Shown: positions 1 to 33,264 of the stretch, piece by piece
How the letters are laid out: the number at the start of each line of letters is the position of its first letter
How positions within the stretch are numbered: position 1 is the stretch's first letter
Source of the DNA: a bacterium
GTDB taxonomy: Bacteria > UBP15 > UBA6099 > JAJRTR01
Assembly (NCBI GenBank): GCA_024278215.1
Contig: JAJRTR010000069.1
Span: 1-33,264, forward strand
Reading direction: 5' to 3'
DNA length: 33,264 nt
The notes under the pieces: generated by a model
What the model saw: the letters and a program-made list of their open reading frames with translations, nothing else
The model's database searches: none
Told to the model about the DNA's origin: nothing
Made by a program: the position numbers and the translations under genes

Positions 1-38
1 GGCTCTTTACATCTTTTCATCGTCGACACGGCGCCAAC

Positions 39-63
39 CCGGATTTCGCACAACAAAATCCGG
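39..63. repeat. Intergenic hairpin, CCGGATTT family, copy 1
   Basis: CCGGATTT at 39-46 and AAATCCGG at 56-63 form a perfect 8-bp stem with a 9-nt loop. The same palindrome recurs in gaps near 3221, 5725, 9928 and 17808, and in degraded form near 16317. It lies downstream of the 3' end of rsmE, whose neighbour on this side is outside the window. There is no T tract, so a terminator role is not evident. The first bases of the window, GGCTCTTTA, also recur near 10001. Confidence 0.7.
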
Positions 64-138
64 AGAATCGTTACGGTGCTCCGATTCGTAATGCACAAAT
101 ACACAGGCTGGAACACACTGCGTTTACCTTATCTTTCA

Positions 139-855
139 TCAGCCTACCAGAGCAGCGATAGCCGCCGCCGCGAGCGCCGCCGTTTCCGCACGCAGAATGC
201 CCGGTCCGAGATGCGCCTTAACGAACCCGGCATCCGAAGCCGCCGTAAGCTCCCGCTCCGTCCAGTCACCTTCAGGCCCCACGAGCAGCACGACATCATC
301 GCGGCCCACATGCAGCATCAACTCCGATAGCGACCGCGACGCTCCCCCGCCCGACATTATATATTTATTACCGCATTCCGAAACCTTTTCAATGTAAACG
401 TCAAACCCAACCGGCCTCATTATGACCGGAACCCGGCCCGCGCTCTGCGCCGCTGCCGACGCGGCGACCCTCCTCCAGCGTTCCATCTTGCCGGCACAGG
501 TCGCCGACTTCACTTTCACAACCGTTCTTTCACAGATCACAGGCTGTATCGCGGCAACACCGATCTCCGTCGCTTTTTCAATCAGCAACTCCCACGGCTT
601 TGCCTTTATAAGCGCCGCGGCGAGGGTTATACGCCGGAGCGAGCGCGTCGGTATTTCATAAACTCCATCCACCTCGACTTCTATCGTGTCGCGGCCCGCG
701 CCCGTTATTTTCAATACCCATCGCCTCTCGCCGTCGTACCCTGCAAAAACATCACCGCGCACGAGTCTGAGAACATTTTTTATGTGCGCAACCGCAAACC
801 GGTCTTTTATTGTTTTTCCGTCGAATTCCCCTGTGAATACCCTGTCGAGATTCAT
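139..855 (-). CDS. rsmE: 16S rRNA (uracil-1498-N3) methyltransferase RsmE
   Basis: RsmE transfers a methyl group from S-adenosylmethionine to N3 of U1498 in 16S rRNA of the assembled 30S subunit, in the cytoplasm. The 238-residue product has the family's usual length. It has an N-terminal PUA-like barrel (about 1-70) and a C-terminal SPOUT knot domain. Knot motifs visible are the LLVGPEG stretch followed by WTERE near residues 191-202, and [13 protein letters not shown] near 217-229, which form the cofactor-binding trefoil knot. The ATG overlaps the dnaJ stop codon in an ATGA, so the two genes are translationally coupled. The pairing of dnaJ with rsmE is common in bacteria. I see nothing abnormal in it. 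Confidence 0.95.
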
Positions 856-1988
856 TCTATCGCCTGGGCTAGCAGGTCCTTGACTTTCTCGAAAATATTC
901 TTATGCGGATTAGTGACCGAGTCGCCCGATTCCAGCGCAAACTCCCTTAGTAGCTTCTTCTGCTTCGAGTTCAGTTTTGCAGGTGTCACGACTTTGACAA
1001 CCACATGCTGGTCGCCCTTATGTTTTCCTCTTATGTGCGGAAACCCCTTTTCCCTGAGACGGAATATCTGCGACGTCTGCGTACCTGCGGGAATCCGGAT
1101 TTTTTCTTTGCCGTACAGAGTGGGCACTTCGATATCGCCGCCGAGCGCGGCAGTAGTGAAACTTATGGGAATCTCGCAGAAAACATCCTGCCCGTCCCTT
1201 TTAAAAATCTCGTGTTCCTTGAGGATGATGACCACATAGAGATCGCCGGGAGGAGCGCCCGGGTCGCCGGGTTCGCCTTCGCCCATCAGTCGAAGTTTCT
1301 GGCCTGTGTCCACACCTGCCGGCACGGCAACCTTGACCTTCTTTCTGCCTCGCACCCTGCCCGCGCCGTTGCATCTCGGGCACGGGTCATCCACCATCAC
1401 GCCCGCGCCGTTGCATCTCGGGCACGGATGCACATTGACCATCTGCCCGAACATAGTGCGGCGCGTCTGTCGGATCTCGCCCGTACCCCGGCAATAGGGA
1501 CAGTGAACGGGAGGAGCGCCGCTCTGCGAGCCGCTGCCGTTGCAGGCGGCGCAGTCGACCATGGTCGGAATCTCGATCTCGACATCCGCGCCGAAAGCGG
1601 CATCGCGCATCGTTATCTCGAGATCGTATCGCAGGTCCGCCCCACGCGAGGGACCCCTCTGTCGCGATCTGCCCCCGCCGCCGCCGAAGAAAACATCGAA
1701 TATGTCGGAGAAACCACCCATGCCGAAATCATCAAAACCCATGCCGCCGCCCATGCCGCCACCGGAGAGTCCCTCGTGTCCATAACGATCATATATGGAG
1801 CGCTTCTCCTGGTCGCACAGCACCTGGTAAGCTTCTGAAACCTCTTTGAATTTTGCTTCGGATGTTTCATCGCCGGGATTAACGTCGGGATGATACTTCC
1901 TCGCCATCTTCCGGTAGGCTTTTTTGAGTTCCGCATCAGTGGCATTCCTGTCGACACTCAAGATTTCGTAATAGTCGCGCTTTACCAT
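852..1988 (-). CDS. dnaJ: Chaperone protein DnaJ (Hsp40)
   Basis: This is the co-chaperone that delivers unfolded clients to DnaK and stimulates its ATPase through the J domain. The 378-residue protein has the complete type I layout. It has a J domain at 1-70 with the HPD motif at about 33-35, then a Gly-rich segment (about 74-110) ending in a short Ser/Arg stretch. A zinc-binding domain with four CxxCxGxG-type motifs follows ([24 protein letters not shown] twice), then the C-terminal peptide-binding domains. The gene lies 78 bp after hrcA and overlaps rsmE by 4 bp. grpE and dnaK, which usually lie between hrcA and dnaJ, are absent here. The third and fourth zinc motifs are encoded by exactly the same 27 bases (1359-1385 and 1401-1427). 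Confidence 0.97.
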
Positions 1989-2066
1989 TCTGTCTTCTTT
2001 ACTCCTGTCATATATTATCGTAGTTTTGTCTGGTTATGTGTCACACAGGGGAAAAAACCGCCGGCC

Positions 2067-3101
2067 TCAGAAACGTGAACCTCTCTGAAAAATATTGCTT
2101 AGAGATGCGGATACAAAATCCACAAGCCCCATCAGTCCCGAATACTCCATTCTTCTGGGACCCAGCAGTCCGATTGTTCCTGACGTATAATCACCGAATC
2201 TGAAAGTACTTTTTATTATGCTGCAATCACTTAGTTCTTCTAACATGATTTCGCTGCCGATGGTGACCGTCGGCTCATCGGCGGATTGCGCAAGCGTGAA
2301 AAGTTCAGAGTTGTCCTGGGCCGCTTCGACAATCTCGACTACCGGCTGGAAAAGCTCGGCGCTGTGGAACTCCGGGTGTCTTATGAGCCGGGTGCTGCCC
2401 TCGATATAAATTCTGGTTCCGAGCATAGTCAGCGTTTCTGTAAAAAATGATACTATCGAAGAATGCAGATACTCTTCCTTGAGCCGTATCTCCTGGAACA
2501 GCCGGTCAAGTGTGGCCGTCGTGATGTCTCTCACCTTCATGCCCGAAAGCCGGCTGTTGAAAGACCGCCGGAACCGATCAAGAGGAAGCCGGTCCACCTC
2601 CACCGGTAAATGCACAAGCGCTGTTTCGACCATCCCGTTGCCGAGTATGAGAATCAGCAGGATACTGTGCGATGAAACACGGGTTATCTCGAGTTTCCTG
2701 ACCTCGCTCCGGTCTTCTTCGGGCACTGCGATGAAGGTGACACAATCGCTCCACTCGGACACGATCTGCGAAACCTTGCTGAAAAGCTGGTCAACTTTAT
2801 ACCTTATCGGATCGAGGGATTCCTGGATCGCCCGTCCACTCTCTTACGCCACACGAAATTCCTTCAGAAGATAGTCGACAAAATACCTGTATCCCTTGTC
2901 TGTGGGCACACGACCGGATGAATAATGAGGCTTCTCGAGGTATCCCTCCTCATTCAGTTCGTGCATCGCGTTTCGGATTGTCGCCGAACTGAGGCCAAGC
3001 CGACCGGACAATTTTTTCGAGCCCACGGGCGTACCGGTGGAAACATAATCACGCACAAGGTGGTCGAGAATCTCAGCCTGTCTCGGTTTCATGTCCTTCA
3101 T
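2067..3101 (-). pseudogene. hrcA: Heat-inducible transcription repressor HrcA, interrupted by an in-frame stop
   Basis: HrcA represses class I heat-shock operons by binding CIRCE operators. From the ATG at 3101 the frame encodes an 85-residue winged-helix domain with clear HrcA motifs ([43 protein letters not shown]). A TAA at 2846-2844 follows. The same frame then continues without another stop for 258 codons to 2067, including FSKVSQIVSEWSDC and the usual GAF-like C-terminal region. The total, about 344 codons, is normal for HrcA. The stop falls in the linker between the DNA-binding and dimerisation domains. Either the protein is truncated (a recent null allele), the stop is read through, or there is a base error. 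A GTG at 2762 could start a C-terminal fragment, but no convincing ribosome site precedes it. No CIRCE-type repeat was seen upstream. Confidence 0.85.
2844..2846 (-). other. In-frame TAA inside hrcA
   Basis: On the minus strand the codons read ...CGT GTG GCG TAA GAG AGT GGA..., in the same frame as both halves of hrcA. A single-base change from CAA, GAA, AAA, TTA, TCA, TAC or TAT would restore a sense codon. There is no insertion or deletion, since the coordinates of both halves share one frame. Confidence 0.9.
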
Positions 3102-3153
3102 TGCTACACCCTTCAGCGTTCCGGCTCGTCGTGCGCCTGTTGTTCCTCGTTAT

Positions 3154-3182
3154 ATTATAATAGCAGTTTCCCGTTTTGTAAA
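3154..3182 (-). promoter_or_regulatory. Sigma-70-type promoter for hrcA-dnaJ-rsmE
   Basis: On the minus strand a TTTACA -35 box (3182-3177) is followed after exactly 17 bp by a perfect TATAAT -10 box (3159-3154). Transcription would begin near 3147, giving a leader of about 46 nt before the hrcA ATG, with GAAGGG as ribosome site. The leader has no recognisable CIRCE operator (TTAGCACTC-N9-GAGTGCTAA). Confidence 0.65.
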
Positions 3183-3220
3183 AACCCTGCCGGGCAACCG
3201 GCTCTTATTAAATCTGAATC

Positions 3221-3245
3221 CCGAATTTATCACAACGAAATCCGG
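3221..3245. repeat. Intergenic hairpin, CCGGATTT family, copy 2 (imperfect)
   Basis: CCGAATTT at 3221-3228 faces AAATCCGG at 3238-3245 with one mismatched pair. The loop ATCACAACG resembles the loop of the copy at 39-63. It lies in the 403-bp gap between the divergent hrcA and MerR-receiver genes, between their promoters. An upstream GGCTCTTA (3200-3207) echoes the GGCTCTTTA at the start of the window. The rest of this gap holds only the two promoters and leaders. Confidence 0.55.
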
Positions 3246-3371
3246 ACAATATTCTGTCGCTTTCAGCGCAATACAAGTGCCTATACAGACACAGCCCATT
3301 CGCGACCATACGAAAAACAGCTTCAGCGGCCACTAATCTTTGCTTGTATTCACTCAATTATTACTCCAACG

Positions 3372-3400
3372 TTGTAAATGCCATTATAAGGTGATATAAT
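3372..3400 (+). promoter_or_regulatory. Sigma-70-type promoter for the MerR-receiver gene
   Basis: TTGTAA (3372-3377) and a perfect TATAAT (3395-3400) are separated by 17 bp. The predicted start near 3407 leaves a leader of roughly 98 nt before the preferred GTG at 3505. Just upstream, ACTCAATTATT (3352-3362) is matched in inverted orientation by AATAATTGAGT (4304-4314) after the gene. This might be an operator pair, but that is speculative. The spacer is 17 bp, not the 19-20 bp typical of MerR-activated promoters. Confidence 0.55.
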
Positions 3401-3504
3401 AACATTAAAATTTGTCCGCCTCAAAAACGAAGAAATTGAGAGATGCAAACACACTTAAGTATACCAACAGTTTCAGAATCGGCGGACTATTAGGAGTGAT
3501 TACT

Positions 3505-4263
3505 GTGAATGATTCTTCTCTCCCGGTTTTTACCATCGGAGTTGTCGCGGACATAATTTGTGTCTCTGTTCAAACCCTCAGGTTGTGGGAAAACAAGGGG
3601 CTCATCAAGCCTTCGAGAAAAGGCAAGGACAGGTATTACTCACAGGACGACCTCAACAAGCTGAAATATATCAAGCACTTGCTGAGCGAGAAGAAATTGA
3701 ATACTTACGGAGTCAAGGAAATAATCGAAAAAGAAGGCTGGCAACATTTCACCGAGGGTGCGCCCGAAGATATGAAAGAGAAGCATGATGCCGAACGGGA
3801 ATCTTCAAAATCGGCCGGTAAATTTGAAAAAATAAGCGGCGGCGCGGCGGCTGAAACATCCAGAAAATCTGCCGGCGACGCACTGCATGAGAGAAAGCGC
3901 GTACTCGTTATCGACGACGATTTCGACCATGTTTCGGCTGTAAAAACTGTACTCGAAAGCGACAATTACGAAGTACTGACTGCCCTTAGCGGGCGCGACG
4001 GACTCGATAAAGCCAAAAGCGACAGGCCCGACATGATCATCCTCGATATTATGATACCCGACCTCGACGGCATCGAGATATGCACGGAACTCAAGTCTCT
4101 GCCGGAGTTCAAGGATGTTCCTATTTGTATCCTAAGCAGCATCCCGGAAAAGATGCGCGACAAGTTCGGATTGCAGACACCCGAACTACCGGCGGACAAT
4201 TTCGCGCAAAAACCCATCAGGCCCGGCAACCTGCTGGAAATAGTTCACGATCTTCTCAAATGA
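3505..4263 (+). CDS. HspR-like MerR DNA-binding domain fused to a response-regulator receiver domain
   Basis: The predicted protein is a 252-residue cytoplasmic transcription factor. Residues about 9-78 form a MerR winged helix (VSVQTLRLWENKGLIKPSR, then RYYSQDDLNKLKYIKHLL). The spacing resembles HspR heat-shock repressors. A charged linker (about 85-128) leads to a full receiver domain (131-252). The receiver has the acidic pocket IDDD (137-139), phosphoacceptor Asp181 in LDIMIPD, Ser211 in ILSS and Lys236 in QKP. So the domain should be phosphorylatable by an unseen histidine kinase. I chose the GTG at 3505 because AGGAG (3492-3496) lies 8 nt upstream. A TTG at 3412 would add 31 unconserved residues and begin only about 5 nt after the predicted transcription start. 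A MerR head with a C-terminal receiver is an unusual order, and it lies opposite hrcA. Confidence 0.85.
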   Translation: MNDSSLPVFTIGVVADIICVSVQTLRLWENKGLIKPSRKGKDRYYSQDDLNKLKYIKHLLSEKKLNTYGVKEIIEKEGWQHFTEGAPEDMKEKHDAERESSKSAGKFEKISGGAAAETSRKSAGDALHERKRVLVIDDDFDHVSAVKTVLESDNYEVLTALSGRDGLDKAKSDRPDMIILDIMIPDLDGIEICTELKSLPEFKDVPICILSSIPEKMRDKFGLQTPELPADNFAQKPIRPGNLLEIVHDLLK

Positions 4264-4430
4264 ACAACAGCCACGCGGCGCACATTCCAGGGTTTACATA
4301 TCCAATAATTGAGTATATGCTCATTAATGTCCGACAGGTTCTCATTTCGCTGAAAGCAAAGTGCAGGCCGCCCCTTTACGTTGTATGCGGAAGGGTGTTG
4401 TCGATAAAAACTTTAAGGTGAGCAGCATCA

Positions 4431-5357
4431 ATGGATAATAAGGAAAAACAAAGGCATGTGGTAAGCGTCAGCATCGGCTCGTCCGAGCGCGACCATTCGG
4501 TGGAAACCGAGATTCTTGGTATCCCCTTCAAAGTCGAGCGCATCGGCACCAACGGCGACATGGACAAAGCCCTGCGCATGATCAAAGACCTCGACGGCAA
4601 AGTGGATGCCATCGGCCTTGGCGGTATCGACCTCTATATTTACGTCGGCAACCGCAGGTATGTTATCCGCGACTGTAAAAAACTCGCGAATGCCGCGAAA
4701 ATCACTCCGACATACGACGGCAGCGTCGTCAAAATTTCTATGGAAAAAGAAATTATCAAAATGCTGTTCAAAGAGGGCAAATACCTCAGCAAAAAATCCA
4801 ATGTCCTGCTGGTCAGTTCCGTGGACCGCTACGGCATGGCCGAGACCTTCTACAAATGCGGTTGCAACGTCGTCTTCGGCGACTTCCTTTTCGTCCTGAA
4901 CATTCCACTGCCGGTCCGGAGCCTGACAGGGCTGAAACTCCTGGGCAACTGTGTCGTTCCCATCGTCAGCTGGCTTCCATTCTCGATGCTCTATCCCACG
5001 GGAGAAAAACAAAATAAACGCACACCGAAATGGGAGAAATATTTCAAATGGGCCGATGTCATTGCAGGCGACTTCCATTACCTTTACCGCTACATGCCCG
5101 ACGACATGGAAGGGAAAATCGTCGTCACGAACACCACCACCGCCAGGAATATCGAAGACATGAAAGCGCTCGGAATATCGACCGTCATCACGACCACACC
5201 CGAGTTCGAGGGCCGCTCCTTCGGCACCAATGTCATGGAGGGCGTCTACTCGACCATACTCGGCAAAAAGAAAGGCGACCCGCCCACTGTCGAGGAGTTC
5301 CGCTCACTTCTGAAAAAAATGGGACTCAAACCGCGCATCGTCGAACTTAATAAATAA
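4431..5357 (+). CDS. Conserved protein of the family often labelled quinate 5-dehydrogenase; role unproven
   Basis: The 308-residue soluble protein starts with HVVSVSIGSSERDHSVE, followed by IERIGTNGD-like and LDGKVDAIGLGGIDLYIY motifs. From memory these match a conserved bacterial family commonly labelled quinate 5-dehydrogenase, although I see no clear shikimate/quinate dehydrogenase catalytic motif. A possible nucleotide-binding stretch is NVLLVSSVDRYGMAETF (about 124-140). The C-terminal half has VTNTTTARNIEDMKALGISTVITTTPEFEGRSFGTNVMEG, which could be a second alpha/beta domain. AAGGTGAG lies about 8 nt before the ATG. Its codons often end in C, unlike many neighbours. No aromatic-pathway gene lies nearby, so context does not support the quinate label. 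Confidence 0.6.
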   Translation: MDNKEKQRHVVSVSIGSSERDHSVETEILGIPFKVERIGTNGDMDKALRMIKDLDGKVDAIGLGGIDLYIYVGNRRYVIRDCKKLANAAKITPTYDGSVVKISMEKEIIKMLFKEGKYLSKKSNVLLVSSVDRYGMAETFYKCGCNVVFGDFLFVLNIPLPVRSLTGLKLLGNCVVPIVSWLPFSMLYPTGEKQNKRTPKWEKYFKWADVIAGDFHYLYRYMPDDMEGKIVVTNTTTARNIEDMKALGISTVITTTPEFEGRSFGTNVMEGVYSTILGKKKGDPPTVEEFRSLLKKMGLKPRIVELNK

Positions 5358-5420
5358 AAAACTATTCCCCTGCAATTTTCCACCATCTGCGATGTTATTA
5401 TATCATATTATTTTTTGTGC

Positions 5421-5443
5421 GATCCCATGGCGGCCCCGGGATC
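5421..5443. repeat. Palindrome GATCCC...GGGATC
   Basis: GATCCC (5421-5426) and GGGATC (5438-5443) form a 6-bp stem with an 11-nt G+C-rich loop, 64 bp after the preceding gene. It could help end transcription, but a T tract precedes it instead of following it. It is the first of a run of palindromes in the 491-bp gap from 5358 to 5848. Confidence 0.45.
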
Positions 5444-5470
5444 ATATAAAAAAGAACCTAACCCCAACAC

Positions 5471-5724
5471 CGTTTACTTAAGAGGGTATGGGTATCAATA
5501 TTCGCGAAAATACAGGCTTTTTTGCGTATCATTGTTGCTAAAGTAAACGCCTAACCCGCACATTTCACCAATGCGGGCCAAAAATCGGGAGAATGCCTGG
5601 TAATAGCGCGGCAAGTGAGTGGTGAGGGAGCAGCCGGCCAGCCGGCCTCTTGCGCAAAATGCCGGTATGTGACCGATCCCGAATCGTCGCCGCAACGCGG
5701 TAGAATAGGCGTTCTCCCGATTTT
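5471..5724. repeat. Back-to-back palindromes of a structured intergenic element
   Basis: Three palindromes follow one another with almost no spacing. CGTTTACTT (5471-5479) pairs with AAGTAAACG (5541-5549). CCCGCA (5555-5560) pairs with TGCGGG (5572-5577) around the loop CATTTCACCAA. An 18-bp stem pairs AAAATCGGGAGAATGCCT (5581-5598) with its complement at 5707-5724, with a single T-G wobble and a 108-nt loop. That loop contains a doubled AGCCGGCC and small stems such as CGGT/ACCG. A further hairpin begins at 5725. There is no credible coding frame. It may be a structured RNA or a fossil mobile element. The 5555-5577 hairpin recurs near 9880. Confidence 0.6.
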
Positions 5725-5749
5725 CCGGATTTCTTTGTGAGAAATCCGG
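5725..5749. repeat. Intergenic hairpin, CCGGATTT family, copy 3
   Basis: CCGGATTTCT (5725-5734) and AGAAATCCGG (5740-5749) form a perfect 10-bp stem with loop TTGTG. It directly abuts the preceding 18-bp stem and lies upstream of the aspartate kinase promoter candidate. Confidence 0.75.
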
Positions 5750-5766
5750 GTTAATATCTACACAAG

Positions 5767-5795
5767 TTGAAATAGTGAAGGTATGCGGCTATTTT
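5767..5795 (+). promoter_or_regulatory. Possible promoter for aspartate kinase
   Basis: TTGAAA (5767-5772) is followed after 17 bp by TATTTT (5790-5795), a moderate -10 match. It would give a leader of about 47 nt before the ATG at 5849. No lysine-riboswitch-like structure was recognised between it and the gene. Confidence 0.35.
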
Positions 5796-5848
5796 ATAAA
5801 ATTGTTTGATGTTGTGGTAAATAAGAATAAAACATGGTGGTGAAACGT

Positions 5849-7246
5849 ATGATAGTTGGAAAATTCGGCGGCGGGGCGATGGCCTCGTCGAGTACGATCA
5901 AAGATGTTATGAAAATGATAAAACGCGACCCGGAAAGGAAGATAATCGTTGTTTCCGCGCCCGGCAGGAGGCCCGGGATCGATAACGATACAAAAGTGAC
6001 GGACCTGCTGATCAAGTGCGGGCAGGACAGGAACAAACCGGGCAAGTGCAAAAAAACGGCGTCGGAAATAGTGCGCCGCTATGAAGAGATCGCATGCGGG
6101 CTGGGCGTGAATCCCGAGCTTACCGACCGTTGCCGCGACGACCTGCGCGAGCGCATCGACTCGAAAGAATCCAACACGGCGAAGTATATGGACAAGCTGA
6201 AAGCGTTCGGCGAAGAATACTCGGCCCGGCTGCTCGCGGCTGCGCTGGATGTCGGCGGCGTGCCGGCGAAGTTTGTCTCGCCCGCAGAGGCGGGGATGAC
6301 GGTTACGGATAATTTCGGCGACACTGAACTTGACCCCGCGTCATATAAAAGGATAGGTGCGAAACTGTCGAAACCGAAAAAAGTCATAGTTTTCCCCGGC
6401 TTCTATGGGATGACGAAAGACGGCGCCGCGGCTACATTCGCGCGCGGCGGCTCGGACATCACGGGCGCGATACTCGCGGCGGCGGTGGGTGCGAAAATCT
6501 ATGAGAATTTTACCGATGTTCCCGGCATTTTCTGCACTGCGCCCGATCTCCTGATCGGTGTAAAACCCAGGAAAATCCACCGTCTCAGTTTCGACGAACT
6601 CCGCGAACTGTCTTATTCCGGTTTCAATGTTTTCCACCACGAGGCGATGCTGCCGGTGATGGAACTGGACAGGCCCGTGCCGATACATGTGCGGGATTAC
6701 AGGCTGCCGAAAACAAGAGGCACGCTGATCGTCGGCGGCAGAAAATATATGAAGGGCAAAATAATAGGAATAGCGGCGGAAAAAGGCTTCATATCCTATA
6801 CCATCACCAAAAGATTGATGAACAGGGAACTGGGATTCGGACGCAGGCTGTTCCAGATAATAGAGGATAAGGGCATATCGTACGAGCATTCGCCGTCTGG
6901 CATCGACAGTATTTCCGTGATAATAAAGAAGGACGACGACTTCACGACCGCGCTGAAAAAGGAACTGGGCGACGCCATGGAGAAGCAACTTGGCGGGTGT
7001 GTGAAGATAGAGGATAACCTCGCGATGCTGGCGATAGTCGGGCTGGGTATGAAAGAAAGTGTGGGAATCGCCGCGCGTGCTTTCGGCGCTATAGCCGACG
7101 CGGGAGTCAATATCGAAATGATTTCACAGGGCGCTTCCGAACTGAGCATATTCATCGGTGTCAAAGAAAAAGACACGCGCAAGGCGGTCACCGCGCTGTA
7201 CAACAGGCTGGTGCGAAGCACACCGCGGACGCCATACTTGAGTTGA
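5849..7246 (+). CDS. lysC: Aspartate kinase
   Basis: Aspartate kinase phosphorylates aspartate to 4-phospho-aspartate, the entry step to lysine, threonine, methionine and diaminopimelate. The 465-residue protein has an amino-acid-kinase domain (about 1-290) opening with IVGKFGGG, the K-F-G-G nucleotide/substrate loop. It also has FARGGSDITGA (about 197-207) and FTDVPGIFCTAP. Two ACT regions form the C-terminus (about 305-375 and 388-455), the second with NIEMISQGASELSIFIGV. ACT domains normally bind the feedback amino acid. The ATG at 5849 is preferred over 5834 because GGTGG lies just upstream of it and because the family begins M-x-V-x-KFGG. No homoserine dehydrogenase domain is present, so it is monofunctional. 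No other pathway gene is adjacent. Confidence 0.93.
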   Translation: MIVGKFGGGAMASSSTIKDVMKMIKRDPERKIIVVSAPGRRPGIDNDTKVTDLLIKCGQDRNKPGKCKKTASEIVRRYEEIACGLGVNPELTDRCRDDLRERIDSKESNTAKYMDKLKAFGEEYSARLLAAALDVGGVPAKFVSPAEAGMTVTDNFGDTELDPASYKRIGAKLSKPKKVIVFPGFYGMTKDGAAATFARGGSDITGAILAAAVGAKIYENFTDVPGIFCTAPDLLIGVKPRKIHRLSFDELRELSYSGFNVFHHEAMLPVMELDRPVPIHVRDYRLPKTRGTLIVGGRKYMKGKIIGIAAEKGFISYTITKRLMNRELGFGRRLFQIIEDKGISYEHSPSGIDSISVIIKKDDDFTTALKKELGDAMEKQLGGCVKIEDNLAMLAIVGLGMKESVGIAARAFGAIADAGVNIEMISQGASELSIFIGVKEKDTRKAVTALYNRLVRSTPRTPYLS

Positions 7247-7279
7247 GTCTTCAAGCTGTGATATGATTGTTGAACAGTC

Positions 7280-7364
7280 TTTTGCAATTGGCTCTGTTAT
7301 AGAAATGTTAATATCAGATTGAACCTGTGCGTTTTTGAAACCCGCTGATTTTGCAATCGGCTCT
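7280..7364 (+). repeat. Intergenic direct repeat plus CTGTGCGTTTTTGAAAC box
   Basis: TTTTGCAATTGGCTCT (7280-7295) and TTTTGCAATCGGCTCT (7349-7364) are direct repeats 69 bp apart with one mismatch. Between them, AACCTGTGCGTTTTTGAAAC (7322-7341) is identical to bases at 12327-12346, where the same box starts a palindromic element. So this gap carries pieces of the dispersed repeat families. It lies just upstream of the lipoprotein gene. Confidence 0.6.
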
Positions 7365-7402
7365 TCAAAAGAACAAAACCGGGAAGACTGGAGTGGCGCA
7401 TT

Positions 7403-9838
7403 ATGAAATTGAGACATTTCGGGCTGGTTGTGTTTCTGGCGTTTGTGATGGTAACTGCCGGAGGATGTACGGGAGGCCCCAAAACCCCGCCGAAGGATTT
7501 CTTCGTAACGACAATTTCCGTAACGACTCTGTCGACCGGAGAGACGACATCGATTTTCGGGAAAGGCTTCGGCTTGCAGAGAGGCACGGTGCTGGTAGGC
7601 GACAAGCCCGCGAAAATCATAAAGTGGAAAGATAAAGTTATCCGCATCGAGGCACCCGCGGCGCAGGTGGAAAGAAACAAGGTGGAAGTCAAGTTGCCCA
7701 CCGGCGAACAGAAATATGCGGGCATGATCGCGATCAGGCCCCGGGTTAACGACAAGCTTCTCGACTGGGTTTCAGATCCTCTGAAAAGAATCGACGGTTC
7801 AAAGATGGAACCGCTGCTGATGGTGTTTAAACCGGTAGGGCCGCCGGTGAGTGGTCTTTTCGATTACGACGCACCGATCCCCAAGACCGACAAGGACCTC
7901 ATCAATTCCATCGAAAGAGCGTGTGTGCAGGGTGTCCAGGTGATACAGTTGCATTACCCCAGCAATCTATCGACAGGCGAAGAAGACTATGCGGACACCT
8001 CGATGGATAATATAAGGAAAATAACGAATGAAGTGCGAAAAGTCTGCCCGCAGGCTCTTATCAACATCGACGATACCGATATGCCGGACGGCAACAGGAT
8101 GCTTCTGCGTTTGATGACGGTCCCCTCGCTCGAGATTATTCCCAATGTTGGCAGGTTCGAGCCGCCGGCGGATATAAAAACCGATCTCAAACCCATAACG
8201 GAAGCATCGGCCCTGCGCCGGAGACTTACCTGGTCTACCGACTTTTTTCTGCACCCGATCCCTGTGGCTATGACAACCTGGCAGGCTGTCGACCTCAAGC
8301 AGATGGCGGAATTGCAGGGAGTGCGGTATCCGCCGCCGGTGAGCTTTTTGCTCAGCATGGCATACGACGATAAGGCTGTCGACAATAAGAAAACTTATGA
8401 TGATATCGTGGACTTTCTCCCGGCGGATTCCCGCATCATCGCGGCTGTGACTGAAAAGCATGTGAGTGAGATCATCGGTTATGCTGTTACAAAAGGCGAC
8501 CACGTAGCGTACGGCTACCAGTATGCACTGCACTGGCCCGGCGGAAGCGCAAATTATATCCCCGACAACTCCTTTGTCCTCGAGAAGATTATCCAGACGG
8601 CGGAGAGTATAGGCCGGCCTATCGCAACTCCCGCGCAGGCTCGCGAAATGCTCGGTTACATGGCCAGGCCGAGTGTCAACAATACAAAAATCAAGGCATT
8701 CACAAAAGTCAAACCTAAAAGGCTGCGCCTGAAAGGCAGGGGCTGGAAACGCGGCGCTGTCGCCGGCCCACCCTCCAACACCATCACCGCCATCGGCTCC
8801 GATTACGCACACAAAGAAATCTGGATCGCCACCGACTCCGGCACCTATTACACCGACGACAACACAAATTCCTTCGTCAAGGTCAAACTCAATATCCGCG
8901 GCGTGCGCAATGTGCCCGTCACAAAGATCGAACCCACGAGCAACGGCGCCGTGTGGATCGCAACAAAAGGATACGGCATTCTCAAAACCGTTGATCACGG
9001 CAATGCCGTCAACAGGTACACCGTCGAAAGGGGCGCGCTCCTGGGCGATGTCGTCACGAACCTGTACACTTACGGCAACGAAGTCTATACCTGCACTTTC
9101 GAAGAAAAAGATGACGGTTACGCCGGTACAGGTGTCGCCTACACAACTGATTCCGGAGCAAACTGGTTTGTGTGGACTTCAGACTACGGACTTCCGTTCA
9201 ACGATGTGCGAAGCGTATATGTGGAAGACGAGTGGGTATACATCGGATTCGGACCTTACGGCGGCGAGGGCGAAGCGACCGGAATGGCCATGTCGCCTGA
9301 TTTCGGCGACAACTGGACTATGGTCAAGGGTATCGACCAGCCCGTACTCGCCATCAGAGCCTTGCAGGACAACACAATAATCGTCGGCACAAAGGGCGGC
9401 GGCGCTTACACGGTCAACTATGACGGTACCCACGCCCGGCGTCTCAAATTCATTCCGCCCACAGCCACTGTAACGGACCTCGAAATCGACAACCGCGGCT
9501 GGCTCTGGCTTATCACCGACGGCGGCATTATCGTCACTGACGACAAAGGAAAATCACACCAGACATTCACTGTCACCGACGGCGTGGCGTCCGAAGCAGT
9601 CACCGGCGCTGTGTATATTCCCGGCAAAGATGTCTGGTTCTCGACAACGCCCGACAACAACGAACACGCGGGCGGCATGACCAGAATCATCGCTTCGGGC
9701 CGGAAAGAGCAGCCGAAAGCAGCGGCTCAGTCTCAAACAAAACCGGGTCCCAAAGCCGGCAACAAACCAGCGGCGGTCAACAAACCGAAACCACGCGCGA
9801 GAAACAAACCTTTACTCGGCCCGCGCGGCAAGCGCTGA
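7403..9838 (+). CDS. Lipoprotein with IPT/TIG-like, BKACE (DUF849)-like and beta-propeller domains
   Basis: The 811-residue protein has a lipoprotein signal with lipobox TAGGC (Cys22), so it should be anchored in a membrane facing the periplasm or outside. Residues about 33-112 resemble an IPT/TIG beta-sandwich (FGKGFGLQRGTVLVGD). Residues about 135-420 resemble the beta-keto acid cleavage enzyme TIM barrel, with ERACVQGVQVIQLHYPS, a CPQALINID strand, PPPVSFLLSM, and RPIATPAQAREMLG at the end. In BKACE enzymes a zinc is held by HxH and a later Glu. Here these align to Gln182-Leu-His184 and Gln373, so catalysis is doubtful. After a basic linker (about 430-455), residues about 456-765 form a propeller of repeated strands (AVWIATKGYGILKT, WLWLITDGGIIVTDD). 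The tail is Pro/Lys-rich. Codon use shifts at the linker. Domain names are from memory of motifs. Confidence 0.75.
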   Translation: MKLRHFGLVVFLAFVMVTAGGCTGGPKTPPKDFFVTTISVTTLSTGETTSIFGKGFGLQRGTVLVGDKPAKIIKWKDKVIRIEAPAAQVERNKVEVKLPTGEQKYAGMIAIRPRVNDKLLDWVSDPLKRIDGSKMEPLLMVFKPVGPPVSGLFDYDAPIPKTDKDLINSIERACVQGVQVIQLHYPSNLSTGEEDYADTSMDNIRKITNEVRKVCPQALINIDDTDMPDGNRMLLRLMTVPSLEIIPNVGRFEPPADIKTDLKPITEASALRRRLTWSTDFFLHPIPVAMTTWQAVDLKQMAELQGVRYPPPVSFLLSMAYDDKAVDNKKTYDDIVDFLPADSRIIAAVTEKHVSEIIGYAVTKGDHVAYGYQYALHWPGGSANYIPDNSFVLEKIIQTAESIGRPIATPAQAREMLGYMARPSVNNTKIKAFTKVKPKRLRLKGRGWKRGAVAGPPSNTITAIGSDYAHKEIWIATDSGTYYTDDNTNSFVKVKLNIRGVRNVPVTKIEPTSNGAVWIATKGYGILKTVDHGNAVNRYTVERGALLGDVVTNLYTYGNEVYTCTFEEKDDGYAGTGVAYTTDSGANWFVWTSDYGLPFNDVRSVYVEDEWVYIGFGPYGGEGEATGMAMSPDFGDNWTMVKGIDQPVLAIRALQDNTIIVGTKGGGAYTVNYDGTHARRLKFIPPTATVTDLEIDNRGWLWLITDGGIIVTDDKGKSHQTFTVTDGVASEAVTGAVYIPGKDVWFSTTPDNNEHAGGMTRIIASGRKEQPKAAAQSQTKPGPKAGNKPAAVNKPKPRARNKPLLGPRGKR

Positions 9839-9879
9839 TGCCGCATCGTCCTTTCTTGAAAGCATTCTTTTCAAGTTAG

Positions 9880-9902
9880 CCCACATTGGTGAAATATGCG
9901 GG
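9880..9902. repeat. Second copy of the ATTTCACCA-loop hairpin
   Basis: Read on the minus strand, CCCGCAT (9902-9896) and ATGTGGG (9886-9880) form a 7-bp stem with one G-T wobble around the loop ATTTCACCA. This loop also occurs in the 5555-5577 hairpin. It lies just after a separate CTTGAAA/TTTCAAG stem (9855-9875) that follows the lipoprotein gene. Confidence 0.6.
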
Positions 9903-9927
9903 GTACTTGCCGGCTGAAGTCCTTTAC

Positions 9928-9954
9928 CCCGGATTTCTTTGTGAGAAATCCGGG
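9928..9954. repeat. Intergenic hairpin, CCGGATTT family, copy 4
   Basis: CCCGGATTTCT (9928-9938) and AGAAATCCGGG (9944-9954) form a perfect 11-bp stem with loop TTGTG. The core from CCGGATTTCT through AGAAATCCGGG is identical to the 5725 copy. It sits between two convergent genes. Confidence 0.8.
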
Positions 9955-9971
9955 TCAGGGAAGAGAAGAAG

Positions 9972-10028
9972 GACATTCCGAACCGTGTCCCCTGCGATCC
10001 GGCTCTTTATGCAGAAACACACAAGTTT
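9972..10028 (-). repeat. Degenerate copy of the GGGGACA element overlapping the end of the GH13 gene
   Basis: Read on minus, AACTTGTGTGTTTCTG (10028-10013) matches the terminal box AACTTGTGCGTTCTTG of the element at 26107-26226. It is followed by GATCGCAGGGGACACGGTTCGGAATGTCC-like sequence related to the GGGGATACGATCCGGAAT core of that element. The codons for the last residues of the GH13 protein (LNLCVSA) and its TAA lie inside this box and its flank. Confidence 0.5.
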
Positions 10029-12274
10029 AGCAAAACAGACTGAAGCGGCATGAGTTCGATCTCGGAGAGGCCCTCGGACAGGTATCTGCCGGAGAGGGGC
10101 GGGGGCGGCGTGATGTTTCCAATCCCCATTTCATTGTATGTGTCGAAAACCACTTTAAAAACATATTTTGTTTTGATGTCGAGCGCGAGGAAGTCGAGAG
10201 CGAAACGTGCTTTGCGCGGGCTGGCCGGGTCGAGGTTGGCGATGAAAAGGAGCTGGAGTTTTTCGTCGTAGCGCGCAAGGGCGAACACTCGGCCATCGTT
10301 ATTCGCCGCCCTGTTGTCGCGCAGGTAATAGACATTTCCATTTGGGATAACGGAGGCGACCGGGCCGTGTTTCAGTTTGTGGAGTTCGACATAGCAGCCG
10401 TGGAGTTTGCGGCCAACGCCGGTTTCGCGGAGCAAGAAGTCGAGCAATGTTTTGTTTTCGAAATCTGTTCTCGTGCGCTCGGCAAAGTCCGTGCCGTTTT
10501 CCAGGGCATAGCTGAATCTTACGCCCGATACGCTGCCGGAGACCATGTTTATCAGAGAGCACTGAATGCTTTTGAGCGACGACATCAGCAGTGCCGGTTC
10601 GCAACTTAATCTGGCCGCGGGTTCCCGCCATAGTTTCTGAGCGGTTTTGTTTTCGGAGAGAACGCCGGAGAATTTTTCGTGCCACTGTTCCGTTGCGCGC
10701 GCGCTGTCGTGGTTCTCGAAATACGCCATGGCGACAGTATTGCGGGGGAAAGTGTGGTGGTAGGTTTCGAAGAGGTCGTAATAGGGCGCTGCATGGTCGA
10801 TATGCACGTGGTTGTCGACAAGCAGCGAATAGATCATATCCGCGGGCACATCTACAGCTTCGTGCATCGGACAGAGGGTTTCGCCGAGCACGACGGCGTC
10901 GGGTTTCACTTCGTTGATGCGGTTCTTGATCTGCTTGAGGAAAGCCCTGTCGACAGTCTGGCTCGCGTCGATGCGCACGCCGTCGAGCCCGCACACCTGT
11001 ATCCAGTAGGGGGCCACAGAGCTGAGGTAGTTCTGGAGCGCCTTGTTGTACTTGAGCCTGAAGAGCGCGACATCCGAATAGTCGAGCCATGCGATACGAT
11101 GTTTTTTCGGTACCCCGTATTCGTCGAGTTCATACCATTCGCGATGCGTGTTTATCAGGTCGCAGTCCCTGCTTGTCTGCATCAGCACGAGGTCGAATAT
11201 GACAGCTTTGCCGTGTATGTGAGCCGTGTGTGTGAGCCGGCGGAGTTCGGCGCGACCGACGAGTTGCACCGCAGTCGCCTCGCCGAGAAAGTCCACTATC
11301 TCGTCGTTGCTGTCGAAGTTGAGGAAGTTCGAGACCCGGCCCAGGCGCGACTGTTGTTCGCCGTCCAGGAGGTCCTGCACGTCGTAGGAAGTCAGGAGAT
11401 TTTTTGACACAAGATGCTTTATGTCGACATCGCGCGGGTCGGAACATATCGCGGGGTCGAGCTTGTAGAAATCCTTCACGGCATAGATGCTGCCCAGTTC
11501 GCCCTTGCGCACGTCCTCGCCCGTGATGATGTCGCCGGTGCCGGGCAGAAAGACAGGCAGCAGATAGATAATATCGACAGGGATGTTTTCCATATCCTCC
11601 GTTACGTTGTCGAGCTTGCCGGAAACGAAACGGCCCTCGCCGTCGACGGAAGCGCCGTACTTGCGCACACACACTTCCATAAGCGAAGGACACTCGCTTA
11701 TGCGCGGCGGAATGACGACGATTACACCGTCCCTGTTGTGCGCCATGTCATTGACAGACAGCCAGTTTTTGGCGGGATCGTCCGCAGGTTTGCCATCGGC
11801 CGAGAACATTACGGTATAGCTGAAGACACCGGTTTTTGTAATCTCTATCGGAGCGGAAACGAACACTGCGTTATTGCCGCCGATCAACGGCTCTCCATTC
11901 GTGCCCCTGTGCAGGCGCATCGGCACATAGTAGCCGGGGTCGGGAAAGTGCATTCCCTTGAGATCGACAATCCCGTGCCTGTCCGCGTCGGTCCAGAGGC
12001 GGACATCAATATCGCCGTCATCGAGTTGAACCGTATCCGTGATGTCCCTGATGTATAGTTCCACGAAAATGCGTACTTCGGGCGCGTCGCTGTTTTCGCC
12101 GGGCGTGCAGAAGATTTTCCCCGTGCTGCCGGGCAGGAGCCTGCCGTCCACTTCGAGACGCATGTTGCCCGCCCACACATCGGTATTGTCAAAACGGTGA
12201 ATCCTGTACTTCTCGTGTAGTTTTTCGTAGATTATTCTTTGCCTGTTCAGCACTGCTTCCGCCGGATTATTCAT
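10007..12274 (-). CDS. GH13 alpha-amylase-superfamily protein, GlgE-like
   Basis: This is a 755-residue protein without a signal peptide. The N-terminal part (about 1-225) is beta-rich, as in GlgE-type enzymes. The barrel begins near IIYLLPVFLPG (235-245). GH13 landmarks are GVRIDAS with nucleophile Asp436, LGETL with acid/base Glu465, and ENHDSAR with Asp523. Conserved region I reads FDLVLMQTSRDCDL (360-373) and lacks the classic Asn-His. This resembles GlgE, which has D-x-A-x-x-C-S there, and the following THREWYELDEYG also matches GlgE's H-x-EW. GlgE transfers maltose from maltose-1-phosphate to alpha-glucan. No trehalose or glycogen gene is adjacent, so the substrate is open. The ATG at 12274 follows AGAGGG. 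The C-terminus runs into a repeat. Confidence 0.8.
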   Translation of the reverse strand: MNNPAEAVLNRQRIIYEKLHEKYRIHRFDNTDVWAGNMRLEVDGRLLPGSTGKIFCTPGENSDAPEVRIFVELYIRDITDTVQLDDGDIDVRLWTDADRHGIVDLKGMHFPDPGYYVPMRLHRGTNGEPLIGGNNAVFVSAPIEITKTGVFSYTVMFSADGKPADDPAKNWLSVNDMAHNRDGVIVVIPPRISECPSLMEVCVRKYGASVDGEGRFVSGKLDNVTEDMENIPVDIIYLLPVFLPGTGDIITGEDVRKGELGSIYAVKDFYKLDPAICSDPRDVDIKHLVSKNLLTSYDVQDLLDGEQQSRLGRVSNFLNFDSNDEIVDFLGEATAVQLVGRAELRRLTHTAHIHGKAVIFDLVLMQTSRDCDLINTHREWYELDEYGVPKKHRIAWLDYSDVALFRLKYNKALQNYLSSVAPYWIQVCGLDGVRIDASQTVDRAFLKQIKNRINEVKPDAVVLGETLCPMHEAVDVPADMIYSLLVDNHVHIDHAAPYYDLFETYHHTFPRNTVAMAYFENHDSARATEQWHEKFSGVLSENKTAQKLWREPAARLSCEPALLMSSLKSIQCSLINMVSGSVSGVRFSYALENGTDFAERTRTDFENKTLLDFLLRETGVGRKLHGCYVELHKLKHGPVASVIPNGNVYYLRDNRAANNDGRVFALARYDEKLQLLFIANLDPASPRKARFALDFLALDIKTKYVFKVVFDTYNEMGIGNITPPPPLSGRYLSEGLSEIELMPLQSVLLNLCVSA

Positions 12275-12321
12275 ATATGCCCTCTGCTTTTATTATGGTA
12301 TGGAATAAAACATATATTATC

Positions 12322-12421
12322 ACTTAAACCTGTGCGTTTTTGAAACATGCGCGGAATTTCCCGGGGACATCCTGAAAGGGCAAATCTCAGTCATGTCCCC
12401 GAAATTCTTCGATAAGCGCGC
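12322..12421. repeat. MITE-like palindromic element with GGGGACAT stem, copy A
   Basis: The element starts with ACTTAAACCTGTGCG, and its inner palindrome is GAATTTC (12354-12360), a CC bulge and GGGGACAT (12363-12370). This pairs with ATGTCCCC (12393-12400) and GAAATTC (12401-12407). The loop contains AAAGGGCAAA. The same order of boxes, in inverted orientation, occurs at 26107-26226. It fills most of the gap between the GH13 gene and tctA. No transposase is nearby. Confidence 0.7.
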
Positions 12422-12437
12422 GTCTCCCTTCAGCAAC

Positions 12438-13934
12438 TCAATTTTTGCTGTTTCTCCTCATTCCCTGTATGAAAGGAAGGGCGACGGAAAGCACGGAAAT
12501 GAGCAGCAGCGCGACAGCGAGCGGCGAGAGCATTGGGAGCAGTTCGCCCTTGCTGATAAGCAACGCGCGGTGCAGGTTGCTTTCGGCTATGGGACCGAGT
12601 ATGACACCCAGAATAAGCGGACCCGGCGGGAAGTGGAACTTCTTCATCACGTATCCGAAAATGCCGAAAACCAGCATGATATAAACTGAAATCATCGAGC
12701 CTGTCATGGCGAATGAGCCGACGATGCAGAACACGACGACCAGCGGCCACAGAAGTTGAGGAGCGACGGAGATCACACGCGAAAACAGCGGCGCGCCCGC
12801 GATCCTGATAGGGAACACGAGCAGGTTGGCCGTGAGCAGGCCGATGAATATCGCCGCCACGAGGCCGCGCACAGCCGGGTCGGGATCGGTAAAGAGCGTG
12901 GGGCCGGGACGCAGGCCGATTATGATCATCGCTCCAAGCAGGATGGCCGTCACTGAATCGCCGGGAATGCCGAGCGTGAGCATCGGGATCATCGCGCCGC
13001 CGGTGACAGCATTGTTCGCGCACTCGGATGCCGTAAGGCCTTCGAGAGAGCCGTTGCCGAATTCCTCTTTGTGTTTCGAGAACTTCTTTGTCTGGTCGTA
13101 GGCCACGAAGCCCGCGATGTCGCCGCCCGCGCCGGGTATGGCACCGACGACTGTTCCGATTACGCTCGATATGCCCAGCGGCGCGAGTATCTGTTTTATC
13201 TGCGCTGCCGTCGGGAATTTGTTTTTCACTTTCGCCGCGCTTTCCCCGGCCACCGTGCGGAACTCGACGCGGTCCAGAGCCTCTGTGATTGCAAACACGC
13301 CGATCATGAGTGGTATATAGCGGAGTCCGGATTCAGGCAGGTCTTTGATGCCGAATGTCAACCTGTCGATGTCGAACACAGTGCTGCGGCCCGCCGCGGC
13401 GAACAACATGCCCAGCCCCCCCATGATGAATCCTTTGACGACCGAACCCTCGGACACGCCGGATATGACGCTCAGGCCGAATATCGCGAGGCAGAACATC
13501 TCGAACGGCCCGAATTTCAGCGCCACCGACGCGATGGGCGCGGCGACTGTCCACAACACCAGCACACTGAACACGCCGCCCACACTCGACGCGATTGTGG
13601 ACACATTAAGCGCCAGCGCCGCCTCGCCTCGCCGGGCGAGCGGGTAGCCGTCGAAGCACGTGGCGGCGGCGGCGGGTGTGCCGGGCGTGCGGATAAGTAT
13701 TGCGCTGATAGCGCCGCCGTGCATCGTCCCGACATACACGCCCAGCAGTATCATAAGCCCTGCTATCGGCGGATCGATCCGGTAGGTGAACGGCACCAGC
13801 AGCGCGATAGACATTGTCGCTGTCAGGCCGGGCAGCGCGCCCGCAAGTATGCCCGCCACTATGCCCGCTACCATGAACGCGATGACTTTAAAACTGAAAA
13901 GTATCTCCAGCGCCGCGGCAATGTCCGTGTGCAT
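12438..13934 (-). CDS. tctA: Tripartite tricarboxylate transporter, large permease subunit TctA
   Basis: TctA is the large inner-membrane subunit of TTT carriers, which take up citrate-like or other carboxylates using an ion gradient. The 498-residue product has the family's length and many membrane segments. Family motifs visible include GALPGLTATMSIALLVPFTY (about 32-51), GGAISAILIRTPGTPAAAATCFDGYPLA (about 73-100), and the second-half counterpart IPGAGGDIAGFVAYDQTKKFS with NAVTGGAMIPMLTLGIPGDSVTAILLGA. It starts with ATG 6 nt after the tctB stop, so the two form an operon. It ends in a short basic tail. TctC, the periplasmic binding protein that sets specificity, is not in the window. Confidence 0.95.
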   Translation of the reverse strand: MHTDIAAALEILFSFKVIAFMVAGIVAGILAGALPGLTATMSIALLVPFTYRIDPPIAGLMILLGVYVGTMHGGAISAILIRTPGTPAAAATCFDGYPLARRGEAALALNVSTIASSVGGVFSVLVLWTVAAPIASVALKFGPFEMFCLAIFGLSVISGVSEGSVVKGFIMGGLGMLFAAAGRSTVFDIDRLTFGIKDLPESGLRYIPLMIGVFAITEALDRVEFRTVAGESAAKVKNKFPTAAQIKQILAPLGISSVIGTVVGAIPGAGGDIAGFVAYDQTKKFSKHKEEFGNGSLEGLTASECANNAVTGGAMIPMLTLGIPGDSVTAILLGAMIIIGLRPGPTLFTDPDPAVRGLVAAIFIGLLTANLLVFPIRIAGAPLFSRVISVAPQLLWPLVVVFCIVGSFAMTGSMISVYIMLVFGIFGYVMKKFHFPPGPLILGVILGPIAESNLHRALLISKGELLPMLSPLAVALLLISVLSVALPFIQGMRRNSKN

Positions 13935-13940
13935 CGTGCC

Positions 13941-14444
13941 CTACACCCCCGCCCTGAATACTGTATAATGAAGGAACTCGTCCACCGGACCCTCGATGAG
14001 CGGCACACCGAGAAAGATGCTGAAGATATAGAAAACCGCCGCCGCCGCAATGATCGAAAACACGAGCCCCGCCGCGACCCTGCCCGCCGACAACCCGGGA
14101 GACAGCATAAGAAATGAGCTGAAAAGAAATGCCGCTGTCGACGCCGTGTAACCTATCTTTGGAATGATGAGAATGTATATTACGAGAGCAACGAAAAAAA
14201 GCAGCATCCTCGCAAAAAGAGGTCCGAATAGCGGTTTGTCGTCATCTTCTTTGCACCCCGCCGCCAGGCCCTGAACGACGAGTACGATGCTCAGCGCACC
14301 GATAAAAACAGCCAGCGCGCGTGGAAATGATGCAGGCGCGAGACCGGGTCCGGCACCTTCGGGCAGCGCTTTTGTCATTCCGTAGATCAGCGCGGAGAAA
14401 CCGGCCATCGACGCGCCTGCAATGACATCTTTTTTGTTTGCCAA
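13941..14444 (-). CDS. tctB: Tripartite tricarboxylate transporter, small membrane subunit TctB
   Basis: The 167-residue protein has four predicted membrane segments (roughly 9-27, 39-60, 78-110 split in two, and 120-150). It shows the TctB/DUF1468 pattern, including LPEGAGPGLAPASFPRALAVFIGALSIVLV near the N-terminus. TctB is the small partner of TctA in the inner membrane. The start is a TTG at 14444, chosen because a strong GGAGG lies 6 nt upstream and no ATG fits. It precedes tctA by 6 nt. The usual first gene of such operons, tctC, is missing: the 257 bp upstream hold no long frame on this strand that looks like a binding protein. Confidence 0.88.
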   Translation of the reverse strand: MANKKDVIAGASMAGFSALIYGMTKALPEGAGPGLAPASFPRALAVFIGALSIVLVVQGLAAGCKEDDDKPLFGPLFARMLLFFVALVIYILIIPKIGYTASTAAFLFSSFLMLSPGLSAGRVAAGLVFSIIAAAAVFYIFSIFLGVPLIEGPVDEFLHYTVFRAGV

Positions 14445-14701
14445 ACCTGCCCTCCGGGCATTATTTCTCGTGACCGTTCACTGAATGTATCCGAATTTCT
14501 GCTTTGCTTTCGCCGCTATTCATTTTATCACTATACGGCGGAGTATGGTAGTGGGCCGCACTTCATGCGCTGAAACTTCCGTGTGACGTGGCTCACGTTT
14601 CACGCTTTCCGAAGGAGGGTATATATCATAAATACAGAGCCTGATTGTGAATCGGACAGGTTCTGAATCGCGGGGCGAACTGCCGGGAAAGGTGGTCGCC
14701 A

Positions 14702-15358
14702 ATGGATAACTTTCAATATTGCGCCGTACCCTTTAAGGCGATAGTAAAGGACACGTTTTTCAACTTCTTTATGGTGCGCTGGCTTCTCGCGCGCGAAGAA
14801 GCGGGGATGGAGTCGGACCACGGCTTCGTACCGCAGATAAAAGGCCTGCGAATGAATGACATGGCTTTCGACGAAGATGTCAACGTCTACATATCGGGTC
14901 TGCTGTCGGGCGCTACGAAGTCCGCCGTTTTCCATCAGCGCCTTGCGCGCTATGTGCGCGGAACGGAACTCGGCGTGCACAAACTTGTCGATGACGTAAG
15001 GGACCGGGCTTTCAAGTTTATGGTATACCGCACAAACGCCGACCACATACTCCTGCGGCTGGGAGTCTTCGACCATTTCCGCGAAAACTTTACCGGCACA
15101 TTCGCAGACATAACGCGCGGAAAAAGATACTACGCATTCGCGGCCGGTTATCTCGGCGAGATCAACGGCAGGCGCTCGGCCCTGCAAGACGTAATCGAAA
15201 AGATGTCGGTTCGGTTCGACGATTACTACGAAATACTCTCCACGATGACCCGGAAATATATCGAGTTTATGCAGCAACTGACCGCATCCGACGAGGCGGG
15301 TATATATCGGGGCGTCAAACGAGCGATCAAGCAGATGAGGCAAGCGGAACCGGATTGA
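14702..15358 (+). CDS. Uncharacterised soluble protein, 218 residues
   Basis: I do not recognise a family. The protein has no signal peptide or membrane segment. It is mixed alpha/beta in appearance, with aromatic and charged residues throughout (DTFFNFFMVRWLLAREE, RLARYVRGTELGVHKLVDDVRDRAFKFMVYR, RFDDYYEILSTMTRKYIEFMQQL). The end looks helical and basic. AAAGGTGG lies about 8 nt before the ATG, and codon use is like its neighbours, which supports a real gene. It is transcribed away from tctBA and is followed by a strong terminator structure, so it is probably a single-gene unit. Its function cannot be inferred from context. Confidence 0.7.
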   Translation: MDNFQYCAVPFKAIVKDTFFNFFMVRWLLAREEAGMESDHGFVPQIKGLRMNDMAFDEDVNVYISGLLSGATKSAVFHQRLARYVRGTELGVHKLVDDVRDRAFKFMVYRTNADHILLRLGVFDHFRENFTGTFADITRGKRYYAFAAGYLGEINGRRSALQDVIEKMSVRFDDYYEILSTMTRKYIEFMQQLTASDEAGIYRGVKRAIKQMRQAEPD

Positions 15359-15373
15359 AACAGCATTGTAAAT

Positions 15374-15456
15374 CCGGGCGCGAAACCCGGTGGATAAATC
15401 GGAGCGCCGGGGCTGAAAACCAACGATACACGGCCCCGGACGCTGCCCGGTTTTTT
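15374..15456 (+). terminator. Rho-independent terminator with competing hairpin
   Basis: CCGGGC (15374-15379) can pair with GCCCGG (15445-15450), which is followed at once by six T residues (15451-15456). Inside lies a strong stem pairing AGCGCCGGGGC (15403-15413) with GCCCCGG-A-CGCT (15433-15444), with one bulged A. The first CCGGG can alternatively pair with CCCGG at 15386-15390. The structure begins 15 nt after the stop of the preceding gene, so termination of that gene is the simplest reading. Confidence 0.65.
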
Positions 15457-15498
15457 GCTTTTTCCAGTCGGCATACATCTCCCACAATCTCCTTCAAC

Positions 15499-15526
15499 TT
15501 GACATTATTTTCCGCGCAAGTAAAAC
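15499..15526 (+). promoter_or_regulatory. Possible promoter for the glycosyltransferase gene
   Basis: A consensus TTGACA (15499-15504) lies shortly after the terminator and about 90 nt before the ATG. The best -10 is weak, TAAAAC at 15521-15526 with a 16-bp spacer. The perfect -35 is the main support. Confidence 0.35.
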
Positions 15527-15593
15527 TTTATCCTGTAATATATTGTAGTCTTCACAATATCCGGCAAGCTATTTTACCTGAAAACGGTAGCCT

Positions 15594-16301
15594 ATGAGCG
15601 AACGAAAAAAGTTGTCAATTGTCATACCGGTCTTCAACGAGCGTGAAACCATAGTTGAACTTTTACGGCGCGTGAAAGCCGTCGAGATCGAAGGCGTGGA
15701 CATGGAGATAATAATGGTGGACGACGGCTCGACAGACGGCTCCCGCGATATACTGAAAACAGAAATCGAATCGCAGATCGATCACCTGATTTTCCACGAA
15801 ACCAACAAAGGGAAAGGTGCGGCCCTGAAGACAGGATTCCAGGCCTGCACCGGCGACTTCGTGATCGTGCAGGACGCCGACCTCGAGTACGACCCGGCGG
15901 AATTCCCGAAAGTCATAGCTCCGCTGCTGGATGGCCGCGCGGATGTCGTCTACGGCTCGCGATTCAAAGGCGAAGGCGCTCACCGCGTGCTTTACTTCTG
16001 GCACTATATAGGAAACGTGCTACTGACCCTTATTTCAAATATGTTCACAAATCTCAACCTGACAGATATGGAAACGTGCTATAAAGCTTTTAGAATAGAA
16101 ATTATCAGAAAAATCGAGATAGAGCAGAACCGGTTCGGTTTCGAGCCGGAGATCACGGCGAAAGTGGCGCGCATGAAAGCCAGAGTCTTCGAGGTCGGCA
16201 TATCCTATGCGGGCCGCACTTATGAAGAAGGTAAAAAGATCGGGCTCAAAGACGGTTTCTCCGCACTGTGGTGTATTATCAAGTATGGACTCGGGTTTTA
16301 G
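15594..16301 (+). CDS. Glycosyltransferase family 2, dolichyl-phosphate mannosyltransferase-like
   Basis: The 235-residue cytosolic enzyme has a GT-A fold and would transfer a sugar from a nucleotide sugar, probably to a polyprenyl phosphate. Motifs are [13 protein letters not shown] (8-20), the nucleotide-binding VDDGSTDGS (42-50), [12 protein letters not shown] (71-82), and the metal-binding QDADLEYDP (93-101). The acceptor-side segment [12 protein letters not shown] and the later [11 protein letters not shown] match the DPM1-like subgroup. There is no C-terminal membrane domain, unlike GtrB or ArnC types. A small membrane protein and an epimerase-like gene lie 78 bp downstream on the same strand, so a shared role in sugar or glycolipid metabolism is plausible. 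Confidence 0.9.
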
Positions 16302-16316
16302 ATTCCACGGCTCCAT

Positions 16317-16341
16317 ATTTCTTCTTCGAGAAATCCGGGTT
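16317..16341. repeat. Degenerate CCGGATTT-family hairpin
   Basis: ATTTCT (16317-16322) pairs with AGAAAT (16329-16334), and the right side continues as CCGGGTT as in the other copies, but the left CCGG is lost (CCAT). It lies in the 78-bp gap between the glycosyltransferase and the membrane-protein gene. Confidence 0.45.
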
Positions 16342-16379
16342 TACATAAGAAACTTCAACAACTATCGGGTGGAACAGAC

Positions 16380-16760
16380 GTGAATCTGAAAAAGATAGCC
16401 GGTTTATATTCACTTCTTGCAGGTGCGGCGATGATACCGGTGTGGCTGTCATATTTCGCCACGGGGACAGTGCTGGGCGCGGCCCCGAGTCCCGTGGGAC
16501 TTTCTTTCCACATAGCCGCCGAGTTCGCGACCGCCGCCGTGATGATCGCAGGCGGCATCGGACTGCTCGCCGGCAAACCGTGGGCGGCGAGGGCATACAT
16601 GCTCGGGATGGGAATGATGATTTATGCTCTGGTCAACAGCCCCGGCCTTTATTCCGGCAACGGTGTTCTGCTGCTGAGAATCGTTTTCGCGGGTTCTTTT
16701 CTCGCGGCTGTTGTTTTCGCTGTGATCGGGTTTGTTATAGGCAGAGACACAAATAAATGA
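16380..16760 (+). CDS. Small integral membrane protein, four predicted segments
   Basis: The 126-residue protein has four hydrophobic segments at about 5-30, 42-65, 68-88 and 95-120, separated by short Gly/Pro or Lys/Arg turns. It ends with GRDTNK. The family is not recognised. The start is a GTG with a weak upstream purine stretch (GGGTGGAA). Its stop overlaps the ATG of the next gene in ATGA, so the two are translationally coupled. Its partner's chemistry suggests a role at the membrane in sugar or lipid-linked sugar handling, but that is inference only. Confidence 0.75.
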   Translation: MNLKKIAGLYSLLAGAAMIPVWLSYFATGTVLGAAPSPVGLSFHIAAEFATAAVMIAGGIGLLAGKPWAARAYMLGMGMMIYALVNSPGLYSGNGVLLLRIVFAGSFLAAVVFAVIGFVIGRDTNK

Positions 16761-17722
16761 CAAACGGCAATAAACGAATAAGGATACTTGTGACCGGCGG
16801 CGCGGGCGGTGTCGGCGAACTCGTGGTGCGCCGTTTCGCGGCGGAGGGACACCCGGTTCGAGTGTTCGATCTGCGCAACAAATTGACGGAAAAAGTATTC
16901 GGCGCGAGAGATGCGAATATCGAAGTCTGCTGGGGCGACATCACAGACCCCGAAAGTGTGCGAGTCGCAATGAAAGGGATCGACGAAGTGTTTCACCTTG
17001 CGGGCCTTGTGCCGCCGGCGACAGAAACCCGGCCCGAGATAGCGAGAAAAGTTAATATCGAAGGCACGCGCATAGCCGCCGAGCAAGCCCTGAAAGAAAG
17101 CGAAAACGCGGGCAAGCCGGTCATTTTTCGTTTTTCATCCACTGTGGCAGTGTTCGGCATTACGAATACCCTGGAGCCGCCGCTGCCACCGGACCAACCG
17201 GTGAATCCCTGCGACACATATTCTGAAACAAAAGTGGAAGCCGAGGAAATAGTACGAAGCTGCGGCCTGCCGTGGACTATCTATCGCTTCTCCGCCGCGC
17301 AATATATTAAAGTGCGCAAGGAAAATTTCAGCCAGATGCGCATCATCCCGCCGGATAACCGCATCGAGTTCGTGCATATCCAGGATATAGCCGATGCGTT
17401 TATAAACTCGCTGGACAATGAAGCGACACTCGGCAGCACATTCATACTCGCCGGAGGCCCGCGCTGCCGGATGCTCTATAAAGAACAGATTATGGGCGTT
17501 TTTAACCTGCTGGGTTTTCCCGAACCGGACTGGAGTAAATTCACCGACAAGCCTTTCAACCTCGACTGGTACGATACTGCCGAAGCGCAGAAAGTACTCG
17601 AATACCAGAGCCGGACTTACGATGACTACCTTGCAGATTTCAGGAAAGTCATGGGGTGGCGATATACAGCCGCCCGCTACCTGGCATCCCCGATAATGAA
17701 ATTATTCAATATCCGGCTTTAG
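16757..17722 (+). CDS. NAD-dependent epimerase/dehydratase (extended SDR)
   Basis: The 321-residue protein has an N-terminal Rossmann fold with ILVTGGAGGVGELV (10-23), the TGxxGxxG cofactor loop. Asp38 at the end of the second strand favours NAD(H). DITD and HLAGLVPP follow as usual in extended SDRs. The catalytic set is present: Ser127/Ser128-Thr129 and Tyr155-x3-Lys159 in TYSETK. The C-terminal part (about 185-320) would bind the sugar or lipid substrate. Members act on nucleotide sugars or on sterol or flavonoid-like substrates, and the specificity is not visible. It overlaps the upstream membrane-protein gene by 4 bp. Confidence 0.9.
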   Translation: MTNGNKRIRILVTGGAGGVGELVVRRFAAEGHPVRVFDLRNKLTEKVFGARDANIEVCWGDITDPESVRVAMKGIDEVFHLAGLVPPATETRPEIARKVNIEGTRIAAEQALKESENAGKPVIFRFSSTVAVFGITNTLEPPLPPDQPVNPCDTYSETKVEAEEIVRSCGLPWTIYRFSAAQYIKVRKENFSQMRIIPPDNRIEFVHIQDIADAFINSLDNEATLGSTFILAGGPRCRMLYKEQIMGVFNLLGFPEPDWSKFTDKPFNLDWYDTAEAQKVLEYQSRTYDDYLADFRKVMGWRYTAARYLASPIMKLFNIRL

Positions 17723-17740
17723 CAGCCCCAATACTGCTTG

Positions 17741-17784
17741 CTTTAGAGCACGAAGCGCTTTGGAGTGCGGTGATTCATCACCGC
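17741..17784. repeat. GCGGTGA-TTCA-TCACCGC hairpin with AAGCGCTTTGGAGTG leader
   Basis: GCGGTGA (17767-17773) and TCACCGC (17778-17784) form a perfect 7-bp stem with a TTCA tetraloop. It is preceded by GCACGAAGCGCTTTGGAGTG (17748-17767), which contains the palindrome AAGCGCTT. It begins 18 bp after the epimerase stop and has no T tract. Only this copy was seen in the window. Confidence 0.5.
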
Positions 17785-17807
17785 CTTGCCTTTCCGCCGG
17801 GAATTAA

Positions 17808-17834
17808 CCAGGATTTCTCTCAAAGAAATCCTGG
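17808..17834. repeat. Intergenic hairpin, CCGGATTT family, copy 5 with compensatory change
   Basis: CCAGGATTTCT (17808-17818) and AGAAATCCTGG (17824-17834) form a perfect 11-bp stem. Relative to the copy at 9928 the third base pair has changed from C-G to A-T on both arms, so the pairing is kept. The rest of the 304-bp gap 17723-18026 holds another hairpin (17741-17784), a GTTCCGAATTCCGGG remnant near 17870 and the promoter at 17959. Confidence 0.75.
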
Positions 17835-17958
17835 AATGTTGAATCCTTTGATCTTTACCGAACTCAGTGTTCCGAATTCCGGGTTCCTGTTTGGTTCCGA
17901 ATATGCCGGGCTAAGATGTAAGATGTGTGCCGGACACATTATAAATATTAAATAATGC

Positions 17959-17987
17959 TTGAAACTGCGTTGATGTGATATGATAAT
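17959..17987 (+). promoter_or_regulatory. Promoter for the FGE-like exported protein gene
   Basis: TTGAAA (17959-17964) and GATAAT (17982-17987) are separated by 17 bp. The leader would be about 33 nt, with GGGGAG as ribosome site before the ATG at 18027. Confidence 0.5.
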
Positions 17988-18026
17988 TCGATAACGAATC
18001 CGCAGATTACCGGGGAGAACAAATAG

Positions 18027-21000
18027 ATGAGATCCAAAATGTACATTGTAATAACGGCAATGATCGCAAACCTGGCGTTTGCGGCATATCTCGCGCAGGC
18101 CCAGAGTTTTCCGAGCGAGATCACCCTCCAGCAATCAAACGAAAACCGATACTTTCCGCTGCACATGGGCAAATACTGGAAATGGGACATTTCGGTTCCG
18201 AAGCAGGGGATAAGAAACGCTGTTTCGGAGGAAGCGGTGGTCAAAGACCTTGGCAACGTGTTCATCAACGGCACAAGGAACTTCAGGAAGGGCAAAATCG
18301 TCTCCGCCGTCGCAACTGTGTACAGGATGCAGAGCGGGTCGGTCTTCATGACTGAGCAGAAAACAGATAACATAGGCGGCACACCTTTGCATATCACGTA
18401 TAAAGAGCCATGCCTCGTGATGCCCGACAGGCCGGTGGCGGATATGGTATGGAGTTGCGAGACTGAGCGGAAGAATGCGGAAACCGGCGCGGATGAAACT
18501 GTGTCGGACAACTTCCTTGTAGAGTCGATAGGAGATGTTAAGACAAACTCCGGCCATTACAACGAGTGTGTGAAGATAAGACAGGACAGGACAATCGCCG
18601 GAGACGGCAATGAAAGCAAGGTCTTGTTCAATAAGTGGTACTGCAAGAAGATCGGCCTGACGAAGATCGAGCGTGACGGAGTGACAGTGTTGCAGCTTGT
18701 CGAGAGTAAGGATGTCGAGGTGGAGATACAGGAAGAAGCGCCCACGGAAACAACGCCTGACGCCGCCGCACCCGCGGAAACAACGCCCGCTGCTGAAGAG
18801 TCGAAAACTCTTTCTCTCGAGGAGCAGGCTGCGATTGCCGAATCACAGAATGTGCAGCCTGAAGCGAAGCCGCTTACAGAATCGACGCCTGCCTCCGAAG
18901 AAACCACTGCATCCGAAAAAGAGGAGCCCCGGACTGGTGATAAAAACACCTATGACATAGTGAACCTGCCTCCGTATCCCGACCCGGCGGTTCCTTCGAT
19001 AGGGATTATCGGCTGGAGCGCGGATCAGAAACGTGTCGCTTATCTCGAGGTGCTGAAAAGAGGCAATAATAAGCCCGTGCGCACCGCGCTGAAAATCGTC
19101 GAAGTCGCAAACAATGATGTTGTGTGGAACTATTCGAGGCGAATGTGCGGAAATAATATCAAAGGTTGCAGCGCGGGCGACATAGTGATAAAAAGCGATG
19201 ATGTGGATTATGCGAGAGTTATCCTGCTGGAAAACCGCGACGCACTCAGGAATTTCAACATAGGAAGTGATTCCGGCTATGTTTATGTGATCCCCGAAGG
19301 AGACGCCGCCGGAAGCGAAGATAAAGACAAACAAAGTTATTTCGCGCTGGTGCTGTCACCGTCGAAACAGAGTGTTTTCACTCTGCTGCCCGGCGGCGGA
19401 AAAGTGAGCGGCGATGAACTCGAACGCGGATGGCAATATGTTGCCGGCGGTTCGGGCGCCTGGGAAAAAGAAACTGTTACGGATGTTGCGCAAGCACCTG
19501 TCGCCGTCGAAAAGCAGCCTGAAGCTTCAGCAACTCCCACGGCGGCTGTGTCCGCCGCGCCGGAAGAAACTGCGCCAACGGAGACCCCTGAAACGGCTCC
19601 GGCGGCGGAACCCGAACTCAATAAATTGGTTAAACAATCGACACCCGCACCGGAACCGACACCCACGCGGGAATCTGAACCTCAAGCGTCTCGGTCGGAA
19701 ACGGTCCAGCCCACACCCGGGAAACCGCAGGCGGCGTCTGTAGCAGTAACGAAGCCCCCTGAAAAAACAGTGGCAGAAGAAAAGACGCAAGTCACGAAAC
19801 CCGAACAGAAGGAAACAGTAAATAAAAAGAAAGAACAGTCTGAAGAACAACCTGTGTCCGCGAAGATTGTTGTCGCCGGGTCCGAATCCATGGCGGCAAC
19901 GACAGTAGGCGAAGAAGAAAAAGTGCTGCCCGTGCCTCCTTCCGATGTAAGTAGCGGCTCGGAACCGGCGGAAGATATAAAACAGGAGAAAGAAAATATC
20001 GCAACGGAACCCGCGCACAAACCAAAGAATAAGCCTGTGTCCTCATCTGTCCCAGAACCGGGAAAGAAAAATGTACCATCCTGGCAACTGAATACCGTGT
20101 CCGGGGATGAAACCGCGAGCGCCGATACCGCGTCGTGGGTAAGCAGGATAAAAACAAACTCGGACAGCGTTCCTGAGAACACGCATATATCGGCAGCGGT
20201 TCCCGCGAGTGATGAGGTCGGGCCGGCGACTTCCGGCAGGGCGCCGGTTGTTGCTGAAAAGGGACAGCCTGCAACAAAAGATGTTACGCTGGAGAAAACT
20301 GAGAAAAAACCGCCACCGCCCGAAGCTGCCGCTGTCGAAAAGGAATCGGAAGCAGCGGGACAAAAACCTGAAACGGTTCCCGCGAAAGCAGCGAAAGCAG
20401 TTGCGAAAAAGAAACCGAAAGAAATAAAATGTCCGTCAGGCATGGCGCTGATTCCGGCCGGCGAGTTCATGATGGGTTGCAGTGCAGGAGATAAAAATTG
20501 CGAAAACAGCGAGAGGCCACCACACAGGGTGAAGATATCAAAGCAATTCTGCATGGATAAATATGAAGTTACACAGGCGAAATTTCAGGAAACAGCGGGG
20601 CGTAATCCTTCCAGCAAAAAAGAATGCGGCTCGGACTGCCCGGTAGAATCCGTAACGTGGAAAGAAGCGGCGGCATACTGTGAAAAAATCGGCGGCATAC
20701 TGCCCACGGAAGCCCAGTGGGAGTATGCTGCCAGGGCAGGAAGCGTAACGAGTTTTTACTGGGGCAACGAACCTGACAAATACGGCACCCGCGCATGGAG
20801 CTGGAATAATTCCATGAAAAGCCCGCATCGCGTGGGACTCAAGGTTCCCAACGAATTCGGTTTGTATGACACAGCCGGTAATGTGTGGGAATGGACAGGT
20901 GATTGTTACGCCGAGTACGACAAATCAGGAGCGGTCCGAGTGGATCCATCCTACGATAAGAAAAACTGCGACAACAGGGTTATCAGGGGCGGCTCCTGGG

Positions 21001-21110
21001 TCAATGGAGATTACAACTATTTCAGAGTGTCGAAACGCAACAGGGAAAAACAGGATGAGGGTACGAAATATATTGGATTCAGGTGCATCGCCGCGCCGGA
21101 AACCGAGTGA
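18027..21110 (+). CDS. Large exported protein with low-complexity linker and C-terminal FGE-sulfatase-type domain
   Basis: The 1027-residue protein has a Sec signal (about 1-26, ending AQAQS). An N-terminal domain (about 38-230) begins NRYFPLHMGKYWKWD, the YFPLxxGxxW start common in exported bacterial proteins. A Pro/Ala/Glu/Thr-rich stretch follows, then a small folded region (about 318-490, with GWSADQKRVAYLEV). A very long Ala/Pro/Glu/Lys-rich segment spans about 490-798. Residues about 799-1022 form an FGE-sulfatase fold: GMALIPAGEFMMGC, CMDKYEVTQAKF, LPTEAQWEYAARAG, GLYDTAGNVWEW, RGGSW and GFRC. In true formylglycine-generating enzymes the stretch after RGGS carries two active cysteines. 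Here it reads WVNGDYNYFR, so this is probably a binding or structural module. Two pairs of Cys near 821-846 may form disulfides. The protein probably spans the periplasm or is surface exposed. Confidence 0.8.
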   Translation: MRSKMYIVITAMIANLAFAAYLAQAQSFPSEITLQQSNENRYFPLHMGKYWKWDISVPKQGIRNAVSEEAVVKDLGNVFINGTRNFRKGKIVSAVATVYRMQSGSVFMTEQKTDNIGGTPLHITYKEPCLVMPDRPVADMVWSCETERKNAETGADETVSDNFLVESIGDVKTNSGHYNECVKIRQDRTIAGDGNESKVLFNKWYCKKIGLTKIERDGVTVLQLVESKDVEVEIQEEAPTETTPDAAAPAETTPAAEESKTLSLEEQAAIAESQNVQPEAKPLTESTPASEETTASEKEEPRTGDKNTYDIVNLPPYPDPAVPSIGIIGWSADQKRVAYLEVLKRGNNKPVRTALKIVEVANNDVVWNYSRRMCGNNIKGCSAGDIVIKSDDVDYARVILLENRDALRNFNIGSDSGYVYVIPEGDAAGSEDKDKQSYFALVLSPSKQSVFTLLPGGGKVSGDELERGWQYVAGGSGAWEKETVTDVAQAPVAVEKQPEASATPTAAVSAAPEETAPTETPETAPAAEPELNKLVKQSTPAPEPTPTRESEPQASRSETVQPTPGKPQAASVAVTKPPEKTVAEEKTQVTKPEQKETVNKKKEQSEEQPVSAKIVVAGSESMAATTVGEEEKVLPVPPSDVSSGSEPAEDIKQEKENIATEPAHKPKNKPVSSSVPEPGKKNVPSWQLNTVSGDETASADTASWVSRIKTNSDSVPENTHISAAVPASDEVGPATSGRAPVVAEKGQPATKDVTLEKTEKKPPPPEAAAVEKESEAAGQKPETVPAKAAKAVAKKKPKEIKCPSGMALIPAGEFMMGCSAGDKNCENSERPPHRVKISKQFCMDKYEVTQAKFQETAGRNPSSKKECGSDCPVESVTWKEAAAYCEKIGGILPTEAQWEYAARAGSVTSFYWGNEPDKYGTRAWSWNNSMKSPHRVGLKVPNEFGLYDTAGNVWEWTGDCYAEYDKSGAVRVDPSYDKKNCDNRVIRGGSWVNGDYNYFRVSKRNREKQDEGTKYIGFRCIAAPETE

Positions 21111-21132
21111 TGGGCGGAATCAGGTAATAGAA

Positions 21133-24100
21133 TCAGTTGCCGATAGAGTGAAAAAAAACATCTCCCCGGCTACCGGCCTTTTCTGCGAGCTCGCGCAATC
21201 TGGCATGGTGCGTAAAGAACAGTATCTGAACCTTCTTTGAAAAATCAGCCAGCAACTCGAGTGTCGCCAGTGCCCGGTCGTCGTCGAACTGGATCAGGAT
21301 GTCGTCGACAATAAAGGGCATCGGCTCTTTTGTTTCCAGATATCTCTCGAGATATGCCATGCGCAGAGCAAGAAAAAGCTGGTCGAGAGTGCCGTCGCTC
21401 ATTCCACTTCTTTTACTCATTCCACTTTTATTACTCATTACGCCAGTTTCGATCTTTTCACCGCTACCCGAGCGGACCCCGAGCAACACCTGCTGATCGT
21501 TCATGCCGAAATCGGTGGCCAGCCCTGAAAATGAATCGAGTGTAATCGCTGAAAATATCTCACCGGCGCGTTTCAGCATCGGGCCCTGATTCTTTTCGCG
21601 AAAGTCGCGGATTTGATTTTCCAGAATTATATGTGCCAGCCGCAGTGTGACGTATCTTTCCGTGTCGGTTGCAATAATAGCGGCAAGGCTCATTCTTTTT
21701 TCGTCTTCTTCGGCAGCGGCCGCGCTTCCGTCCATTGTATTTATAATCGCCTGGATACCGCCGATACGCTTCTCGAGATTCGAGCGTTCGCCGTCATCAC
21801 CCGCGAGCGCCGCAAGTTGAGTTTTTATGTCGGCAAGGGCCGCCTCGAGCGCGTCGGCGTCCTGGCCTTCCGCCTCGGCGATTATCGCATCGAGCCCGCC
21901 GCCCGCACTCAGGTTTGTGAGTTCCCTTTCGATCCCTTCAAGTTCCTTTTTGTATTGTCTGAATTGATCCGACAACAATTCCTTATCCTGCAGTTCGTCC
22001 GCCGAATCGCATCCCGCCTGCTTGCACAGTTTTTCGAGAATCGCGGTGGCGCTCACGACTGAATTCCTCGTTTTCTCCAACTGCTGTTGCTTTTTGTCAA
22101 GTTGTTTTTCTATGCCGGATAATGTATTGAAATCATCTTTCGCTTTCTCGGCGGTTTCGGCGAGGGTGTTCACAGCCGCCTCCGTGGAATTTCCTTTGAG
22201 ATGGGGCGCTGCTTCGACAATTATTTTTTGCAGCTCTTTTTCATATTCCTGCATATAATTATCAATCGCGGTTATTTCTTCATCCGCGGCTTTCGCCTCT
22301 CTCAGTTTATTATTTATTGAATTCAGCGCGTCGATCACAGCTCCGGCGACGGACGGCTCTGTATCCGGCGACAGTCCTATTGCCGTCATTTCCGACTCCC
22401 ACTTCACCGCCCATTTCCGCAGTTCTTCTTTCAGATTCGTTTCGTCTCGTCTGGCTGCGTCGAGCTCGATTTTGTATTCCTCGATCTTCTCGGAAAGCTT
22501 TTCATGCGCTTCCCGCCTCGATTCGATGTCTTGATGTATTGATTCGGCGAAATCCAGTATTTGCGAAAGCGAATCAGATGGATCGCTTTCGCGATTGAGC
22601 TGAGCTATGCAGTCGAGCAGGTCTTTTTTCAGCAACTCGATTTTGTCTTCCAGATGTTCCAGTTCGTGTTGCTTCTCTCTTAGTTCCACTGCCTTGCCGA
22701 GGAGCGATTCGCAGCGCGACCTCCACGATCTCATCTCTCGGGGGGGCAGAGGCTCGATATTCGATTCACGCCACGTGTTTTTCCATTCGTCGTTTATTTC
22801 CCCGAACTGTTTCTCGAGTTCGGAGAGTGTTTTATTTTTCTTCGCCAACTTCCGGGCGAGACCATCCAGAGATGATTTCAGTTCTTCAAACTGCGCCACA
22901 CGGTCTGCGTCTTCGAGCAGCCTGTCGGCGATTTCGTCGGCCTCGCGCACACTTTTTTCGTATGCGGCCGCAAGGTCGAGCGGCGTGTCGTAATCTTCCG
23001 CTTCCGCAGCGATGTCGTCGCCTTCCAGCCATGTTCTTTTTATCAGTTTCCAGCCTTGCTCCCTGCGCGCGCGCTTCGAACCCAGCATGTCTTTTTTCGG
23101 CACTTTCCCGCCAGACTCCAAGTCTTCGAGCTTCTGTTCTTTGCCGGCGACATCTTTTTCTATTGTCCTTATTTCCTTTTTTATACCTTTTATCTTTGTT
23201 TCGATTTCGACCGTTTCATTCTCGAACCTGTCGATCGTTTCCGCCGAAGGGATTACCGCGCACTCGAGTTCTTCGAGCGTCCCCTGCCACAGACCCAGCC
23301 TCTGCAACTCTATTTCCGCCTGCTTCCGCGCTGCTTCGAGAGCCCCGGACTTTGTTTTGTATTCGTTTTCAATATCACCCGCTTTTAAGACACGTTTGAT
23401 AGCTTTCCCTATCTGCACCGGATCGTCGAGCGGCTCGAGTTCCGACCTCGCCGCCTCGGCGCCCTGTATTTTTTTCCGTGTGTCCCGAATCTTTCTTTCA
23501 GAATTTATAATATCGCTGTCCAGGCCGGATCGTTTGGCGGCAAGGTCCTTTATCCGCGTTCGTCCGGGCGCTGACGGCATCATCGCGCCAATATCTTCAA
23601 CAGCGCAGCCGGGTCGGATATCGTCAATAAGCAACTGCACTTCTTCTTTCAGCCGCCGCGCTTTTTCGCCGGTCGTCAATCTATTTTTTTTCCTGTTGCG
23701 GTAAACTGAAAGATCGTCTTTCAACGCGTCTATTTCCGCTTTTCTTTCCAGAATATCCACCGGAATCCTTACGCTGTTCTTCTCATCATTCAAAGCCCTG
23801 ATCTCGATCTCAAGTTCCTTACGATATTTCTCGGCGGAGCGCAATTCATGCTCAGTTTCAAGTCTGATAGTATTAAAATCATCGGGAAGAACAACAGTTC
23901 CCTCCATAGCCGCGAGTTTTTCGAGAATCTGTCTCCTTTGAGCAATTATCGGAAGCGCCGGCATGATTCTTTCCAGCCGGTTCCTTTCCTTTTCGAGCGC
24001 GTTAATTCGGGCATTCAGACGCTCGAGGTCCGACAGGGCTGCCTTCAGTTCATTGTCGCTCTCGGCCCATTCGCGGGTGGAAAGCGACAGGTTGGCGACC

Positions 24101-24684
24101 TTTTTCTTTGCATCGTTGTATTCTTTAATATTGCTGTTAAGGGACGGATTGCTGCCTTTGGGAATGAACAGTGCACGCGCCTCTTCGTTGAGACTGTTCA
24201 GAAGGGAATTGATGCCGCCCGTGCCGAGTCCGGCAGAGAAAAGAGCGCGGCCCACATCGCCGCCGCCTTCGAGTATTTCGCGGCCACCGCGCACGAGAGC
24301 CTCGTGGCCGATGCCGAAAACACGTGAAAATATCTCTTCGTTGAACCCCATAAGATATTTATTCAGCGCATCATCATCCAGCGGCTCCCCGGATGCTGAG
24401 AGCAGGGTTTTCGCACGGCCCTTGCGGCGCAGGAAGACAAGTTGCGAACCGTCCGAATGGCGCACAGTGCCGCCGACACGCAGTTTGCCGTATTCGTGAG
24501 TGAAGTTGTCGGGTGTATTGTTGGGAATGCCGAAAAACATGTTTCTTATGGCGCGCATGGCGGAGGTCTTGCCCGCTTCGTTCGGGCCATAGATGATGTG
24601 GAGCCCTTCTTTGCCGCCGGACAGGTCGAGTTCGAAATCGGTGAAAGGCCCGAATGCCTGCAAGTTGAGTTTAAGAATCTTCAT
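21133..24684 (-). CDS. YhaN-like (SbcC/Rad50-type) AAA ATPase
   Basis: The 1183-residue SMC-like ATPase pairs with the nuclease encoded upstream, in the manner of SbcC with SbcD. Walker A is GPNEAGKT at 33-40. Long coiled coils fill about 180-1000, broken by globular segments. Near the C-terminus lie the ABC signature MSDGTLDQLFLALRMA, Walker B FIVDDILIQFDDDRA and the switch FFTHHARL. Residue NEAGKT instead of NGAGKS, and the missing zinc-hook CxxC at the coiled-coil tip, point to the YhaN branch. It is longer than the Bacillus YhaN protein (under 1000 residues). The start overlaps the stop of the nuclease gene by 4 bp. An 18-bp tandem duplication lies directly before the signature motif. It converges with the FGE-like gene with only 22 bp between them. 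Confidence 0.9.
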   Translation of the reverse strand: MKILKLNLQAFGPFTDFELDLSGGKEGLHIIYGPNEAGKTSAMRAIRNMFFGIPNNTPDNFTHEYGKLRVGGTVRHSDGSQLVFLRRKGRAKTLLSASGEPLDDDALNKYLMGFNEEIFSRVFGIGHEALVRGGREILEGGGDVGRALFSAGLGTGGINSLLNSLNEEARALFIPKGSNPSLNSNIKEYNDAKKKVANLSLSTREWAESDNELKAALSDLERLNARINALEKERNRLERIMPALPIIAQRRQILEKLAAMEGTVVLPDDFNTIRLETEHELRSAEKYRKELEIEIRALNDEKNSVRIPVDILERKAEIDALKDDLSVYRNRKKNRLTTGEKARRLKEEVQLLIDDIRPGCAVEDIGAMMPSAPGRTRIKDLAAKRSGLDSDIINSERKIRDTRKKIQGAEAARSELEPLDDPVQIGKAIKRVLKAGDIENEYKTKSGALEAARKQAEIELQRLGLWQGTLEELECAVIPSAETIDRFENETVEIETKIKGIKKEIRTIEKDVAGKEQKLEDLESGGKVPKKDMLGSKRARREQGWKLIKRTWLEGDDIAAEAEDYDTPLDLAAAYEKSVREADEIADRLLEDADRVAQFEELKSSLDGLARKLAKKNKTLSELEKQFGEINDEWKNTWRESNIEPLPPREMRSWRSRCESLLGKAVELREKQHELEHLEDKIELLKKDLLDCIAQLNRESDPSDSLSQILDFAESIHQDIESRREAHEKLSEKIEEYKIELDAARRDETNLKEELRKWAVKWESEMTAIGLSPDTEPSVAGAVIDALNSINNKLREAKAADEEITAIDNYMQEYEKELQKIIVEAAPHLKGNSTEAAVNTLAETAEKAKDDFNTLSGIEKQLDKKQQQLEKTRNSVVSATAILEKLCKQAGCDSADELQDKELLSDQFRQYKKELEGIERELTNLSAGGGLDAIIAEAEGQDADALEAALADIKTQLAALAGDDGERSNLEKRIGGIQAIINTMDGSAAAAEEDEKRMSLAAIIATDTERYVTLRLAHIILENQIRDFREKNQGPMLKRAGEIFSAITLDSFSGLATDFGMNDQQVLLGVRSGSGEKIETGVMSNKSGMSKRSGMSDGTLDQLFLALRMAYLERYLETKEPMPFIVDDILIQFDDDRALATLELLADFSKKVQILFFTHHARLRELAEKAGSRGDVFFHSIGN
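21401..21436 (-). repeat. 18-bp tandem duplication inside the YhaN-like gene
   Basis: ATTCCACTTCTTTTACTC (21401-21418) and ATTCCACTTTTATTACTC (21419-21436) differ by two bases. They encode two successive six-residue units (SNKSGM, SKRSGM) just before the ABC signature MSDGT. The reading frame is kept. Confidence 0.8.
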
Positions 24685-25958
24685 TTGTCGTTATCGATCC
24701 CGAAAATGCGGGCGAGCAACAGCCGGCGCGCGTCTTCAGCGAAAGCGCGCAGTGTTTCTTTGTCGGAAAGATCAAGTTTCTCATAACCATATTTTAAATC
24801 CGCCGGAAGTTTATTGTTGAGACTCGAAATATCTTTGTTCGCCGCGAAGATTTCAAGGAGGTTATCCTCGACGGCCGACGGCTCCGTGATCGAGTGCAGC
24901 AGGTCGCCCAGCGTGCTGTCTTTTTCGAGCAGTTCGGCGGTTGTTGTTTCGGCACTCGTCCTGAATTCGACTTTTTCGATCCACACGCCGCCGATGTCTA
25001 TATCGCTACCGAGGCGGCGCACTTCGTTTATCCATCGCTCTTTCTGGGAAGCGATCCGCATGTGCGCCCTGCACGCGCCGGAAGCGACCACCCTCGCCGC
25101 GAGCGGTATGCCGTCGGCTTCGGCGATTATTTCCCTGAGCGAAGCCGCAATACGTTCGAGCGCTTCGTCCCCGTCCGCGACGCCGGTCAGGTCGGCGATG
25201 CAGCGCTCCCACCGCACCACGCTCAAGTCCCTGTGTTCAATATCAATGATTGCGCCGTCGTCCACCGACACCAGCGAGCAGCCCTTGGAGCCGGTCTCGC
25301 GGATGTGGCGGCCCTGGAGGTTGCCGGGATATACTATGGTGGTGTTTTCCGTCCTGATCTCATCTCTTTTATGGATGTGGCCGAGAGCCCAGTAGTCATA
25401 GTTTCGACCGGCAAGGTCTTCTCGAGAGCATGGAGCGTAAGGCTCGTGGCCGGGGCGTCCGTCCAGGTTGGTGTGCAGGATGCCGATGTTGAAGCAGCCC
25501 GGCACAGGTGCGGGATAATCCGGGACCGGGTTTTTAGTTACAGCTTTCTTGTTGTAGCTCCAGCCGTGCAGCGCGACGCCCGCGTCTTCCAGCACGACAG
25601 TCTCAGGTTTGCCGGTTGAAAAAGAGGTGACATTCTCCGGCAGTCTCAGTTGATGTGTAATTTTGCTTTGCGCGTCGTGGTTGCCCGTGGTGATGAAAAC
25701 CTTTATTCCGGCCTCACGCAGCCGCGACATTCCGGATGCGAAGTAAAGACCGGTGTTGTAGTCCTCCCAGTCGCCGTCGTAGAGGTCACCCGCGACAATC
25801 ACAAAAGCGACACTCTCCGCCGTCGCGAGATCGACCAGGTTGTCCAGTGCCTTCCGCGTGGCGTTGCGTATCATCTCCACCGGCGCGCCTTCGTAGCGGT
25901 CGAGGCCGCGCAGACTGCTGTCGAGGTGTATGTCCGCCGCATGAATAAATTTAAGCAC
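24681..25958 (-). CDS. YhaO-like (SbcD/Mre11-type) DNA repair exonuclease
   Basis: The 425-residue calcineurin-like metallophosphoesterase is expected to cut DNA ends with its ATPase partner. The metal-binding motifs are complete: HAADIHLD (6-13), VAGDLYDGD (about 55-63), TTGNHDAQ (about 90-97), ILHTNLDG (about 168-175) and GHIHKRDE (about 199-206). The C-terminal third is the accessory domain typical of YhaO. The start is a GTG at 25958, preceded by GGGAAA. Its stop overlaps the start of the YhaN-like gene in ATGA, so the two are translated as a coupled pair. A sigma-70 promoter lies about 50 bp upstream. Confidence 0.92.
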   Translation of the reverse strand: MLKFIHAADIHLDSSLRGLDRYEGAPVEMIRNATRKALDNLVDLATAESVAFVIVAGDLYDGDWEDYNTGLYFASGMSRLREAGIKVFITTGNHDAQSKITHQLRLPENVTSFSTGKPETVVLEDAGVALHGWSYNKKAVTKNPVPDYPAPVPGCFNIGILHTNLDGRPGHEPYAPCSREDLAGRNYDYWALGHIHKRDEIRTENTTIVYPGNLQGRHIRETGSKGCSLVSVDDGAIIDIEHRDLSVVRWERCIADLTGVADGDEALERIAASLREIIAEADGIPLAARVVASGACRAHMRIASQKERWINEVRRLGSDIDIGGVWIEKVEFRTSAETTTAELLEKDSTLGDLLHSITEPSAVEDNLLEIFAANKDISSLNNKLPADLKYGYEKLDLSDKETLRAFAEDARRLLLARIFGIDNDK

Positions 25959-26010
25959 AGGTTTCCCGTTCCGGTCCTGAATATTTCAGACGTGATCAGA
26001 GTTGTAATTA

Positions 26011-26039
26011 ATTTTATATATTTCAGAGATATTTTCCAA
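26011..26039 (-). promoter_or_regulatory. Promoter for the yhaO-yhaN-like operon
   Basis: On the minus strand TTGGAA (26039-26034) is followed after 17 bp by TAAAAT (26016-26011). The predicted leader before the GTG at 25958 is about 46 nt. This AT-rich stretch, with the palindromic element at 26107-26226, fills the 311-bp gap between the divergent genes. Confidence 0.5.
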
Positions 26040-26106
26040 TGGGCAGCGAATTCATTACCGCGTGTGGTTCATTTGTGAAATGAAATTGATTATCCGGTAT
26101 AATAAT

Positions 26107-26226
26107 TTAACTTGTGCGAATTCAGATATTTTGTAAGAATTTCGGGGACATGACTGGACTTTGCCCTTTAATTCCGGATCGTATCCCCAGGAAATTCTGC
26201 GCATATTTCAAGAACGCACAAGTTAA
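26107..26226. repeat. MITE-like palindromic element with GGGGACA stem, copy B
   Basis: TTAACTTGTGCG (26107-26118) and CGCACAAGTTAA (26215-26226) are perfect 12-bp terminal inverted repeats. Inside, AGAATTTC plus GGGGA (26136-26148) pair with TCCCC, a two-base AG bulge and GAAATTCT (26184-26198). The whole 120-bp element is thus a near palindrome. An 8-bp direct repeat TAATAATT flanks it (26100-26107 and 26228-26235), which may be a target duplication, though the region is AT-rich. The box order matches the element at 12322-12421 on the other strand. It encodes nothing and must rely on a transposase from elsewhere if it is mobile. Confidence 0.7.
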
Positions 26227-26269
26227 GTAATAATTGAATGCGAAAACAGATTGAAATGGAGAAACAGAT

Positions 26270-27253
26270 TTGAAAAGTTTAAAGATTACAGTTTTTATGC
26301 TGATTATGTTGATTTCATTTTCAGCCAACGTCCATGCGGCAGGCGATGTGCCGGGCAATATCCAGTTGCGATTACTTACGGCGAATATCGGCAATGCCGA
26401 CTTTATGAACTGCGGCGACTACTTTTTTAAGCTGTGCCTCAACGCGAGGGAGAAGTCGCTGCGAAAAAACATAGCGGCGCTGGATGCGGATATTATTCTC
26501 CTGCAGGAAGTTTTCGATGTGAAATGGTGCGAACAACTTCCCAAAGAAAAAAACAGGAAAAAAGTCTGCTACAGGTATTCTGAAAGAAAGATCAGGGATC
26601 AGTCGAGAAGGCTGCTCGGTCCGGATTACACTATTGTCTGCGATTCGAGGAGCCACTTTGAATGTATCGGCGTGCGAAAGGATTTTGCCGCAGTCAAAGG
26701 CTGTGAGCCCGGTGCGCTGTGCCGCGACAGGGGAAGCATCACGCACGATGTGCCCGAAGAATGCGATCCTAAAGCTGTTGTGTTCGGAATCGACATTGAT
26801 ATCGACGGATATAAGCTGCGAATTGTGGACGGACATCCCGCCGCCACCGGAGAGGAGTGCCGTGCCGAGGAAGTGCGGCGCATGTTCGAGGGCTATGGCG
26901 ATGTGCCGCCGCTTGCCGCCGCGGATTATCCTACAATTATCACCGGCGACATGAACCTCGACCCATACCGCGACCTTCCCGAAAGTCCGGACATAGTAAA
27001 CTGGCACGCCCATGTTGGTGAAGGCAAGCCGTTTTATTATCTCAGCGGCATCGCCGAGTCCGACCCTCCGCTTCAGACGTGCGCCGGAAGGTCCATCGAC
27101 CAGGTCATTACCAACTTCGCGACAGGCACGTGCGTGACGCTCGGCGAGGCGTCCGGCACTGTGCGGCTCGACGGCGAAAAGACAAGCAAAGCCATTATAG
27201 ACGCCAACGACCACAGGGCGATACTGTGCGATATCATCCTGCCGGGAAAGTAA
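26270..27253 (+). CDS. Secreted endonuclease/exonuclease/phosphatase-family protein
   Basis: The 327-residue protein has a Sec signal peptide (about 1-24, ending VHAAG) and an EEP fold. The family includes DNase I-like nucleases and sphingomyelinase/phosphodiesterases. Metal and catalytic motifs visible are LTANIGN (36-42), LLQEVFD with Glu80, DGHPAATG (His as in the family's NxH region), IITGDMNLDP (GDxN), SIDQVITN and DANDHRAIL with the terminal catalytic His. The mature protein holds about 13 cysteines, which suggests disulfides outside the cytoplasm. The start is a TTG, with GGAG 9 nt upstream and no in-frame ATG nearby before the signal peptide. Whether it cleaves nucleic acid or phospholipid cannot be told. 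The next gene starts 32 bp later on the same strand. Confidence 0.8.
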   Translation: MKSLKITVFMLIMLISFSANVHAAGDVPGNIQLRLLTANIGNADFMNCGDYFFKLCLNAREKSLRKNIAALDADIILLQEVFDVKWCEQLPKEKNRKKVCYRYSERKIRDQSRRLLGPDYTIVCDSRSHFECIGVRKDFAAVKGCEPGALCRDRGSITHDVPEECDPKAVVFGIDIDIDGYKLRIVDGHPAATGEECRAEEVRRMFEGYGDVPPLAAADYPTIITGDMNLDPYRDLPESPDIVNWHAHVGEGKPFYYLSGIAESDPPLQTCAGRSIDQVITNFATGTCVTLGEASGTVRLDGEKTSKAIIDANDHRAILCDIILPGK

Positions 27254-27285
27254 AATATCTTTCACAGACGCGACGGGAGCAGAAT

Positions 27286-28734
27286 ATGAAAAAGTTGAAA
27301 GTGGGCATCGTCAGTTTCACGGACCCGAGGGCGGTCAGGGGGATCGACGAGATAAACAGGTCTAATATCGCCGCGCAGAACAGGCTGTCCGCGTCTCTCC
27401 GAAAAGAAGGAGTCACTTGTATCGTTCCGCTTAAGGCTTCATGTGTGGACGGAAAGAAAACCGCAGAAGTTGCTATCCGTAAATTTCTTTCGCAGGATGT
27501 GGACGCGCTTGTTTTCGGTTGCTGGAAGTGGACAGACCCGATGCTGGCTGTGGACATAGCGCGCCGCGTCGATAAACCGATATTGCTGTACGGAGACAAC
27601 AATGAGGCAAGCACGCCGCTCGGGTGCATCGCGGCCGTCGGCGCTGCACTGTGGGAAATTGCCCCGACTTATAATGCCGCGAGCCATGCACGAATCGTCG
27701 GCGATTTTCAGGAAACGGCAGCATGGGCACGCGGTGTGGGTGCGGTTTCGATGCTGCGAAAGCAGTCCCTGCTGCTGTGGGGCGGTTCGTACTGTCTGAA
27801 AATGCCGCATCTCGAGGACGATCCTTCCGCGCTGAAGTCGTTCCTTGTCGGCGATATTCTAACGGAAGACCAATACTTCCTGATCGACGGAGCTGAAAAA
27901 ATACTTAGAAGTGGAAAAAAGCGAATAGCTGATTTCATAAACTGGCTAAAAAATGGGGGGACGACAATAGAATACGACGGTGGCTGCGCGACGGCGGTGA
28001 ATCTGAAGCGCCAGGTTGCCCTCTATCTTTCCGCCCGCGACAGGCTTGTCGAGCTCGAGGCGGAAAACATCGGCGGCGTGTCGATAAAATGCCAGCCTGC
28101 CCTGTCGGAGCGATACGGGGTCACCGGTTGCCTGCTGCCCGCGTTTATCCCGTTCGGCGAAGATTCGGAGGGGCCGCGCGACGCGCTCCCGACCGTATGC
28201 GAGGGCGATATCAAGGGACTCGTTTCCAGCATGCTGCTCAGGAACATCGCGGGTGGCACGCCCCCCGGCTTCGGCGACATAAGACATGTGCGGCAGGACG
28301 GCAGGCTGCAACTGCTTGTGTCCAATTGCGGCGCGGCGTCCGCGCATTATGCTGATGTTTCGGGGTCAACGCGGGACAAGCTGTCGCGCATAAAACTGAA
28401 AGCGCAGTGCCAGGGCGCGGGCGGATGTGCGGTCGGTTACTCGGGACCGGGGTTCGGCGCTGCCACACTTGCCCGCCTGATACGATGCGAGGGCGAATAT
28501 ATTATGCAGTATGTCGTAGGAGAATCGATAGATATTTCCGATGAAACCGCGGGCAGGCTGGGCTGGGGCGATATGTGGCCGCTGTCTCTTTTCGACATCA
28601 ATCTTGATATTGCTGACTTCGCGTCACGAATGGGCAGCAACCATTACAGTTTTGTGCCCGGTGATTACGGGAGCGAGTTGATATACGCATGCCGTGCGGC
28701 GGGAATAAAGACCGAAGACCTGGGTTCGTTGTGA
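27286..28734 (+). CDS. L-fucose/L-arabinose isomerase-family protein
   Basis: The 482-residue cytosolic protein belongs to the fold of L-fucose and L-arabinose isomerases, which convert aldoses to ketoses with a divalent metal. The N-terminal two domains begin KVGIVSFTDPRAV and include FGCWKWTDPM and LLYGDNNEAS. The C-terminal domain has the likely metal-binding Glu in TVCEGDIKGL, the Asp in PPGFGDIRH, and a late His in SNHYSFVPGDYG, matching the E-D-H set of the family. The ATG at 27286 follows GGGAG with 6-nt spacing. The open frame extends upstream to 27079, but that part overlaps the preceding gene and is not coding. No fucose or arabinose pathway gene is near, so the substrate is unknown. 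Confidence 0.8.
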   Translation: MKKLKVGIVSFTDPRAVRGIDEINRSNIAAQNRLSASLRKEGVTCIVPLKASCVDGKKTAEVAIRKFLSQDVDALVFGCWKWTDPMLAVDIARRVDKPILLYGDNNEASTPLGCIAAVGAALWEIAPTYNAASHARIVGDFQETAAWARGVGAVSMLRKQSLLLWGGSYCLKMPHLEDDPSALKSFLVGDILTEDQYFLIDGAEKILRSGKKRIADFINWLKNGGTTIEYDGGCATAVNLKRQVALYLSARDRLVELEAENIGGVSIKCQPALSERYGVTGCLLPAFIPFGEDSEGPRDALPTVCEGDIKGLVSSMLLRNIAGGTPPGFGDIRHVRQDGRLQLLVSNCGAASAHYADVSGSTRDKLSRIKLKAQCQGAGGCAVGYSGPGFGAATLARLIRCEGEYIMQYVVGESIDISDETAGRLGWGDMWPLSLFDINLDIADFASRMGSNHYSFVPGDYGSELIYACRAAGIKTEDLGSL

Positions 28735-28759
28735 TATTGCTTTTCAGGGACACAGAGAG

Positions 28760-30856
28760 TCAGCGCCCTATGATCAGATCGCACTGTGAGTAAGCTTTCA
28801 GGAAATAGCCTTTCCATGGTGACATCTGTTCGGCTGCGGAATATGAGTCGCCGTCGTACTCATAGATTTTACCGCTGGTGATTCCTTCATCGACGGCCTG
28901 AGAGAGTGTGTATGTCTGTCCACTGCATGAGAATGTAATGTTGTCGCTCCAGGCGAGCGATGTTTCGTAGGGGTTGCCCACGAGGTTCCAGCCTTTGCGC
29001 AGCGGCACGCTGATTTGAGCGGCGACGGGAACACCCTGGATATCTATTTCGGTATTGTCGGCGACATGCACCCAGTAGCCGATGCCGGCCTGTATGTCGG
29101 CGCTTTCGGCAGGGTAGAATTTGCCGTCGAAGAACTGGAACACGTCGAGCAGAGGAAGGTCGTCGCCGAGTTGTTCAAGTGCGCTGGTGATCTCCGGTTC
29201 GAGCGGCACGCTGATAAGGCTCCAGCCTGGTTCGAGGGTTTTCGTCAGGGTCACCTGGCCCTCTTCGTTGTAGAGTTTTACGACTTCGATGCGGAAATCC
29301 GTTTCGCTTACGCCGCCTGCGGGCGCTATGTATGAATAGCTGCTCTGGGCCGACATGTCGACTCGGTCTCCATTGCTGATATTCACCAGTGTGAATGAGA
29401 ATCTGTCTGAAGGAATCGCTGAAGAGTCCCATGAGAGAGTGACGAGTTTGCCTGCTTCGGTGGTTTCCACCTTCATCGTCCATTCCTGCCTGTCGCCTGT
29501 TCTGCGGGCAAGGGGTCTTATGTCGGCGGAATAGTTACCCGGGTGTTTCGACCAGTTTTCCCTGGGGAAGTAGACGGAGGTGTATCTGGAGTGGAGAGTA
29601 GCCAGTGGCTCGGGGGAATCGCCCGGGTCGAATTCCACAGCAGATCGACCGGCGGAGCCGATGAAATTGTAGAGGTCGGCGGTATCGTCCGTGCGTGCGG
29701 AAATATTTATTTTGTAGTCCTCGACAGGCCTTACGATGCGAGCCATGGGTCTCGAGGCTGCTTTGTTGATGTCGAAAATAAGATCGGCGGATTCCCAGGC
29801 GTATACGAGGCAGCCCACCCCGGATTCCATTATGTCGAATTCGCCGCGTGGCACCCACGATTCAGTGCCGCTCGCGGCATCGTTGTCGTAGTTCCAGAAA
29901 GTCGAGTTGATGATTCCCGCGGAGCCTGCTTCTTCCATGCTGTATGTTGTCCCGCCTGATTCCACGGCGACGTTGCCCCATATATAATCCTCGTCATAAG
30001 GCGAGCTTATCTGGTTCCAGCCGGGTTTGATGGAAATTGTATAATCGGCGGTTGTTTCCGTCGGGTGCGCGTTGTACGAATAGTCGATGTCACTGTTGAA
30101 AGCTCTTATCCAGAACCCGTCGCCGGGCGCGAGTGATTCGGGTGAATAATATTTTTTCAGTTCCTGGGTTTCTTCGAGTTCGGGGTCCCATCTGAATATC
30201 TTAAAGTCGTTGGACGCGCCGAAAATCGTCAGCGGATCAGCCGGATCGGGTTGTGCGCTCATGCCCATAAAAATCCATTCGAGCTTCGGGATATTGCCGG
30301 AGATGGTTATCGAGTGGTCGATGTTGATTGCCACAGATCCGGTGGCAGTGTTGCCGCGCCCGTCCACTGCGACGATATACACGGAGTACGCGCCTGAATA
30401 GTCGGTTGTGTCGACCTGCGCGAAGGTGTGTCCGGCGACATTGCCTGAGCCGGAAGTGAGTGATTCGAGGAAATCCGGGTCGGAGTTGTCAGTGGGGGCG
30501 AGGTATATTGTCCACTGTGTGTCCGTCCGGTCATAGGCTGTGCCGATGACATCGAAAGTGCCTGATTGAGTGGAGAAAGCTATGGGGTTGGTGAGGTCGA
30601 CGCTGGGCGGCAGTTCGTCGATGACGCCCATGAATCCGTTGACGAGAGAGTAGGTGGTGGAAGTCAGCGCGTTGTTGTCCGCGGACTGGCCGATGGAAGA
30701 ATAGAGCGACATGTCGCCGGCTGTGCTTACACCGCCGCGCGAGTTTAGCGCGTCCATCATTATCTCGTAGTCTCCAGCCGTTTTCGGCACTGATGCCATT
30801 GCAAAGGCCGGGCACAGGATAAAACCCATTATAAATGTTATCAGCTTACGCATCAT
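28760..30856 (-). CDS. Exported surface protein with repeated GWN modules
   Basis: The protein has about 698 residues with a Sec signal (MMRKLITFIMGFILCPAFAMAS). A short N-terminal module ends TYSLVNGFMGVI. An Ig-like region follows (about 90-185, with TFDVIGTAYDRTDTQWTIYL). Three related modules come next, each beginning with a Gly-Trp core: PGWNQISSPYDED (about 280), PGWSLISVPLEPE (about 545) and KGWNLVGNPYETS (about 620), each followed by a GxGYW/GYFLKA-type strand. I prefer the ATG at 30856 because AAAGGTG lies about 6 nt before it; a GTG at 30865 would sit inside that site. No sorting signal or anchor was recognised at the C-terminus. It follows the tail-fibre-like gene on the same strand by 121 bp and may be co-transcribed. 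Confidence 0.75.
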   Translation of the reverse strand: MMRKLITFIMGFILCPAFAMASVPKTAGDYEIMMDALNSRGGVSTAGDMSLYSSIGQSADNNALTSTTYSLVNGFMGVIDELPPSVDLTNPIAFSTQSGTFDVIGTAYDRTDTQWTIYLAPTDNSDPDFLESLTSGSGNVAGHTFAQVDTTDYSGAYSVYIVAVDGRGNTATGSVAINIDHSITISGNIPKLEWIFMGMSAQPDPADPLTIFGASNDFKIFRWDPELEETQELKKYYSPESLAPGDGFWIRAFNSDIDYSYNAHPTETTADYTISIKPGWNQISSPYDEDYIWGNVAVESGGTTYSMEEAGSAGIINSTFWNYDNDAASGTESWVPRGEFDIMESGVGCLVYAWESADLIFDINKAASRPMARIVRPVEDYKINISARTDDTADLYNFIGSAGRSAVEFDPGDSPEPLATLHSRYTSVYFPRENWSKHPGNYSADIRPLARRTGDRQEWTMKVETTEAGKLVTLSWDSSAIPSDRFSFTLVNISNGDRVDMSAQSSYSYIAPAGGVSETDFRIEVVKLYNEEGQVTLTKTLEPGWSLISVPLEPEITSALEQLGDDLPLLDVFQFFDGKFYPAESADIQAGIGYWVHVADNTEIDIQGVPVAAQISVPLRKGWNLVGNPYETSLAWSDNITFSCSGQTYTLSQAVDEGITSGKIYEYDGDSYSAAEQMSPWKGYFLKAYSQCDLIIGR

Positions 30857-30977
30857 TTCAGACACCTTTTTGTCGCTTTCATTATTTACAATTCAAGTTC
30901 CGGGCCGTGGCACTGGAACGATAATATTTTATCCCCGGTTCGACAATAACAATTCCATAAATAACCGATACCTCAAA

Positions 30978-33264
30978 TTACTTCTCGCCGAGTTTCTTAA
31001 GCAGTTCGTCGATGAGCGCTTTTTGTTCGTCGAGCATTTTCTGCTGGTTGTCGATCTGTTCCTGCTGGGCCTGCATGGCGGCCATGATCATTCCGATGGA
31101 GTTGGTGGTTGAAATAGTCTTGCCTTCCTTGCCTGCCAGTATCTCGGGCGAATCTTCAGCAATGAGACCTATGTACTCCGTGCTGTCTGATTTCTTGTAT
31201 TTGAAGTTGACGATGTCGAGAGAATTAAGCGTTTTAAGCATCCTGCGGCGATCATCTCTTGTGAGCGATTTTATGTCTTTCTTGAGATAGCGCGAAGAAC
31301 AGACCGACATGTTGCCGCCGCTGTCCATTTTCGCGCCGCAGTCGGTGTTGATGTAATTGCCGGAGCCGTTGGTTTCAAGATAGAGCACATCCGCGCTGTT
31401 GCCGGCATTGTCTATCTGGAACGCACCGGCTCTGCCTGTTCCAAGCATTTTAATGTAAGCAGTCGTCGAGGCGTTAGACGTGTTCGTGCTTTCTATCAAC
31501 ACGGCCTCGGCTGTTCCCGCGCTACCGATATATACGGATGTTGTAGCCTGGGATGTATTGGTAGATTCGATCCATGCTGCGCTATCCGTTCCCGATTGGG
31601 ATACTTCGAGCATTGAAGCGGTATTATCGGCTCCGGATATAGTAGTGGGACCGGCGATACTAGCGGTTGCCGCCGCCACGCCGCTCGCCGAGACAAGATC
31701 ACCCGTCGCGGTAATAGTGCCGCTGGCAAATATGTTGCCCGCATTGTCAACGACGAACATGAGACTGCCGCCGCTGTTCATTTCCATGATGTTGCCGATG
31801 CCCATCTGCTGAGCGAAAATGACCGGCATGCCGTTTGAAACGTTCTTGTTTTCCGCGTATATCGCCATATATGCCGGGTTTTCCTGGTAAACATTGAACG
31901 TGTTTGTGGCCGCACTGTTATATATCCCGAGTGCGCCGTTCATCTCGTCGCCTGTGTCATAGACGATGCCATTGCCTGTGATCGTGCCGCTGGCAAACAG
32001 GTTGCCGCTGGAGTCGACGACGAACATGAGACTGCCGCCAGTGCCCATTTCCACGAGGTCGCCGGTACCCATCTGCTGAGCGAAAATGACCGGCATATTG
32101 CTGCTCGCGTTCGTGTTTTCAGCGTATATAGCCGAGTAAGTGGGGTCTGACTGGTAAACATTGAGCGTGTTTGTGGCGGCGTTATTCCATATCCCGAGGG
32201 CACCGTTCATCTCGTCGCCTGTGTCATAGACGATGCCATTGCCTGTGATCGTGCCGCTGGCAAACAGGTTGCCGCTGGAGTCGACGACGAACATGAGACT
32301 GCCGCCGGTGCCCATTTCCACGAGGTCGCCGGTGCCCATCTGCTGAGCGAAAATGACCGGCATATTGCTGCTCGCGTTCGTGTTTTCAGCGTATATGGCC
32401 GAGAATGTCGGGTCCGCCTGGTAAACATTGAGCGTGTTTGTGGCGGCGTTATTCCATATCCCGAGGGCACCGCTCATCTCGTCGCCGGTGTCATAGACAA
32501 TGCCATTTCCTGTGATCGTACCGCTGGCAAACAGGCTGCCGCTGGAGTCGACGACGAACATGAGACTGCCGCCGGTGCCCATTTCCACGAGGTCGCCGGT
32601 ACCCATCTGCTGAGCGAAAATGACCGGCATATTGCTGGATGCGTCCGAGTTTTCAGCGTATATGGCCGAGAATGTCGGGTCCGCCTGGTAAACATTGAGC
32701 GTGTTTGTGGCGGCGTTATTCCATATCCCGAGGGCACCGCTCATCTCGTCGCCGGTTGTCTGCACTCCGCTTAAGCCCGTAAGCCCCGAGCCGTCTCCGG
32801 TGAAGACTGTGGCATTTACTGTACCGCTTGCATATACGTTGCCACTTGTGTCAACAACGAACTGCGGACTCGAACTCGACCAGAACCTGATGAAGTTACC
32901 ACTACTGTAGTTCTCAATATAAAGCGAATCGGTCGCCGTATCGGCATTGATCGTCAGTGAACCCGACATCGTGTCGCCGATCAACGCCACTTTCGAGTTG
33001 TCTGTCGCGCTGATGCCCGTAAGCTGCGAGCCGTCTCCGATGAAATATCCTGCATTGATAGAACCAGTGACATCGAGTCCGCCTGTGATTGCGACCGAGC
33101 CGCTGGCGCTTATCGCGTAGCCCGCGCCGTCGTTGTTTTCCACATAGAAAGTGTCTGTCGATGTATCAAAATAAATATTAAGCGGGCCGGTCATCGTGTC
33201 GCCTGTCGTCGCGACACCACCGCCCGCGCTGATGCCCGTGAGTTGCGAGCCGTCGCCGATAAAA
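30978..33264 (-). CDS. Tail-fibre-like repeat protein with C-terminal intramolecular chaperone (peptidase S74), 5' end outside window
   Basis: The frame is open to the window edge (FIGDGSQLTGIS... before the first Met at 33194), so the true start is missing. The visible part has 761 codons. It consists of modules that each start GD(T/E)M(S/T/N)GxL, at residues 1, 76, 151, 240, 329 and 418 counted from that Met. The last four are 89-residue near copies. Residues about 615-705 form the endosialidase-type chaperone, with CSSRYLKKDIKSL (Ser and Lys spaced as in the cleavage dyad), LDIVNFKYKK, YIGLIAEDSPEIL and a final coiled coil rich in Gln. Such domains drive trimer folding and then cut themselves off. 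The protein is probably a trimeric surface fibre. No other phage gene is present. Confidence 0.8.
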   Translation of the reverse strand, partial: FIGDGSQLTGISAGGGVATTGDTMTGPLNIYFDTSTDTFYVENNDGAGYAISASGSVAITGGLDVTGSINAGYFIGDGSQLTGISATDNSKVALIGDTMSGSLTINADTATDSLYIENYSSGNFIRFWSSSSPQFVVDTSGNVYASGTVNATVFTGDGSGLTGLSGVQTTGDEMSGALGIWNNAATNTLNVYQADPTFSAIYAENSDASSNMPVIFAQQMGTGDLVEMGTGGSLMFVVDSSGSLFASGTITGNGIVYDTGDEMSGALGIWNNAATNTLNVYQADPTFSAIYAENTNASSNMPVIFAQQMGTGDLVEMGTGGSLMFVVDSSGNLFASGTITGNGIVYDTGDEMNGALGIWNNAATNTLNVYQSDPTYSAIYAENTNASSNMPVIFAQQMGTGDLVEMGTGGSLMFVVDSSGNLFASGTITGNGIVYDTGDEMNGALGIYNSAATNTFNVYQENPAYMAIYAENKNVSNGMPVIFAQQMGIGNIMEMNSGGSLMFVVDNAGNIFASGTITATGDLVSASGVAAATASIAGPTTISGADNTASMLEVSQSGTDSAAWIESTNTSQATTSVYIGSAGTAEAVLIESTNTSNASTTAYIKMLGTGRAGAFQIDNAGNSADVLYLETNGSGNYINTDCGAKMDSGGNMSVCSSRYLKKDIKSLTRDDRRRMLKTLNSLDIVNFKYKKSDSTEYIGLIAEDSPEILAGKEGKTISTTNSIGMIMAAMQAQQEQIDNQQKMLDEQKALIDELLKKLGEK
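31689..32756 (-). repeat. Four tandem 267-bp repeats within the fibre gene
   Basis: The repeat unit is 89 codons. Copies run approximately 32756-32490, 32489-32223, 32222-31956 and 31955-31689. The second and third are almost identical in DNA over long stretches, and the first is close. The fourth is diverged (GIYNSAATNTFNVYQENP and NSGGSLMF variants). The near identity at synonymous positions shows recent expansion or gene conversion, and such a region may be collapsed or expanded in assembly. Confidence 0.85.

Follow-up and report, generated by a model that had tools for sequence, protein, structure and literature searches.

A predicted exported lipoprotein with a BKACE-derived TIM barrel whose zinc and catalytic residues are replaced

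An 811-residue predicted lipoprotein encoded in the window, the whole 33,264-nucleotide stretch of bacterial DNA that was analyzed, contains a TIM barrel derived from the beta-keto acid cleavage enzyme (BKACE) family, placed between a TIG domain and a probable beta-propeller and altered at the zinc and catalytic positions. It is an unreported form of the known BKACE family and not a separate kind of system. It looks as if a metabolic enzyme was converted into an external protein that does something new; we consider it fairly probable that, in a poorly sampled lineage, a family of cytosolic enzymes dependent on zinc and CoA was the source either of a lipoprotein receptor that is exported or of an exported, metal-free enzyme whose active site is new. 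A more specific proposal, on which our judgment is evenly balanced, is that the mouth of the barrel between TIG domain and propeller was remodeled as a putative binding site. If true, a conserved exported BKACE with a changed pocket and no zinc ligands would be a clear case of metabolic-enzyme re-use outside the cytosol, and its three-member family lets the functional change be tested residue by residue.

BKACE enzymes are cytosolic single-domain proteins of about 270 to 350 amino acids. The window protein, in contrast, combines its barrel with a lipobox, a TIG domain, a propeller, and a basic tail, in that order from Cys22 onward (Table 1). The sequence TIG, barrel, propeller, proposed in an earlier note on this DNA, was recovered by Pfam (PF01833, PF05853, and PF07494). 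TIG domains and Reg_prop/BNR-type propellers, the domain types that flank the barrel, are those of exported bacterial proteins. Seven propeller blades are suggested by the strand pattern of a full-length AlphaFold2 model of moderate confidence in that region; this model was built from three own-family sequences only, and its barrel part was of poor quality. The basic tail occurs in the window protein and is absent from its orthologues.

Table 1. Positions in the window of the lipoprotein gene and its features
Feature	Window positions	Strand	Basis
Lipoprotein open reading frame, 811 aa	7403-9838	+	
Lipoprotein signal peptide, residues 1-22, lipobox ...TAGG-C22	7403-7468	+	PROSITE-type lipobox pattern
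IPT/TIG domain, residues 35-100	7505-7702	+	Pfam PF01833, E 5.8e-5, above cut-off
BKACE-derived TIM barrel, residues 132-420	7796-8662	+	Pfam PF05853, hhalign, AlphaFold2, Foldseek to Kce
Barrel region of the earlier note, residues 135-420	7805-8662	+	
Degenerate HxH zinc site, Q182-L183-H184	7946-7954	+	Alignment; R-L-F in orthologues
Family-specific D224 and D226 after strand 3	8072-8080	+	Invariant in 3 family members; position from model
V288, position of catalytic Glu143 of Kce (motif PExE)	8264-8266	+	E in 33/33 canonical BKACEs
Family-specific M290-T-x-W293-Q294 after strand 5	8270-8284	+	Alignment and model
Family-specific A320-Y-D-D323 after strand 6	8360-8371	+	Alignment and model
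Degenerate R...ED motif, A369, Q373, Y374	8507-8524	+	R, E, D in 33/33 canonical BKACEs; V, N, Y in orthologues
Probable seven-bladed beta-propeller, residues ~450-765	8750-9697	+	Reg_prop PF07494, E 4.7e-7; strand pattern of full-length model
Pro/Lys/Arg-rich basic tail, residues 766-811	9698-9835	+	14 K/R and 1 D/E over 46 residues

The earlier note had also called the protein a lipoprotein, and the signal agrees. The lipobox pattern fits residues 12 to 22 of the window protein, which starts MKLRHFGLVVFLAFVMVTAGGC and has its lipobox cysteine at Cys22, and residues 16 to 26 of the orthologue L002, so a lipoprotein signal is present in both lineages. Moreover, because the window genome encodes lipoprotein signal peptidase (Lsp) and Omp85 proteins, the host is most likely a diderm with the capacity for lipoprotein synthesis. 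Unlike Kce and other BKACEs, the window protein is thus predicted from its signal to be exported and lipid anchored, besides being fused to the TIG domain and propeller.

Descent of the barrel was evaluated by profile comparison. The Pfam BKACE profile (PF05853) matched residues 159 to 418 with 39.2 bits (E = 6.8e-10; cut-off, 24.8 bits), matched the domain alone with an E value of 6e-11, and gave 26.1 and 25.1 bits for the orthologues; at E values up to 10, BKACE was the sole Pfam match of the barrel region, with no hydrolase family among the results. When all three family members were combined in one profile, it aligned over residues 132 to 419 with 33 canonical BKACEs, which came from the window genome and from others (E = 1.8e-14; 18% identity over 265 columns). 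When the barrel block was isolated, profile-profile comparison by hhalign returned a probability of 98.6% and a score of 108.8, compared with at most 1.4% and 21.1 when the columns were shuffled (40 times) and 0.6% when the block was reversed. The BKACE pattern that the earlier note had seen at about residues 135 to 420 is therefore supported, and the domain end that it quoted, RPIATPAQAREMLG, is correct. When the domain profile was cut at its C-terminal end, searching the PDB with it gave no match.

The structure search proposed in the earlier note led to the same family. An AlphaFold2 model of the domain (pTM, 0.83; mean pLDDT, 78) has a barrel of eight beta strands alternating with helices, with several loops of moderate confidence (block means, 54 to 77); its alignment included 24 canonical BKACE sequences and the two orthologues, so it counts as supporting rather than independent evidence. 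In Foldseek searches of the PDB, the best 28 chains were all BKACE/DUF849 proteins or cis-epoxysuccinate hydrolase (E = 2.2e-12 to 7.7e-8), Kce was on top, and the next TIM barrels began at an E value of 2.2e-5. None of the contrary outcomes named in the earlier note (no TIM barrel, an unrelated best fold, or intact His/His/Glu ligands elsewhere in the domain) came about. Like Kce (PDB 2y7d to 2y7g), the window domain is a TIM barrel over its whole length; the C-terminal GRxIATPxxAREMLG signature is common to both, and identity in the best structural matches is 17 to 18%. cis-Epoxysuccinate hydrolase (PDB 5zmu and 5zmy), a member of the BKACE superfamily with another reaction, resembles the window barrel in fold and is a single-domain enzyme (314 residues in the PDB), whereas the window protein is multidomain. 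Profile comparison and modeled fold show that the barrel belongs by descent to the BKACE family (PF05853 superfamily).

Unlike Kce, the window barrel has replaced both its zinc ligands and Glu143, Arg226, and Asp231. We take His46, His48, Glu143, Arg226, Glu230, and Asp231 (Kce numbering) to be the zinc and catalytic positions; all six are invariant in 33 of 33 canonical BKACEs, including the two of the window genome, whose motifs are intact. The corresponding residues are Q182, H184, V288, A369, Q373, and Y374 in the window barrel and R, F, V, V, N, and Y in the 39%-identical orthologue. The HxH pair plus Glu230 that make up the zinc site therefore read Q182, H184, and Q373 in one case and R, F, and N in the other. 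The earlier note had placed the HxH position at Q182-L-H184 and the Glu-Asp position at Q373-Y374, and both assignments proved correct; V288 and A369 extend the loss beyond the residues that it listed. Most replacements differ between the two lineages (Q/R, H/F, Q/N, and A/V), which argues against sequencing error and for a lost constraint on zinc binding.

In BKACE15, a homotetramer that carries out acetyl-CoA-dependent beta-keto acid cleavage, substitution of Leu for the catalytic Glu171 abolishes activity (PMC11961710); we infer that this residue occupies the Kce Glu143 position, which is Val in the window protein. By this analogy and from its sequence, the window protein is very unlikely to cleave beta-keto acids by the known mechanism. 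The earlier description of the domain as noncatalytic thus holds, by family analogy, for BKACE chemistry only. Two ordinary BKACEs, their motifs intact, are encoded in the same genome, which therefore has other proteins for BKACE chemistry.

To determine how widely the architecture occurs, we searched a set of 386 genomes selected for relatedness. The complete combination of domains was present in the window genome (G000), G001, and G006 only, i.e., in three out of seven genomes from a single order, where it is conserved in a second family-level lineage. The window protein is 39 to 40% identical to the other two members, and two of the three known members are 96% identical. A second, partly overlapping set of 386 genomes yielded no further case, and a scan of 84,980 genomes with two strict peptide patterns returned only the two known orthologues. 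The search of genomes thus agrees with the earlier statement that no described protein is known to have this architecture, in that none was found outside the order; a search of open-access papers likewise turned up no BKACE barrel other than those of cytosolic enzymes with a single domain. BKACE matches occurred in 55 genomes of the first set, and, the three architecture genomes apart, canonical open frames mostly had 260 to 420 amino acids, with a maximum of 463. Weak long-frame matches from this survey, including one of 616 aa, proved not to be BKACEs; the two in G380 and G225 scored below 9 bits as canonical BKACEs and, by reading, resemble PdxJ in one case and alcohol dehydrogenase in the other. 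Because canonical BKACEs are much more widely distributed, the direction of change was probably from cytosolic enzyme to exported domain.

Neither viral contigs nor plasmids carried a relative of the window barrel. Separately, 57 viral contigs (L082 to L138; IMG/VR; up to 345 kb) encode BKACE-like proteins, and those that were aligned, some from contigs of 270 to 345 kb, keep the HxH and ED motifs; a shorter branch starts FTPTGTQ. These genes may have a metabolic role in large phages, or they may come from contaminating bacterial DNA.

The lipoprotein gene is under purifying selection: between the G001 and G006 copies, the barrel has a dN/dS of 0.084 and the propeller one of 0.069. Between the window protein and its orthologues, 40% of the barrel is conserved, compared to 46% of the TIG domain and 38% of the propeller. 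By sequence, the domain is maintained although its BKACE chemistry has very probably been lost.

TIM barrels have their active sites at the C-terminal strand ends. Residues common to the window protein and its orthologues (D224, D226, M290, T291, W293, Q294, A320, Y321, D322, D323, T350, K352, Y374, and W378) are placed by the model where strands 3, 5, 6, 7, and 8 have their C-terminal ends, or immediately beyond. As a group, the strand-end loops are conserved at 29 of 72 positions, compared to 114 of 287 for the whole barrel; given that they show no excess, a pocket at the barrel mouth is a suggestion from alignment and model. In the reading that we favor over a new enzyme and a passive scaffold, the mouth would have become, in the periplasm or on the cell surface, a site that binds a glycan or small molecule, the TIG domain would space it from the membrane, and the propeller might be a docking platform for a partner. 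Purifying selection on both barrel and propeller, a barrel as conserved as the TIG domain and propeller, and the D, W, Y, K, and Q residues kept near the five strand ends speak for such a binding site; the lack of statistical excess in the strand-end loops, the moderate confidence of several modeled loops, gene neighbors that differ between lineages, and a family of only three members speak against it.

The same acidic and aromatic residues near the barrel mouth could also serve a new enzymatic activity, e.g., that of a hydrolase of glycans or exported substrates in which D224, D226, D322, and D323 replace zinc. Several invariant acidic residues share the catalytic face of the TIM barrel with W293, W378, Y321, and K352, and the superfamily has already given rise to another reaction, that of cis-epoxysuccinate hydrolase. 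We regard this as an unlikely though serious alternative, as the barrel matched BKACE and no hydrolase family in Pfam, and three members cannot tell catalytic from binding residues. Slightly less plausible is that the barrel has a structural role only, as a passive spacer or brace for the TIG domain and propeller. Catalytic residues lost differently in each lineage and strand-end loops no more conserved than the remainder would fit such a spacer, yet the low dN/dS would not, and the loop motifs MTxWQA and MAYDDxAxD, which a spacer does not need, are kept.

A spurious match between BKACE and an unrelated or analogous TIM barrel is largely refuted and highly improbable: identity is only 18% and residues 225 to 305 align poorly with BKACE in single-sequence searches, but the Pfam, hhalign, and shuffle-controlled results are significant in two lineages, and 28 BKACE/DUF849/CESH chains precede other TIM barrels (with canonical BKACEs in the model's alignment). 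Least probable of all is that the ligand loss reflects an assembly or frameshift artifact or a decaying pseudogene, which the draft state of the genome (207 contigs) might suggest but which the orthologues already refute by sequence, as the 811-codon frame is intact, two more genomes share the architecture and the loss, and dN/dS is far below 1.

Gene context gives no function for the lipoprotein, because its neighbors differ between the lineages. An aspartate kinase gene (window 5834 to 7246, plus strand) ends 156 bases upstream of the lipoprotein gene, and in G001 the lipoprotein gene follows dapF and an LL-DAP-aminotransferase-like gene. A link to the DAP/lysine pathway was nevertheless judged weak, because in the other genome the pathway genes are on different contigs, with different genes after them, and the aspartate kinase adjacency is possibly a coincidence. 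A phosphonate-type periplasmic binding protein (PF12974; L014, 8199 to 9224, minus strand; a neighbor in L012/L003) adjoins the lipoprotein gene in G001 and G006. The window gene has no such neighbor, and the best match in the window's own genome is 26% identical and on another contig.

Elsewhere in the window, a 1,027-aa protein (18027 to 21110, plus strand) has a C-terminal FGE-sulfatase-type domain, its other ~800 residues being without a Pfam match. A 701-aa open reading frame (28760 to 30865, minus strand), without any Pfam match, adjoins the gene of a 738-aa protein (30978 to 33194, minus strand) that, on this bacterial contig, carries a Peptidase_S74 (endosialidase chaperone) domain near its C terminus.
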